From assembly GCF_033558715.1 (NCBI RefSeq), contig NZ_CP114606.1, forward strand, positions 558,001-622,000: a stretch of DNA of 64,000 nucleotides, read 5' to 3'. The stretch is from Acinetobacter sp. YWS30-1 (GTDB taxonomy: Bacteria > Pseudomonadota > Gammaproteobacteria > Pseudomonadales > Moraxellaceae). This document shows positions 1 to 64,000 of this stretch, in pieces. Made by a program: the position numbers and the translations under genes. Every line of letters starts with the position of its first letter. The stretch's first letter is position 1. The notes beneath the pieces were generated by a model that saw nothing but the letters and a program-made list of their open reading frames with translations, had not been told where the DNA came from and did not search any database.

Positions 1-308
1 ACAACAAGAAATATAAAGAAGTCATTTGTGTATTTTCCATGCTGGCAGATAAAGATATAAATTCTGTCGTCAAGTTGTTGAAAGACACTGTTCATTTGTG
101 GAAAATTGCACCATTATCTGTACCACGTGCGGCAGAGGTCACACTTTTGACTGATGCATTGCAAGGTGAATTGATAGAACAATTTGACAATGTAAAATTA
201 GCTTTTAAATCAGCGCTGGATGAAACAGAGAATAATCAGCTGATTTTGGTATGTGGTTCATTTCATACCTTAGAGGCGGTATGGGAGTATTTGGAAGAAT
301 GTCAATGA
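1..308 (+). CDS. folC: FolC, bifunctional folylpolyglutamate/dihydrofolate synthase (3' end only)
   Basis: The reading frame is open from the window edge (first full codon at base 3) and stops at TGA 306-308. The roughly 100 residues match the C-terminal Rossmann-like domain of FolC, including a segment reading PLSVPRAAEV and the late LILVCGSFHTLE strand that closes this domain. FolC adds glutamate to folates and, in the bifunctional form, makes dihydrofolate from dihydropteroate. The 5' part with the ATP-binding motifs lies outside the window. The stop codon overlaps the start of the next gene (ATGA), so the two are translationally coupled. Identification rests on a C-terminal fragment only. 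Confidence 0.8.
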   Translation, partial: NKKYKEVICVFSMLADKDINSVVKLLKDTVHLWKIAPLSVPRAAEVTLLTDALQGELIEQFDNVKLAFKSALDETENNQLILVCGSFHTLEAVWEYLEECQ

Positions 309-1327
309 ATAACAAACAACGCTGGATGGGTGGCGTTGTTTTACTAGGTGGTGGTGTTTTATTGGCAGCATTACTCCTGAAAGGCCAAAATGAAATTCAT
401 CAGGATCGTCAGCAAAACCCGGCACTGGCTGCAGAAGTAGAATCAAAAGATACAGTCAACAATTCATTAGGTTCTTTAACAGTCGATGTGGAAACAGAAA
501 AACGTCTGCTGGAACAGCAGCGTCGTGACCGCGAAAAAGCAGTGGCTGAACAGGAAGCCCGTGCAGCTGAATTTTTAGCCATGCAACAGCAGGCTGAGGC
601 AGATGCAGCACGTCGTGCGGCTGAAGAATATGCTGCTTTGAATGCCCATCGTATGGGACAGCAAAGTTCAGACAATATTCCACCTGAGCTGGCAGAAGAT
701 GAACAGACGAAGCAAAAACGTCTGGCTGAAGACAAGGCTGCTGCACAAAAAAAGTTAGAACAGCAGAAACTTGAGCAGCAAAAAGCCCAAACTTCAGCTG
801 ATACTGCCAAGAAACAGGCAGAGCAGAAGGCTGCAGAAGAAAAACGTAAGCTAGAAGAGAAACGTAAAGCTGAAGAAGCGCATAAGGCAGCTGAAGCAAA
901 ACGTAAGGCCGAGGAAGAGCACAAAGCGGCTGAAAAGAAAAAAGAAGCTGAGCATAAAGCTGCTGAAGAAAAACGTAAGGCAGAAGAAAAGCGCAAAGCT
1001 GAAGAGAAACATAAAGCTGAAGAAGCCAAGAAAAAGGCTGAAGCTGAAAAAGCCCGTAAACTTCTTGAAGGTGAAAGTGATAAACAGTGGATGGTGCAGG
1101 TGGCATTGGCTGCCAATGAAGCCAATGCTGATGCCATTGCGGCCAAACTGCGAGCCAAAGGCTACAAGGTCACCAAGAGCCAGACATCTAAAGGTGTGCG
1201 TATCATGGTCGGTCCATCTAAAGACCGTGAAACAGCAGATGCACTGCGTAAGAAAATCGCGTCTGATGCCAGCCTGAACATGAAATCAGCCTGGGTGAAT
1301 GACTGGGTGCCGCTAGATAAGCGTTAA
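305..1327 (+). CDS. SPOR-domain protein (DedD-like), inner-membrane anchored
   Basis: Start ATG 305 is preferred over ATG 299 because GGAAGA at 293-298 sits 6 bases upstream. The product is 340 aa: a short cytoplasmic tail, one transmembrane helix at about residues 9-27 (VVLLGGGVLLAALLL), a long Lys/Glu/Ala-rich charged region at about 60-255 likely to form a coiled coil, and a C-terminal SPOR domain at about 258-340 (starts QWMVQVALAANEANA, ends near SAWVNDWV). SPOR domains bind denuded glycan strands at the division septum, so this is probably a cell-division envelope protein. The folC-SPOR pairing is the usual DedD context. The expected downstream cvpA/purF are not here; a perfect hairpin terminator follows instead. 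Confidence 0.85.
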   Translation: MNNKQRWMGGVVLLGGGVLLAALLLKGQNEIHQDRQQNPALAAEVESKDTVNNSLGSLTVDVETEKRLLEQQRRDREKAVAEQEARAAEFLAMQQQAEADAARRAAEEYAALNAHRMGQQSSDNIPPELAEDEQTKQKRLAEDKAAAQKKLEQQKLEQQKAQTSADTAKKQAEQKAAEEKRKLEEKRKAEEAHKAAEAKRKAEEEHKAAEKKKEAEHKAAEEKRKAEEKRKAEEKHKAEEAKKKAEAEKARKLLEGESDKQWMVQVALAANEANADAIAAKLRAKGYKVTKSQTSKGVRIMVGPSKDRETADALRKKIASDASLNMKSAWVNDWVPLDKR

Positions 1328-1332
1328 CTCTC

Positions 1333-1923
1333 TTACTTAACTGAAGTTTCTGTAGATGGATTCGCGAGTTGCTCGCGAATCCATTTTACATTTTCAGGAG
1401 TAAATAATTTTTCAATATTGCGCCAAATTGAATGAAAGCCATAACCGCCATGCTTCATTTCCTGTACTGCATCTTCAATGCGCCAGTTCTGAAAAATAAT
1501 CCGGTACATGGCCACACTGGCACCGGTACGGTCTGAACCGTGATAACAGTGTAAAAGTATTTTTTCATTATTTTGTCGTGCCTGCTGGATTAACTGCATC
1601 ACATTCAGTAAATCCTCGCGATTCATAGCCCAGGTATGAATGGGAACATGTTTAAGCTTGAGGTCTTCATTTGACAAAATATCCGTATCTTTATCGCGTG
1701 AACGCAGGTTGATCACCACATTAATGGCATATTGTTTTAATAAGGGCGTCAGTTCATCGCTTGGCTGTTCACTTCGGTAAAGTTCATTGCTAATCTGATA
1801 AAAATTATGTTCTTCATGCAGTTCCTGTCCCCAATGCATTGGGCGTTCCTGTTCAGGCAGCGCTGGAGTACAGCCAGATAAAACAAGTGTAGAAACCAGA
1901 AGAAGTACATAATTATTTTTCAT
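1333..1923 (-). CDS. Lipoprotein dual-specificity/tyrosine phosphatase
   Basis: 196 aa. The N terminus is a lipoprotein signal with lipobox LSGC (Cys18), so the mature protein should be an envelope lipoprotein. The P-loop of cysteine phosphatases is complete: HCYHGSDRTG at 125-134, with nucleophile Cys126 and Arg132. An upstream NLRS segment (72-75) resembles the start of the DSP/PTP-like fold. The family hydrolyses phosphoester bonds in phosphotyrosine, other phosphoproteins or small phosphates; the substrate is not evident here. The gene is convergent with the SPOR gene, 5 bp apart, and its last codons contain the neighbour's terminator. No partner kinase is adjacent. A periplasmic phosphatase of this fold could also act on phosphorylated sugars or inositols. 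Confidence 0.8.
   Translation of the reverse strand: MKNNYVLLLVSTLVLSGCTPALPEQERPMHWGQELHEEHNFYQISNELYRSEQPSDELTPLLKQYAINVVINLRSRDKDTDILSNEDLKLKHVPIHTWAMNREDLLNVMQLIQQARQNNEKILLHCYHGSDRTGASVAMYRIIFQNWRIEDAVQEMKHGGYGFHSIWRNIEKLFTPENVKWIREQLANPSTETSVK
1356..1387 (+). terminator. Rho-independent terminator of the folC-SPOR operon
   Basis: A perfect 13-bp inverted repeat (1356-1368 and 1372-1384, loop TTG) is followed by TTTT at 1384-1387. It works in the + direction. It lies inside the 3' coding end of the convergent phosphatase gene. Confidence 0.8.
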
Positions 1924-1975
1924 TGCAACCTAACTCACCTTTTTAATCATTCTCTTCAACAGCATATCGGCTTTT

Positions 1976-2005
1976 TCAAAAAAAAGCCTGTCCGAAGACA
2001 GGCTT
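1976..2005 (-). terminator. Intrinsic terminator, minus strand
   Basis: A perfect 9-bp stem (1984-1992 with 1997-2005, loop CGAA read on +) is preceded on the + strand by a run of A, giving a T run after the hairpin on the minus strand. No minus-strand protein gene ends directly before it; the peroxiredoxin stops 560 bp away. Confidence 0.7.
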
Positions 2006-2170
2006 GATGGGAAAAGTTCGAAAACCCGGCTCGTCGGTGGGTATCAAACTAAACATGAAAATGAGGGTTGATGCATGATGATCTTCATTTTCATGGTGGA
2101 GAGTTTTTTCTAAATTTTCGGTGTCATGGTTAAAGAGCAGTAACTTTGCTTATCCGTATAACTTTAGCAT
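1976..2170 (-). ncRNA. Candidate small structured RNA (unrecognised)
   Basis: This minus-strand segment has no open reading frame but ends in the strong terminator at 1984-2005. It also contains an 11-bp perfect inverted repeat (2054-2064 with 2085-2095). AGCATA at 2166-2171 reads TATGCT on the minus strand and could be a -10 box. I do not recognise the family. An alternative is that it is only the end of a long untranslated region from the peroxiredoxin gene. Confidence 0.3.
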
Positions 2171-2210
2171 AGCTGAGGTTCTTGAGCGAAAAAGTACCAC
2201 CTTTTAGAGA

Positions 2211-2570
2211 CTACGCGTTTCGCTTGTCTTACGAATAACTAAAGCAGTGCTTTCAAATTATCACTCGAAGCATAGCTTCTCGTCTTGCATTCAAGCAAAG
2301 CGGTGTTTTGGAAGCTACGCGCTGCGCTTGTCTTGTCACAAATTAAAGCAGTGCTTCAAATACTGCGCACTTCGTTTGCTTTGCGCAAAACTGAAAAGCA
2401 GTGCTTTCAGTTTTGTCACTCGAAGCATAGCTTCTCGTCTTGCGCAAGGGCAGTACAATGGAAACTGCGCGCTACGCTTGCCTTGCGCAAAATTAAAAAG
2501 GAGTCCTTTTAATTCCTTACCAGCCATAGCATAGCTATGGCTCTTGCGCTCGGGCGAAGCAGTGCTTCGC
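2211..2570. repeat. Cluster of short palindromic repeats
   Basis: About 360 bp without a credible gene, built of related units. Four direct copies of a roughly 45-bp unit start near 2211, 2315, 2363 and 2465 (CTRCGC...CGCTTG...), each ending in a small palindrome. Two copies of a GAAGC-ATA-GCTTC palindrome lie at 2267-2279 and 2422-2434. A 9-bp stem lies at 2522-2542 and an 8-bp stem at 2554-2570, which directly abuts the peroxiredoxin stop codon. The short open frames across this patch are composed of repeat sequence and are not called. Confidence 0.75.
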
Positions 2571-3212
2571 TTATCCTCGCTCAGGCTGTGGTGTCAGACG
2601 TAGGTATGGAGTTACTGCCTTATAACCTTTAGGGAAGCGTTGTTTAATTTCTTCCTCATCTTTCAGTGAAGGTACAATCACTACATCATCGCCATGTTGC
2701 CAGTTAGCCGGGGTTGCGACTTTATGGTTGTCGGTTAATTGCAGAGAGTCGACTACACGTAATACTTCATGGAAATTACGACCTGTTGATGCAGGGTAGG
2801 TAATAATCAGACGCACTTTCTTGTTTGGATCAATGATTACCAGAGAACGTACAGTTAGGGTTTCGCTGGCATTTGGGTGAATGAAACCATACAGCTCAGA
2901 CACTTTTCGGTCCTGATCAGCAATGATCGGGAAGTTAACGGTGGTACCTTGAGTTTCATTGATATCTTTGATCCAGCCATGATGCGATTCAACATCATCA
3001 ACAGAAAGCGCAATCGCTTTCACGCCACGTTTTGTAAACTCGTCTTTCAGTTTCGCGGTAAAGCCCAGTTCAGTGGTACATACAGGTGTGTAGTCTGCTG
3101 GATGTGAAAATAAAATGCCCCAACTATCGCCTAGAAAGTCATAAAAGTTAATTAAGCCTTCGCTAGATTGCTGTTCAAAATTCGGTGCGGTATCGCCTAA
3201 ACGTAAACTCAT
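2571..3212 (-). CDS. 1-Cys peroxiredoxin (Prx6-type)
   Basis: 213 aa, the usual Prx6 length. The AhpC/TSA core carries the peroxidatic motif PVCTTE with Cys45 (HPADYTPVCTTE). No second resolving Cys in the VCP context is seen, and the longer C-terminal domain (to LRLTPQPERG) fits the 1-Cys Prx6 group. It reduces hydrogen peroxide and organic hydroperoxides in the cytoplasm. The gene is a single unit, divergent from secA over a 331-bp gap that should hold its promoter. I saw no clear OxyR site by eye. Confidence 0.88.
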   Translation of the reverse strand: MSLRLGDTAPNFEQQSSEGLINFYDFLGDSWGILFSHPADYTPVCTTELGFTAKLKDEFTKRGVKAIALSVDDVESHHGWIKDINETQGTTVNFPIIADQDRKVSELYGFIHPNASETLTVRSLVIIDPNKKVRLIITYPASTGRNFHEVLRVVDSLQLTDNHKVATPANWQHGDDVVIVPSLKDEEEIKQRFPKGYKAVTPYLRLTPQPERG

Positions 3213-3543
3213 TTTCTTGCCTCAATTGATCTTGTAATGTGTCGATGAGAATAAATATGAACCAATTTTTTTATGATTAAAAATAGTGTTTTTAGAATTT
3301 CTTATGAATAAACCGAATAAAGAAGTAGGCTGTCGATTCAGAATCAGACAAATCAGTCGTCTAATTAACTATATTGCATGGGTAAAATTTGCTACATTAC
3401 TTTGCCTTAGGTCTCAGGGCTAGAACTAAGGATGAGATTTTTTCTGGGGTTTTTCAGCAAAACCCTTGTAGTTCAAATTTCTAGCACCATAATAACGACT
3501 AAGAACATATTTAATCGACAAGCAAGATTTAGAGAGTCTATAC
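3213..3543. other. Divergent intergenic region between peroxiredoxin and secA
   Basis: 331 bp, AT-rich, with no open reading frame of interest. It must carry the promoters of both flanking genes. I could not assign -35/-10 pairs with confidence, and I see no SecM-like gene upstream of secA. Confidence 0.5.
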
Positions 3544-6270
3544 ATGTTGGCAAGTCTGATCGGAGGAATCTTCGGTACTAAAAATGAGCGCGAACTCAAA
3601 CGCATGCGTAAAATCGTAGATAAGATTAATGCGCTCGAGCCGACGATATCAGCCCTAAGCGATGCAGACTTATCTGCAAAAACTGAAGAATTTAAACAAC
3701 GATATAATAAAGGCGAAAGTCTAGATAAGTTACTTCCTGAAGCATTCGCAGTCTGTCGTGAAGCTGCAAAACGTGTCATGGGAATGCGTCACTATGACGT
3801 ACAGTTGATTGGTGGTATTACCCTGCATGAAGGCAAGATTGCCGAGATGCGTACCGGTGAAGGTAAAACCCTGATGGGGACGCTGGCCTGTTATCTTAAT
3901 GCATTGAGCGGGCAGGGTGTCCATGTCATCACGGTGAACGACTATCTGGCACAACGTGATGCCGAGTTAAACCGTCCATTGTTCGAATTCTTGGGTTTAA
4001 GCATTGGGATTATCTATTCCATGCAGAATCCGATAGAAAAATCTGAAGCCTATAAAGCAGACATCACTTACGGTACCAATAATGAATTCGGTTTCGACTA
4101 TCTTCGTGACAACATGGTGTTCTCGCTGGCTGAGAAAAAACAGCGTGGTCTGACCTATGCTATTATCGATGAGGTCGATTCGATCCTGATCGATGAAGCA
4201 CGTACACCACTGATTATCTCTGGTCAAAGTGAAGATTCTTCCCAGCTTTATGCAGCAATCAATAACATTCCGCCGAAATTAAAAGCACAGAAAGAAGAAA
4301 AAGTCCCGGATGGCGGTCATTTCTGGATTGATGAAAAACAGCGTTCAGTAGAAATTACAGAAACCGGTTTTGAAACCATTGAAAGTGAATTGATTGCAAT
4401 GGGCTTGCTGGCTGAAGGTGAAAGCCTGTATTCAGCTTCTAATCTGAATTTGCTGCATCATGTGACTGCTGCGATTCGTGCGCACTATCTGTATCAACGT
4501 AATGTGCATTACATCATCCATGAAGGTGAAGTGATCATCGTCGATGAAAATACCGGTCGTACCATGCCGGGCCGTCGCTGGTCTGAAGGTCTGCACCAGG
4601 CAGTTGAAGCAAAAGAAGGTCTGGAAATCCAGCCGGAAAACCAAACCCTTGCAACCACCACATTCCAGAACTATTTCCGTCTGTATAAAAAATTATCCGG
4701 TATGACCGGTACTGCAGATACTGAAGCTGCGGAAATGAAAGAAATTTACGGTCTGGATGTGGTAATCATTCCAACCCACCGTCCAATGATTCGTAATGAC
4801 CAGAACGATTTGATCTACCTGAATCGTGAAGGTAAGTACAACGCGATTATTCAGGAAATTCAACGTGTTCACGAAGCTGGTGTTGCGCCAATCCTAATTG
4901 GTACGGCCACTATTGAAGCGTCGGAAATTCTTTCTGACAAGCTTAAAGAAGCTGGTATTGAACATGAAGTCCTGAATGCCAAACAGCATGAGCGTGAAGC
5001 AGATATTATTGCCCAAGCGGGTGCACCGCGTGCTGTAACGATTGCAACTAACATGGCCGGTCGTGGTACCGATATTTTGCTGGGTGGTAACTGGAAAGCG
5101 CTACTGGCCAAAATTGAAAACCCAACCCCTGAAGATGAAGCACGCCTGAAAGCAGAATGGGAAGCGAATCATGAAGCAGTTCTTGCTTCTGGTGGTTTGC
5201 ATATTATCGGTTCTGAGCGTCATGAATCTCGCCGTATCGATAACCAGTTGCGTGGTCGTGCGGGCCGTCAGGGTGACCCGGGTGTATCGCGTTTCTACCT
5301 GTCTCTTGAAGATGACTTGATGCGTATCTTTGCGGGTGACCGTGTGGTTGCCATGATGCGTGCGATGGGCTTAAAAGAAGATGAAGCGATTGAACACAAA
5401 ATGGTGTCACGCTCAATCGAAAATGCACAGCGTAAAGTAGAAGCACGTAACTTCGACATTCGTAAGAACCTGTTGAAATACGATGACGTGAATAACGAGC
5501 AGCGTAAAATTATCTATAGTCAGCGTGATGAGATTCTGGCTGAAAGTTCATTGCAAGATTATATCGAAGAGATGATCCGTGAAGTGATGCAGGGCATGAT
5601 CGCCAACTATATTCCGCCTGAATCAATTCATGATCAGTGGGATATTGAAGGTCTGGAACTTGCACTACGTGAAGACTTATCGATTGATCTGCCAGTCGCA
5701 CAATGGTTAGAGCAGGATCGTCGTTTAGATGAAGAAGCACTGGTTGAACGAATTACTGAAGAAGTGGTAAACCGTTACCGTTCACGTCGTGAACAAATGG
5801 GTGCTGAATCTGCAGCATCACTCGAACGTCATTTCATGTTGAACTCTCTGGACCGTCACTGGAAAGAGCATCTGGCTGCGATGGATTACCTGCGTCAAGG
5901 GATTCATTTACGCGGTTATGCACAGAAAAACCCAGAGCAGGAATACAAAAAAGAAGCCTATAACCTGTTTGTAAACATGCTGGGCGTGATTAAATCTGAC
6001 GTCATTACTGATCTGTCACGTATCCATGTGCCAACACCTGAAGAGCTGGCTGAAATGGAAGCACAGCAGCAGGCACAGGCTGAAGCGATGCGTTTGCAGT
6101 TATCTCATCAGGAATTTGATGGATTACTGGCTGAAGAAGATGAAATCACCATTGAACAGAATGCGCAGGCTAATCCGGTTGCACCAGTCTTTGAAGCACC
6201 GGCAAGCCGTAATGCACCTTGTCCATGTGGTTCAGGTCTGAAATACAAACAGTGTCATGGCAAGATCTAA
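3544..6270 (+). CDS. secA: SecA preprotein translocase ATPase
   Basis: 908 aa, full length. It drives Sec-dependent protein export through SecYEG. Visible motifs: Walker A MRTGEGKT (102-109), the DEAD-like [14 protein letters not shown] near 208-221, the helicase motif [20 protein letters not shown], and the C-terminal zinc/SecB-binding tail PCPCGSG...KQCH (Cys893, Cys895, Cys904, His905). Start ATG 3544 gives the canonical [16 protein letters not shown] opening. The gene is monocistronic and followed by a strong terminator. Confidence 0.98.
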
Positions 6271-6293
6271 TTTCTGCTAAGTTTCTAAACTAT

Positions 6294-6327
6294 AAAAAGA
6301 TCAGGACCAAATGGTCCTGATCTTTTT
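6294..6327 (+). terminator. secA terminator
   Basis: A 12-bp perfect stem (6298-6309 with 6312-6323) is flanked by A5 and T5, 24 bases after the secA stop. Confidence 0.85.
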
Positions 6328-6423
6328 ATGTATATGGACTTTTCAGCTGATGAATACTGTTTGCACTGTACCGGATTAAATGGTATTTAATGGCAGATTG
6401 AACACCGCAAAGTGGAAGAAACA

Positions 6424-6777
6424 ATGACAAAAGTATTAAAAACGATGATGGTTGCTGCTTTGGTAATCCCGACTTTAAGTTTTGCTGAAACAGCAACAAC
6501 GACACCTGCTAAAGTTCAGCAGGCCATTGGTCCAACTACGGCTCAGCTTCAGACGGGTACAGATGGTCAGGTGACCATTGCAAGTCCGCGTACTGGCATT
6601 CGCTATACCTTTAATAATTCAAACCGTCCAATCGTTTTGCAGACTGCAGCGATTGCAGCAGCCAATGCAGCGAATGCTGACCGTATTGTTGCTTCTAACC
6701 CAGCGCTTTCTGCGGCAAGTCAGCAACAGGCGAAACAAGCTTTATTGAGTGAATCAACCCAGCTGGCTAAAAACTAA
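6424..6777 (+). CDS. Small secreted hypothetical protein
   Basis: 117 aa. ATG 6424 is chosen because GGAAG at 6414-6418 lies 5 bases upstream; an upstream GTG at 6412 would overlap that site. It has a clear Sec signal peptide (MTKVLKTMMVAALVIPTLSFA) with likely cleavage after residue 21 (SFA-ET). The mature part is rich in Ala, Thr and Gln with no recognisable domain and no Cys. It is probably periplasmic, and its function is unknown. Terminators on both sides make it a single-gene unit between secA and argJ. Confidence 0.7.
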   Translation: MTKVLKTMMVAALVIPTLSFAETATTTPAKVQQAIGPTTAQLQTGTDGQVTIASPRTGIRYTFNNSNRPIVLQTAAIAAANAANADRIVASNPALSAASQQQAKQALLSESTQLAKN

Positions 6778-6794
6778 GTTTGATCCAGTTTAAT

Positions 6795-6821
6795 AAAACC
6801 AGTCACCATGACTGGTTTTTT
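6795..6821 (+). terminator. Terminator after the small secreted protein
   Basis: Perfect 11-bp stem (6795-6805 with 6809-6819), 3-base loop, then T run. Confidence 0.85.
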
Positions 6822-6931
6822 ATTGTGAAAAACCATAAGAAAAGTGAGTGTTCATCTGGCTTTGGCTCGATTTTTTAATGAAGATCAACTAAGCTGTATT
6901 TTTCTGAAACTTCAATATTGGACATTTAAAA

Positions 6932-8152
6932 ATGGCAGTTGGTGACGTATCTATGCCACAGATGCATGTGGTAAAAGGGGTGAGAATTGGTTCGGCAGAA
7001 GCGTATGTACGCTATCAGAACCGACGTGACCTGGTGATATTTGAACTGGCTGAAGGCTCCAATGTTGCAGGTGTATTTACCCAGAATGCTTTTTGTGCTG
7101 CTCCTGTACATGTTTCTAAAGCACATCTGGCGGTAGGTAACCCACATTATTTAGTGATTAATACCGGAAATGCCAATGCGGGTACAGGTGCTACAGGTAT
7201 GGCAAATGCTGAAGCCACTTGTGCCAAACTGGCTGAACTTGCAGGCGTGAAAGCTGAAGAAGTATTGCCATTTTCAACAGGGGTGATTGGCGAACAATTA
7301 CCAATGGAACGTCTTCTGAATGGTTTGCAGCCTGCATTAGAGTCATTGCGTGATGATGCCTGGATCGATGCGGCAACCGGCATCATGACCACAGACACTA
7401 CACCAAAAGGTGCATCTGAACAGTTCGAACTGGACGGTATTACTTATACCATGACCGGGATTTCCAAAGGTGCCGGCATGATTCGCCCAAATATGGCCAC
7501 TATGCTAGGTTATGTGGCGACTGATGTGCCAATCAGCCGTGAACTGGTTCAACAGCTTTTATCTGAGACAGTGAATCAGTCATTCAACCGCATTACCATT
7601 GATGGGGATACCTCAACCAATGACTCTTGCATTTTTATTGCTACAGGTCAGGCCGGTGGAACAGAAATTTCATCAGTTGAAGATCCGCGTTATGCAGCTG
7701 TGCTTGAGGTATTAATGCGTACCATGAAACGCCTTGCGCAATTGATTGTGCGTGATGGTGAAGGCGCAACCAAGTTTATTACTGTGGCCGTAGAAGGTGG
7801 TGCCAATACTCAGGAATGCTGTGACGTGGCCTATAGCATCGCGCATTCTCCATTGGTGAAAACTGCGATCTTTGCTTCTGATCCAAACTGGGGACGTATT
7901 CTGGCTGCAATCGGTTATGCAGGTGTGGCGAATTTAGACGTTGCAAAAATTCAGGTTTGGTTAGATGATGTACAAATCTGCAAGGATGGTGGTGCTGCAG
8001 CAGACTATACCGAAGAGGCAGGTGCACGTGTGATGGCACAAGCTGAAATGACGATTCGTGTTGATCTTGGACGTGGTGAAGCAAAAGATACAGTCTATAC
8101 CTGTGACCTGTCCTATGATTATGTGAAGATCAATGCTGATTATCGTTCATAA
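6932..8152 (+). CDS. argJ: ArgJ, bifunctional ornithine acetyltransferase / N-acetylglutamate synthase
   Basis: 406 aa, the normal family length. ArgJ moves the acetyl group from N-acetylornithine to glutamate, and the bifunctional type also uses acetyl-CoA, in the cyclic arginine pathway. The precursor cleaves itself before a catalytic Thr, seen here as Thr190 in NMATML, giving alpha and beta chains. [11 protein letters not shown] (about 84-94) fits the family's glycine-rich segment. Mono- versus bifunctionality cannot be settled from sequence. The gene stands alone between two terminators. Confidence 0.95.
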
Positions 8153-8166
8153 TTCAGATTGTTTCT

Positions 8167-8192
8167 AAAGCCTCCGTTGTGGGGCTTTTTTT
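8167..8192 (+). terminator. argJ terminator
   Basis: Stem AAGCCTC/GGGGCTT (one G-T pair) followed by seven T. Confidence 0.7.
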
Positions 8193-8304
8193 ATATCTTA
8201 TGATTTTTAATGACTGGTCAAAAAAGTATTTTGCTAGAGATGACCGGGATGTAGGGTGAAAGGTTCGTTGAATAATGAACCATGAGGGTAGAGTAAGAGT
8301 TGTT

Positions 8305-9372
8305 ATGAATGATGCGACCAAATTAATAGCCAATGAAGCCAAATCGATTGTGCAGGCGCATTTAGATCGTTTAGGAGAACCCAAAGAGCATCAGATCAGT
8401 GCACAGGCCAAACAGGAAAAATTTGCACAGATTCAAGCCGAATTGGAAAAGCAGAATGCAGTACTAGTTGCACATTATTATTGTGATCCTGAAATACAGG
8501 AACTGGCAGAACTGACTGGTGGCTGTGTGTCCGATTCATTGGAAATGGCGCGTTTTGGACGTGACCATCCCGCATCGACCTTGGTGGTAGCTGGGGTTAA
8601 GTTCATGGGGGAAACTTCAAAAATACTTTCACCAGAAAAAACCGTCCTGATGCCAACTCTTGAAGCGACCTGTTCACTGGATTTGGGTTGTCCGGTAGAA
8701 GAATTTACCAAATTCTGTGATGCGCATCCTGATCATACTGTAGTGGTGTATGCTAATACTTCGGCTGCGGTTAAAGCCCGCGCTGACTGGGTCGTGACTT
8801 CAAGTTGTGCAGTTGAGATTATTGAACACCTCGATAGTTTAGGTGAAAAAATTATCTGGGCACCGGATCAGCATCTAGGGCGTTATATCCAGAATAAAAC
8901 CGGTGCTGACATGCTGCTTTGGGATGGCGCGTGTATCGTCCACGAAGAATTTCGTTCGCGCGGAATTGCTAATATGAAAGCCTTATATCCAGATGCGGCA
9001 GTGCTGGTCCATCCAGAATCACCGATGTCTGTGGTAGAAATTGCTGATGCAGTCGGAAGTACTTCTCAGTTAATCAAGGCAGCTCAAACCTTGCCACATC
9101 AGCGTTTGATCGTGGCAACAGATCGCGGTATTTTCTATAAAATGCAGCAGGCTGTGCCAGATAAGATTCTGATTGAAGCTCCAACCGCTGGAGAAGGAGC
9201 AACCTGTCGTTCATGTGCACACTGTCCTTGGATGGCCATGAACGAGCTAGATGGAATCTTGCATGTTCTACAACATCGTGATCAGGAGATTCATGTTGAC
9301 CCCGCATTAGCTCAACGAGCCAAACTGCCTTTAGATCGTATGCTGGATTTTAGTGCCAGCTTGAAACGCTAA
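8305..9372 (+). CDS. nadA: NadA, quinolinate synthase
   Basis: 355 aa from ATG 8305. An in-frame ATG at 8275 would add 10 residues; 8305 is favoured by AAGAG a few bases upstream and by the family's usual length. NadA condenses iminoaspartate with dihydroxyacetone phosphate to quinolinate in NAD synthesis. It carries an oxygen-sensitive [4Fe-4S] cluster; Cys residues in the conserved contexts [19 protein letters not shown] and [10 protein letters not shown] are visible. [13 protein letters not shown] near the N terminus is the family signature. No nadB or nadC is adjacent. Confidence 0.95.
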
Positions 9373-9451
9373 GATTTTGTATAAAAAATGTCTGAAATGC
9401 TTGATAAATAAACGCTTGAAGTGTTTTTTTGATTTTTTTTAAATATAGGTG

Positions 9452-9480
9452 TTGACGTCTTATGGCGTCACGCCTAGAAT
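9452..9480 (+). promoter_or_regulatory. Promoter of the tRNA cluster
   Basis: -35 TTGACG at 9452-9457, 17-bp spacer, -10 TAGAAT at 9475-9480, 46 bp before the first tRNA. The following GCACACCG is similar to the bases after the rRNA promoter's -10. Confidence 0.7.
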
Positions 9481-9526
9481 GCACACCGTACCAAGCGATA
9501 AGCTTGATACGAAAGCTGAGATGAAT

Positions 9527-9603
9527 CGGAGCATAGCACAGCCTGGTAGTGCACCTGGTTTGGGACCAGGGGGTCGTAGGTTCGAATCCTACTGCTCCGA
9601 CCA
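9527..9603 (+). tRNA. tRNA-Pro (TGG)
   Basis: 77 nt with encoded CCA. Acceptor arms CGGAGCA/TGCTCCG, anticodon loop TTTGGGA with anticodon TGG. First gene of the cluster; two further identical copies follow. Confidence 0.95.
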
Positions 9604-9638
9604 ATTCTTCAAGGCGGATGGTGAAAATCATCAGTAAA

Positions 9639-9715
9639 GCGCTTGTAGCTCAGTTGGATAGAGCATCCGCCTTCTAAGCGGATGGTCACAGGTTCGAATC
9701 CTGTCAGGCGCGCCA
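9639..9715 (+). tRNA. tRNA-Arg (TCT)
   Basis: 77 nt with encoded CCA. Acceptor GCGCTTG pairs with CAGGCGC; anticodon stem TCCGC/GCGGA with loop CTTCTAA, anticodon TCT. Confidence 0.95.
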
Positions 9716-9751
9716 TTTTTGGTGGCTTGATATTTAAGAACCAAGGCAATG

Positions 9752-9827
9752 GTGGATGTAGCTCAGTTGGTAGAGCCCCGGATTGTGATTCCGGTTGTCG
9801 TGGGTTCGAATCCCATCATTCACCCCA
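9752..9827 (+). tRNA. tRNA-His (GTG), copy 1
   Basis: Anticodon loop TTGTGAT gives anticodon GTG. The G at 9751 is the expected extra G-1 that pairs with discriminator C9824. Encoded CCA at 9825-9827. Confidence 0.95.
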
Positions 9828-9845
9828 ACTCTTTGAGTTGAACAT

Positions 9846-9922
9846 CGGAGCATAGCACAGCCTGGTAGTGCACCTGGTTTGGGACCAGGGGGTCGTAGGT
9901 TCGAATCCTACTGCTCCGACCA
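9846..9922 (+). tRNA. tRNA-Pro (TGG), copy 2
   Basis: Identical to the tRNA-Pro at 9527-9603; part of the first His-Pro block. Confidence 0.95.
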
Positions 9923-9950
9923 TCTTCTTCATGGTGGTTAAGATAAATGA

Positions 9951-9972
9951 TACCGCGTCAAGCGGTTTTTTT
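9951..9972 (+). terminator. Terminator after His-Pro block 1
   Basis: Stem ACCGC/GCGGT (9952-9956 with 9962-9966) and a run of seven T. It lies inside the cluster, so block 2 depends on readthrough or on a promoter I did not find. Confidence 0.7.
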
Positions 9973-10000
9973 ATGTCTAAATAATGAAGACACCGTAATG

Positions 10001-10076
10001 GTGGATGTAGCTCAGTTGGTAGAGCCCCGGATTGTGATTCCGGTTGTCGTGGGTTCGAATCCCATCATTCACCCCA
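10001..10076 (+). tRNA. tRNA-His (GTG), copy 2
   Basis: Identical to copy 1 across the gene, 249 bp downstream; G-1 at 10000. Confidence 0.95.
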
Positions 10077-10094
10077 ACTCTTTGAGTTGAACAT

Positions 10095-10171
10095 CGGAGC
10101 ATAGCACAGCCTGGTAGTGCACCTGGTTTGGGACCAGGGGGTCGTAGGTTCGAATCCTACTGCTCCGACCA
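10095..10171 (+). tRNA. tRNA-Pro (TGG), copy 3
   Basis: Identical to the other two proline tRNAs, 249 bp after copy 2. Confidence 0.95.
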
Positions 10172-10198
10172 TCGATAAAAATGATTAATTATATAGAT

Positions 10199-10219
10199 AC
10201 CGCATCAGGCGGTTTTTTT
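10199..10219 (+). terminator. Terminator after His-Pro block 2
   Basis: Stem ACCGC/GCGGT (10199-10203 with 10209-10213) plus a T run; the counterpart of the terminator at 9951-9972, with three changed loop bases. Confidence 0.7.
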
Positions 10220-10293
10220 ATGTCTGAAATTTAACTACGAATTAAATTTAGCAATCAAAATAAAAATAGATTAAAAACTGGTTATTTATTAAG

Positions 10294-10377
10294 TTCATTC
10301 TTCATTCTTCATTCTTCATTCTTCATTCTTCATTCTTCATTCTTCATTCTTCATTCTTCATTCTTCATTCTTCATTC
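10294..10377. repeat. 7-bp microsatellite, 12 copies of TTCATTC
   Basis: Twelve perfect tandem TTCATTC heptamers occupy exactly 84 bp in the noncoding stretch between the tRNA cluster and the rRNA promoter. Confidence 0.97.
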
Positions 10378-10707
10378 CAGAATTATGTTTTTAATAAGTC
10401 GAGCTAAATGTACCTAGATCTTTTTATGGGTGAGTCGCATTAATTGGGAGGTCCATAGGGATTGTGAAAATAAGAAAAATATTTATTCGAGTGAGTTGGA
10501 AGAATATTTTAAGCAAGAGTAGTTATAGGAATAAAAAACTAAATTGCACTTTATTAAGCTGAAACGAAATAGTCCCTGTTTTTTAAATTAAAAAATGGAA
10601 ATAGTAAAAAGATATCTAAAAAATAGGGTTTTTAGATTAAAGAATATGCATATATGACATTTTTGTAGAAATAATAATCAACTGAAGTATTTTCTTAAAA
10701 ATAGGGG

Positions 10708-10735
10708 TTGCGCTTGTTTGGGATTGGTCTATAAT
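10708..10735 (+). promoter_or_regulatory. rRNA operon promoter
   Basis: -35 TTGCGC (10708-10713), 16-bp spacer, perfect -10 TATAAT (10730-10735), followed by GCACATCC. The TATAAT and the long AT-rich upstream region fit a strong rRNA promoter. Confidence 0.75.
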
Positions 10736-11083
10736 GCACATCCATCGGCGGTGATGAAGATTAAAACTTCTGATAAAACAGTAACTTAGCATGAAATGGT
10801 TGAGTTGAGTTTTAGAAAGAAAGTTTAAAAATAATTTTCATTACTGGTTGACTTTCTAGAGATAGAGAGTAATATAGCCGACCTAGCTTGCTACTGACGA
10901 AGTAGTGAGAAGATCATTAAGAGATTATGAAGAACAACTTGTGTGGATTTTTACTGGTTGATTGATCGAAATTATTTTCATTGATTGAATGGTAGAAATT
11001 ACTCGAAGTTTATTTGAGAAATATTTGTCAGAAAATTGATGAGCCAAGTTTAAGAACTTTACTTATAAAGTTCGAAATGATTT

Positions 11084-12621
<1,538 letters not shown>

Positions 12622-12682
12622 ACGAAAGATTGACGATTGGTAAGAATCCACAACAAGTTGTTCTTCATGACGATGTATCTGA

Positions 12683-12759
<77 letters not shown>

Positions 12760-12829
12760 TTCTGACTAACAAAGCATTGAATAAATGCTGAATACAGAAA
12801 AACAGAAACATTGACTTAATTGATAAGCT

Positions 12830-12905
12830 GGGGACTTAGCTTAGTTGGTAGAGCGCCTGCTTTGCACGCAGGAGGTCAGGAGTTCGACTCTCCTAGTCTC
12901 CACCA
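12830..12905 (+). tRNA. tRNA-Ala (TGC)
   Basis: 76 nt in the 16S-23S spacer, acceptor GGGGACT/AGTCTCC, anticodon TGC in loop TTTGCAC, encoded CCA. Confidence 0.96.
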
Positions 12906-13379
12906 AATTTCAAGACAAGAAAAGCATGCTTTTCCTTGAAATTTAAGCAAGAAGCTACGCTTCGCGCAGTATGTAATCATACAGTAGCGTGAATGTTTAG
13001 TTCCTAAGCGATCAAGTACGTAGATCCTAGAGATTAGCAAGTACAAGCGTTAAGATACGTCCCACTTGATAATCTCTGTGATTTATCACAGTTTCTCGAT
13101 CTGACGAAGACGAGAAAAATCATTAACAGAATATATTTGAGTTGAAATAATTTGTTCATACTCATGAAAGAGCGGAAACAAGAGATCGCAAGATTGATTG
13201 TTGAAGTGATTGAATGAGAACTAGCGAAATTAACTGAATCAAGCGTTTTGGTATATGAATCTAATTGAAGCTGTACAGTGATTAAGTTCACAAACGCCAA
13301 CTGTATGAGAGTGATGAGTAATCATCATAATCTGTTGCTCATCCTACTTGTAGGGATGAACGACTGTTTGGGGTTGTAT
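12906..13379 (+). other. 3' part of the 16S-23S spacer
   Basis: About 470 bp with no gene. A long hairpin starts at the CCA end of tRNA-Ala (arms 12905-12914/12935-12944 and 12919-12925/12928-12934), and a GAAGC-TAC-GCTTC palindrome lies at 12951-12963. The last bases before 23S (from about 13374) pair with the sequence after it (16263-16276), forming the 23S processing stem. Confidence 0.75.
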
Positions 13380-16271
<2,892 letters not shown>

Positions 16272-16504
16272 ACAACACCCAAGCAGTTGTATATAAAGCG
16301 TCAATTGATTTCATATTGATCTAACGATCAGACGAAAACTTGATTTAGTTAAGCTAATCGAACAAATGAGAGTATAATTAAGCACTGCTTAGTTCTACTC
16401 GCAAGAACTCAGATACATCTGTTAATGCATTCTATTTGAAGAAAGCTAGGCAAACGAAGCGCAAGCAACGTAGATAAGACCATAGCGAGTAAGCATACCA
16501 GTTG

Positions 16505-16620
16505 TGCTGGCGACCATAGCAAGAGTGAACCACCTGATCCCTTCCCGAACTCAGAAGTGAAACCTCTTAGCGCTGATGGTAGTGTGGGGTCTCCCATGTG
16601 AGAGTAAGTCATCGCCAGCT
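16505..16620 (+). rRNA. rrf: 5S ribosomal RNA
   Basis: About 116 nt; terminal helix GCTGGCGA/TCGCCAGC and the conserved CCGAACTCAGAAGTGAAAC segment are visible. Confidence 0.95.
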
Positions 16621-16629
16621 CATTATTCC

Positions 16630-16662
16630 AAAAGCCCTCTGCTCACGCAGGGGGCTTTTTTT
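16630..16662 (+). terminator. rRNA operon terminator
   Basis: Stem AAAGCCCTCTGC/GCAGGGGGCTTT (one T-G pair), loop TCAC, then seven T. Confidence 0.9.
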
Positions 16663-16887
16663 ATGCGTGGGGTTTAAAAAAATTAAGTCAAATTATATTA
16701 ATTTACAAATTGGTTGAATACTGTTTAATAAAAATAAGTAATTAATAATGCTTAAAAAATTATATAAAAATGACGTTGAAGTTTATGAAATAATTATAGT
16801 TTTGTGTGTTTTTTTATCAAACTATGTTATAAAAGTTAAAACGGCATGAAAATTGCTTATAAAACGAGATTTTTATTAGGGGGTCAT

Positions 16888-18333
16888 ATGAAATTATCAG
16901 TGGGATTACGAATTGCCAACTCGCTGTCATTAACTCCACAGTTACAACAAGCAATCCGCTTATTACAATTATCCAGTCTGGAACTAGAGCAAGAAATCCA
17001 GCTACAACTTGATAGTAATCCTTTGTTAGAAAAAGTTGAAGAGCAAATCAGTGTTGAAAGTCTTTCTACTGTTGATGCGAGTCAAAAAGATTTAACTAAT
17101 GAACTTAATGCAGACCATCTTCCGGACGATCTACCTGTAGATACCGACTGGGATGATGTCTATACCCATCAACCGACAAGTCTGGGTGCAGCAGAGTTCG
17201 AAGAGCGGGAAGACAATCGTCAAAGCCAGCAAAGCTTACAAGAATATATGCTCGAGCAGATTAATCTGCTGCACTTTTCTCGCATTGATCAGCTGATTGC
17301 CTACTGCATTATTGATTCTCTAGATGAAAAGGGTTTTCTGGATGCAGAAATTTCTGAGATTACTGCATCAGTACAGCATCTTTTATCTTCCATGGATTAT
17401 GAGGAAGAAATCGAAGAGGATGAAGTACTCGTTGTTCTTAAGCATATTCAGCGTCTTGATCCGATTGGAGTAGGTTCCAGAAATCTAGCTGAGTGTTTAT
17501 TGATTCAGTTGGATAGCCTGCCAGTTAATACCCCTTGTCGTAATGATGCGGTTAAATTGCTGCAACATTATGAGCTGCTGATCACCAATGAATTACCAAA
17601 ACTCATTAAGCAAACTGGCTTAAATCAGGAACAATTACGCTGTGCAGTTGATTTGCTGAAAACTCTTAAACCATATCCGGGACTGGAGTTTGAAAGTAAG
17701 GAATCTGATTATCAGATCCCGGATGTTGTGGTAATGAAAAAGAATGACTGCTGGCAGGTGACGTTGAATCCTGATGTGATGCCAAAGTTAAGACTAAATT
17801 CTTTTTATACCAATATGATTCGTCGTGCTGATCAAAGCGAAGATAATCAATATCTTCGTAATCAGATGCTGGAAGCAAAAAACTTTATTAAAAGCATTGA
17901 TGAACGTCATAAAACTTTATTGAAAGTAGCGACCTGTATTGTTGAACATCAGAAAAGTTTTTTAGAAATTGGCCCTGAAGGTATGAAGCCTCTGGTTTTA
18001 CGTGATATTGCTGAAGAAGTGGAACTACATGAATCAACTGTATCTCGTGTAACGACTAACAAATATATGCTGACCCCACGTGGTTTATTTGAACTGAAAT
18101 ACTTCTTCTCGAGTCATGTGGGAACGACTTCAGGTGGTGAGGCTTCATCTACTGCGATCCGTGCCAAAATTAAGAAAATGATTGCTGAAGAAAATGCACG
18201 TAAGCCTTTATCTGACAATGCAATTGCCAATCTTTTGAAAGAAGAGGGGATTGATGTGGCACGACGTACGGTCGCGAAATATCGTGAATCGTTACATATT
18301 CCTTCCTCTTCTGAGCGAAAAGTCTTGATCTAG
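16888..18333 (+). CDS. rpoN: RpoN, sigma-54 factor
   Basis: 481 aa from ATG 16888, preceded by AGGGGGT; an in-frame upstream ATG at 16846 lacks such a site. The N-terminal Gln/Leu-rich activator-interacting region (LTPQLQQAIRLLQLSSLELEQEI) fits region I, an acidic stretch (about 45-110) fits region II, and the C-terminal RpoN box ARRTVAKYRE at about 458-467 binds the -24 element. It directs RNA polymerase to -24/-12 promoters that need AAA+ activators. It lies just downstream of an rRNA operon and is followed by hpf. Confidence 0.97.
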   Translation: MKLSVGLRIANSLSLTPQLQQAIRLLQLSSLELEQEIQLQLDSNPLLEKVEEQISVESLSTVDASQKDLTNELNADHLPDDLPVDTDWDDVYTHQPTSLGAAEFEEREDNRQSQQSLQEYMLEQINLLHFSRIDQLIAYCIIDSLDEKGFLDAEISEITASVQHLLSSMDYEEEIEEDEVLVVLKHIQRLDPIGVGSRNLAECLLIQLDSLPVNTPCRNDAVKLLQHYELLITNELPKLIKQTGLNQEQLRCAVDLLKTLKPYPGLEFESKESDYQIPDVVVMKKNDCWQVTLNPDVMPKLRLNSFYTNMIRRADQSEDNQYLRNQMLEAKNFIKSIDERHKTLLKVATCIVEHQKSFLEIGPEGMKPLVLRDIAEEVELHESTVSRVTTNKYMLTPRGLFELKYFFSSHVGTTSGGEASSTAIRAKIKKMIAEENARKPLSDNAIANLLKEEGIDVARRTVAKYRESLHIPSSSERKVLI

Positions 18334-18356
18334 TTTTTGAAATTTGATTATTCTAG

Positions 18357-18390
18357 AGATTCATTATGACATCGTAATGAATCTTTTTTT
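18357..18390 (+). terminator. rpoN terminator
   Basis: Perfect 10-bp stem (18357-18366 with 18375-18384) followed by seven T, so hpf is probably transcribed separately. Confidence 0.85.
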
Positions 18391-18518
18391 CTTTTGAGGC
18401 ATGGTAAAAATGATCTGAATAAATGCTTTAAATCACGATTTTGCTTGAGCAAGTTATTGTATTCTTTTCATTTTTAACTATGACTCTTCTGATCCTAACG
18501 AAGGTGAGGGATAGAACT

Positions 18519-18851
18519 ATGCAAATAACAATTCGTGGACATCATTTATCAATTACGCCAGCGATTGAAGAAACTATAAAAACGAAATTTTCACAGATGA
18601 CCAAACATCTGGATCAAGTGAACAGCATGCAGGTTAAGCTTTCCAAAGATCATCAGATTGATAAGCGCTCAAAAAGAGGCAGCAGTAACCATATCGCAGA
18701 AGCGATTGTCCGTTTACCGGGTATTGAGTTTTTTGCCCATGCCAATGCTGATGACATGTATACCTCGATTAAAATTTTGACGGAAAAATTAAAAAAACAG
18801 ATTGACCGATATCGCGAAATGCAGCTGAATCATCAGAGTTTAGCCATTTAA
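18519..18851 (+). CDS. hpf: HPF/RaiA-type ribosome hibernation factor
   Basis: 110 aa from ATG 18519 with AAGGTGAGGG upstream at 18501-18510. It is a single S30AE/sigma-54 modulation domain: MQITIRGHHLSITPAIEE at the start and a basic, helical second half. Short HPF lacks the long C-terminal dimerisation domain, as here. Such proteins bind the ribosome decoding centre and promote 70S or 100S storage forms in stationary phase. The rpoN-hpf neighbourhood is typical of Gammaproteobacteria. Own terminators on both sides suggest independent expression. Confidence 0.92.
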   Translation: MQITIRGHHLSITPAIEETIKTKFSQMTKHLDQVNSMQVKLSKDHQIDKRSKRGSSNHIAEAIVRLPGIEFFAHANADDMYTSIKILTEKLKKQIDRYREMQLNHQSLAI

Positions 18852-18865
18852 GCGACCAAATGGGG

Positions 18866-18896
18866 AAAAAGAGGTTTTTAAAAGCCTCTTTTTTTA
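18866..18896 (+). terminator. hpf terminator
   Basis: Stem AAAAAGAGG/CCTCTTTTT with an A/T loop, ending in a T run. Confidence 0.8.
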
Positions 18897-18986
18897 TATA
18901 TATAATGTATGTGACTAATGAATTATTTTTTACATTTATAGTAAAATGACTCGTTTTACACCCTTAGTCCTATAAGAGGTCTTGTG

Positions 18987-21203
<2,217 letters not shown>

Positions 21204-21216
21204 ATTTACGCTGTAT

Positions 21217-21246
21217 TAAAGACCGTCCACTTTGGGCGGTTTTTTA
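21217..21246 (+). terminator. hisG terminator
   Basis: Stem ACCGTCC/GGGCGGT (one T-G pair, 21222-21228 with 21234-21240) followed by six T, separating murA-hisG from hisD. Confidence 0.75.
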
Positions 21247-21402
21247 TTTGTGTTCAAAAAGATAAGAAGTCTAATGCTTTCATCAATTTTATCAAAAGCT
21301 ATTTCCAATAAAACTCATAGCACAAGTCTGTTCTAGCTACCGACAAAGTCTTTGAAAACAGGTAAACTAAAGCCTTCGAATTCAAACCTTATGGGTAAAT
21401 TG

Positions 21403-22692
21403 ATGCGACGTTTATCGACACAAGATCAAAACTTCAAGCAAGCGTTTGCTGACTTGTTGGCTTTTGAAACCGTGAATGATCCTGAACTTTTAAAAACTGT
21501 AGACCAAATTATTGCTGACGTACGTCAGCATGGTGATGCTCATGTTCTTAAATTGACTCAGCAGTTCGATCGACATCCAGCGCATCAATTTTCAGATTTG
21601 GAACTGACTCAAGAGCAACTTAAAGCAGCTTTCGAAGGCTTAACGACTGAAGTGCGTGAAGCTTTAGAATTGGCTGCAAACCGTATTCGCGAATTCCATC
21701 AGGCACAAAAACAGGATGGTTGGACGTATGTCGATGCTCTAGGTAATACCTTGGGTCAGAAAGTGACGCCATTGGATCGCGTAGGGATCTATGTACCAGG
21801 TGGCTTGGCTTCATATCCATCTTCGGTGTTAATGAATGCTGTTCCTGCACATGTGGCAGGTGTAGGTGAAATTGTTATGGTGGTGCCTGCTCCAAATGGT
21901 GAACTGAATCCATTGGTCTTGGCTGCTGCCTATCTGGCTGGCGTACACCGTGTATTTACCATTGGTGGCGCACAAGCGGTTGCTGCATTGGCCTATGGTA
22001 CAGAAACCATTCCACGTGTCGATAAAATCACTGGTCCAGGTAACCGTTTTGTGGCTGCGGCAAAACGTGCAGTATTTGGTCAGGTCGGTATCGACATGAT
22101 TGCTGGTCCTTCAGAAATTCTGGTCTATGCAGAAGGGCAGAACAATGCCAAATGGTTAGCGATGGATTTGTTATCTCAAGCTGAGCATGACACTGTTGCT
22201 CAAGCTGTATTTATTACGCCTGATGAACAGCTTCTCAATGAAGTAGAACAAGCAATTGAAGAGCATTTGCTAGCTCTACCAAAAGCAGAAATTGCCCGCA
22301 CTTCAATTGCCAATCGTGGTGCATTAGTGCTTGTGAAAGATCGTGCTGAAGGTATTGAGCTGATTAACCAAGTAGCACCTGAACATTTAATGCTGTGTTT
22401 GGATGAAGCTCAAGAAATGGCTGAAGAGATTCGCCATGCCGGTGCGATCTTCATGGGACGTTATACGCCTGAAGCGATTGGTGACTATTGTGCAGGTCCA
22501 AACCATGTATTACCGACATCGGGTACAGCACGTTTCTCATCACCACTGGGTGTGTATGATTTCCAGAAACGTTCAAGCCTGATTATGTGTTCTGAAGATG
22601 GTGTGAAAACCCTTGCGAAAACTGCAGATGTTCTGGCACAGCAGGAAAATCTGGATGCGCATGCCCGTTCAGCACGCTACCGTTATCAGTAA
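21403..22692 (+). CDS. hisD: HisD, histidinol dehydrogenase
   Basis: 429 aa from ATG 21403 (MRRLSTQDQ). In-frame ATGs at 21391 and 21352 are possible, and no start has a strong Shine-Dalgarno. HisD oxidises histidinol to histidine in two NAD-dependent steps with a zinc ion. Visible segments: VPGGLASYPSSVLMN, the NAD/zinc region GPGNRFVAAAKR, MIAGPSE, LSQAEHD and VLPTSGTARFSSPL. It is followed by hisC after a 118-bp gap with repeats. Confidence 0.95.
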   Translation: MRRLSTQDQNFKQAFADLLAFETVNDPELLKTVDQIIADVRQHGDAHVLKLTQQFDRHPAHQFSDLELTQEQLKAAFEGLTTEVREALELAANRIREFHQAQKQDGWTYVDALGNTLGQKVTPLDRVGIYVPGGLASYPSSVLMNAVPAHVAGVGEIVMVVPAPNGELNPLVLAAAYLAGVHRVFTIGGAQAVAALAYGTETIPRVDKITGPGNRFVAAAKRAVFGQVGIDMIAGPSEILVYAEGQNNAKWLAMDLLSQAEHDTVAQAVFITPDEQLLNEVEQAIEEHLLALPKAEIARTSIANRGALVLVKDRAEGIELINQVAPEHLMLCLDEAQEMAEEIRHAGAIFMGRYTPEAIGDYCAGPNHVLPTSGTARFSSPLGVYDFQKRSSLIMCSEDGVKTLAKTADVLAQQENLDAHARSARYRYQ

Positions 22693-22715
22693 TTAAATAC
22701 TTATATTAAATAAAA

Positions 22716-22798
22716 GATATTTCTTTCCCTTCGGGAGAGGTTAGGTAAGGGGAATTATTTGACCTCTCCCTAACCCTCTCCTAAAAGGAGAGGGAATT
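22716..22798. repeat. Intergenic CCCTCTCC palindromic repeat
   Basis: Between hisD and hisC: a 9-bp perfect stem (22774-22782 with 22786-22794) and a CCTCTCCCTAACC segment partly complementary to an upstream GGGAGAGGTTAGG. A decayed relative lies after hisC at about 23938-23970 (AAAGGGAGGTTAGGAGGGAT). Confidence 0.65.
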
Positions 22799-22810
22799 TG
22801 AGAATAGAAA

Positions 22811-23902
22811 ATGTCGAATATCACAATAGAGCAAATGCGTTTTTGGAGCCCTGAAGTCCGTGAGCTAGAGCCTTACGTTCCAGGCGAACAGCCCAAAATT
22901 CAAAACCTTTTAAAATTAAATACCAATGAAAATCCGTATCCACCATCACCGAAAGTCGTGGAAGCGGTGCAAAAAGTTTTAGCCAATGGCGCAGATGTTT
23001 TACGTCTTTATCCAGATCCAGATGCATCTGAATTAAAATATGCCATAGCTAAACAGCAAAATGTTACTGTTGAAAATGTCTTTGTAGGCAATGGTTCTGA
23101 TGAAGTCTTGGCACATATTTTTAAAGCCTTCTTTATTCAGGAACAGCCACTGCTTTATCCAGATATTACCTATAGCTTCTATCCGGTTTATAGCCAGTTC
23201 TTTGGTGTCAAAACCAAAATCTTGCCACTCAATGAAAATTTTGAAATTGTGGTAGATGATTATAAACAGCCAAATGGCGGCATTATTATCACCAATCCGA
23301 ATGCGCCAACCAGTATTGCGCTTAGTTTGTCTGCCATTGAAGAAATTCTGCAGGCGAATCCTGATTCAGTGGTCGTCATTGATGAAGCCTATGTAGATTT
23401 TGGTGCTGAATCAGCAGTGAGTTTGATTGATAAATACGAGAATCTAGTAGTCTGTCAGACGACTTCAAAATCCCGCTCTTTAGCAGGCCTACGTGTTGGT
23501 TTCGCGATTGCTCAACCTCATCTGATTGCGGCGCTTGAAGCGGTAAAAAACAGCTTTAACTCTTATCCAATGGATCGTTTTGCGATTGCGGCTGCAGTGG
23601 CTTCATTCGAAGATCAGGAATACTTTGAAGCACAAAATGCTAAAGTGATTGCCAGTCGTGAAAAACTGGTTAATCAGTTGAATGAGCTCGGTTTCAAAGT
23701 CTTGCCATCAAGTGCGAACTTTATTTTTGCTTCACTACCATCAAAAGATGCAGGTGAGTTAGCAGCTGAATTACGGGAACGCGGCATTATCGTACGTTAC
23801 TTTAATAGACCTCGTATCAATCAATTTTTACGTATTACCATTGGTACAGATGAGCAAAATCAGCGTTTAGTGGATACATTGAAAACCGATATTTTGGCGT
23901 AA
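22811..23902 (+). CDS. hisC: HisC, histidinol-phosphate aminotransferase
   Basis: 363 aa. A PLP-dependent fold-I aminotransferase that makes histidinol phosphate. Visible are the substrate-region [12 protein letters not shown], the VIDEAYVDF strand with the PLP-ring Asp, and the Schiff-base lysine context [14 protein letters not shown]. The C-terminal [13 protein letters not shown] arginine motif binds substrate phosphate/carboxylate. It is probably transcribed with hisD. Confidence 0.95.
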
Positions 23903-24001
23903 TCCCAAACCTTCTATTTAATAAAGAACAACTCTATTCCTCTCTTTTTAAAGGGAGGTTAGGAGGGATTAAAAATGCGACTCGGTTGAGCCGCTTTTTA
24001 T

Positions 24002-25333
24002 TTATTCGGGTTTATACCAGGTATTGAGTAAATCCAGCATGGCCTCGACTTTATCAAAACACTCCTGATATTCTGCATCACAGTCAGAAGAAATCGTAAT
24101 TCCGCCACCAGCCCAAAGTGAAACCTCATCTTGATATTTCTGAATCGAGCGAATCAGAATATTCCAGCTTCCTGTTCCATCAAAATTAAAATAACCTAAT
24201 GAACCACAATACGCTCCACGTGGAGCACCTTCTAACTCTTCAATAATTTGCATGGCACGAATCTTTGGTGCACCGGTAATTGATCCACCTGGAAGTGCAG
24301 ACAGCAATACATCAAAAGGATGCACACCTTCTTTTAAGGTCGCTTCGACTTCGCTGACCATATGATGTACCTGATTAAATGACTCAATATTGAATAGTTT
24401 AGGTGTCTTGACTGAACCTGTTTCTGCATAAACACTGAGGTCATTGCGTAGTAAATCTACAATCATGACATTTTCAGCCTGATCCTTCTTTGAGTCTTTT
24501 AAGCGTTGTTTGGATTGCTCATCAAGCACCGGATCGGCAAAACGTGGCATGGTACCTTTAATCGGTTTGGTGACAATTTTTCGATGTGCTTCAAAATCAA
24601 TAAACAGTTCAGGTGAACAGCTCAATAATTCAAAATCACCTATACGAAGATAGCCCGCATATGGCGCATTGGTTAATGTCCAGAAAGCATGTGCAGTTTC
24701 TAATAATGAACCTTCAGCCAGTGCTGTAAATTCCTGGGTCAAGTTAATCTGGTAACAATCACCGGCTAGAATATAATCCTGAATATCCTGAAATGCCTGT
24801 GCATAGCGAGATTTGTCCCAACGTGGGCTGCAAAGGGTTTTTAATTGAAATTGTGATGGTATAGAGGCTTGATTTAATAGATTTTGAAGATGATTGAAAA
24901 TATCTTCTGCTTGCAGATCATGACTATAGAATACCCATTGATCAGCTTCAAACTTAATATAAGAATCAAACTGACCGATAAATAGGCCAGGTTGAGCTCG
25001 TTCTGGGTACTGGGTGTGCTGTCGAGCAGCGTAATCATAGCCAATAAACCCAACATAGCCCCCAGAAAATTTATTCGCTTTAATATCTGGAGTTTGCTCA
25101 AGCTCTAAGATGAGTTCAGCTATATCAGCCTGATATTGCTCGATATCCACTCTCTTAAATGACTGAATTTGTCCATCCTGCACCATGAAATATTTCTGTG
25201 CACAGCAGGCAATAAAAGGCTGCCCATTATTATTTAAATATATCAGGTGATCTAAGGGGCTTAATGCATACAATAGATCTTTAAGCTGAAGAGATGCAAA
25301 ACTTAAAGGACAATGGTAAGTAGCTTCGTTCAT
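24002..25333 (-). CDS. pabB: PabB, aminodeoxychorismate synthase component I
   Basis: 443 aa. It converts chorismate to 4-amino-4-deoxychorismate with ammonia from PabA, in folate synthesis. The chorismate-binding domain fills the C-terminal half. PIKGT, with Lys in place of the Ala of anthranilate synthase (PIAGT), marks PabB rather than TrpE. Other conserved segments are GDCYQINLTQ, MIVDLLRND, LPGGSITGAPK and RGAYCGSLGYF. No pabA or pabC is adjacent. It is convergent with hisC. Confidence 0.93.
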   Translation of the reverse strand: MNEATYHCPLSFASLQLKDLLYALSPLDHLIYLNNNGQPFIACCAQKYFMVQDGQIQSFKRVDIEQYQADIAELILELEQTPDIKANKFSGGYVGFIGYDYAARQHTQYPERAQPGLFIGQFDSYIKFEADQWVFYSHDLQAEDIFNHLQNLLNQASIPSQFQLKTLCSPRWDKSRYAQAFQDIQDYILAGDCYQINLTQEFTALAEGSLLETAHAFWTLTNAPYAGYLRIGDFELLSCSPELFIDFEAHRKIVTKPIKGTMPRFADPVLDEQSKQRLKDSKKDQAENVMIVDLLRNDLSVYAETGSVKTPKLFNIESFNQVHHMVSEVEATLKEGVHPFDVLLSALPGGSITGAPKIRAMQIIEELEGAPRGAYCGSLGYFNFDGTGSWNILIRSIQKYQDEVSLWAGGGITISSDCDAEYQECFDKVEAMLDLLNTWYKPE

Positions 25334-25594
25334 TCAGTAGCGCATATTCCGATATGAGCCGGTATTTTATATCAAGAATAGGAAAAAATATTTCTAAATC
25401 ATCAAATACCGTTTGTCGGTAAGCTCAATATTGCGACCAACGACAGTTGATCAAAATATGACTCGACGTTAAGTTAAGTGGGCGAGCAAAATTACTCAAG
25501 GAAAGATGCTTTGCGTTGTCAGAAAATAAAAAACACAACGTCGGCACTGAGTGATTCACAACCAAAAAAAATAGTACTCTTGGGAGAGTAAACA

Positions 25595-26662
25595 ATGAAA
25601 AAATTCACAAAATTGGCTTTAGCTGCTTCAGTTGCTTTTAGTGCAAACGCAATGGCGATGCAATCACTGGACGATGCATCTCTAAGCGCGACTACAGGTC
25701 AGGACGGTTTGAAAATCGGTATCGGTATTTCAAAAATTGAAATTGAAAAACTATTTATCCATGATAATGATGGTTTAGCTGAAGATTCTACTGCAACAGC
25801 GGGTGTTATTGAAATTTATAATAATGATGGAGTTGTTCTTCGCCCTGGAGAGGCTGCTAAGGGTATTGTGGGTGGTACTGGTGAAGCAGGTGCGATCTAT
25901 ATCAAAGCAAATGGTAAAGGTAGAACAACAGCTAATGGTATCGTGATTGGTGCAAACTACGATGACAATGGTGCGTATTTACTAGCTTCACGTAACCTTG
26001 CAGATTTAACCATTGACTCAGATGCTGGTGCTGGTAACCCGTTTATCAACATTGCAGCAGAAGTATCTGGCTTAGATATCAACATCGGTGAAATTGGGGT
26101 TGTGGGATCAGCTTCATCTCTTACAGATTATGAAAGTGGTTTAGCTTCAGCTACTAGTATTCGCCGTGGTGGTGCTGGTAAGGAAAATGCGATTTTATCT
26201 GGCCTATCACTTAAAACAGGTCCAATGTCTGCCAATATTCAATTAGGTGCTGCTCCACAGGGTGCAATGATTAAGTTGAATGCAACAATGACTGGCGGCT
26301 TAACAATTACAGATTTGGGTATTTTCGATAACTCAACAGCTGGTCAACAAGTTGCTACAGGTGTAAACACCTCAGGCCCAGGTGAAATCTTCATTGAAAG
26401 CATCAAGTTAACCGATGCTGGTACTAAAGATTTGACATTGAACCAAAGCATCAGTGTATTTGGCGAATCAACTGCAAACGATGGTTTCATTCGTATTGTG
26501 AGTACAAGTGGTGCACATGATAACTATGTGAAAGGTATTCACCTAGGTAGCCAAAATGCAGCATCAATTGGTGATATGGAAATCCAAGGTCTGCAAACTT
26601 ACTTTAGCCCTGGAACTGGCCAATATGCAAAAGGTGCAATTATTACCATTTCTGGTCACTAA
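25595..26662 (+). CDS. filA: FilA-like secreted protein
   Basis: 355 aa with a good Shine-Dalgarno (GGGAGAG at 25581-25587). The Sec signal peptide (MKKFTKLALAASVAFSANAMA) is probably cut after residue 21. The mature N terminus has an LDDASLSATTGQDGL motif; this short motif recurs in a family of exported proteins of Acinetobacter and relatives. The rest is Gly/Ala/Thr/Ile-rich, low in charge and beta-prone, with no Cys, as for a secreted structural or surface protein. It is first of six co-directional genes but has its own strong terminator, suggesting a higher transcript level than the rest. The fil naming is by recall of Acinetobacter annotations; no pilin features are visible. Confidence 0.65.
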   Translation: MKKFTKLALAASVAFSANAMAMQSLDDASLSATTGQDGLKIGIGISKIEIEKLFIHDNDGLAEDSTATAGVIEIYNNDGVVLRPGEAAKGIVGGTGEAGAIYIKANGKGRTTANGIVIGANYDDNGAYLLASRNLADLTIDSDAGAGNPFINIAAEVSGLDINIGEIGVVGSASSLTDYESGLASATSIRRGGAGKENAILSGLSLKTGPMSANIQLGAAPQGAMIKLNATMTGGLTITDLGIFDNSTAGQQVATGVNTSGPGEIFIESIKLTDAGTKDLTLNQSISVFGESTANDGFIRIVSTSGAHDNYVKGIHLGSQNAASIGDMEIQGLQTYFSPGTGQYAKGAIITISGH

Positions 26663-26672
26663 TTTTTACCTT

Positions 26673-26703
26673 AAAAAAGCGCGTGTTTACACGCGCTTTT
26701 TTT
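26673..26703 (+). terminator. Strong terminator between filA and filB
   Basis: A GC-rich perfect 8-bp stem (26679-26686 with 26689-26696) is extended by A6/T7. Genes filB-F must be reached by readthrough or a separate promoter. Confidence 0.9.
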
Positions 26704-26851
26704 ATGACTACAACATCTATCTAAAAAAATAAAAAAAGACTGTATTTTTTTGAAAAAGAAGGTATCTTTCTAGTTACAGGGAAGTAGAGTGAAGACTCTA
26801 TAAAAAGAAAAATTAGGCACATCATGCCAATGATAAGAAAAGTAAAAGAAT

Positions 26852-27685
26852 ATGTTAGAGATTGCATTGGGCTCGGCATTGATGTATTACGCTGCCAAAG
26901 AAGCTCTGGATATTAAAAAACAGCCACCAGGCGCTGTTCACTATACTGAAGTTCTTGATTCAAGAAATGATTCTTTCGTACGTATGCACCGCGAACATGT
27001 GGAAGTCAAACCTGCACTGTTAGACCAGTTTCAGGGGATTGTGCGTCAGGCTTACGATTATAGTTGTGGTTCAGCAGCACTTACGACTTTATTAAATGGC
27101 TATGTGGGTACTCGGCTGGATGAGCAGCAAGTCATGAATGGCCTAATGAAATTTGGTGAAACGGATAAAATCATCGAACGTCGTAGCTTTTCCCTTCTTG
27201 ATATGAAGCGTTTTGTTGCTGCCTTAGGCCTGGAAAGTGGTGGCTATCGCGGAGAATTTGAAGATCTGGTTAAACAGGGACAACCCGCCATTGTTCCTAT
27301 TTCCTATGCAGGATTTAAACATTTTGTCGTGTACAAAGCTTATAAAAATGGACGGGTGTATGTTGCCGATCCAGCACTGGGTAATATCAGTTTTGATGAA
27401 CAGCGATTTAAGGAAGTTTGGGAAAACAATACTTTATATTTAATTAATGTTCCTGAACAATATCGAAAAAACTTTTTGGCATTAAAAGAGTCGGATATGC
27501 GTCATGTCGAAGATGCAACCATTAACCGTTATGCTTTAGTTGATATGCAGTATCCACAGTTCTATATGGATAAAATTGCCGATAAAGCATCGACCATCCG
27601 CATGGATCGTAACCGTAATGTAGATTCAGAAAAATTTGGGGAATATCAATATAATTTTCTCAGACTTTATTACAAGAATAAATAA
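26852..27685 (+). CDS. filB: FilB-like C39-family peptidase domain protein
   Basis: 277 aa. The N terminus is a short hydrophobic helix (MLEIALGSALMYYAA), an anchor or signal. A peptidase C39-like domain spans about 60-200. The catalytic Cys is in YDYSCGSAALTTLL, His in KHFVVYK and Asp in VADPALG, the three C39 positions. C39 peptidases cut leader peptides, classically after GG. There is no ABC transporter domain here, unlike bacteriocin exporters. The C-terminal 80 residues are not recognised. It is followed 44 bp later by the filC start. The Shine-Dalgarno is weak. Confidence 0.7.
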   Translation: MLEIALGSALMYYAAKEALDIKKQPPGAVHYTEVLDSRNDSFVRMHREHVEVKPALLDQFQGIVRQAYDYSCGSAALTTLLNGYVGTRLDEQQVMNGLMKFGETDKIIERRSFSLLDMKRFVAALGLESGGYRGEFEDLVKQGQPAIVPISYAGFKHFVVYKAYKNGRVYVADPALGNISFDEQRFKEVWENNTLYLINVPEQYRKNFLALKESDMRHVEDATINRYALVDMQYPQFYMDKIADKASTIRMDRNRNVDSEKFGEYQYNFLRLYYKNK

Positions 27686-27729
27686 AACGAAAAGATGGCT
27701 ATAGAAAAATTAAAAATGGTGAAATGGAT

Positions 27730-28977
27730 ATGAACAGTAAATGGATGAACAAGACATTCTTGGCGCTCAGCATTCAGATGGTCATGGGAGTGGCATGGGC
27801 TGCGGATGAGCCTGAACTGGGTGAGTATGAAACGGTTGAGGAAGAAGTAGTCGAGACTGCTGCATCCGTTGATATTCAGCCTGAACCAGCAGCAACTCAA
27901 GCTGTAGAAGAACCTGAACTTGGGGGGTATGAAACAGTTCAGGAGGAAGCTGTAGCAGAGCCTGAACTGGGAGGATATGAAACCGTTCAGGAAGAAGTTG
28001 TTGTTGAAACAGCTGCACCTGCTGAAGCTCCAGCCACTCAAGCAGTAGATGCATCTCAAGCCTTACAGAAAAAAGAAGGAGATGCTACTCAGGAAGCAAG
28101 TCTAGAAGAAGTATTTACTTCAAATGAGCGTCAATACTCACTTATTAAACAAGGCGAAATTTCATCCTATTACGATATTGATTATACCTATTATCGAGAT
28201 ACACAACTCGATATGGAAATGGCACAGGGCCAGTTGTATCAGCTCCGTGTTCAGGAAAATGCAACACATAGCCTGACCAATACTTTCACTTTTCAGTACG
28301 GGGTGAAAGATAACCTGACCTTAACAGCTTCCTTACCTTTAGTGGCTAAAACAGATTTATTAAAAGATACCTCTACAGCAGGATTAGGGGATATTAGTCT
28401 AGGTGCACGTTGGGAGCCATTCCCTTTAAAAGCAGGTCGTTTACCACTTATTTTATTTGCCAATTTGTCGACTAAAACAGGTGATAGCCCATATGAAATT
28501 AATGCAGCAAAAGATCTGGCTGCAGGTAAGGGGTATTACTCAGCAGGTGTAGGGGCGAGTACACGTAAATATATTGATCCAGTGGTGCTATTTGCCTCTG
28601 TTTCTGCAAATTATGGGTTTAAGGAATCAGGCTTAGATCAGCGTCGTGGTACACGAATTATTGAAGAATTTGAACCAGGAATTAGTGGTGGTTTCGCTTT
28701 CGGTTTTGCTTATTCATTTAACTATGATGTTTCCATGACTATGTCTTATCAGCAAAGCTTTAATACTGGTGCCGAATTTAAGTATCACACGGGTGAAAGC
28801 TATTCAGCCGCTGATCAGACTAGCTCGACTTTTGCGATTTCTTTAGGAGTGCGTGTATCCCCAGAAACCATTGTAAATGGTACGGTCGGATTAGGGCTGA
28901 CCGAAGATGCACCAGATGTTTCACTGGGACTTTCATTCCCACTTGATATTTTAGGTTTCGGTAAGAAATTCAGTTAA
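27730..28977 (+). CDS. filC: FilC-like outer-membrane beta-barrel protein with N-terminal repeats
   Basis: 415 aa from ATG 27730, which is better spaced from GGTGA (27718-27722) than ATG 27724. It has a signal peptide ending near GVAWA-AD. Residues about 27-110 hold three imperfect acidic repeats of the type EPELGGYETVQEE. The last about 270 residues alternate hydrophobic and polar strands (FTFQYGVKDNLTLTASLPLV, GLGDISLGARWEPF) like a transporter-type outer-membrane barrel. No known substrate. It sits 12 bp before filD in one operon. Confidence 0.65.
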   Translation: MNSKWMNKTFLALSIQMVMGVAWAADEPELGEYETVEEEVVETAASVDIQPEPAATQAVEEPELGGYETVQEEAVAEPELGGYETVQEEVVVETAAPAEAPATQAVDASQALQKKEGDATQEASLEEVFTSNERQYSLIKQGEISSYYDIDYTYYRDTQLDMEMAQGQLYQLRVQENATHSLTNTFTFQYGVKDNLTLTASLPLVAKTDLLKDTSTAGLGDISLGARWEPFPLKAGRLPLILFANLSTKTGDSPYEINAAKDLAAGKGYYSAGVGASTRKYIDPVVLFASVSANYGFKESGLDQRRGTRIIEEFEPGISGGFAFGFAYSFNYDVSMTMSYQQSFNTGAEFKYHTGESYSAADQTSSTFAISLGVRVSPETIVNGTVGLGLTEDAPDVSLGLSFPLDILGFGKKFS

Positions 28978-28989
28978 TAGGGGTGTCGT

Positions 28990-30654
28990 ATGAAAAACAT
29001 TCGACTTAGCCCGTTATTAACAGGAATTATTCTTGCGGGCTGTTCAAGTTATACCTTTGCACAATTAGGGACCAACCTTTCTGTTGACCTGCGTGCATTG
29101 TCTATGGGGAACGCAGTTACTGCAGATCCGCCAGGAGTGAATGCAATTCACTTTAACCCGGCTGCATTGGCTAAAATTGAAGGCTTACAAACCGAACAGC
29201 AAATTATTGTTGCGAACTTTGATATTCAGCGTGAATTTACGGTTCCTGCTGGATATAACGTTTTTGGTTATTCAGATGATCCAATGGTCTGTAATGATGG
29301 ACCTGAAGTGTCTTCTGATTTATGTACAGATTTTAAGGGCCCAGTGAAGGGTGATGTAGAGTATGTCAGTCTCTACGTACCAATTTTGAAAAAAATGGTG
29401 GATTTGGGTGAAGGCCTCCCGATGGCAGCACCTACCATGGGGGTCTCTTATAAACCACCAGGCTCTAAAGCAACTTATGCAACTGCCGTTTATGCACCAC
29501 TAGTGGCAGGTTTTGGTCATGAAGATGGTAATCCTGCCAATTTTATGGGACAACAGGTTGCTCTGGAGCGGATTACATATTTATCTCCATCAATTGGTTA
29601 TGAAGTCAACGACCAGCTTTCGATTGGTGCTTCAATCGGGATGTCTTATCAAGCCATTGCCATGAAAACAGATTTACGTTTTCCCAATGAGCTGATTGGC
29701 ATGTTGCGTATGATTGATGAAGTCGTATGTACACCATTTAAAGAAAATTCTGACATCATTACTGATATCTTGTTGCTCGGGATCTGTAATGCTGATGAAG
29801 GAATGAACCCATTTGGTAAATTTGGCCAAATGCAACTTTCATTAGAACAAAATTTAAGTCCAAGCTATAACCTGGGTGTTCTATGGGAGCCTACTGAAGA
29901 TTTCAGTTTTGGTATGGTTTACCAGAGTGCTGCCAAAATGCGCTTAAAAGGTAAATATCATATCGATAATGCCAAAGCACCACAGGAAATGATTAAAGGT
30001 CTGATGACCTCCCCAACTGGCCAGATTTTAGCTGCAATTCTTGGTTTTCCAAATTATATCCCTTCAAGTGAATCGGGTCTGGTTTCCATGGATTTCGAAT
30101 ACCCAGCTCACTTTCAGGCGGGGATCAAATATAAGGTAATGCCAGATCTACAAGTCAATTTTGATATTGGCTGGACAGATTATGCTGCTTGGGACCAATT
30201 CAAGTTTGAGTTCGACCGTACCCTGTCTGCCTTGAAGATTGCCAAACTGTTATCTGCCAATGTAACGGATTCTTCACTTGCATTACCGCTTAGGTTTGAG
30301 TCGCCATGGAACTTCGGGATCGGAGTAGAGTATTCAGCAACTGACCGACTGAAACTTCGTGCTGGCTATGAACCACGTACCAGTGCCATTCCAAAAGATA
30401 AACGCAATACTATGGTACCGATTAATGGTGCGCAGCTATTTGGTTTAGGAGTGGGCTACCGTTTTGACGCAGATACGGATCTGGATCTATCTATTGGTTT
30501 CTTACGCAGTAAAGATAATATTCCAGCAAATACCAGTAGCCTAGCGAACCAGACCGGGGTAAATAACCTGTTACTGAATCCATATGCAGGCTTGAATGTC
30601 AAAACAGATACCAAGATCACAATTTTAGGTTTGAACTATCGCACCCGTTGGTAA
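28990..30654 (+). CDS. filD: FilD-like OmpP1/FadL/TodX-family outer-membrane protein
   Basis: 554 aa, exported. The signal carries both an LAGC lipobox-like motif (Cys18) and a signal-peptidase I site after TFA, so processing is uncertain. The mature N-terminal LRALSMGNAVTADPPGVNAIHFNPAAL is typical of FadL-type barrels (an AxxxxxxxAxxxNPA plug region). Strand-like segments follow (LQVNFDIGWTDY, LKLRAGYEPRTSAIP, YRFDADTDLDLSIGF). FadL proteins take up long-chain fatty acids or other hydrophobics; in this operon it may instead be a surface or secretion component. Confidence 0.75.
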   Translation: MKNIRLSPLLTGIILAGCSSYTFAQLGTNLSVDLRALSMGNAVTADPPGVNAIHFNPAALAKIEGLQTEQQIIVANFDIQREFTVPAGYNVFGYSDDPMVCNDGPEVSSDLCTDFKGPVKGDVEYVSLYVPILKKMVDLGEGLPMAAPTMGVSYKPPGSKATYATAVYAPLVAGFGHEDGNPANFMGQQVALERITYLSPSIGYEVNDQLSIGASIGMSYQAIAMKTDLRFPNELIGMLRMIDEVVCTPFKENSDIITDILLLGICNADEGMNPFGKFGQMQLSLEQNLSPSYNLGVLWEPTEDFSFGMVYQSAAKMRLKGKYHIDNAKAPQEMIKGLMTSPTGQILAAILGFPNYIPSSESGLVSMDFEYPAHFQAGIKYKVMPDLQVNFDIGWTDYAAWDQFKFEFDRTLSALKIAKLLSANVTDSSLALPLRFESPWNFGIGVEYSATDRLKLRAGYEPRTSAIPKDKRNTMVPINGAQLFGLGVGYRFDADTDLDLSIGFLRSKDNIPANTSSLANQTGVNNLLLNPYAGLNVKTDTKITILGLNYRTRW

Positions 30655-30661
30655 GGAAGAA

Positions 30662-31846
30662 ATGATCAGAACAGGGAACTTAGGGATAAAAATGGTACTG
30701 GCATTAAGTCTGGTACCATGGTCTTTTTATACAAATGCCAGAGAGTTTATTACGATCATTGGGCCCGATGGGCGACCATTAGTTGTGCCACGTCAAAATA
30801 ATGAGCAGAAAGAAACAACAAAAAACCAAGCGGCCACTACTCCGAAAAAATTGACTACGCCCGTTACATCTACTGCACAGGATCTGAAAAAATCCGAGCC
30901 AAAGGCGGTGGAAAAAAGTGTGACAACAGGTGAGCAAAAAAATAATATGGTTGTACAACCAGTACAACCAGTACAACCAGTACAACCAGTACAACCAGTA
31001 CAACCAGTACAACCAGTACAACCAGTACAACCAGTACAACCAACTAAACACGTTGAGTCTAGATTACCGCAACAATTACCACCAGTGGCACAGCCTCAAA
31101 TCTATGAACCTGTCATTCAGACAGTACCTGATCCTGTTCAAAAACAGGGTTTCAGTCAGATTGAAGGTGTGGAATATGTGGATAGTGAATATCTGGAAAA
31201 TAAAGAATTTAATCTGGAAGGTAAAAAACGTTTCTACAGCATGCCTGAAGGGATAGTTGATAAAAATATTGGGTCAACACGTGTACAGACGATTGAGCGT
31301 GAAAAAGGAGTGGGACAGTCGATTATAAAATCCTTGTTTCAGCAACCTGCTGTAGATTCTGGTCCAGTCGTACTGGCCCAAACCTACTACCGTATTTCTC
31401 AGCCTGAATCTGTAGAAAGCTTAGGTAAGCAGTGTTTTAAAGATAAAAAAGTTAAGAATGCGAAAGAGATTAGTGCAGGTAAATCCATTAATCTGTGGCC
31501 ACGGGCACCGCTGAAATCAGATGAGTTTGATTATGAAATTGTGAAGCTAAAATCTGATATTAAAAATATTCAGATTCAGTCTTATGCTTCCCGTCAGAAT
31601 AATCCTGCCTATTACTGGCCATTTGTTGTATTTCTGGATGAACGAGGCTGTGTTTTAGAAGGGGCGGGCGGTTTTAAAAATCAGGAAGCACAAGCCAATA
31701 TTATTCAACATGAGAAGATACAGGGAATTATTCAGATTCCTGCGCAAAGCCAATATGTATTAATGACCCCACTCGCTTCAGCCATAGATGTTGAAGACAA
31801 GATGCTGACAAATTATGGACAACTAAAACTAGTCGCCATTCGATAA
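30662..31846 (+). CDS. filE: FilE-like exported protein with (VQP)n repeats
   Basis: 394 aa. Signal peptide through about FYTNA-RE. After a Thr/Lys/Gln-rich segment comes a run of ten perfect VQP tripeptides encoded by ten 9-bp GTACAACCA units (30953-31042). This Pro-rich rigid linker is like those that span the periplasm in TonB or cell-wall proteins. The C-terminal 200 residues (from about VEYVDSEYLENKEF) have no domain I recognise; they contain two Cys, in GKQCF and ERGCV, which could pair. It is 7 bp after filD. Confidence 0.65.
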   Translation: MIRTGNLGIKMVLALSLVPWSFYTNAREFITIIGPDGRPLVVPRQNNEQKETTKNQAATTPKKLTTPVTSTAQDLKKSEPKAVEKSVTTGEQKNNMVVQPVQPVQPVQPVQPVQPVQPVQPVQPVQPTKHVESRLPQQLPPVAQPQIYEPVIQTVPDPVQKQGFSQIEGVEYVDSEYLENKEFNLEGKKRFYSMPEGIVDKNIGSTRVQTIEREKGVGQSIIKSLFQQPAVDSGPVVLAQTYYRISQPESVESLGKQCFKDKKVKNAKEISAGKSINLWPRAPLKSDEFDYEIVKLKSDIKNIQIQSYASRQNNPAYYWPFVVFLDERGCVLEGAGGFKNQEAQANIIQHEKIQGIIQIPAQSQYVLMTPLASAIDVEDKMLTNYGQLKLVAIR

Positions 31847-31867
31847 GGACGATTCGAGTAGAATAAG

Positions 31868-33802
31868 ATGAAAAATAAAATATTATATCCATTTGCTTTC
31901 ACTGCTTTATTTGCCGCCCTCAGCGGATGCGGAGGTGAAAGTGCGAATGTCATACCAGAACAAAATGATGAAGCCACCACGAACGGTTCATGCTCTGCTA
32001 CTGCAACGAATTGTCTGGAATGGGGGCTTGAATATCCAATTGATGGTCTTAATTTTAATTGTAGTGGTGATAAAGAAAATACCTTTATTACTTTATTTGA
32101 CCAAAATGATGGGGTGGCGTCAGGTACTTGTCAAAAAGCAGATAGTATTGAATTTTATCTGAAAAGTTTTAGTGATACCAAAATCAAATTGGGTACTGTG
32201 AAGCTTTCTGAATATATGAACCTCAGTACATCGAGTCAATTACCCCGACTAAGTGTACTTGATATTGCCAAGGGAATTACTGGTCGTAATATTGCCAGAA
32301 TCGAACAGACAGATCCAACCGTACAGGTGGCGATGAAACTGGTCAAAATCTGGCAGACCTTGGCACTGGAAAAAGGCCGTATCTATAATCCGACGGATGT
32401 ACAGCCCTTGTATATCACAGAAGATATGCGAAAGAATCTGGGCAAAATTAATAAAGATATCAGCCTGACAGATGCAAATTTGGCAGAAATCCTTAAACCT
32501 TTTATTGATATTAGCCAGATTAGTGATGATCAGGCCTTTGAAGTTGTAAAAAAACTGGCCAATATTGCCAGCGCAGCAGTATATCAACCGGAATTTTCTC
32601 TGTTCTCAACTTCAGGCATTATTAGCAGTAACTTGACTGGTTCTGATGGTCTGGCGGGTTGTAATAAATCTGTATGTGACATTAAAGATAAAACGACTAA
32701 ATATTTATTTGGACATTTTATCCTGATTACAGACCGCCAGGGTTATACCTTCGGCAGTGGACTACAGTGGCGCGATACCCAATTAAAACTGGGCTCCAAT
32801 AATCTGGGATCTTTGGGTGGCATTAATGCGGAATTGATCCGTAAAGTCAAACCACAGCAAATTACGGCAGTACCGCAAACCAGTTGGATTAGCCCTGCCA
32901 CGAGAATGCTTTCATCAAATGCACCATATAAAATGAATGTGGCTAACAACAGCAATCCATTAGAAATTTACCAAGGTCGTTTGCTGAGCGATTATGTGAT
33001 TGCCGGTAAAGAAGCATTTTATAAGATGGCCACAGGTAAGACTGAACTCAGCGATGCTGATCGTGCCAGTCTTGGCTTATGGCGTTTTAATGCCGATGAT
33101 GACAACTATAGTGGCTCAATTGATCTTTATAAAATTTTCCCGATCAGCTATCTGGATCGTCAAGTCTTTAGAACAGCTGAAAATGTAGAGCCAGGTGAAG
33201 AATATATTTTCCCAATGTATGGCAACATGGAGTTTAAATTTAGCGAAAACTCAATTAGCCCTGTTACAGTGGGTGTTGTGATTGATAGTAATGGTGATGT
33301 GCGTACCAATATGCAGTCCGCGAGCAATCTTGCAACTGATAGCATTAATGGTTGCCAGGGAGATATCTTACCGGCTGGACTTAAAGACAATAACGGCGTT
33401 CAACAATATCGTCTCGGTACCTTAGGCCGTGCATTTATAGATGAAAAAACAGTATCTATGCGACTGGTCTTCGCTGATCCTGTATTTGGTTCATTAAATG
33501 GTGCCTTGGTAGGTATGAACTCCACTATTCAGGCTTCAACCAATACAGATGATAAGATTGTGATTGGTGGGGCATTACTCAATTTATCTAATGTATTGAA
33601 TGGAACCAGTCGTGTGGGCTTTACCAACTCAGCTGGAGAAAGTGTAGGCTGGGCAAATACTTATGCCAGCTTCCAGAAAGTCTATAACAACAATAATACT
33701 GATGAAACGACAGAAGAGACCAATCTGGCCAAGCTAAGTGGCGGAAGTGTTTCATTCAAATTAGCGGATTGTTATAACATCAAAACTAAAAACAAATCAT
33801 GA
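31868..33802 (+). CDS. filF: FilF-like surface lipoprotein
   Basis: 644 aa lipoprotein with lipobox LSGC (Cys at about residue 21), followed by GGES and an acidic spacer typical of outer-membrane or surface lipoproteins. About eight further Cys, several in close pairs (TATNC, NFNC, GTC; LAGCNKSVC), suggest disulfides in an exported domain. The C-terminal third is rich in Gly, Asn and Ser and beta-prone. I recognise no enzymatic motif. It is the last gene of the operon, and its terminator is split by an IS4 element. Confidence 0.65.
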   Translation: MKNKILYPFAFTALFAALSGCGGESANVIPEQNDEATTNGSCSATATNCLEWGLEYPIDGLNFNCSGDKENTFITLFDQNDGVASGTCQKADSIEFYLKSFSDTKIKLGTVKLSEYMNLSTSSQLPRLSVLDIAKGITGRNIARIEQTDPTVQVAMKLVKIWQTLALEKGRIYNPTDVQPLYITEDMRKNLGKINKDISLTDANLAEILKPFIDISQISDDQAFEVVKKLANIASAAVYQPEFSLFSTSGIISSNLTGSDGLAGCNKSVCDIKDKTTKYLFGHFILITDRQGYTFGSGLQWRDTQLKLGSNNLGSLGGINAELIRKVKPQQITAVPQTSWISPATRMLSSNAPYKMNVANNSNPLEIYQGRLLSDYVIAGKEAFYKMATGKTELSDADRASLGLWRFNADDDNYSGSIDLYKIFPISYLDRQVFRTAENVEPGEEYIFPMYGNMEFKFSENSISPVTVGVVIDSNGDVRTNMQSASNLATDSINGCQGDILPAGLKDNNGVQQYRLGTLGRAFIDEKTVSMRLVFADPVFGSLNGALVGMNSTIQASTNTDDKIVIGGALLNLSNVLNGTSRVGFTNSAGESVGWANTYASFQKVYNNNNTDETTEETNLAKLSGGSVSFKLADCYNIKTKNKS

Positions 33803-33804
33803 AA

Positions 33805-33825
33805 TAAAAAAGCCCATCAAATGAT
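33805..33825 (+). terminator. Left half of the filF/Nudix terminator, split by an insertion
   Basis: AAAAAAGCCCATCAAATGAT; its partner half TGATGGGCTTTTTT is now at 35224-35237 beyond the IS. Removing the IS and one 11-bp copy of the target duplication restores a perfect 14-bp hairpin (arms AAAAAAGCCCATCA and TGATGGGCTTTTTT, loop AA) with a tail in either direction. Confidence 0.85.
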
Positions 33826-35216
33826 TAATGCCAGTCAGTTAAGAAATTGACTGGCATTTTCTTGGGTATTTCAGTGGTTTACCTTTCACAACTCTTGGGC
33901 AACTTCTAACCCTCCTCTCAGGCAAAACATACCTCCTAGATTTCTCCAGTAAACTTTCTAGATGTTTGGGTAAATTTCCTGCGGAGTCTAAAGAGTCGAA
34001 TCTTAATATATTAAGGATGCCGATAGATGCAATATGAAAGCTGATTCTCAAAGGACTGACTTTTGCACGTTGAGCCATATATTTCATTTGTCTTCTTAGA
34101 ATATTATAAGCAATGAAGACACCCCATAATTCTTGATAAATTAAATCAGGTTGCTTGCTCCTCAAATGCTTACTTTCCTGTAAATCACTTTTGATTTCTC
34201 GGTAACACATTTCTATTTCCCAGCGCTGAGCATAAAGCTTTGCTAAGGCTAGCAGTGGATATATCTTTGAATCTATTAATGAAGTGATATAGCGTCTAAT
34301 TTTTCCTGCCTGCTCAACTTCAATCAAACGCGCTTCCCAATAATCCCCTAATGTTGAATTCAGCTTCTTGGCTCTTGCTGATATTGGCATCCTGATATGA
34401 AAGTCATGCTGGGAATTACGCTTAATGATCTCATAGCGTAAATTATCTTTTGCGCGCATAAGCCAATGGCTTGCCTCTGCACGTGTTTGCCATCCTATTA
34501 GAAAATCAGCAGAAAAATAGGCTCGATCAAACAGAGTAATACTATGCGATGGAGGACATAATCGATTTGCCAGTGTAAGTTCACCTTGATCCATGCTACC
34601 TATTTGGGCATCAATGATTTCATGGGTGTTGGTATTCACCAGACAGGTTGCTCTCACTTGCGGATAAGGTGCTACCGCAGTTTTACCCTTAGATGAGCCA
34701 AAGTGTGCAAAATTCTCATCTGTATAAGGCATAGACCAAACCACCCCGTCAACAGCACATACACTAAGGCCATGAAAGTTTGAGTATTGCTGTTGGGATT
34801 CTTCAAACCAGGCTTGGCTGAGTAGAGAAAACAAGGCATTCAAGGGCTCTCGCCCTAAGCGTTGTCGTGCTTGTACTGCTGCACTGGGAACGCAATATTC
34901 TGTGGTACCAAACACAAGTTTTAGTTGCTCTACCACATACCCGATCGGTTGATCTCGAAACAGGGCAAGCCCAATCACCAGCCATACCACATGTTCGGCA
35001 GGTAATTTTCTTCTCCTGATAGAAGCCTTACCTGTTTGACGCAGGCTCTCTTCAATCCAATTTAAATCAATGAATTCACTGAAATGGCTAAGTGAAGGTA
35101 GAGAATGTTGAAGAGTACAATCTAAATTTTCAGATAAAGTCATAAAAAAATGAGCGTATTGGCATACACTCATTTTTACTACATTTTTCTAATGTCTGCT
35201 TAACTGACTGGCATTA
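33826..35216 (-). mobile_element. IS4-family insertion sequence, complete, with 11-bp target duplication
   Basis: 1,391 bp. Terminal inverted repeats begin TAATGCCAGTCAGTTAAG at both ends. It is flanked by the direct repeat CATCAAATGAT (33815-33825 and 35217-35227), the 10-12-bp duplication size expected of IS4. One intact transposase fills it. The intact IRs and identical duplication point to recent insertion. Confidence 0.93.
33839..35173 (-). CDS. IS4-family transposase
   Basis: 444 aa. DDE residues can be placed: first Asp in AVDGVVW, second in LFDRAYF, Glu in the Y-(2)-R-(3)-E-(6)-K signature YAQRWEIEMCYREIK. The N-terminal region (FIDLNWIEESLRQTG) fits the IS4 DNA-binding domain. It catalyses cut-and-paste movement of the surrounding element. 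Intact and presumably active. Confidence 0.93.
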   Translation of the reverse strand: MSVCQYAHFFMTLSENLDCTLQHSLPSLSHFSEFIDLNWIEESLRQTGKASIRRRKLPAEHVVWLVIGLALFRDQPIGYVVEQLKLVFGTTEYCVPSAAVQARQRLGREPLNALFSLLSQAWFEESQQQYSNFHGLSVCAVDGVVWSMPYTDENFAHFGSSKGKTAVAPYPQVRATCLVNTNTHEIIDAQIGSMDQGELTLANRLCPPSHSITLFDRAYFSADFLIGWQTRAEASHWLMRAKDNLRYEIIKRNSQHDFHIRMPISARAKKLNSTLGDYWEARLIEVEQAGKIRRYITSLIDSKIYPLLALAKLYAQRWEIEMCYREIKSDLQESKHLRSKQPDLIYQELWGVFIAYNILRRQMKYMAQRAKVSPLRISFHIASIGILNILRFDSLDSAGNLPKHLESLLEKSRRYVLPERRVRSCPRVVKGKPLKYPRKCQSIS

Positions 35217-35250
35217 CATCAAATGATGGGCTTTTTTATAAAAAGACATT

Positions 35251-35799
35251 TTAACCTGTATGATCCAAACGAGTGCCCAAGGTCTCAAGATGCATCGGGA
35301 AGTTATTGGTTTTACGGTCTTCAAAATAATGACGGAGTGTATGTTCTACACTCGGGAAAGCCAGTTCACTCCAGGGAATTTCATCTTCATCAAATAAACG
35401 TGCTTCAATGGTTTCTTCACCTGCACCAAATTTTCCATCAATCAGTTGAGATTTAAACAGGACATAAATCTGGCCAATCCGCGGAATATTGTACATGCAG
35501 TACAGCTGTTCAATATCTACTTCAGCTTCGGCTTCTTCACGGGTTTCACGTGCTGCGCCCTGTTCCATGGTTTCAAACAGTTCCATATAACCGGCAGGGA
35601 GGGTCCACAGTCCATAACGTGGTTCAATCGCACGGCGGCAGAGCAGAACTTTATCTTCCCAGAGCACCAATGCACCGCAAATCACTTTTGGATTAATGTA
35701 ATGAATATATCCGCATGTAGTACAAACCTTGCGAACCTTCTGATCGCCTAAAGGAATTTTCTCTGTTGTTTTATGTCCACAGTTCACACAGAAGTTCAT
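35251..35799 (-). CDS. Nudix hydrolase with N-terminal zinc ribbon
   Basis: 182 aa from the ATG at 35799 (MNFCVNCGHK). In-frame ATGs upstream to 35859 would add a hydrophobic stretch unlike this family. A zinc ribbon (FCVNCG ... VCTTCGY) precedes the Nudix domain. The Nudix box is recognisable (GYMELFE ... ARETREEAEAEV), although the usual Gly near its end is Glu, so activity should be tested. The family hydrolyses nucleoside diphosphate derivatives such as NADH or ADP-ribose. It is divergent from a second Nudix gene. Confidence 0.82.
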   Translation of the reverse strand: MNFCVNCGHKTTEKIPLGDQKVRKVCTTCGYIHYINPKVICGALVLWEDKVLLCRRAIEPRYGLWTLPAGYMELFETMEQGAARETREEAEAEVDIEQLYCMYNIPRIGQIYVLFKSQLIDGKFGAGEETIEARLFDEDEIPWSELAFPSVEHTLRHYFEDRKTNNFPMHLETLGTRLDHTG

Positions 35800-35922
35800 A
35801 TTCATCATCAATGATAACAGTAAGGTCAGGATAACTGAAAAATCAAAATTTGGCATCATTTCTATCCCGCCAAATCAAAAATCAGCTATGATGAAATTAT
35901 AGTCGCATAGGGAGCTGAATGA

Positions 35923-36537
35923 ATGGATGAGCTGGGATTAATACAACGCTTGCAGAAACATTTACGATTTTCCAAACGGATTCAAACTGCACAGGCTGCT
36001 GTATTAATTGCGATCACAGATGAAGCTGATCCCAAAGTTTTGCTGACACGTCGTTCAGCTTATATGAATAATCATGCAGGGGAAGTCTCTTTTCCAGGGG
36101 GTAAACGCGACCCGCAAGATACCAGTAATATTGTAGTGGCTTTGAGAGAGGCGTATGAGGAAACGGCGCTTAACCCATTTGATGTGCATCTGATCGGGGA
36201 TCTCCCGATGCAAAAGGCACGTAATGGAATGCTGGTCAAACCTGTGGTAGGTATAATTCCGCCTACCATTCAACTCATTCCTCAGCCGACGGAAATTGAC
36301 CGGATTTTCTTTGCTTCCTTACAGCATTTGCTGGAAGCCCAGCCGATGCCTTATGAAGTACGGTTTGCCCAACAGTCTTTATATTTTCCAAGTATGCGGG
36401 TGGAAAATGAGATTGTCTGGGGACTGACCGCACGTATGCTGATCTCACTATTTCAGTACGGGCTTGACTATAAAAAAGACTGGCCATTTTTACTTAATTC
36501 ACCTGCGTTTAAACGCTCAAAATTTTTTAACCGTTGA
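35923..36537 (+). CDS. Nudix hydrolase, CoA pyrophosphatase type (NudL-like)
   Basis: 204 aa. The CoA-pyrophosphatase signature LLTRRSAYMNNHAGEVSFPGG is present (longer than shown elsewhere; key residues are the two Arg, the His and GEVSFPGG), followed by the Nudix box (GGKRDPQD ... ALREAYEET). Members split CoA into 4'-phosphopantetheine and 3',5'-ADP or clean up oxidised CoA. The next gene starts 14 bp after its stop, so the two are likely co-transcribed. Confidence 0.85.
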   Translation: MDELGLIQRLQKHLRFSKRIQTAQAAVLIAITDEADPKVLLTRRSAYMNNHAGEVSFPGGKRDPQDTSNIVVALREAYEETALNPFDVHLIGDLPMQKARNGMLVKPVVGIIPPTIQLIPQPTEIDRIFFASLQHLLEAQPMPYEVRFAQQSLYFPSMRVENEIVWGLTARMLISLFQYGLDYKKDWPFLLNSPAFKRSKFFNR

Positions 36538-36551
36538 ACAGGATTTCAGCC

Positions 36552-37082
36552 ATGTTATATCAGTTTCAGGGACATACACCAAAAGCAACATATCAGCCAT
36601 GGGATGGTTGGGTGGCACCTACAGCGACGGTCATTGGGCAGGTTGAATTAGGCAAGCAGGTGAGTGTCTGGTTTGGCGCCGTCGTTCGTGCAGATAACAG
36701 CAAAATTCGGTTAGGTGACTTCACTAATGTTCAGGAAAATGCAGTGCTACATACTGATGCCGGAATTGAAATGAACATCGGAAATTATGTGACCATTGGT
36801 CATCAAGCCATGCTGCATGGTTGCACGATTGGCGATAATAGCCTGATCGGGATTCAGGCAGTGATCTTGAATCATGCGGTGATTGGCAAGAATTGTATTA
36901 TTGGTGCCAATGCTCTGATTCCAGAAGGAAAAGTGATTCCTGATAATTCGGTGGTAATGGGCTCACCAGGCAAAGTCGTGAAAACTTTAGATGAAGCCAG
37001 TATTCAGAAACTGAAAATGAGTGCCATGCACTATGCTGAGCATTTCCAGAAATTTCAGGACCTGGAAGAAGTACAGCTTTAG
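36552..37082 (+). CDS. Gamma-carbonic-anhydrase-like hexapeptide protein (YrdA family)
   Basis: 176 aa from ATG 36552, with AGGA at 36540-36543. It has left-handed beta-helix hexapeptide repeats (IGDNSLIGIQAVI, IGKNCIIGANALI) and the three zinc-ligand histidines of the gamma-CA fold (NAVLH, TIGHQ, MLHGC). YrdA-type proteins bind zinc, but many show no CO2 hydration activity, so the function is open. A distant paralogue, paaY, is at 62239. It ends in its own terminator. Confidence 0.85.
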   Translation: MLYQFQGHTPKATYQPWDGWVAPTATVIGQVELGKQVSVWFGAVVRADNSKIRLGDFTNVQENAVLHTDAGIEMNIGNYVTIGHQAMLHGCTIGDNSLIGIQAVILNHAVIGKNCIIGANALIPEGKVIPDNSVVMGSPGKVVKTLDEASIQKLKMSAMHYAEHFQKFQDLEEVQL

Positions 37083-37111
37083 GCTGTTATCTGAATAATG
37101 TCCTCAGTTAA

Positions 37112-37135
37112 GCCTAGAATTTTCTAGGCATTTTT
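37112..37135 (+). terminator. Terminator after the YrdA-like gene
   Basis: Perfect 8-bp stem GCCTAGAA/TTCTAGGC with a 2-base loop and a T5 tail. Confidence 0.7.
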
Positions 37136-37222
37136 GTATCTGGCTTGGGAAAATCTCGCCTAGAAGATATGAGTGGAGTATTATATTCGACGTTTTTTAT
37201 ATTCTCTGAATTAAGGTTGTGC

Positions 37223-37888
37223 ATGAAAGTGCTGGCATTGGAGACTGCCAATGAGCAGTGTTCCGTTTCTGTGATCGATGATACTCAAGAACTATTTTTT
37301 CAGCTTGATGCGCGCGCCAAGGCACAAACGCAAACCATTCTCCCAATGATTGAACAAGGTCTCAATGATCTGGGCTTGGCTGTATCTGATCTGACAGCGA
37401 TTGCCTTTAGTCGTGGCCCGGGATCGTTTAGTGGTGTTCGTATCAATGCGGCTGTGACCCAAGCTTTGGCTTGGTCAAATGATCTGCCTGTAATTCCGGT
37501 ATCCACTTTACAAGCTTTGGCGCAAGCGGCATATCGTTTGCATGGTTTAACTACAGTAACTGCCGTACTGGATGCACGGATGAATGAAGTCTACGTGGCC
37601 AGTTATCAGTTAGATGCTCAAGGGATTATGCAGGCTGTTGATGAAGAACAGCTTTTGAGTTATGAACAAAGTGCTGAAGCAGTAAAATTTACTGTGGTGG
37701 GTTCAGGTGCCAATCTAGTTCAAGAAACAGCATCTGAATATAAAAATGTCAGTGCAACAGCGCAGGATATTGCCATGATTGCGCGTGCAGCAGCAAAAAC
37801 AGAAAATTGGGTCAGTGCAGAATTGGCACTTCCGGTATATTTACGTGATAACGCATGGAAAAAAATTCCAGAACAAGGCAAAGCATAA
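37223..37888 (+). CDS. tsaB: TsaB, tRNA t6A modification protein
   Basis: 221 aa from ATG 37223; TTAAGG sits 6 bases upstream, and the in-frame upstream codons lack a site. TsaB is the inactive ASKHA-fold partner of TsaD in making threonylcarbamoyl-A37 in tRNAs that read ANN codons. Visible: MKVLALETANEQCSV, and AFSRGPGSFSGVRI of the nucleotide-fold segment. TsaB lacks the TsaD metal-binding histidines, as here. It is followed 16 bp later by uppP. Confidence 0.93.
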   Translation: MKVLALETANEQCSVSVIDDTQELFFQLDARAKAQTQTILPMIEQGLNDLGLAVSDLTAIAFSRGPGSFSGVRINAAVTQALAWSNDLPVIPVSTLQALAQAAYRLHGLTTVTAVLDARMNEVYVASYQLDAQGIMQAVDEEQLLSYEQSAEAVKFTVVGSGANLVQETASEYKNVSATAQDIAMIARAAAKTENWVSAELALPVYLRDNAWKKIPEQGKA

Positions 37889-37904
37889 TTAATCAGGATT
37901 AAGC

Positions 37905-38729
37905 ATGGATCTTTTACTGCTGCTGAAAGCAGCAATTATGGGTATTGTTGAAGGTATTACTGAGTTTTTGCCTATTTCCAGTACTGGGCATCTGATTTTG
38001 GCTTCAGAATTAATGAATTTCTGGACTAAACAAAAAAGCGATGTTTTTGTCGTCGCAATTCAGATGGGGGCAATTGCCGCGGTTATTTATGAATATTGGG
38101 CACGGCTTTGGGGTGCAGCAACCGGGATCGTAAGTGGTGAACCGCAAGGACGCCGTTTAGGGATTGGCCTGATTCTGGCCTCTATTCCCATTGTGCTGAT
38201 TGGTCTGACCCTAGGGCAAACTGTAAAAGAACTGCTATTCAATAATATTGCAATTGCCATTGGCTTGATCGTCGGTGGTCTGATCATTATCTGGATTGAA
38301 AAGAATCCACCTAAGGTACGTGCCCAGGAAGTTGAAGATCTAACCGTAAAAGATGCGATCTGGATTGGTCTGATTCAGGTCTTATCCCTGATACCGGGAA
38401 CTTCACGTTCAGGTGCGACCATTATCGGGGCGATGTTCCTTGGCGTATCACGTAAGGCTGCAACTGAATTTTCATTCTTCTTGGGGATTCCGGTTATTAT
38501 CGGTGCAGGCCTGCTCGATCTGTATCAAAGCTATGATGTTTACAGTACCACAGAAGACTGGACGGTTCTGGCAGTCGGTATCATCGTATCGTTCATCTCG
38601 GCGCTTTTATTAATCCGTGCCTTGGTAGCCTATGTGGCAAAACGTGATTTCATGGTTTTTGCCTGGTATCGCATAGCCTCAGGTTTACTGATTTTATTAT
38701 TTGCCTTTACAGGTTGGAGATTATGGTAA
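37905..38729 (+). CDS. uppP: UppP/BacA, undecaprenyl-diphosphatase
   Basis: 274 aa, an integral membrane protein with about seven to eight helices. It recycles undecaprenyl diphosphate, the lipid carrier for peptidoglycan, and raises bacitracin resistance. Family motifs: [18 protein letters not shown] near the N terminus and [12 protein letters not shown] in the second half, with the catalytic Glu, Ser and Arg. Its stop overlaps the rsmJ start. Confidence 0.96.
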
Positions 38730-39541
38730 GCACGATTCGCTTATATACCGAATCTGAGTATCAAGAGAAAGCACAGCACTTCGAGGCTGTGCTTTCTTCT
38801 CGTGGTGTAGAGGTTAGTATTGAGGTTATTGAAAAGCTGAATGCACGTTTCTTGCGTTTACATCCCGAACTGGCCCTGTGTGTTGATGCTGACGGCCTAT
38901 GGCTCTGTGCCAATGGCATGAAAATGCAACCAGATTGGCAAGCAGAAGTAGGGCGTTTAAAACGTGCCTCTTTAAAATCGGAAATGATTGCTCGTGCTTG
39001 TAACCTCGGAGAAAAGCCGACTCTTATCGATGCGACAGCTGGTCTAGGTCATGACAGTCTGTTGATGGCACATTTGGGTGCTCAGGTGACCTTGGTCGAA
39101 CGACATCCTATTTTATTTACCCTACTTGAAGACAGTCATAGTCGAGCCAAAAAGGATGCTTTCCTAAGTCCGGTGGTTAACCGGATTCACCTGGTTTTTT
39201 CCGATTCTGCAGACTATCTGAAATTACAGGCTGAGCAGAATGCGGTCGTCGATGTGGTTTATCTGGACCCGATGTTTCCACAACGTGACCAGAATCAGCA
39301 GGCACCGAAAAAGCAGGCACAGGTGAAAAAACAAATGCAGTTATTACATTTGCTTTTACCGGAAGATGGTGAAATGGATCTTGGAGATAATCTGCTGGAA
39401 CTGGCACAAAAAATTGGCAAGCGGGTGGTGGTGAAACGTCCTCGTCTGGCCGTATTTTTAGCTGGAAAAGAGCCAAATCATCAATGGTCTGGTGATGCTT
39501 GCCGTTTTGATGCCTATTTTCAGCATGAACTGGTTACTTAA
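38723..39541 (+). CDS. rsmJ: RsmJ, 16S rRNA (guanine-1516-N2)-methyltransferase
   Basis: 272 aa from ATG 38723, overlapping the uppP stop by 7 bases (translational coupling). Rossmann SAM-binding motif [16 protein letters not shown] and the catalytic-region motif [10 protein letters not shown] are visible, both typical of RsmJ. It methylates G1516 in helix 45 of 16S rRNA. Confidence 0.9.
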
Positions 39542-39665
39542 TATGAGAATTGCTTCAAAATAGATCAAGGATTTGTTATATATTTAAAAATTGGCATTGA
39601 TAAAACTTATATCAAGCATAAACTTATTGGGCACATTAGCGAGCCACTCATCTCCCTGAAATCAT

Positions 39666-41066
39666 ATGATCGACTTTAAACCCTCCATCAATTTTTGGCA
39701 CGATTTTAAAAGCAACCAAATTGCCGGGATGTGGTTATTTCTGGGATCTCGGCGTTCGCTGCAACTGGTGCGTCCCTCTATTCTACAACTGGTGTTCTGG
39801 GGCATTTTGGGCGGCTGTGCTAATAGCCTGTTTAGCTGGCTCAGTTCCGGCCGCATGGGAGATTTTAACTCTCAAGGTTTGATCAGTTATGCACTTTGGC
39901 CCTTTATTGCCTTGATTGTCGGGATTTTCTTGTCCCAGCGAGTGAATAATCCTCGTCTGATGCTGGTGCCTGCATTACTCTGGCTAGTGCTGGATACGCA
40001 TATCATGCTGTTCCAGAGCCTGATCCAGTATCTGGGTGATCTGGATTATCTACCCTATATTTTCTACGCCTATATTCCGACCCTATTTGTCATGCTGTTT
40101 GTCTGGCAAAGTCTGGCTGTGGTCTGGGTAATTTCACGTGAATTAAAATGGCCGTGGTGGGAACGGGCACTGATTATGCTGGCCACCCTGTTTACTTTGG
40201 TGGTGTGGCAGATTTCGGTGAAAGATCAGCCCATCTGGAAAGTTGAAGAAATTCCACCAAGTTTTGCTGAAGATGCTTTCTATACTCAGCCGATCTTGCT
40301 GAACAAGGCACTAGATGCAATTGAATATGGCGAATTTGCACAATCGCACTGGTACTTCATGGGCGTCGCTGGCGCGAGTTATCAGGATGTGTTCTATTCA
40401 GAAATAGAGCGGATTAAAAAGCAGTTTGATACCCGGTTTGGGACTTTCGGCCGTTCGATTATGCTAGTCAATCATCCGGCAACACGGACTGAAATTCCAC
40501 TAGCTTCCAAAACCAGCATGGAATTGGCCTTGCGCCGTATTGGCCAGCAGATGAACCGGGAAAGTGATGTGCTGTTCCTGTACATGACCTCGCATGGCTT
40601 GCCAAATGAATTTGAAATGGAAAATGCACCGCTAGATCTGGCATCAGTTGATCCAAAATGGTTGCGTGATACTCTGGATGCCTCAGGTGTACGCTGGCGA
40701 GTGATTGTTATTTCTGCCTGTTTCTCAGGTAGTTTCGCTTCGGCTTTGCAGAATGATAATACTTTAATTATCACAGCCTCTGCTGCTGACCGTCAGTCTT
40801 TCGGTTGTTCAAACGAAGCTGATTATACCTATTTCGGCCGTGCTTTCTTTGATGAGGCCATGCGTGAAAATAACAGCCTGAAAGCCTCTTTTGAGCAGGC
40901 CAAGACTACAGTGGCTAAATGGGAAGCAGCTCAGGGATTTGAACCGTCAGAACCACAATGGGTGATTGGCAAAAACATGGAATTGATGTTGCCACAACTG
41001 GAACAGCGTCTTTTCCCTCCAGCGACGACCACTTCAGCATCTCCGTCTGTCGCTTTGACTCCATAA
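39666..41066 (+). CDS. Membrane-anchored C13-family (legumain-like) cysteine peptidase
   Basis: 466 aa. The N-terminal half has about four to five hydrophobic helices (from about residue 38 to 185). A soluble C13 domain follows at about 210-445. The catalytic dyad is His310 in LYMTSHG and Cys352 in VISACFSGSF, the caspase/legumain clan arrangement. The second half probably faces the periplasm. Bacterial C13 proteins are poorly characterised, and the substrate is unknown. It ends in a Thr/Ala/Pro-rich tail. The gene stands between rsmJ and fghA without clear functional ties. Confidence 0.82.
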   Translation: MIDFKPSINFWHDFKSNQIAGMWLFLGSRRSLQLVRPSILQLVFWGILGGCANSLFSWLSSGRMGDFNSQGLISYALWPFIALIVGIFLSQRVNNPRLMLVPALLWLVLDTHIMLFQSLIQYLGDLDYLPYIFYAYIPTLFVMLFVWQSLAVVWVISRELKWPWWERALIMLATLFTLVVWQISVKDQPIWKVEEIPPSFAEDAFYTQPILLNKALDAIEYGEFAQSHWYFMGVAGASYQDVFYSEIERIKKQFDTRFGTFGRSIMLVNHPATRTEIPLASKTSMELALRRIGQQMNRESDVLFLYMTSHGLPNEFEMENAPLDLASVDPKWLRDTLDASGVRWRVIVISACFSGSFASALQNDNTLIITASAADRQSFGCSNEADYTYFGRAFFDEAMRENNSLKASFEQAKTTVAKWEAAQGFEPSEPQWVIGKNMELMLPQLEQRLFPPATTTSASPSVALTP

Positions 41067-41105
41067 ACCAATCTACAACTTTAGAAAATAGAAAAAGGAA
41101 TGATG

Positions 41106-41942
41106 ATGGAACTGGTACAGAATAATCGAAGCTTTGAGGGTGAACAGCGGATTTATAGCTTTGAGTCTAAAATATTAAAAAAACCAACCAGATTTGGAAT
41201 CTTCCTGCCGCCACAAGCTCTGGAAGGCCAAAGTTGTCCTGCTTTGTTTTATTTAGCTGGCCTGACCTGTACTGAAGAAACTTTTGCAATCAAGGCACAT
41301 GCCCAGCGTCTGGCGGCCCAGCTTGGTCTTATTCTGATTACACCAGACACTTCTCCGCGTGGAGATGATGTTGCCAAAGGGGATCACTGGGATATTGGGC
41401 AAGGTGCCGGATTCTATATTAATGCCACTCAAGCACCGTGGGCTGAACATTATCAGATGGAAAGCTTTATCGTCGATGAGTTGTATGAACTGGTGTGTGA
41501 AGAGTTCGTAGTTCAGGCAGATAAGATCGGGATTTTCGGTCATTCCATGGGTGGACATGGCGCTTTAACTTTGGCTTTTAAATATCCGGAAAAATTCTGT
41601 TCAGTTTCGGCATTTGCACCGATTTGTGCACCAAGCCAATGTCCATGGGGTGAAAAAGCATTCTCAAATTATCTGGGCGAAAACCGCAAAGAATGGTTGA
41701 AGCATGATGCAACTGCGCTGGTTCAGGAAAAAGGTGCACTGTTTAGCGATATCCTGATTGATCAGGGCTTTTCTGACCAGTTCTATAGCCAGCTGAATCC
41801 GGCGTTATTTCAGCAAGCTTGTGATGCCGTGAACCAGAAATTAACCTTACGTGAACATCAAGGTTATGATCATGGTTACTATTTTATTCAAAGCTTTGTA
41901 GATGACCATCTACAATTCCATGCTGTGCAATTAAATCCATAA
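41106..41942 (+). CDS. fghA: S-formylglutathione hydrolase
   Basis: 278 aa; of three consecutive ATG codons (41100, 41103, 41106) the last is best spaced from AAGGA at 41095-41099. It is an alpha/beta-hydrolase of the esterase-D type: nucleophile Ser in FGHSMGGHGAL, Asp near LIDQGFSDQF, His in GYDHGYYF. It hydrolyses S-formylglutathione to formate and glutathione in formaldehyde detoxification. The usual partner adhC (glutathione-dependent formaldehyde dehydrogenase) is not adjacent. Confidence 0.93.
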   Translation: MELVQNNRSFEGEQRIYSFESKILKKPTRFGIFLPPQALEGQSCPALFYLAGLTCTEETFAIKAHAQRLAAQLGLILITPDTSPRGDDVAKGDHWDIGQGAGFYINATQAPWAEHYQMESFIVDELYELVCEEFVVQADKIGIFGHSMGGHGALTLAFKYPEKFCSVSAFAPICAPSQCPWGEKAFSNYLGENRKEWLKHDATALVQEKGALFSDILIDQGFSDQFYSQLNPALFQQACDAVNQKLTLREHQGYDHGYYFIQSFVDDHLQFHAVQLNP

Positions 41943-41984
41943 GCCAAGCAGTAAAAGCGAAGCAAACTTAAAAGTACAATGAAG

Positions 41985-42018
41985 CTCCAAAAATAGGTCA
42001 TGTTTTTGGAGTTTTTTA
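41985..42018 (+). terminator. fghA terminator
   Basis: Perfect 9-bp stem CTCCAAAAA/TTTTTGGAG (41985-41993 with 42003-42011) then six T. Confidence 0.85.
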
Positions 42019-42045
42019 TATGAATATCAAATAAATATAATAAAA

Positions 42046-43149
42046 ATGGCATATAAGTTGCTATTCAAAAATCAGGTAGAACCAGTTGCAGTTAAGAACA
42101 CGATGCACAATAAGCCTGAACCAGAGATTGACCAGCCATCACCTTCACTAGAAAAACATAACTTCCGATTTCATGGCAGTGCCACGGAATATTTTAGAAT
42201 CTGGATGGTGAATCTGATGTTAACCATCATTACGCTTACTTTGTGTAGCCCTTGGGCAAAGGCACGCCGTATCCGCTATTTCTACGGTAATACCCAATTG
42301 TTAAAACATCGCTTTGACTTCATTGCCATGCCAAGCCGAATTCTGCTAGGTCGTCTATTGGCATTGGAGTTGTATGTGGTGACAGTGATCTTGACCAATT
42401 ACTCCATCTTGGCCACCAGTTCATTATTTCTGATTGCTGCGATCTGCCTACCCTGGTTAATTCGGATGACTCTGAAATTTAAGGCTCGGAATAGCAAATA
42501 TGGTAATGTCCGGTTTCATTTTAGTGGAAGTAATCGAGAAGCCTATAGAGTCTTATGGCTCGCGATATTGGTCAACATTTTTACCCTGTTTCTTTTCAGC
42601 CCAGTGGTGATCTGGCTATACAAACGTTACTGCTTTAATCATTTATCGATCGGACAACTTCAGTTCAGGCTGGGGATTCAGTGATCTAAATTTATGTCGG
42701 CAGTCTATATCCCCTTATGTCTGTGTCTGCTGATTGGCATTGCATGGAGCGCAGTAATCGTTTACTGGGTCGATTTGATCGGTACAAACCTGTTTACCTT
42801 AGGTGTTGTATTGAACTATCTGTTTTGTCTGGCCTTGGTCTGGCCGATGATCTCTGCACGTTTATATATATACACCTGGAATCATGTAGAGCTTGGTCAA
42901 AGCTATTTTAAAACCCGGGTAACGACATGGCGCTATAGCTGAATTGTACTGAGTAACTGGATTGTGCGTGCGCTCAGTTTGGGACTCATGACCCCTTGGG
43001 GGAGCATACGTCTATATGAATATCAACTGGCTAACCTGGAACTCTATCTGGCAGAGAACGAAACTAATCTAAAAAATATCTTGCAGCGTGATCCAAGTGC
43101 TATAGCCGATGAAGTACTGGATATCTTTGATTTCGATGCATCGTTATAG
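42046..43149 (+). pseudogene. DUF898 (YjgN-like) membrane protein gene interrupted by two in-frame TGA codons
   Basis: One frame runs 42046-43149 and encodes a DUF898-type multi-helix membrane protein, with its repeated signature visible twice (LCSPWAKARRIRYFYGNT and LMTPWGSIRLYEYQ). TGA codons interrupt it at 42682-42684 (after RLGIQ) and 42940-42942 (RYS*IVLSNW). Both lie where a Trp codon (TGG) is plausible. All three pieces remain in the same frame with no indel. Restored length would be about 367 aa. Possible outcomes are a truncated 212-residue protein, readthrough, or a dead gene. It is 11 bp upstream of an M48 peptidase gene, its probable operon partner. Confidence 0.8.
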
Positions 43150-43160
43150 GGGCAAGTAGG

Positions 43161-44255
43161 ATGAAGCGACCTGTTGAAGTCAGATTTTATGATGGGATTT
43201 TGGCTGAAGCTCAGTGTGCATGGATTGTCCCTGATCAGCAACGCGGGATTGCCTTGAAACTCAGTGAAGAAACACCCAAGCAAGTGAGTGAAGCTGACTT
43301 TTATTTTACTTATCCTGATATGGCGTATATTGGCGGGGTCGGAGGCGTAAACCGATTATCGAACTGCCTGAAGATTAAATCCAAAGAAATCTATCATGCC
43401 ATATGGAAATTTGAAGGTTCTCCACTCCTGATTTTCTTCTCGATGATTATCGTGATATGTGCGGTAATTTTTATTCTTAAATGGGGGATTCCTTATACCG
43501 CCCAGCAGCTCGCTCAATTATTTCCCGAACAGACCTTGATCGAGGTAGGAAATCAAACTGAGCAGAAATTAATTGAGCAAACTGAGCCATCTAAGCTCTC
43601 CGCAAAGCATCAATCACGTCTAAAAAAATTGTACGAACAAAAAATTGCAGTAGGGAAACCTGCTAAGATTATTTTCCGTCAAGGCGGAGAAACTATGGGA
43701 CTTAATGCAGCTGCGATTCCAAACAATACCATTATTGTTACCGATGAACTGGTCAAGCTCAGTGGCGCAGATGAAGAAATTCTTGCAGTACTGGCGCATG
43801 AACAAGGTCATCTGGTACAAAAACATAGCATGCAAAAAGTGATTTCCAACCTGGGTGCAGCAGGACTATTTGCCTTGGTAACAGGAGGCTTAAGTGATGT
43901 CGTGGCGGCATCTATAGCGGTACTCGCCGATGCGGGATATTCACAGGCACTTGAACTTGCTGCGGATGATTATGCCATGCAACATTTACATCAACAGCAG
44001 ATATCCAGTATTCATTTGTCGAACTTTTTGCAGCGGGTTGAAAACGCTAGAATCTTGGCAGAGCAGAGTAAAACGATAAAAATGAAAAACTTTACCCTGA
44101 ATATTGATGGAAAAGAACGGCAAATTACCGAGTCTGAACTGAAATGGTTGCGTTTGATTGGAAAACTCAAAAAATATCTGGAATCGCATCCCGAGCTGGA
44201 CAAAAGAATTGAACGGATTCATGCATTCGAAGAAAAAATGAGCCAACCTGTTTAG
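43161..44255 (+). CDS. M48-family metallopeptidase, membrane-anchored
   Basis: 364 aa. One clear transmembrane helix at about 88-107. The zinc motif HEQGH (His213, Glu214, His217) and the third-ligand region ALELAADDY (Glu265) mark M48 (Ste24/HtpX clan). The N-terminal 85 residues form an unrecognised domain. The catalytic domain is probably periplasmic or membrane-facing and may act in envelope quality control, as BepA/LoiP do. The upstream DUF898 gene is interrupted, so its expression may be affected by polarity. Confidence 0.85.
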   Translation: MKRPVEVRFYDGILAEAQCAWIVPDQQRGIALKLSEETPKQVSEADFYFTYPDMAYIGGVGGVNRLSNCLKIKSKEIYHAIWKFEGSPLLIFFSMIIVICAVIFILKWGIPYTAQQLAQLFPEQTLIEVGNQTEQKLIEQTEPSKLSAKHQSRLKKLYEQKIAVGKPAKIIFRQGGETMGLNAAAIPNNTIIVTDELVKLSGADEEILAVLAHEQGHLVQKHSMQKVISNLGAAGLFALVTGGLSDVVAASIAVLADAGYSQALELAADDYAMQHLHQQQISSIHLSNFLQRVENARILAEQSKTIKMKNFTLNIDGKERQITESELKWLRLIGKLKKYLESHPELDKRIERIHAFEEKMSQPV

Positions 44256-44298
44256 CCCTGATATTGAGTATAAAAATTCATATCTCTATATCCTGAGG

Positions 44299-44328
44299 AT
44301 CGAGGCGTGTTTAGCCTCGATTTTTTAT
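44299..44328 (+). terminator. Terminator after the M48 gene
   Basis: Stem ATCGAGGC/GCCTCGAT with a 7-base loop and a run of T. Confidence 0.85.
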
Positions 44329-44506
44329 TGATGGATATGCGAGTTTTCCTGTCTTAATCAATCATTTTCATCCAGGCCAAGTGATATTAAGCATAAATAC
44401 TGTCCAGCGTTACATAGCATTGTATTCACATAACATCCAAGTCACAGTAGCAGGACTGGATTTGGTATAATGAGAAAAATCCAATTTCAGTTAGCCAGGT
44501 CCTTTC

Positions 44507-45193
44507 ATGTCCAAGCCTTATTTAATTGCACCTTCTATTTTGTCTGCCGACTTTGCCCGTTTAGGTGAAGAAGTTGAAAATGTACTTCAGGCTGGTGCAG
44601 ACGTTGTGCATTTCGATGTTATGGATAATCACTATGTACCCAATTTAACCTTTGGCGCAGGTGTATGTAAGGCATTGAAAAAATATGGTATTCAGGCACC
44701 TATTGATGTACATCTTATGGTGAAACCTGTAGATCGCATGATTGGTGACTTTCTGGAAGCAGGCGCAGATATTATTACGTTTCATCCGGAAGCATCTGAT
44801 CATATTGACCGTTCTTTACAGTTGATCAAATCGGGTGGTGCTAAAGCCGGTCTGGTATTTAATCCAGCGACACCATTGCATTATCTGGATTATGTACTGG
44901 ATAAGGTTGATCAGGTATTGCTAATGAGTGTGAACCCTGGCTTTGGCGGACAGAAATTCATTCCAATGACTTTGGATAAATTACGTCAGGCGCGCAAGAT
45001 TATTGATGCTTCAGGTCGTGATATCCGCTTAGAAGTAGATGGCGGTGTGGGACCAGCAAATATTCGTGAAATTGCAGAAGCTGGTGCAGATATGTTTGTG
45101 GCCGGTTCAGCGATTTTTGGCAAGCCAGATTATAAAGCTGTGATTGATGAAATGCGTAGTGAGCTGGCTAAAGTCGGTCAAATTCAACTTTAA
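44507..45193 (+). CDS. rpe: Rpe, ribulose-phosphate 3-epimerase
   Basis: 228 aa TIM barrel. It interconverts ribulose 5-phosphate and xylulose 5-phosphate. The metal and catalytic segments are intact: [60 protein letters not shown] single-gene unit with its own terminator. A gph/trpE neighbourhood often seen after rpe is absent. Confidence 0.96.
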
Positions 45194-45337
45194 TCTCTAA
45201 AATGTTTAAGGTGTATAAATCTGTGGATAACTTTATGGATAAGTGTGTAGATATCTATGTTGATAACCATATGGATATGTTGCATATTTTGTAATCGTTT
45301 GTAGCCTGATTGATTGCATCTTAGACAAAATTTGTAT

Positions 45338-45364
45338 AAAAAGAACTCAATTTGGGTTCTTTTT
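45338..45364 (+). terminator. rpe terminator
   Basis: Stem AAAAAGAAC/GTTCTTTTT around TCAATTTGG, 145 bp after the rpe stop. Confidence 0.7.
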
Positions 45365-45726
45365 AGATATGTCAGCCCTTGATTTTAGTGATCGTTTATT
45401 CATCAAAGGTTAATAATCAAGCCAAACAAAAAGTGATCAATAGGTCTTAGTTTTGTGTTTCATTGTGTAAGATCTCCATGCTATTTTTAAATTTAATTCA
45501 TGTGCATAACTTAATAATATGGACTTATTCCTTGTTTGTTTTTCTTACTCAAGTCTCTGTAATGCCATAACACGATGTCCCATGTTGGCGTTCCTTAAGA
45601 TAGGCTGAAATCTTGAAGTTGTCCTGAGCATTTGAGTAAGACATGGTTAAGTTAATTCTCATTCAGTCAAATTTTGTAAACGGCAGTTTGGTTTTGTCAT
45701 CTGTTTTATAAGATGTTTATTTTTTT
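45365..45726. other. AT-rich intergenic region upstream of the guanidine riboswitch
   Basis: About 360 bp with no reading frame or structure that I can support. It must contain the promoter for the riboswitch-gdx transcript. Confidence 0.4.
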
Positions 45727-45796
45727 AGGGGGAACGACCTCCCTTGTTGATTAAATTTATAAAATTCAACAAGAAAAATCGTCAGGACGGCCTGAC
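45727..45796 (+). promoter_or_regulatory. Guanidine-II (mini-ykkC) riboswitch
   Basis: Two hairpins with ACGR loops precede the gdx ribosome site. Hairpin 1 (45727-45744) has arms AGGGGG/CCTCCCT and loop ACGA; hairpin 2 (45781-45796) is a perfect stem GTCAGG/CCTGAC with loop ACGG. The linker can itself pair (CTTGTTGA at 45743-45750 with TCAACAAG at 45766-45773). AGGAGG (45807-45812) lies 10 bp after hairpin 2, fitting control of translation. Paired ACGR hairpins in front of a SugE-type exporter are the hallmark of this class, which turns expression on when guanidinium is bound. Confidence 0.88.
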
Positions 45797-45820
45797 TCTG
45801 TTAATTAGGAGGAAGGCAAT

Positions 45821-46138
45821 ATGGCCTGGATTATACTTGTATTCGCTGGACTATTTGAGATTGTCTGGGCCTATTCCATGAAGCTCTCAGAGGGTTTTAG
45901 CAAACTCACACCGAGTATTTTTACGATTGTTTTTATGGTGCTCAGTTTTGTATTGCTGGCCTATGCCATGCGTACTTTGCCTCTAGGAACTGCCTATACC
46001 ATCTGGACGGGCATTGGCGCAGTCGGCTCATTTCTGGTCGGTGTTATAGTTTTAGGTGAACCTGCTTCTGCTATGCGTATGCTCGCTGCGGTGCTGATTA
46101 TCTCCGGACTTGTTTTGATGAAATTATCCTCCTCCTAA
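45821..46138 (+). CDS. gdx: Gdx (SugE-type) SMR guanidinium exporter
   Basis: 105 aa, four transmembrane helices, the small multidrug resistance fold. The essential central Glu13 is present in LFEIVW. Helix 2-3 segments fit the Gdx subgroup (YAMRTLPLGTAYTIWTGIGAVG). Gdx proteins work as antiparallel dimers exchanging protons for guanidinium. The guanidine-II riboswitch directly upstream supports guanidinium over general drug export. Confidence 0.93.
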   Translation: MAWIILVFAGLFEIVWAYSMKLSEGFSKLTPSIFTIVFMVLSFVLLAYAMRTLPLGTAYTIWTGIGAVGSFLVGVIVLGEPASAMRMLAAVLIISGLVLMKLSSS

Positions 46139-46207
46139 GAGCTGTTGAGCAGTTCTGATTTCGAGTAAAATAAAAACTGGCAAGCTTGATTCTGTAGGAG
46201 TAGGGCC

Positions 46208-46690
46208 ATGCAGCTCAGTTATATTTATATGGACTCGCCTGTAGGGCAGTTGCAGCTGGTTGCAAATGAAACGGCGCTGGTAGCTGTACTCTGGGATTGT
46301 GAAAAACCGAATCGGGTTAGATTGGCAACTCTGGTTGAAGATCCACAGCATCCTGTATTGATAGAAGCTCGGCGTCAGCTTCAAGAATATTTTGCCGGTC
46401 AGCGCAATGTTTTTGAACTGCCTTTAGATTTTGCCGGTACTGATTTTCAAAAAAAAGTCTGGCAGGCTTTGCTGAATATTCCTTATGGACAGACCCGAAG
46501 CTATCGGGAAATCGCTGAACAGGTCGGTAATGTTAAAGCAGTACGCGCCGTGGGTGCTGCCAATGGTAAAAACCCGATCTCGATTATTGCACCTTGTCAT
46601 CGGGTGATTGGCAGTAGCGGTAAGCTGGTAGGCTTTGCGGGTGGTCTGGATAAAAAAGAAATTCTGTTAAATATTGAGCGAACCCATTAA
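46208..46690 (+). CDS. ogt: Ogt, methylated-DNA--protein-cysteine methyltransferase
   Basis: 160 aa. The suicide acceptor Cys130 is in the conserved PCHRVI motif; upstream FQKKVWQALLNIPYGQTRSY is the helix-turn-helix DNA-binding part. It removes O6-alkyl groups from guanine in DNA. No Ada regulatory domain is attached. Starts 70 bp after gdx and may be co-transcribed. Confidence 0.93.
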   Translation: MQLSYIYMDSPVGQLQLVANETALVAVLWDCEKPNRVRLATLVEDPQHPVLIEARRQLQEYFAGQRNVFELPLDFAGTDFQKKVWQALLNIPYGQTRSYREIAEQVGNVKAVRAVGAANGKNPISIIAPCHRVIGSSGKLVGFAGGLDKKEILLNIERTH

Positions 46691-46820
46691 GATCAAAATC
46701 ATAAAATTAATGAAAATTAAAATATGGATCAGTTCGTAACACTAATCTTAGGCCAACTCTGGTCCAGTTTATGATGGGTTCTTCTACTTTTTATTGGTTT
46801 AATCATTTTTAAGTTAGGCG

Positions 46821-47886
46821 GATTCAAGCGGCAAGTGCAACAGTATAAAAACCAGCCATAACTTCACTCGGTGTATACCAACCTAGTGTTTTTCTAGGAC
46901 GATGGTTGAGTGCAAATTCTATCTGCTCTATTTGTTCGTTTGACACGCCATCAAACGATGATGATTTTGGCAGATATTGACGGATTAAACCATTCGTATT
47001 TTCATTTCTAGCTCGCTGAATAGACTTGTAAGGATCAGCAAAATACGTCTCTATGCCAGCATCAGTAATTCTTTTGTGTTCGGAAAATTCTTTGCCATTA
47101 TCAAATGTCACACTATAAGCATGGCTCATTTGTAAACGATCTAATGCACAAGTAATCGTTTGAGAGGATGCTCTTGTTGGCCCTAAATGAACAATATGTA
47201 CATACAGGCTCTTTCGATCAACGAGAGTCAATAAAGCACCTTTATGATGTTTACCAATCACCGTGTCACCTTCGAAATCTCCTAAACGTTGTCGTTGATC
47301 AATGACCTGGTCTCGGCAGTGAATACTTGTTTTATCAATGATTTGACCCCTACGATCCGTGTTTTTGTAACCGCGTTTTCGATATTTCTTCTGATGCCTT
47401 AAATGTAGATGAAGTTTACCGCCTTTTGATTTATCTTGATAAATGTACTGGTAAATCCACTCATGTGAAGGTACATCCAGCCAACCGCGTTGTGTTAAAG
47501 CACCTGAAATTTGTTCGGGTGACCAGTCCAAACCAATCAAATAATCAATATAAGCGAAGGCAAATGCTGTCATTGATGATGAAGGACGGTACCGTCTTTG
47601 ACTTGCAAATTTAGCTGCCTGTTGAGCTCTATATCCACGTTGCCCAGTATTTCTTTTTAATTCACGGTAGATGGTTGATCGTGAACGTCCTAATTCCCGA
47701 GCAAGGGTAGCGATTGAACTTTTACTTTTCAAAGTAGCATAAATTTCGTATCTTTCATCTTGAGAAAGTTGGGTGTATTTCTTCATTGTGTGCTTTCCAA
47801 TTGCGAGTTGAAAAAGTCTAATGATTCTATGAATACACCTAACTTTTTCAACTAACTACAAATGTGTTGCACTTGGGATTTGAATC
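46821..47886 (-). mobile_element. IS30-family insertion sequence
   Basis: About 1.05 kb. Both ends share GATTCAA plus an inner CAAGTGCAACA (left 46821-46842; right 47865-47886 on the other strand), imperfect in the four bases between. The transposase stop codon lies within the left repeat. Exact ends are uncertain: GG flanks the inner repeats on both sides (46830-46831 and 47876-47877), and GGATT flanks more widely (46820-46824 and 47876-47880). Confidence 0.8.
46824..47786 (-). CDS. IS30-family transposase
   Basis: 320 aa. An N-terminal helix-turn-helix (SSIATLARELGRSRSTIYREL) is followed by the DDE domain: GDFEGDTVIGKHHKGALLTL holds the first Asp, VTFDNGKEF the second, and ENTNGLIRQYLPK the Glu, as in IS30. 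The C terminus (HRPRKTLGWYTPSEV) is typical. Intact. It runs antisense to the disrupted NERD gene. Confidence 0.93.
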   Translation of the reverse strand: MKKYTQLSQDERYEIYATLKSKSSIATLARELGRSRSTIYRELKRNTGQRGYRAQQAAKFASQRRYRPSSSMTAFAFAYIDYLIGLDWSPEQISGALTQRGWLDVPSHEWIYQYIYQDKSKGGKLHLHLRHQKKYRKRGYKNTDRRGQIIDKTSIHCRDQVIDQRQRLGDFEGDTVIGKHHKGALLTLVDRKSLYVHIVHLGPTRASSQTITCALDRLQMSHAYSVTFDNGKEFSEHKRITDAGIETYFADPYKSIQRARNENTNGLIRQYLPKSSSFDGVSNEQIEQIEFALNHRPRKTLGWYTPSEVMAGFYTVALAA

Positions 47887-48461
47887 TGCGTTATTTAAAC
47901 CATTTTTAAAAGGGAAGCTGGGAGAGTTCGCTGTTGCCACGCATGTCAAACTTTATCTGAAAGACCCTGAGTATCGGTTATTAAACGATTTGACTCTTCC
48001 AGATGGAGAAGGGAGCACAACACAAATTGATCATTTCTTATTAAGTCCTTATGGCCTGTTTGTGATTGAAACCAAAAACTATAAAGGCTGGATCTTTGGT
48101 AGCGAGCGACAAAAAACCTGGACGCAAAAACTTTATAAAAATAGCTATAAATTTCAAAATCCGATTCATCAGAATTATAAGCACATCAAAGTTCTGGAGC
48201 AGGTGCTGGTTGATATTATTGAGCCAGACCAGCTGCATTCTGTGATTGTATTTATGCCAGATGCGGTATTCAAAACCCCAATGCCGAATTATGTATTTCG
48301 GGGTGCAGGTTGGACAGATTATGTAAAAAGCTTTAATCAGCGAGTTATTTCTGATACCAAGATTAAACATATCCAGATTCGATTGGAGAAGGAAGTACTA
48401 GAAAAATCCTGGAAAATTAATCGTGAACATGTCGCAAATTTAAACAGGCGGCAATCCGAAT

Positions 48462-48494
48462 AAAAAAGCCTTTGAATCATTCAAAGGCTTTTTT
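48462..48494. terminator. Bidirectional terminator between the NERD fragment and dusC
   Basis: A 14-bp perfect stem with A6 and T6 sides (48462-48475 with 48481-48494), serving both convergent genes. Confidence 0.9.
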
Positions 48495-48495
48495 C

Positions 48496-49431
48496 TTAAT
48501 TTTTCGAGGCTTTTAGCTTTTCAGTAATTTCAACCAGCTGTTTAATCCGTTTGACCTCATCCCAGAGTGCTTTAGCTTCAGGATAATGCTTGGACATCAT
48601 CCCCAGCCATTGTTTGTAACGGCCGACCATATTCATTTCCTTTTTATAGGAACCATTCAGGAAACGGATTTGCAGTTCAAGCAGTTCATTCCAGGTGATG
48701 AGCGGCTCATCAGAATTCTGGCGAATACATTGGGTCAGATCAGGTGTAGTGACCGCACCACGGCCAATCATCAGATCTTCACAGCCCGATTCTAGCTGAC
48801 ATTGCTTGGCGTCGGCATTGGTCCAGATTTCACCATTGGCAATCACATTGATTTTTAAGGCTTCACGGATCGGTTGCAGCTGATCCCAGAAGGCTGGCGG
48901 AGTATAGCCATCGGCCTTGGTCCGCGCGTGGACGGTGACCCAGGCCGCTCCAGCATCTTCAATGGCATGTGCATTTTCCATCATGAAGTTGCGATCCATA
49001 TAACCCAGACGCATTTTCGCCGAAACCGGGATATGTGTGGGCACTGCATCACGAACAGCTTTGACCAGTTCATAAACGACTTCAGGTTCATCTAGCAGTA
49101 CTGAACCACCACGATGACGGTTTACGGTTTTGGCTGGACAGCCGAAATTCATGTCAATTGCAGGGGCGCCCATGGCAGCGACTTTCACTGCATTGGCTGC
49201 CAGCATTTCCGGATTATTTCCGAGAAACTGTACATGCACCGGCGTGCCGGCAGCAGTTTTGCCGTCATTTAACAATTCAGGGCAGTAGGTGTGATAGATA
49301 TGATCCGGCAGCACCGAATCCGTGACACGAATAAACTCGGTTACACACCAGTCGAAGCTCCCGACGGATGTCAGTACATCGCGCATAATCGGGTCAGTTA
49401 AGCCTTCCATGGGTGCAAGAACAAGTTTCAA
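48496..49431 (-). CDS. dusC: DusC, tRNA-dihydrouridine(16) synthase
   Basis: 311 aa. An FMN TIM barrel that reduces U16 in tRNA. The N-terminal MKLVLAPMEGLTDPIMR and the DusC-type CVTEFIRVT segment separate it from DusA and DusB. Catalytic Cys98 is in NFGCPAKTVN. KMRLGY and VHARTK line the flavin/tRNA site. A single-gene unit. Confidence 0.92.
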   Translation of the reverse strand: MKLVLAPMEGLTDPIMRDVLTSVGSFDWCVTEFIRVTDSVLPDHIYHTYCPELLNDGKTAAGTPVHVQFLGNNPEMLAANAVKVAAMGAPAIDMNFGCPAKTVNRHRGGSVLLDEPEVVYELVKAVRDAVPTHIPVSAKMRLGYMDRNFMMENAHAIEDAGAAWVTVHARTKADGYTPPAFWDQLQPIREALKINVIANGEIWTNADAKQCQLESGCEDLMIGRGAVTTPDLTQCIRQNSDEPLITWNELLELQIRFLNGSYKKEMNMVGRYKQWLGMMSKHYPEAKALWDEVKRIKQLVEITEKLKASKN

Positions 49432-49628
49432 CGGTCAACACCTGTTAATTCGAAAAACGGTGTTATACGGCTTTTTGGTGGGAATGTCCAGGCAGTTTAA
49501 TTTTCATATGAATTGCAGAAAAAGATTGAGTGTGAATGAGTATCTATTGATCTTTTGTGATCTAAATAAAAAACCTTAAATCGGCTGATTTAAGGTTTGG
49601 ATTTAAAGCTTGAAAATCTAATATTGTC

Positions 49629-51068
49629 TTAATCGATTAGTTTTTCGACTTTCATACTTTCACGATAATACTGACAGCCTTTATACAGCAGGAACACACC
49701 AACCAGGCCGGCTATCGCATTGACGATAGAAATTGAATTTCCCACCATTAAGGTATTCTCATAATATCGGTCTGTAATCAGCGCCACAGCAGTTGTACCC
49801 ACACCGAGTGCAATCAGGTTAGAAATCAACAGGAATTTGGCTGATACCTGAGAGCGCAACTGGTTCGGTGTCAGCATCTGGGTAGCAGCTGCTGATGCTG
49901 GAATCGGGAAGGTGGAGAAGAACATCGCGACAAAGATCAGTGCGAATGAAAGCTGCATATTGTCGACCTGAGTAAATAGCACACTTGGAATGATCAGGGC
50001 AGCACAGCCAATTGCACCGGCACGGATTGCTGCATCGCTATAGCCACGTTTAGAAAAGAAGTCGATCAGCCAGCCACAGAATAGGGCGCCTGAAGTATTT
50101 GCGACAAGAATAATACTTCCAAGGATATATCCGGTCTGGCTTGCATCCAGGCCAAAGTGACGCATGTAGTAGGCCGGTGCCCAGCCGAGCAGGGAATACA
50201 GCATCATAGTGTAGAAAGAGAAGCCAATAAAATGACAGAAGAAAGTCCTTCTATGGGTTTTGATAAAACCCATCGAATTCTTAAAAGATGCTTTCACTGC
50301 GACACCATTCGCATCCATTTTCAGGCCTTTACGTTCTGGTTCACGTACGGTCAGAATCATTAGTAATGCCAGCAATACACCCGGTAAACCGACAATCATA
50401 AAGGTCAGCTGCCAGGTTTTGATTTCACCAATCATCGGTAAAGTGACAAAGCTCACATCTTTGAGCAGACCAATCACATAACCACCGATCAGGAAAGCCA
50501 GTCCTGAACCGATAAAAGCACCAATGGCATATACGCCTAGCGCACGGCCCAGTTTATGTTTCGGGAATAGATCCGCCACAATGGAATAAAAGGCAGGAGA
50601 TAGGGCTGCTTCACCGGCACCGACACTGAGGCGAGCCAGGAACATCTGGATAAAGTTTTTACTGAGGCCACAGGCTGCAGTGGCCAGACTCCAGAAAGCG
50701 ATCCCAACCGAAATAATTTTCACACGTGATTTCTTGTCGGCCAGTGCGGCGATCGGTACGCCCATAAAGGCATAAAACAGCGAAAAGGCCAGCCCCTGCA
50801 ATAGGCTGAACTGGGTATCACTGAGCATCAAGTCGGCCTTAATCGGCTCAATCATCAGGGATAAAATCTGACGGTCTACGAAAGACAGAATGTAGGCCAC
50901 CATACAGATGATTACCACATACCATTGATAGCTGCTACGTTCCGGAGTTGCTGGTGGAATTTCTGTAGCCACCTGTTCAGGGATAGGCGTAGTAATTTTT
51001 AGATGAGAATCGAGTGGTTGGACGTCATTGTCAACCTTGTCTATGACCAATGTTTTTTCATTCATCAT
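49629..51068 (-). CDS. MFS transporter (spinster-like), possibly part of the phenylacetate regulon
   Basis: 479 aa, 12 predicted transmembrane helices after a 50-residue polar N terminus. MFS motif A is visible as GVPIAALADKKSRVK, and the first helix has the FVDRQILSLMIEPIK sequence common in sugar-phosphate/spinster-type carriers. The substrate is not evident. It lies next to paaZ, and its upstream region carries two copies of the TGATAC motif (51105-51110; inverted 51138-51143) found in all paa promoter regions, so uptake of an aromatic acid is a reasonable guess. The start may be the second Met. Confidence 0.8.
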   Translation of the reverse strand: MMNEKTLVIDKVDNDVQPLDSHLKITTPIPEQVATEIPPATPERSSYQWYVVIICMVAYILSFVDRQILSLMIEPIKADLMLSDTQFSLLQGLAFSLFYAFMGVPIAALADKKSRVKIISVGIAFWSLATAACGLSKNFIQMFLARLSVGAGEAALSPAFYSIVADLFPKHKLGRALGVYAIGAFIGSGLAFLIGGYVIGLLKDVSFVTLPMIGEIKTWQLTFMIVGLPGVLLALLMILTVREPERKGLKMDANGVAVKASFKNSMGFIKTHRRTFFCHFIGFSFYTMMLYSLLGWAPAYYMRHFGLDASQTGYILGSIILVANTSGALFCGWLIDFFSKRGYSDAAIRAGAIGCAALIIPSVLFTQVDNMQLSFALIFVAMFFSTFPIPASAAATQMLTPNQLRSQVSAKFLLISNLIALGVGTTAVALITDRYYENTLMVGNSISIVNAIAGLVGVFLLYKGCQYYRESMKVEKLID

Positions 51069-51218
51069 GCAACATCCTGTGCAAGTTATAGTGATTGGTT
51101 TATTTGATACAAATTTAATTATTTTTATTTTTAATGTGTATCAATTAATCTAATCTAGGAGTAATTTGCACAGCCGTCAATATGTCTGGATTAAAAAGAT
51201 ACAATTATTTTTAAATCA

Positions 51219-51247
51219 ATAAAAAAGGGAATCAAATAGATTCCCTT
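51219..51247 (-). terminator. paaZ terminator
   Basis: A 9-bp perfect stem AAGGGAATC/GATTCCCTT (51225-51233 with 51239-51247) ending in a T run on the minus strand. Confidence 0.85.
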
Positions 51248-51274
51248 CTTACTTTAAGTGTCTGAAAATATTTG

Positions 51275-53386
51275 TTAAGCAGCTTTTTCTACGAGAGTTA
51301 GGATGTCATAGGTCGCGACCAGTTCATTGCGCTGGTTTTTCACCTTGATGTCCCAGACCACGACACCATGCGGTCTCTGCTCATCACGCAGCGGTTTTGG
51401 GGTTTTCTGCTTGCAGGTCAGTTCTACCTGAATGGTATCACCAATTTTCACCGGTTCTACGAAGCGCAGGTTGTCCATGCCATAGTTGGCAATAACTGGA
51501 CCTGGAGCAGCATCAACAAACAAGCCGGCAGCGGCAGAGACAATGAAGTAACCATGTGCGACGCGTTCACCGAACAAGGATTCCGCAGCCGCAATCTTAT
51601 CCATATGTGCATAGAAGTAATCTCCACTTAAACCACCAAAGTTGACAATATCAGCTTCAGTAATGGTACGGCGTGCAGTCAGCAGGCGTTCACCGATCCG
51701 CAGTTCATCAAAGGATTTCTTGAATGGATGCACGCGGTCTTCAAATACCTCCGCACCCGCGGTCCAGCTATGACCAACCTGAGTCAGCACATTTGGTGAG
51801 CCTTGAATAGCAGTACGCTGCATATAGTGTTTCACTGCACGCAGACCACCGAGTTCCTCACCACCGCCAGCACGCCCCGGACCACCATGCACTAACAATG
51901 GCAGTGGTGAACCATGACCGGTACTTTCCTTAGCGCTTTCACGATCCAGAATATGCACACGACCATGCCAAGGCGCGATCTTGCTGAGTAGCTGTTCAAT
52001 ATTTTCATCATGGTTACGCACGATTGAAGCGACCAGACTGCCTTCACCACGAGCTACTAATGTTGCCAGTTGTGGTAGGTCACTATAGGGCATCAATGTA
52101 ACCACTGGGCCAAAGGCTTCGATATTATGAATCTGTTGGGCCTGTACCGGATCTTTACATAACAATACTGTTGGTGGATAGAAAGCAGATTTTTCCGGAT
52201 GTGCGACCTGGATGGCAAAGTCCTGGCGCAGGTGGCTACCTATGATGATTTCAGCTTCCTGTGCCAGCTGTTCTACCTTGGCAGCAACATCATGCTTCTG
52301 TTTAACGCTGGCCAGAGCACCCATGGTTACGCCGTCCTGTGCAGGATCACCGATGACTACTTTCTGTAATTTTTCAGTCAGGCGTTGCTGTACGGTATCG
52401 AGCAATGCTGCTGGCACAAAGGCACGACGAATTGCAGTACATTTTTGGCCGGCCTTGGTTGTCATTTCACGGAAGACTTCACGCACAAACAGGTCAATGG
52501 TTTCATCGTTGGCTTGCTGGGTCAGAATGGCGCTGTTCACCGAGTCGGCTTCCATGCTGAATGGAATAGAGTGGGCATTCAGGTGTGGATGAGCACGCAG
52601 TTTCTGGCCGGTAGCAGCCGAACCTGTGAAAGTAACGGTATCCTGTGCATTCAGGTGATCAAACAGGTCATAAGTCTGTCCGCAGATCAGCTGCAGAGCA
52701 CCTTCTGGTAGTAAATTGCTGGCTAAAATGTCTTTAACGACTGTATGTGTCAGTTCTGCACCTTCTGTTGCTGGCTTGACAATACAAGGTACGCCGGCTA
52801 GTAGAGTAGGTGCAATTTTTTCTAGCATGCCCCAGATCGGGAAGTTAAAGGCATTAATATGCACTGCTACACCAGCTTTTGGGCTCAGGATATGTTTGGC
52901 ACCAAAGCTACCCTGTTTGGATAGTGGAATCCAGGCATCTTCCACCAGTGCCGTTTCATCGCTGAGTTCACGGCGAACCAGACTTGAATAGGCAAACAGG
53001 GTGCCAATCCCACCTTCAATATCAATCCAGGCATCTTTGCGGGTACAGCCAGTTGCGGCTGCCAAGCGGTAATAATCTTCCTTACGTTCCAGTAAATATT
53101 GTGCCACCTGTTTCAGGGCGTTGGCACGCTGGTGGAAGGTCCAGTGGGCAATGGCAGCACCTTTCTGTTTGGCATATTGCATTACGTTATGCATGTCGAT
53201 GCCGTGGCTACTGACTTGGTAAATCGCTTCACCGCTAATGGCGTGATAAACCGTACGCAAGTCATTTTGTGCGCTATGTTCACCACCTAAAACCAGTGAA
53301 CTCAATACTTTAACTTTAGCTGAGTAATTCGCCTGTGTGTCGTCCTGAAGATCCGTGCTCTGGGTTGTGCTGTCCAGTTCCAACAT
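51275..53386 (-). CDS. paaZ: PaaZ, oxepin-CoA hydrolase / 3-oxo-5,6-dehydrosuberyl-CoA semialdehyde dehydrogenase
   Basis: 703 aa from ATG 53386, with GGAG 8 bases upstream. A bifunctional ring-cleavage enzyme. The N-terminal aldehyde dehydrogenase (about 1-530) has catalytic Cys316 in AGQKCTAIRR and Glu279 in FSMEADS. The C-terminal MaoC-type hydratase (about 550-703) has the Asp/His motif GDYFYAHMD. It opens oxepin-CoA and oxidises the resulting aldehyde. It is transcribed away from paaA across a 262-bp divergent promoter region. Confidence 0.96.
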   Translation of the reverse strand: MLELDSTTQSTDLQDDTQANYSAKVKVLSSLVLGGEHSAQNDLRTVYHAISGEAIYQVSSHGIDMHNVMQYAKQKGAAIAHWTFHQRANALKQVAQYLLERKEDYYRLAAATGCTRKDAWIDIEGGIGTLFAYSSLVRRELSDETALVEDAWIPLSKQGSFGAKHILSPKAGVAVHINAFNFPIWGMLEKIAPTLLAGVPCIVKPATEGAELTHTVVKDILASNLLPEGALQLICGQTYDLFDHLNAQDTVTFTGSAATGQKLRAHPHLNAHSIPFSMEADSVNSAILTQQANDETIDLFVREVFREMTTKAGQKCTAIRRAFVPAALLDTVQQRLTEKLQKVVIGDPAQDGVTMGALASVKQKHDVAAKVEQLAQEAEIIIGSHLRQDFAIQVAHPEKSAFYPPTVLLCKDPVQAQQIHNIEAFGPVVTLMPYSDLPQLATLVARGEGSLVASIVRNHDENIEQLLSKIAPWHGRVHILDRESAKESTGHGSPLPLLVHGGPGRAGGGEELGGLRAVKHYMQRTAIQGSPNVLTQVGHSWTAGAEVFEDRVHPFKKSFDELRIGERLLTARRTITEADIVNFGGLSGDYFYAHMDKIAAAESLFGERVAHGYFIVSAAAGLFVDAAPGPVIANYGMDNLRFVEPVKIGDTIQVELTCKQKTPKPLRDEQRPHGVVVWDIKVKNQRNELVATYDILTLVEKAA

Positions 53387-53648
53387 TGTATAACTCCATT
53401 TATGATACGTTGTTGAGTTTATTTTTACTTTTGATGTTTCATAAATTGCAATCAAAAAGCTTAAATGTCAATCATAATCCGCAAACAAAAAAGTAACTTT
53501 GATGTAATTAAAAATTTAAAAACAATAAAAACAATAGCTTAATAGAAAATGCTTTTAAAAAATATATGATACTTAAAAAATAGTATTGATTTTATATTTG
53601 TATCGTTTTAATTTGATTGTATCAGCACTTGGGATAAGTGAGACAAAC
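53387..53648. promoter_or_regulatory. paaZ-paaA divergent control region with TGATAC motifs
   Basis: It contains TGATAC at 53403-53408 and 53567-53572, its inverse GTATCA at 53619-53624, and a one-base variant GTATCG at 53600-53605. The same motif recurs upstream of the MFS gene and of paaJ. It is a candidate operator for the PaaX repressor encoded downstream; which protein binds it is inferred. Confidence 0.55.
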
Positions 53649-54593
53649 ATGAATAAGCAACAACAAACATTCGATCAGAAGATAGAGCAGGACATTTCGA
53701 TTGAAGCGAAGGACTGGATGCCGGATGCCTATAGAAAGACCCTGATCCGCCAGATTGGCCAGCATGGACATTCAGAAGTGATTGGCATGCTGCCAGAAGG
53801 TAACTGGATTACCCGCGCACCGACTTTGAAACGTAAAGCGGTATTGCTGGCTAAAGTACAAGATGAAGCAGGGCATGGCCTATACCTCTACAGTGCAGCA
53901 GAAACGCTTGGTGCAGACCGTGATGACATGATGGAAAAGCTGATTGCTGGCCGCATGAAATATTCATCCATTTTTAACTATCCAACCCTGACCTGGGCAG
54001 ATGTTGCTGCGATTGGCTGGCTGGTAGATGGGGCGGCAATCGTCAATCAGGTGGCGTTGTGTCGTACTTCTTATGGTCCTTATGCACGTGCCATGGTACG
54101 TATCTGTAAAGAAGAAAGTTTCCACCAGCGTCAAGGCTTTGAGGCCATGATGCAACTGGCACAAGGTACGCCAGAACAGAAACAGATGGCACAGGATGCA
54201 GTGAACCGTTTCTGGTGGCCGGCACTGATGATGTTTGGTCCAAGTGACGACAATTCTCCAAACAGTGCACAAAGCATGCAGTGGAAAATCAAATTATTCA
54301 GTAATGATGCATTGCGTCAGAAATTTGTCGACAACACTGTGCCGCAAGTATTGCAGCTTGGCCTGACTGTGCCGGACCCAGACCTGAAATTCAATGAAGA
54401 AACTGGCCACTATGAATTTGGTCAGGTGAACTGGGATGAGTTCTTCGATGTGCTGGCAGGTAAAGGTCCATGTAACCATGAACGTATCGAAGCGCGTCGC
54501 AAGGCTTGGGAAGACGGCAAATGGGTGCGTGAATCAGCAGCAGTTTATGCCAGCAAGCAACAGCAGCAGTCAGATCAACGAAAAATCGCTTAA
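53649..54593 (+). CDS. paaA: PaaA, ring-1,2-phenylacetyl-CoA epoxidase catalytic subunit
   Basis: 314 aa from ATG 53649 ([11 protein letters not shown]). A di-iron oxygenase subunit that, with PaaB, C and E, epoxidises the ring of phenylacetyl-CoA. Iron-ligand regions are visible: KVQDEAGHG and [15 protein letters not shown] (ExxH pairs). First gene of the paaABCDE run. Confidence 0.96.
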
Positions 54594-54621
54594 GGCAACG
54601 GAATAGCACAAGGATATGCAA

Positions 54622-54909
54622 ATGAACAAGAATAACTGGTCTTTATACGAAGTATTTATTCGCAGCAAACAGGGTCTGAGCCACCGTCATGTCGGCAGCC
54701 TGCGCGCCCCTGATGATGAAATTGCCCTGCAAAATGCCCGTGACGTCTATACCCGTCGCAATGAAGGTGTAAGTATCTGGGTCGTGAAATCTGAACTGAT
54801 TACCTCATCTCAACCAGATGAAAAATCGGAGTTTTTTGATCCTTCATTGAACAAGGTCTACCGTCATCCGACCTTCTATCACATTCCAGATGGCATCGAA
54901 CACATGTAA
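54622..54909 (+). CDS. paaB: PaaB, phenylacetyl-CoA epoxidase subunit
   Basis: 95 aa from ATG 54622, 7 bases after AAGGA; ATG 54616 is too close to that site. A small structural subunit that bridges PaaAC heterodimers. Typical sequence WSLYEVFIRSKQGLSHRHVGSL and the NARDVYTRRNEGVSIWVV segment. Confidence 0.95.
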   Translation: MNKNNWSLYEVFIRSKQGLSHRHVGSLRAPDDEIALQNARDVYTRRNEGVSIWVVKSELITSSQPDEKSEFFDPSLNKVYRHPTFYHIPDGIEHM

Positions 54910-54925
54910 GGTGGAGGGCAGAGTA

Positions 54926-55681
54926 ATGACGAATCAGGTATTGGCACAATTTTTACTGCATGTTGGCGACAGCCAGCTCATCCTTTCACACCGTCTGGCG
55001 GAATGGTGCGGTCACGCACCGGAGCTGGAGCTGGATATTGCACTGGCAAATATCGGCCTAGACTTACTGGGTCAGGCACGTACAGCACTGAGTCTCGCCG
55101 GTGAAATTGAAGGGCAAGGTCGTGATGAAGATAAACTGGCTTATTTTCGTACCGAGCGTGAATACCGCAATTTGCTGTTGAGTGAACAGCCAAATGGTGA
55201 CTTTGGTCAAACCATCGTACGTCAGTGGTTGATGGATCATTACCATGCTTTGCTGTTTGCAGCACTCAGCAATAGCAAGAATGAAGACATTTCTTCATTC
55301 GCCATCAAGTCGCTGAAAGAGGTGAAATACCATTTGCGTTTTTCAACCTCATGGATGGAACGTCTGAGCTTAGGTACTGCAGAAGCACATGAAAAGATCC
55401 AGAATGGTCTGAACCAGCTATGGCGCTTTACTGAAGAGCTGTTCAGCCTGACTGCAGATGAACGTCAGCTGGTTGATGCTCACCTGATTCCGGATCTGGA
55501 ACTGCTGAAACCGAAATGGTTGGAAACTATATCTGCTGAGTTGCAACGTTTTGAACTGAGCTTGCCAGAAAGTGGTGCTTACCGTAGTGGCGCCAAGCAG
55601 GGACTACATACCGAACATCTGGGTTATGTACTGGCGGAACTGCAATATATGCAGCGCAGCTATCCAGGCATGAACTGGTAA
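54926..55681 (+). CDS. paaC: PaaC, phenylacetyl-CoA epoxidase structural subunit
   Basis: 251 aa from ATG 54926, with GGAGG 10 bases upstream. Ferritin-like fold paired with PaaA; the iron-site residues are degenerate in this subunit. Conserved SLKEVKYHLRFSTSW and the C-terminal GLHTEHLGYVLAELQ are seen. Confidence 0.95.
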   Translation: MTNQVLAQFLLHVGDSQLILSHRLAEWCGHAPELELDIALANIGLDLLGQARTALSLAGEIEGQGRDEDKLAYFRTEREYRNLLLSEQPNGDFGQTIVRQWLMDHYHALLFAALSNSKNEDISSFAIKSLKEVKYHLRFSTSWMERLSLGTAEAHEKIQNGLNQLWRFTEELFSLTADERQLVDAHLIPDLELLKPKWLETISAELQRFELSLPESGAYRSGAKQGLHTEHLGYVLAELQYMQRSYPGMNW

Positions 55682-55709
55682 ATCCAGCACATCACAGGGA
55701 GTGAGTGGC

Positions 55710-56210
55710 ATGAATTTGATTAGACATGTAGAAGATCAATGCTGGGAGGTCCTGGCACAGGTTTCCGATCCGGAAATTCCAGTCCTGTCAGTCCTTGACC
55801 TGGGCATGATTCGTGGAGTGGAGATCAACCCACAGGATGAAATCGTGGTTCGATTGACCCCCACTTATAGTGGCTGTCCGGCAACCGATCTGCTCAAGGC
55901 GGAAATCACCCAGGCATTTGCAGCACATGAGCTGACGCCGGTCAAAGTCGTGGTCGATCTGTCAGAAGCATGGACCACTGACTGGATGAGTGAGGAAGGT
56001 AAACATAAATTGCAGCAATACGGTATTGCTCCACCTAAAGGTGAATCGAATAGCTGCGGCACTCATGTTGCACTCAGTGATGGTATCCAGTGTCCACATT
56101 GCCATAGCCATCACACCCGATTACTCAGTGAATTCAGTTCAACCGCTTGCAAGGCGCTGTACAAATGTCAGGAATGCCTGGAGCCGTTTGACTATTTTAA
56201 ATGTATTTAA
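55710..56210 (+). CDS. paaD: PaaD, Fe-S assembly factor for the epoxidase
   Basis: 166 aa from ATG 55710, with AGGGAG upstream. An N-terminal MIP18/DUF59 domain (SDPEIPVLSVLDLGMIRGVEI) and a C-terminal zinc ribbon (CPHCHSHHTRLL ... CQECLEPFDYFKC). It is thought to mature the metal centre of the complex, by analogy with SufT-type proteins. Confidence 0.94.
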   Translation: MNLIRHVEDQCWEVLAQVSDPEIPVLSVLDLGMIRGVEINPQDEIVVRLTPTYSGCPATDLLKAEITQAFAAHELTPVKVVVDLSEAWTTDWMSEEGKHKLQQYGIAPPKGESNSCGTHVALSDGIQCPHCHSHHTRLLSEFSSTACKALYKCQECLEPFDYFKCI

Positions 56211-56274
56211 GGGCTTAAGCGCACAAGCCATAACAATAAAGCGTGAGATCGCCACAGCTTAGAAGGATTTTGAA

Positions 56275-57333
56275 ATGAGCCAGTTTATTCCGTTAACCAT
56301 TAAATCGATTCAGCCTCAGACTGAACAGGCAATTTGCATTGCTTTTGAACTGAGTCCAGAACATGCCGATAGTTTTCAATATCAGCCGGGCCAACACCTG
56401 ACCATCCGTCATATGACAGGACAGGAAGAATTGCGCCGTTGCTATTCGATCTGTAGCGATAGTGATGAAGACATGAGTATTGCGATCAAGAAAATTGATC
56501 AGGGCCAGTTCTCGACCTGGGCCAATGAAAATCTGAAAGTCGGCGATGTACTGGAAGTGATGCCACCACAAGGTGTGTTTTTCCAGAAAGCGGCCAAGAC
56601 TGGTGGTAAACATTATCTGGGTTTTGCTGCAGGTAGTGGCATTACACCAATTTTGTCTATTGTCAAAGCAGTGTTGAGCCGTAAGCAAGATGCCACTTTT
56701 ACACTGGTTTATGGTAACCGTTCCTGGAAACAGACCATGTTCTCTGAACAGATCATGGATCTGAAAGACCGTTTTAAAGAGCGTTTGCAACTGATCAATA
56801 TTTTCTCGCGTGAGCTAAATGACAGCGAGATTTTCAATGGTCGTATTGATGAAGAAAAATTGCAGCAGTTGTTCCAGGCAGGCCTGATTCCAGCAGAAAC
56901 CGATCACTGCTTTGCCTGTGGCCCTGAAGAAATGATGAATGCAGTAGAAACCGTTTTGCCAACCCTTGGGATCGAACGCAGCAAAATTCACACCGAACGC
57001 TTTAATACCGGTACTGCACCAAAAGCCTCTACACAGCAGAGCGAAAGCCGTACCGAGGAAAAGGTCAACATCATTCTGGATGGTCGTGAGCTGATCATCG
57101 AAGTGTCCAAACAGGATGACAGCATTCTGGATGCGGCTTTACGTGCTGGTGCAGATCTGCCATATGCCTGCAAGGGCGGGGTATGCGCAACCTGTAAATG
57201 TAAGGTGCTGCAAGGTGAAGTGGAAATGGCAATCAACTATAGCCTGGAAGAAGAAGAAATCCAGAAAGGTTATGTGCTGAGCTGTCAGGCGCGTCCAACC
57301 ACTCGAAATGTTCGTCTCAGTTTCGACGAGTAA
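56275..57333 (+). CDS. paaE: PaaE, phenylacetyl-CoA epoxidase reductase subunit
   Basis: 352 aa. A ferredoxin-NADP reductase-like module (FAD: RRCYSICSD; NADPH: AAGSGITPILSIVK) is followed by a C-terminal plant-type 2Fe-2S ferredoxin with CKGGVCATCKCKV and the last Cys in VLSCQAR. It passes electrons from NADPH to PaaA. Confidence 0.95.
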   Translation: MSQFIPLTIKSIQPQTEQAICIAFELSPEHADSFQYQPGQHLTIRHMTGQEELRRCYSICSDSDEDMSIAIKKIDQGQFSTWANENLKVGDVLEVMPPQGVFFQKAAKTGGKHYLGFAAGSGITPILSIVKAVLSRKQDATFTLVYGNRSWKQTMFSEQIMDLKDRFKERLQLINIFSRELNDSEIFNGRIDEEKLQQLFQAGLIPAETDHCFACGPEEMMNAVETVLPTLGIERSKIHTERFNTGTAPKASTQQSESRTEEKVNIILDGRELIIEVSKQDDSILDAALRAGADLPYACKGGVCATCKCKVLQGEVEMAINYSLEEEEIQKGYVLSCQARPTTRNVRLSFDE

Positions 57334-57397
57334 AGATTTTAAATTAAGCACCATGCAGATAAATGCATGAACGAAATAGAAACTTAAAAGGTGTGTA

Positions 57398-58189
57398 ATG
57401 GATTACCAAACAATTATTGTTGAAGAAAAAAATGCAGTGGGCTACCTGACTTTTAATCGTCCTAAACAGCTCAACAGTTTTAATGAAACCATGCATCAGG
57501 AAGTATCTTCTGTCGTAAAACGCTGGGCGCAAGATTCAGCAATTCGCGCAGTGGTGATTTCTGCAGAAGGTCGTGGTTTCTGCGCTGGTCAGGACCTGAA
57601 CGACCGTGTAGTAGATCCAAATGCTGATGCTCCAGATTTAGGTTTATCCATTGAAAAATACTACAACCCGCTGATTAAACTGATTACTGAAATGCCAAAA
57701 CCGGTGATCTGTGCCGTAAATGGTGTAGCAGCGGGTGCAGGTGCCAATATTGCTCTGGCTTGTGACATCGTGGTAGCAGCGAAATCTGCTTCATTTATTC
57801 AGGCCTTCTGCCGTCTCGGTCTGGTGCCAGATTCAGGGGGTACCTGGTTCCTACCACGCCTGGTTGGCCGTGCCCAAGCGATGGGTCTGGCGATGCTGGG
57901 TGACAAAATCTCGGCTGAACATGCGCTACAACTCGGCATGATCTGGCAGGTAGTTGAAGATGATCAGTTAAAAGCAGAAGCTGAAAAAATGGCTGAACAT
58001 CTGGCGACTCAGCCGACTTATGGTCTATCCCTGATCAAGAAAGCGATACATGCCGCTGCAGACAATAATCTGGATGAGCAACTGATTCTGGAGCGGGATC
58101 TGCAACGTCTGGCAGGCCGTTCTAATGATTATCGTGAGGGCGTTCAGGCCTTTATGCAAAAACGCACACCACAATATAAGGGCTGCTAA
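57398..58189 (+). CDS. paaG: PaaG, 1,2-epoxyphenylacetyl-CoA isomerase
   Basis: 263 aa crotonase-fold protein. It turns the epoxide into oxepin-CoA. The oxyanion-hole segments GRGFCAGQDL and NGVAAGAGANIALACD and the acid-residue region LVPDSGGTWFLPRLVGRAQAM match PaaG better than the paaF hydratase, and the length fits. It follows paaE directly, where other Acinetobacter clusters have both paaF and paaG. Confidence 0.85.
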   Translation: MDYQTIIVEEKNAVGYLTFNRPKQLNSFNETMHQEVSSVVKRWAQDSAIRAVVISAEGRGFCAGQDLNDRVVDPNADAPDLGLSIEKYYNPLIKLITEMPKPVICAVNGVAAGAGANIALACDIVVAAKSASFIQAFCRLGLVPDSGGTWFLPRLVGRAQAMGLAMLGDKISAEHALQLGMIWQVVEDDQLKAEAEKMAEHLATQPTYGLSLIKKAIHAAADNNLDEQLILERDLQRLAGRSNDYREGVQAFMQKRTPQYKGC

Positions 58190-58628
58190 ATCTGCCGGAG
58201 ATGGATTTGACTCGGCTCAAAGTTGTGCGATTTTTTCCTTTCAGTTGTCGCTTAGCCACTTGGTCGAGTTGAATTATTCCTGACAGGTATGAATATGATA
58301 CCTATTTGATCTGATGGTTAGCTAGGTCCTATGTTATATGTTGTATTACTCTGATAGTAAATGAAATCTGAAAACATGGGTTTACGTAATATTTTTCTAA
58401 TCAAGCTATTGATATGTAATTTGTTTTTTATTTTATTTATTCAGATAAATGATTCGGGTGAGTAAATAGAATTTAATATGACACAAATTTACAAATCTTA
58501 AAAAATATGTATCGTATTTTTGGTGAAGAGTGATACAACCTGGTATATATTGAACTAAGCAGACAGCGCTAGGACAGGCGCAACAAGTATCGCCAACACA
58601 GTTACGTGTGGCGGGCTAAGGAATAAAA
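58190..58628. promoter_or_regulatory. Noncoding gap with paaJ promoter region and TGATAC motifs
   Basis: 439 bp, AT-rich, no reading frame with paaF or paaH similarity. TGATAC at 58296-58301 and 58531-58536 and a variant GTATCG at 58509-58514; the last two form an inverted pair spaced 16 bp (GTATCG...TGATAC). The paaJKXY genes therefore probably have their own promoter under the same control as paaA. Confidence 0.55.
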
Positions 58629-59843
58629 ATGATGGAACATGTTTATATTTTTGACGGTATTCGTACCCCAATTGGTCGTTACGCAGGTGGTTTGAGCAGT
58701 ATTCGCGCCGATGACCTTGCTGCTTTACCGATCCAGTATTTAAAACAGCAGCATCCTAACCTGCCATGGGCAGAAGTTGATGAAGTGATTTTAGGCTGTG
58801 CCAATCAGGCCGGTGAAGATAATCGTAATGTCGCGCGTATGGCAGCACTTTTAGCGGGCCTGCCGGAAAGCGTACCTGCTATTACTGTAAATCGTCTCTG
58901 TGCTTCCGGTCTGGATGCGGTCGGCCTGGCAGCACGTGCAATTAAATCGGGTGAAGCGCAATTTGTAGTGGCCGGTGGGGTAGAATCCATGAGCCGTGCG
59001 CCATTTGTACAATCCAAGCCAACCACAGCATTTAGCCGTACTCCGGAAATTTATGACACCACCATTGGCTGGCGTTTTATCAATCCAAAATTCAAGGCAG
59101 GTTTCGGCGTAGATAGCATGCCGGAAACGGCAGAAAACGTAGCTGAAAAATATCAGATTAATCGTGAAGATCAGGATCTGTTTGCTTATCACAGTCAGCA
59201 AAAAACTGCACAGGCACAGCAGAATGGCATTTTTCAGGCAGAAATCCTGCCAGTAGAAATCAAAGGTGCTAAAGGTTCTACTCAGGTGATTACTGAAGAT
59301 GAGCATCCACGTGCCGATACTACTTTAGAAAAGTTATCTTCTTTAAAAGCACCATTTCGAAAGGAAGGTGGTTCGGTAACTGCGGGTAATGCGTCTGGTG
59401 TCAATGACGGTGCAGCCTGTGTGCTACTGGGTAATAAATATTTCGCAGAACAATATGGACTGAAACCGCTAGTACGGGTGGTAGGAATTGCCAGTGCAGG
59501 TGTAGAGCCACGCTATATGGGGATTGGACCAGTACCAGCGATACAGAAAGTATTAAAACAGACAAACTTAAGTCTGGAACAGATGGATGTGATCGAACTG
59601 AATGAAGCCTTTGCCGCACAGGCACTTGCAGTGCTACGTGAGCTAGGCCTTCAGGATGATGATCCACGAGTCAATCCAAACGGGGGTGCTATTGCCCTTG
59701 GCCATCCACTCGGAATGAGCGGTACACGACTCGTGATTACTGCCATGAAAGAATTACAGCGCAAGCAAGGAAAATATGCCCTTTGTACCATGTGTGTCGG
59801 TGTTGGACAGGGTGTCGCACTGATTCTGGAAAATGTGGCTTAA
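58629..59843 (+). CDS. paaJ: PaaJ/PcaF, 3-oxoadipyl-CoA thiolase
   Basis: 404 aa; AAGGA precedes ATG 58629 (ATG 58632 also possible). It cleaves 3-oxo-5,6-dehydrosuberyl-CoA and 3-oxoadipyl-CoA to shorter acyl-CoA and acetyl-CoA. Active-site Cys in [11 protein letters not shown], His in [14 protein letters not shown], second Cys in [10 protein letters not shown]. Nearly identical thiolases occur in protocatechuate operons, but the location argues for PaaJ. Confidence 0.93.
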
Positions 59844-59901
59844 GGACTGAATCAAAAGAGAAATCATCAGCAGTCAGGATGACTGCAGCAGGAGCAAGAA
59901 T

Positions 59902-61194
59902 ATGAATAACAATGCAATGGAACAGATTGAAACCGCTTCAGTAGATGAATTACGTAGCCTGCAATTGGAACGTATGAAAAAAATGCTGCAGCATGCCTAT
60001 CAGAACAGTACGGTTTACAAGAAAAAGTTTGATGAAGCCGGTGTGCATCCGGATGATCTGAAATCACTGGAAGACCTGGCAAAATTCCCCTTTACCACCA
60101 AGCAGGATCTGCGCGAAAACTATCCATTTGGCATGTTTGCTGTGCCTCAGGAGCAGATTGTCCGTGTACATGCTTCTTCAGGAACCACAGGTCAGCCTAC
60201 TGTAGTCGGTTATACCCAGAATGACATTAATACTTGGTCAGATGTGGTGGCACGCTCGTTACGTGCAGCCGGACTCAGCAGTAAAGATACGATTCAGGTA
60301 TCTTATGGTTACGGCTTGTTTACTGGTGGCCTAGGTGCACATTATGGCGTAGAACGTCTGGGTGCCACCGTAATTCCAATGTCAGGTGGCCAGACCGACA
60401 AGCAGGCACAGCTGATTCATGATTTCAAGCCAACAGCTTTAATGGTCACGCCATCTTATTGTCTGAACATTATTGAGTGTCTGGAGAAAAAATTCGGGAC
60501 TGCCAAGGACTGTTCCATCAAGACCGGGATCTTTGGTGCGGAACCTTGGACCAATGAAATGCGCCGTGAAATCGAAGAACGTCTGGGTATTGATGCACTG
60601 GATATTTATGGCCTGTCTGAAGTGATGGGGCCAGGTGTGGCGATGGAATGTCTGGAATCCAAAGATGGACCTACCATCTGGGAAGACCACTTCTATCCTG
60701 AAATTATCCATCCGGAAACTGGTGAAGTATTATCTGATGGTGAATTAGGTGAACTGGTATTTACCACTATTACCAAAGAAGGTATGCCAGTGATTCGTTA
60801 CCGTACCCGTGATCTGACACGCTTATTGCCAGGTACAGCACGTACCATGCGTCGTATGGACAAGATTGTCGGTCGCAGTGATGACATGATGATTATTCGT
60901 GGTGTGAATGTGTTCCCATCACAAATTGAAGAGCAAATCCTGCATATTCCGCAGCTTATTCCAAATTATCAGATTCAGATTTGTAAACAGGGTCACCTGG
61001 ATACATTGCATATTCGTACCGAAATGCGTAAAGATAATGCTATAAATATGACACACCAATTGGCAAATCAGCTGAAAGTACAAATCAAGACCATGGTCGG
61101 GATTAGTGTCAGTGTGGAAGTTTTACCGGAAGGTAGCTTGCCACGCTCTGAAGGTAAGGCTCAGCGGGTGTTTGATATCCGAAAGTCCGCTTAA
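59902..61194 (+). CDS. paaK: PaaK, phenylacetate-CoA ligase
   Basis: 430 aa. It activates phenylacetate to its CoA thioester, the entry step of the pathway. The AMP-binding P-loop HASSGTTGQPTVVGYT and YGLSEVMGPGVAMEC are visible. It lies 58 bp after paaJ. An intergenic hairpin separates it from paaX. Confidence 0.96.
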   Translation: MNNNAMEQIETASVDELRSLQLERMKKMLQHAYQNSTVYKKKFDEAGVHPDDLKSLEDLAKFPFTTKQDLRENYPFGMFAVPQEQIVRVHASSGTTGQPTVVGYTQNDINTWSDVVARSLRAAGLSSKDTIQVSYGYGLFTGGLGAHYGVERLGATVIPMSGGQTDKQAQLIHDFKPTALMVTPSYCLNIIECLEKKFGTAKDCSIKTGIFGAEPWTNEMRREIEERLGIDALDIYGLSEVMGPGVAMECLESKDGPTIWEDHFYPEIIHPETGEVLSDGELGELVFTTITKEGMPVIRYRTRDLTRLLPGTARTMRRMDKIVGRSDDMMIIRGVNVFPSQIEEQILHIPQLIPNYQIQICKQGHLDTLHIRTEMRKDNAINMTHQLANQLKVQIKTMVGISVSVEVLPEGSLPRSEGKAQRVFDIRKSA

Positions 61195-61202
61195 ATACGT
61201 CT

Positions 61203-61228
61203 GGATGACAGGCTCAGGTCTGTCATCC
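61203..61228 (+). other. Hairpin in the paaK-paaX spacer
   Basis: Perfect 9-bp stem GGATGACAG/CTGTCATCC (61203-61211 with 61220-61228) with no T run, so probably not a terminator; it may stabilise or process the transcript. Confidence 0.6.
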
Positions 61229-61254
61229 GGCTTTAACAAGGTAAATTGAACGTA

Positions 61255-62196
61255 ATGAATCCGAAATTAAAACAAGTAATTGATGATTTCATTCAGAATG
61301 AGACCCTTAGTGGAACCTCATTGGTAATGACGATTTTTGGTGACAGTATTTATCACCGCGGGGGAGTCATTAGTCTTGCCAGCCTGATTCAACTGATGGA
61401 TGTATTCGGCTTCAATGAGCGTTCTGTGCGTACCGCTGTATTCCGTCTGGTACAAAATGGCTGGCTGAGTTCAGAAAAGATTGGCCGCACCAGTTATTAC
61501 CGTATTACCGAAAGCAGCCGTCAGCGTTTTATTACCGCAGACCAGAAAATTTATAGCTTCCAGCATAATGAATGGGATCAGAAATGGGATCTGGTTCTGC
61601 TCAGTTCAGTTGAACTGGAAAATAAACAGACACTGAAAAAAGAACTGGAATGGTTAGGCTTTGCCAATATCGCGACCAATGTCATGGCCTATCCGGGGTG
61701 TGATCAGCAGAAACTGCAAAACCTCTTACTGAATAACAAGATGACTGATCAGGTGGTAGTATTCCGTGCAGAAACCCTGCAGCTTTGGCAGGAATCTTAT
61801 CCAACCATTAAACGCATGGTTGAGACTAACTGGCCAATCCCGGAACTGCATCAGCGTTATGAAAAATTTATTAGCGATTTCCGTGAATTTTTCTATCTGG
61901 TGGAAAATGAAGAGGAACTGGATCCGGTACAAGCCTTTCAGATCCGTATCCTGCTGATCCACCAGTATCGCCGTATTTTATTGAAAGACCCGAATCTGCC
62001 ATTTGAACTATTGCCAACAGACTGGTTGTCACTGATTGCACGTAACTTAAGTACCAATCTATATCAGGCGGTATTTGCAGCAGGAGATGAGTTTTTTCTG
62101 GAGACTGCCCGGACAGCGGAAGGTCTTATGCCACCTGCGCATCCACAATTTTATAAACGTTTTGGTGGTTTAAAGCAGCCGGAATTGACCTTTTAA
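61255..62196 (+). CDS. paaX: PaaX, phenylacetic acid pathway transcriptional repressor
   Basis: 313 aa from ATG 61255; a TTG at 61246 with AAGG nearby is an alternative start. The N-terminal winged-helix (FNERSVRTAVFRLVQNGWLSSEKIGRTSYY, not a single run) matches PaaX. It represses paa genes until phenylacetyl-CoA binds. The TGATAC motif in the paa promoters is a candidate binding site. Confidence 0.93.
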   Translation: MNPKLKQVIDDFIQNETLSGTSLVMTIFGDSIYHRGGVISLASLIQLMDVFGFNERSVRTAVFRLVQNGWLSSEKIGRTSYYRITESSRQRFITADQKIYSFQHNEWDQKWDLVLLSSVELENKQTLKKELEWLGFANIATNVMAYPGCDQQKLQNLLLNNKMTDQVVVFRAETLQLWQESYPTIKRMVETNWPIPELHQRYEKFISDFREFFYLVENEEELDPVQAFQIRILLIHQYRRILLKDPNLPFELLPTDWLSLIARNLSTNLYQAVFAAGDEFFLETARTAEGLMPPAHPQFYKRFGGLKQPELTF

Positions 62197-62238
62197 TATT
62201 TAAAAAAATCATGAATGTAATAGCTCAAGGAGGAGTCT

Positions 62239-62838
62239 ATGCCATGTTATGCGATTGATGGGGTGATTCCTGTCGTCAGCCCTGAAGCTTATATCCATCC
62301 TACGGCTGTGCTGATCGGTGATGTGATCATTGAAGCCGGAGTTTATATTGGTCCGTTCGCTTCGCTGCGTGCCGATTTTGGCCGGATTCATATCCAGAAA
62401 AATGCCAATGTCCAAGACTCCTGTACCATCCATGGATTTCCGGACAGTGTGACCTTGGTTGAAGAATATGGCCATGTCGGTCATGGTGCCATTCTGCATG
62501 GCTGCGTGGTACGAAAAAATGCCCTGATCGGTATGAATAGTGTGATTCTGGATGAGGCCGAAATCGGGGAGAATGTCATTGTTGGGGCCAACAGTACAGT
62601 CAAGGCTAAATTCAAAGTACCAGCAAATAATCTGGTACTTGGCAGTCCGGCGAAAGTAGTTCGTCCTTTAGAAGAAAAAGAAATTGTCTGGAAAAGCCAT
62701 GGCACCGAGCAATATATCCAGCTCACTGCACGTTGTTTGAATACCTTGCAGGAAGTAGAAGCTTTAACTGAAGATTCCGCAGAGCGACGTGATTATCAGA
62801 ACTTTAAAGCGGATTATCAGATCAAGCAAAATAGTTAA
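62239..62838 (+). CDS. paaY: PaaY, gamma-carbonic-anhydrase-like thioesterase
   Basis: 199 aa, with AGGAGG 3 bases upstream at 62230-62235. A left-handed beta-helix with zinc-ligand histidines (DSCTIHG, HVGHGAILHG). PaaY has been reported to hydrolyse dead-end CoA adducts of the paa pathway. It is last in the paa operon. Confidence 0.93.
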   Translation: MPCYAIDGVIPVVSPEAYIHPTAVLIGDVIIEAGVYIGPFASLRADFGRIHIQKNANVQDSCTIHGFPDSVTLVEEYGHVGHGAILHGCVVRKNALIGMNSVILDEAEIGENVIVGANSTVKAKFKVPANNLVLGSPAKVVRPLEEKEIVWKSHGTEQYIQLTARCLNTLQEVEALTEDSAERRDYQNFKADYQIKQNS

Positions 62839-62979
62839 ACTCGCTGATTTTTCAAAACTATAAATAATTAAAATACGCTAATTTTTTAGTTTTAAAAATT
62901 ATTGGAAATGAAACTAAATTACTATTGCCGCCTTTCTGGATCGAGTTAAGCTGTGAGAAAACAGGTCAGGAAAGTGCAG

Positions 62980-63759
62980 ATGGAAAGTCAGGAATTTAAA
63001 GACCATTTCTCCCAGCAGTCCCAAGATTATGCCTTGTTTCGCCCGCATTATCCGGATGTTTTGGGAAAGATATTGGCAGAGTTGGCACCGAGTACGAAAG
63101 TAGCTTTAGATGTTGGCTGTGGCTCAGGACAGTTTTCAGGGGTTTTGGCACATTATTTTGATCAGGTGATTGCCATTGATGCGAGTAGTGAACAAATCGC
63201 ACAGGCCCAACCTCATCCGAAAATTCAATATCATCAGGCCTTAGCCGAAGAAATCCCATGTGTTGACCAGAGTGTGGATCTGATTTCAGTTGCACAGGCT
63301 GCACATTGGCTGGATCTGGACAAGTTCTATGCGGAGGTTCGCCGTATTGCAAAACCCAATGCCATTCTGGCTCTTATTAGTTATGGGGTATTCAGCATCG
63401 ATGAAGAACATCTGAATCATTATTTCAGACATTTTTATGAAGTGACCATTGCGCCCTATTGGGCACCTGAACGTCGCCATGTCGATGAAGGATACAAAAA
63501 TCTGCCATTTCCATTTCAGGAAATTTCTGTGCAGCCGCCGGTATTACAAGTCGAGTGGAACTTTTACCAACTGATAGGCTATATGAGTACCTGGTCAGCC
63601 GTAAAAGCAGCCACCCAGGCACTCGGACATAATCCGCTGAATGTACTGGCAGATGCCTTATTGCCAGAATGGGAAGATCCAGAATTGCCCCGGGTGGTGA
63701 GTTGGCCGCTATCGCTACGAGTGGGAAGGATAAATCCAGATAAAGGAATGGATAATTAA
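62980..63759 (+). CDS. Class I SAM-dependent methyltransferase
   Basis: 259 aa from ATG 62980, 7 bases after AGGAAA; an upstream GTG at 62953 is less likely. Motif I VALDVGCGSGQFSG is intact, followed by the IDAS strand and AAHWLDLDKFY typical of the Methyltransf_11-type group. The substrate is unknown. It has no clear link to the paa genes before it. Confidence 0.85.
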   Translation: MESQEFKDHFSQQSQDYALFRPHYPDVLGKILAELAPSTKVALDVGCGSGQFSGVLAHYFDQVIAIDASSEQIAQAQPHPKIQYHQALAEEIPCVDQSVDLISVAQAAHWLDLDKFYAEVRRIAKPNAILALISYGVFSIDEEHLNHYFRHFYEVTIAPYWAPERRHVDEGYKNLPFPFQEISVQPPVLQVEWNFYQLIGYMSTWSAVKAATQALGHNPLNVLADALLPEWEDPELPRVVSWPLSLRVGRINPDKGMDN

Positions 63760-63761
63760 AT

Positions 63762-63788
63762 AAAAAGCCCAGTCTTAGCTGGGCTTTT
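63762..63788. terminator. Bidirectional terminator
   Basis: Stem AAAAAGCCCAG/CTGGGCTTTT with loop TCTTAG, between the methyltransferase and the convergent ccsA-like gene. Confidence 0.85.
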
Positions 63789-63814
63789 ATAATACCGATC
63801 GAAGATCAATCAGC

Positions 63815-64000
63815 TTATTTATTTAACAGCATTTCTAGCACAAATTTGGAACCGATAAAGCCGAGCGCCAGCAGGCCAAACCCAAGCAGGGTAAAGCGCA
63901 CTGCTTTCTGACCACGCCAGCCAAATTTCCAGTGGCCGATCAGTAATGCACCATAAACCAGCCAGGACACAATACTAAAGGCAGTCTTATGGGCCAGATG
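63815..64000 (-). CDS. CcsA/YpjD-like cytochrome c assembly protein (3' end only)
   Basis: Open to the window edge; stop TAA at 63815-63817 on the minus strand. The 61 visible residues read HLAHKTAFSIVSWLVYG, then GHWKFGWRGQKAVRFT and a last hydrophobic helix ending EMLLNK. This is the C-terminal part of the CcsA/HemX-like multi-pass membrane family, YpjD type, with a conserved HKT...FS...GHW...GWRG pattern. The N-terminal part lies outside the window. Confidence 0.75.
   Translation of the reverse strand, partial: HLAHKTAFSIVSWLVYGALLIGHWKFGWRGQKAVRFTLLGFGLLALGFIGSKFVLEMLLNK

Follow-up and report, generated by a model that had tools for sequence, protein, structure and literature searches.

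The closest described systems to the locus reported here are the Fap system of Pseudomonas (FapA-F) and the processing of leaders by C39 peptidases in PCAT and bacteriocin systems (PCAT1, LahT, ComA). According to passages of Rouse et al., the active-site Cys of FapD is required for FapC secretion, the target of FapD is unclear and no peptides are reported within the first ~70 residues of FapE (PMC5557850). In the relevant sections of reviews from 2018, 2020 and 2022, the FapD substrate or role is still called unclear (PMC6173800, PMC7764130, PMC9268375). Co-located fapD and fapF homologues are described in five additional phyla, as they are in Fil, in passages that name no cargo, leader or Fil locus (PMC6173800). 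For C39 substrates, the part of the PCAT1 work concerned with recognition gives the consensus L(-12)xxxE(-8)L(-7)xxxxG(-2)G(-1), with the leader helical from -10 to -4 and positions -7 and -12 forming a hydrophobic knot (PMC6959990).

The window analysed here, a 64,000-nucleotide stretch of Acinetobacter sp. YWS30-1 DNA, contains six ORFs on the + strand whose products all scored above the cut-offs of the NCBIfam Fil models ('putative pilus') in a profile search, with matching gene order. These families (NF050077-NF050081 and NF033645) are 'exception' models; the six window proteins are members by name, the pilus label being without sequence support. Reading by eye identified Sec-type N-termini on FilA, FilC, FilD and FilE, a hydrophobic N-terminal segment on FilB and a lipobox on FilF. 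Together with the ORF list and the model matches, this confirms the six-gene set of exported products described in an earlier note on this DNA. The features are as follows.

filA, 25595..26662, + strand: Sec signal, C39-type leader and 319-aa beta-rich cargo (DUF6160 N-terminus); proposed secreted substrate
FilA Sec signal peptide, 25595..25657, + strand: residues 1-21; cleavage after AMA, judged by eye
FilA leader core LDDASLSATTGQ, 25667..25702, + strand: residues 25-36; proposed FilB cut after Q36; register L-12/L-7/G-2
Intrinsic-terminator-like hairpin, 26681-26696, + strand: GC-rich, followed by a T run; directly 3' of filA
Small conserved hairpin TAGAGT...ACTCTA, 26785..26800, + strand: before filB; coordinates hand-counted from the alignment
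filB, 26852..27685, + strand: FapD-type C39 peptidase with a hydrophobic N-terminus; Gln66, Cys72, His157 and Asp173 (hand-counted)
filC, 27724..28977, + strand: FapF-type outer-membrane barrel with a plug-like helix and a long low-confidence N-terminal linker
filD, 28990..30654, + strand: FadL/TodX-family outer-membrane barrel
filE, 30662..31846, + strand: exported protein with an N-terminal 'ITIIGPDGRP' segment, a VQP linker and a C-terminal FilE_C domain related to MalM-like proteins
filE VQP-linker repeat, 30953..31042, + strand: exact 9-bp unit, ten copies
filF, 31868..33802, + strand: large lipoprotein; lipobox ...LSGC-GGES by eye

The C39 domain of FilB was supported by profile comparison, and its Gln, Cys, His and Asp are invariant in all 15 FilB/FapD sequences compared. 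Against the curated FapD model FilB scored 109.3 bits (cut-off 330), and against the curated FapF model FilC scored 66.4 bits (cut-off 700), making them homologues, in the case of FilC one that shares the fold, rather than FapD and FapF themselves. A C39 peptidase with kept catalytic residues thus lies beside a FapF-fold barrel, which places Fil among the broad FapD/FapF-type export modules; homology of the Fil core to this type of exporter is firm. The N-terminal part of FilC was modelled with low confidence and as a monomer only, the FapF feature compared being a periplasmic trimeric coiled coil; the model has no long helix before the plug, a region of low confidence. In the VIA-align structure list the absence of other families carries no weight.

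These results bear out several impressions of the earlier note: a C39-type peptidase without a transporter (FilB is C39 by profile and the ABC transporter part is absent), two outer-membrane barrels (FilC by modelling, FilD as FadL-like by Pfam) and the look of a secretion system. Its statement that the function is unexplained was overstated, since FilB and FilC are homologous to FapD and FapF. It had also seen no pilus motif, and apart from the Fil model names themselves no pilin, chaperone, usher or type IV pilus family was present in the Pfam and NCBIfam matches of the six. Pilus identity, implied by the NCBIfam names and by passages of two papers on a putative or predicted type III pilus (PMC5376624, PMC4256060), was rejected as a candidate on this absence. 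As FilB and FilC are also members of another export family, we regard assembly of a pilus as extremely improbable.

Like Fap, Fil pairs a FapD-like peptidase and a FapF-like barrel with a Sec-type cargo, and the FapE leader shares the register of the FilA leader. In contrast to Fap, the six Fil products include no FapA, FapB or FapC match, the cargo is DUF6160-type, a FadL-like FilD and a MalM-like FilE are added, and the Fil leader ends in TGQ where Fap leaders mostly end in RGR or RGG. True Fap membership was rejected, the amyloid subunits FapB and FapC with their Gln/Asn-rich repeats being missing.

FilA carries a Sec signal sequence (MKKFTKLALAASVAFSANAMA) and beyond it MQSLDDASLSATTGQ-DGL, a second, C39-type leader that the earlier note had missed. 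With Gln36 as position -1, FilA has Leu-12, Leu-7 and Gly-2, the same register as C39 substrates; Ser occupies -8 and Gln -1, the Glu-8 and Gly-1 of double-glycine substrates being absent. Fil therefore resembles PCAT and bacteriocin processing in its C39 domain and in the hydrophobic -12 and -7 and Gly-2 of its leader, and differs from it in that FilB has no ABC transporter part, the leader lies behind a Sec signal, residue -1 is Gln, and the cargo is large and beta-rich. The structure model of FilA is beta-rich but of low confidence (pLDDT 53), with a helix at -10 to -3, and no fold claim is made from it; it had no match among PDB structures at E 0.001 or below, and the FilA sequence had none among PDB sequences at E 1. 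No statement on the leader or on a Fil-Fap link was found in the literature searched (open-licence papers, mostly not in full). We strongly predict that FilB cleaves the FilA leader.

Alternatively, the leader-like segment may stay uncleaved, as a conserved mature start or a docking tag for a chaperone or FilC, with FilB acting elsewhere (the FilC linker) or only as a chaperone. The GQ rather than GG/GA ending of the FilA leader and the long low-confidence stretch preceding the FilC barrel would suit this reading. Published passages also leave open FapD cleavage of FapF (PMC5557850) and describe chaperone-acting C39-like domains (PMC6173800). However, the invariant catalytic residues, the need for the FapD active-site Cys in FapC secretion in the passages cited above (PMC5557850), and a register that fits structurally defined C39 recognition and is found on several unrelated cargo families make it rather unlikely, and leader cleavage remains the preferred reading.

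Leaders of this kind were not confined to filA, and a likely cargo set beyond the operon was a further point missed by the earlier note. A second cluster in the source genome (G000:C1, L064 6348-12737) comprises four tandem exported ORFs of 494, 736, 238 and 674 aa, with the leaders LDDEALSAVDAQ, IEEQELGHITGQ, LDPQQMTAETGQ and LTDSSLSDTTGE, respectively. At 1e-3, BLAST of the parts behind the leader found no similarity to FilA or between any of the four families. For two proteins, the 238-aa one and one from L067, the regular expression (regex) marked a downstream stretch, and the tested part starts later. Each of the four families recurs in genomes G010 and G012, and G010 has seven leader-bearing ORFs in tandem (L067). 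Sharing of one type of leader by unrelated cargo families is the pattern expected of a modular processing tag.

In fap-type loci (L072-L079), the exported gene adjoining fapD carries the leaders LKDQELATLRGR, LTDEEMGDMRGR, IPDPELNLMRGR, LDDTELNAMRGR and others; in L072, the one locus covered by the family check, this gene is FapE by NCBIfam. Leaders of L081-L086 end in RGG, once beside RGR, and Burkholderiales Fil loci have the intermediate forms LPDSELATVRGA and LSDSEMSTVSGQ. Across the FapD-type loci L072-L086, a leader was present in 12/15 by regex and in 15/15 partly by eye; the L078 regex matches are not its FapE leader, and the leaders of L077, L078, L084 and L085 were read individually. 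The matching leader lies on FapE and, in some fap loci, on FapB-like proteins, and by eye was not seen on FapC. The predicted FapE cut near residue 39 (L072) falls within the peptide-less ~70-residue stretch, not at its end. FapE, with a named cut site, is offered as a concrete candidate for the FapD target. Two loci, L073 and L081, have two FapD genes each, L081 consisting of two near-identical units with their own leader-bearing genes.

Considered jointly, we somewhat favour a general two-step Gram-negative route, in which proteins bearing a Sec signal and a double-glycine-type leader would be cut by a periplasmic stand-alone C39 peptidase and delivered through a FapF-type barrel. Its cargo would include the amyloid accessory protein FapE, as the missing FapD substrate, DUF6160 surface proteins such as FilA and its many unlinked relatives, and perhaps a plasmid product resembling a bacteriocin, with cut-site residues (R-3/R-1 in Fap, T-3/Q-1 in Fil) matching the peptidase clade. 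The leader could then act as a sequence tag for finding candidate cargo of the route across Pseudomonadales and Burkholderiales, where as many as 14 DUF6160 matches (E <= 0.05) occur in a single genome. Separately, locus L024 (G005 contig C233, 2992-6202) encodes a 157-aa Sec-type protein whose leader is LSNQEMKDTQGA and which weakly matches a class IIb bacteriocin model (E 0.014), along with a C39 peptidase of FapD-like type and a barrel-like protein of 291 aa. Its 7.6-kb contig has relaxase-like, Rep-like and toxin-antitoxin-like ORFs by eye, and the product may be a plasmid bacteriocin on the same route.

We quantified leader occurrence around the peptidase genes. A position weight matrix (PWM) trained on 14 leaders (13 from fap-type loci and one from L024, which is plasmid-like) did not carry over to Fil loci and was abandoned as a general detector. 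Even with the training loci counted, it matched 37/103 loci at a threshold of 4 bits and 13/103 at a threshold of 12 bits. The looser regex matched 100/534 exported-like ORFs near FilB/FapD versus 21/762 distant ones (103 loci; 72 with a match), an enrichment that is not independent, the regex having been set after leaders of both kinds were viewed. The ORFs tested include overlapping and spurious frames, and some matches look accidental. When each FilB cluster at 60% identity was represented by a single locus (21 loci), the counts were 30/134 versus 7/171 (p 1e-6), with a match in 13/21 loci. The leader lists are hand-picked distinct strings (11, 36 and 15) from which frequent Acinetobacter and some fap-type variants are omitted. 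Enrichment near FilB/FapD is support for the proposed link, not proof of it.

The occurrence of DUF6160 was compared with that of the peptidase. Fil-type FilB was found in 9/299 phylum genomes (at least 282 bits; next score 130), and DUF6160 in 11 of the same 299, namely those nine, G302 (below the cut-off) and G230. DUF6160 was absent from the 16 phylum genomes with FapD-type peptidases only, and so tracks the Fil-type peptidase rather than the peptidase family as a whole. At the genus level, all FilB-positive genomes (80/80) had at least two DUF6160 matches, while 16/19 FilB-negative genomes had none. The FilB-DUF6160 link is not absolute, given three exceptions with DUF6160 in which neither FilB nor FilC was found; one of these, G116, adjoins the FilB-positive G010 and G024 in the tree, which suits recent loss of the machine. 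The HisD tree of 28 genomes (15/16 doubly negative, 2/3 exceptions, 10/80 positive and the outgroup G122; G012, with no marker match, and G030, with a partial match, were left out) required the negative label to change six times (bootstrap range 5-8; two or more of the changes forced), and the label was also clustered (10/500 shuffles as low). By tblastn of 12 negative or exception loci, 9/12 have pabB and nudA, with no fil gene found; G095 (L232) retains a FilF-like stretch (41% identity). A short C39-like ORF (175-192 aa) occurs in G000, G010, G012, G035 and G095, and was rejected as an explanation of the exceptions because FilB-positive genomes have such an ORF too.

In 22/22 further FilB-bearing genomes, DUF6160 scored above the family cut-off, with 1 to 14 matches each at E <= 0.05. 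Of the 31 loci that lacked a regex match, this set covered 20 (11/31 were left out), together with L120 (doubtful match) and G290, included without a view of its Fil locus. Nearby on the other strand were a DUF6160-type gene in L164, L167 and L169 and leader-bearing ORFs in L168.

A survey of gene co-occurrence, suggested in the earlier note as a check on whether the genes are conserved together, found filB-filC-filD together in Pseudomonas, Marinobacter, Thalassolituus, Hahella, relatives of Alcanivorax and Burkholderiales. Most gene maps drawn have the order filB-filC-filD, FilB being missed by the map in some GC-rich loci. Among 80 named loci, FilC occurred in 80, FilD in 79 and FilE or a MalM-like protein in 73, and the counts for FilC and for FilE or MalM-like proteins lean towards presence, since these loci supplied part of the sequences behind the FilC model and all of those behind the FilE and MalM-like models; the FilB count (80) is circular, the loci having been found through FilB. 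FilF-type proteins were present in 25/80, a limited spread that had gone unremarked, and 24 of these 25 loci are Moraxellaceae. The closest named relatives of the window FilA are Acinetobacter and A. variabilis proteins and that of FilC is from A. lwoffii; a plasmid search with the operon as query gave no match.

FilD matches Pfam Toluene_X (2.2e-62). FilE and the MalM-like set aligned over their full length (hhalign probability 97.3), and both MalM-like proteins tested (2/2) match Pfam MalM and, weakly, DUF4124; the FilE linker, already described as a VQP linker, is the exact repeat listed above. FilF, with nine Cys and a lipobox by eye, is the large Cys-rich lipoprotein that had been proposed, and has been studied as a vaccine antigen. 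The locus is not the self-contained system that it had looked to be: further leader-bearing genes lie elsewhere in the genome, and release of A. baumannii FilF is reported, in the passages concerned, to need the type II secretion components GspD and GspN (PMC12802150).

The FadL-like FilD, together with a COG4313-like reading of FilC, could instead indicate traffic of hydrophobic molecules, with FilA as a secreted carrier and no protein export. Yet FilC is nearer FapF in sequence and fold, it lies beside a C39 peptidase in 80/80 loci (found through FilB, hence partly circular), and C39 peptidases are not reported with COG4313 pores in the sections concerned (PMC6173800), leaving this reading highly doubtful. 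We consider it probable, taking the whole mechanism jointly, that Fil exports a cargo class of its own through machinery of the FapD/FapF type. In this scheme FilA would cross the inner membrane by Sec, and removal of the signal would expose a short leader of about 15 residues, ending LDDASLSATTG-Q. FilB, predicted to act on the periplasmic side, would grip this leader via Leu-12/Leu-7 and cleave after Gly-Gln, and mature beta-rich FilA would exit, probably unfolded, via the plugged, FapF-like barrel of FilC. The leader-bearing proteins of the unlinked four-gene cluster may be served by this FilB/FilC pair as well. FilD and FilE are candidate conserved helpers. FilF, with an orthologue that the type II secretion system places, probably acts as an anchor or decoration of the product, itself probably a surface or matrix protein for pellicle or biofilm. 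The exporter core is of a known type, with a different cargo class and a predicted leader-cleavage step. If true, this would give a conserved Acinetobacter locus a testable export mechanism in place of its misleading 'pilus' label.

The terminator-like hairpin behind filA was kept in 12/12 sequences (the window and 11 of 23 named Acinetobacter loci), some pairs being changed on both sides. The genes share a strand, but with this hairpin present the operon described earlier holds only in part, and filA may be produced in excess over filB-F. In Acinetobacter, the filA-filB interval of the alignment also contained a further hairpin (26816-26828) and a conserved stretch resembling GTATCTT.

High production of the A. 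baumannii operon A1S_0690-0695 in pellicle cells is stated in passages of two papers (PMC5376624, PMC4256060), the former citing the pellicle-matrix study PMC4216135 for pellicle production. In the main text of that study, in so far as consulted, the abundant proteins are pilins, and A1S_0690, A1S_0695 and FilF are unnamed, which counts against an abundant matrix role. FilF was raised in tabulated proteomic studies (PMC7273844), and biofilm of strain SDF gave values of 71-fold for FilC and 12-fold for FilF (PMC8792954). A surface or matrix role still seems to us the likeliest use. The association with pellicle and biofilm in these papers, in the parts cited, together with the FapD and FapF homologues and the beta-rich, low-confidence FilA model, would also suit a true functional amyloid system like Fap, with FilA as the amyloid. 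We judge this improbable, as FapA/B/C matches are absent among the six, mature FilA contains 6.3% Asn and 2.8% Gln, a tandem-repeat search of filA found none, and in fap loci the leader is on FapE and FapB-like proteins rather than FapC (by eye).

Several neighbouring genes were also observed. Directly behind filF, before a nudix-like gene, lies a transposase-like ORF by eye (window 33839-35173, - strand). In a same-order genome, L021 (1665-6290) has an exported 1541-aa protein with a weak internal DUF6160 match between filD and the FilE-like gene. Large ORFs of about 865-907 aa, MalT/LuxR-type by eye, adjoin the Fil loci L088, L089, L090, L102, L104, L109 and L114 of Pseudomonas and Marinobacter and are candidate regulators.
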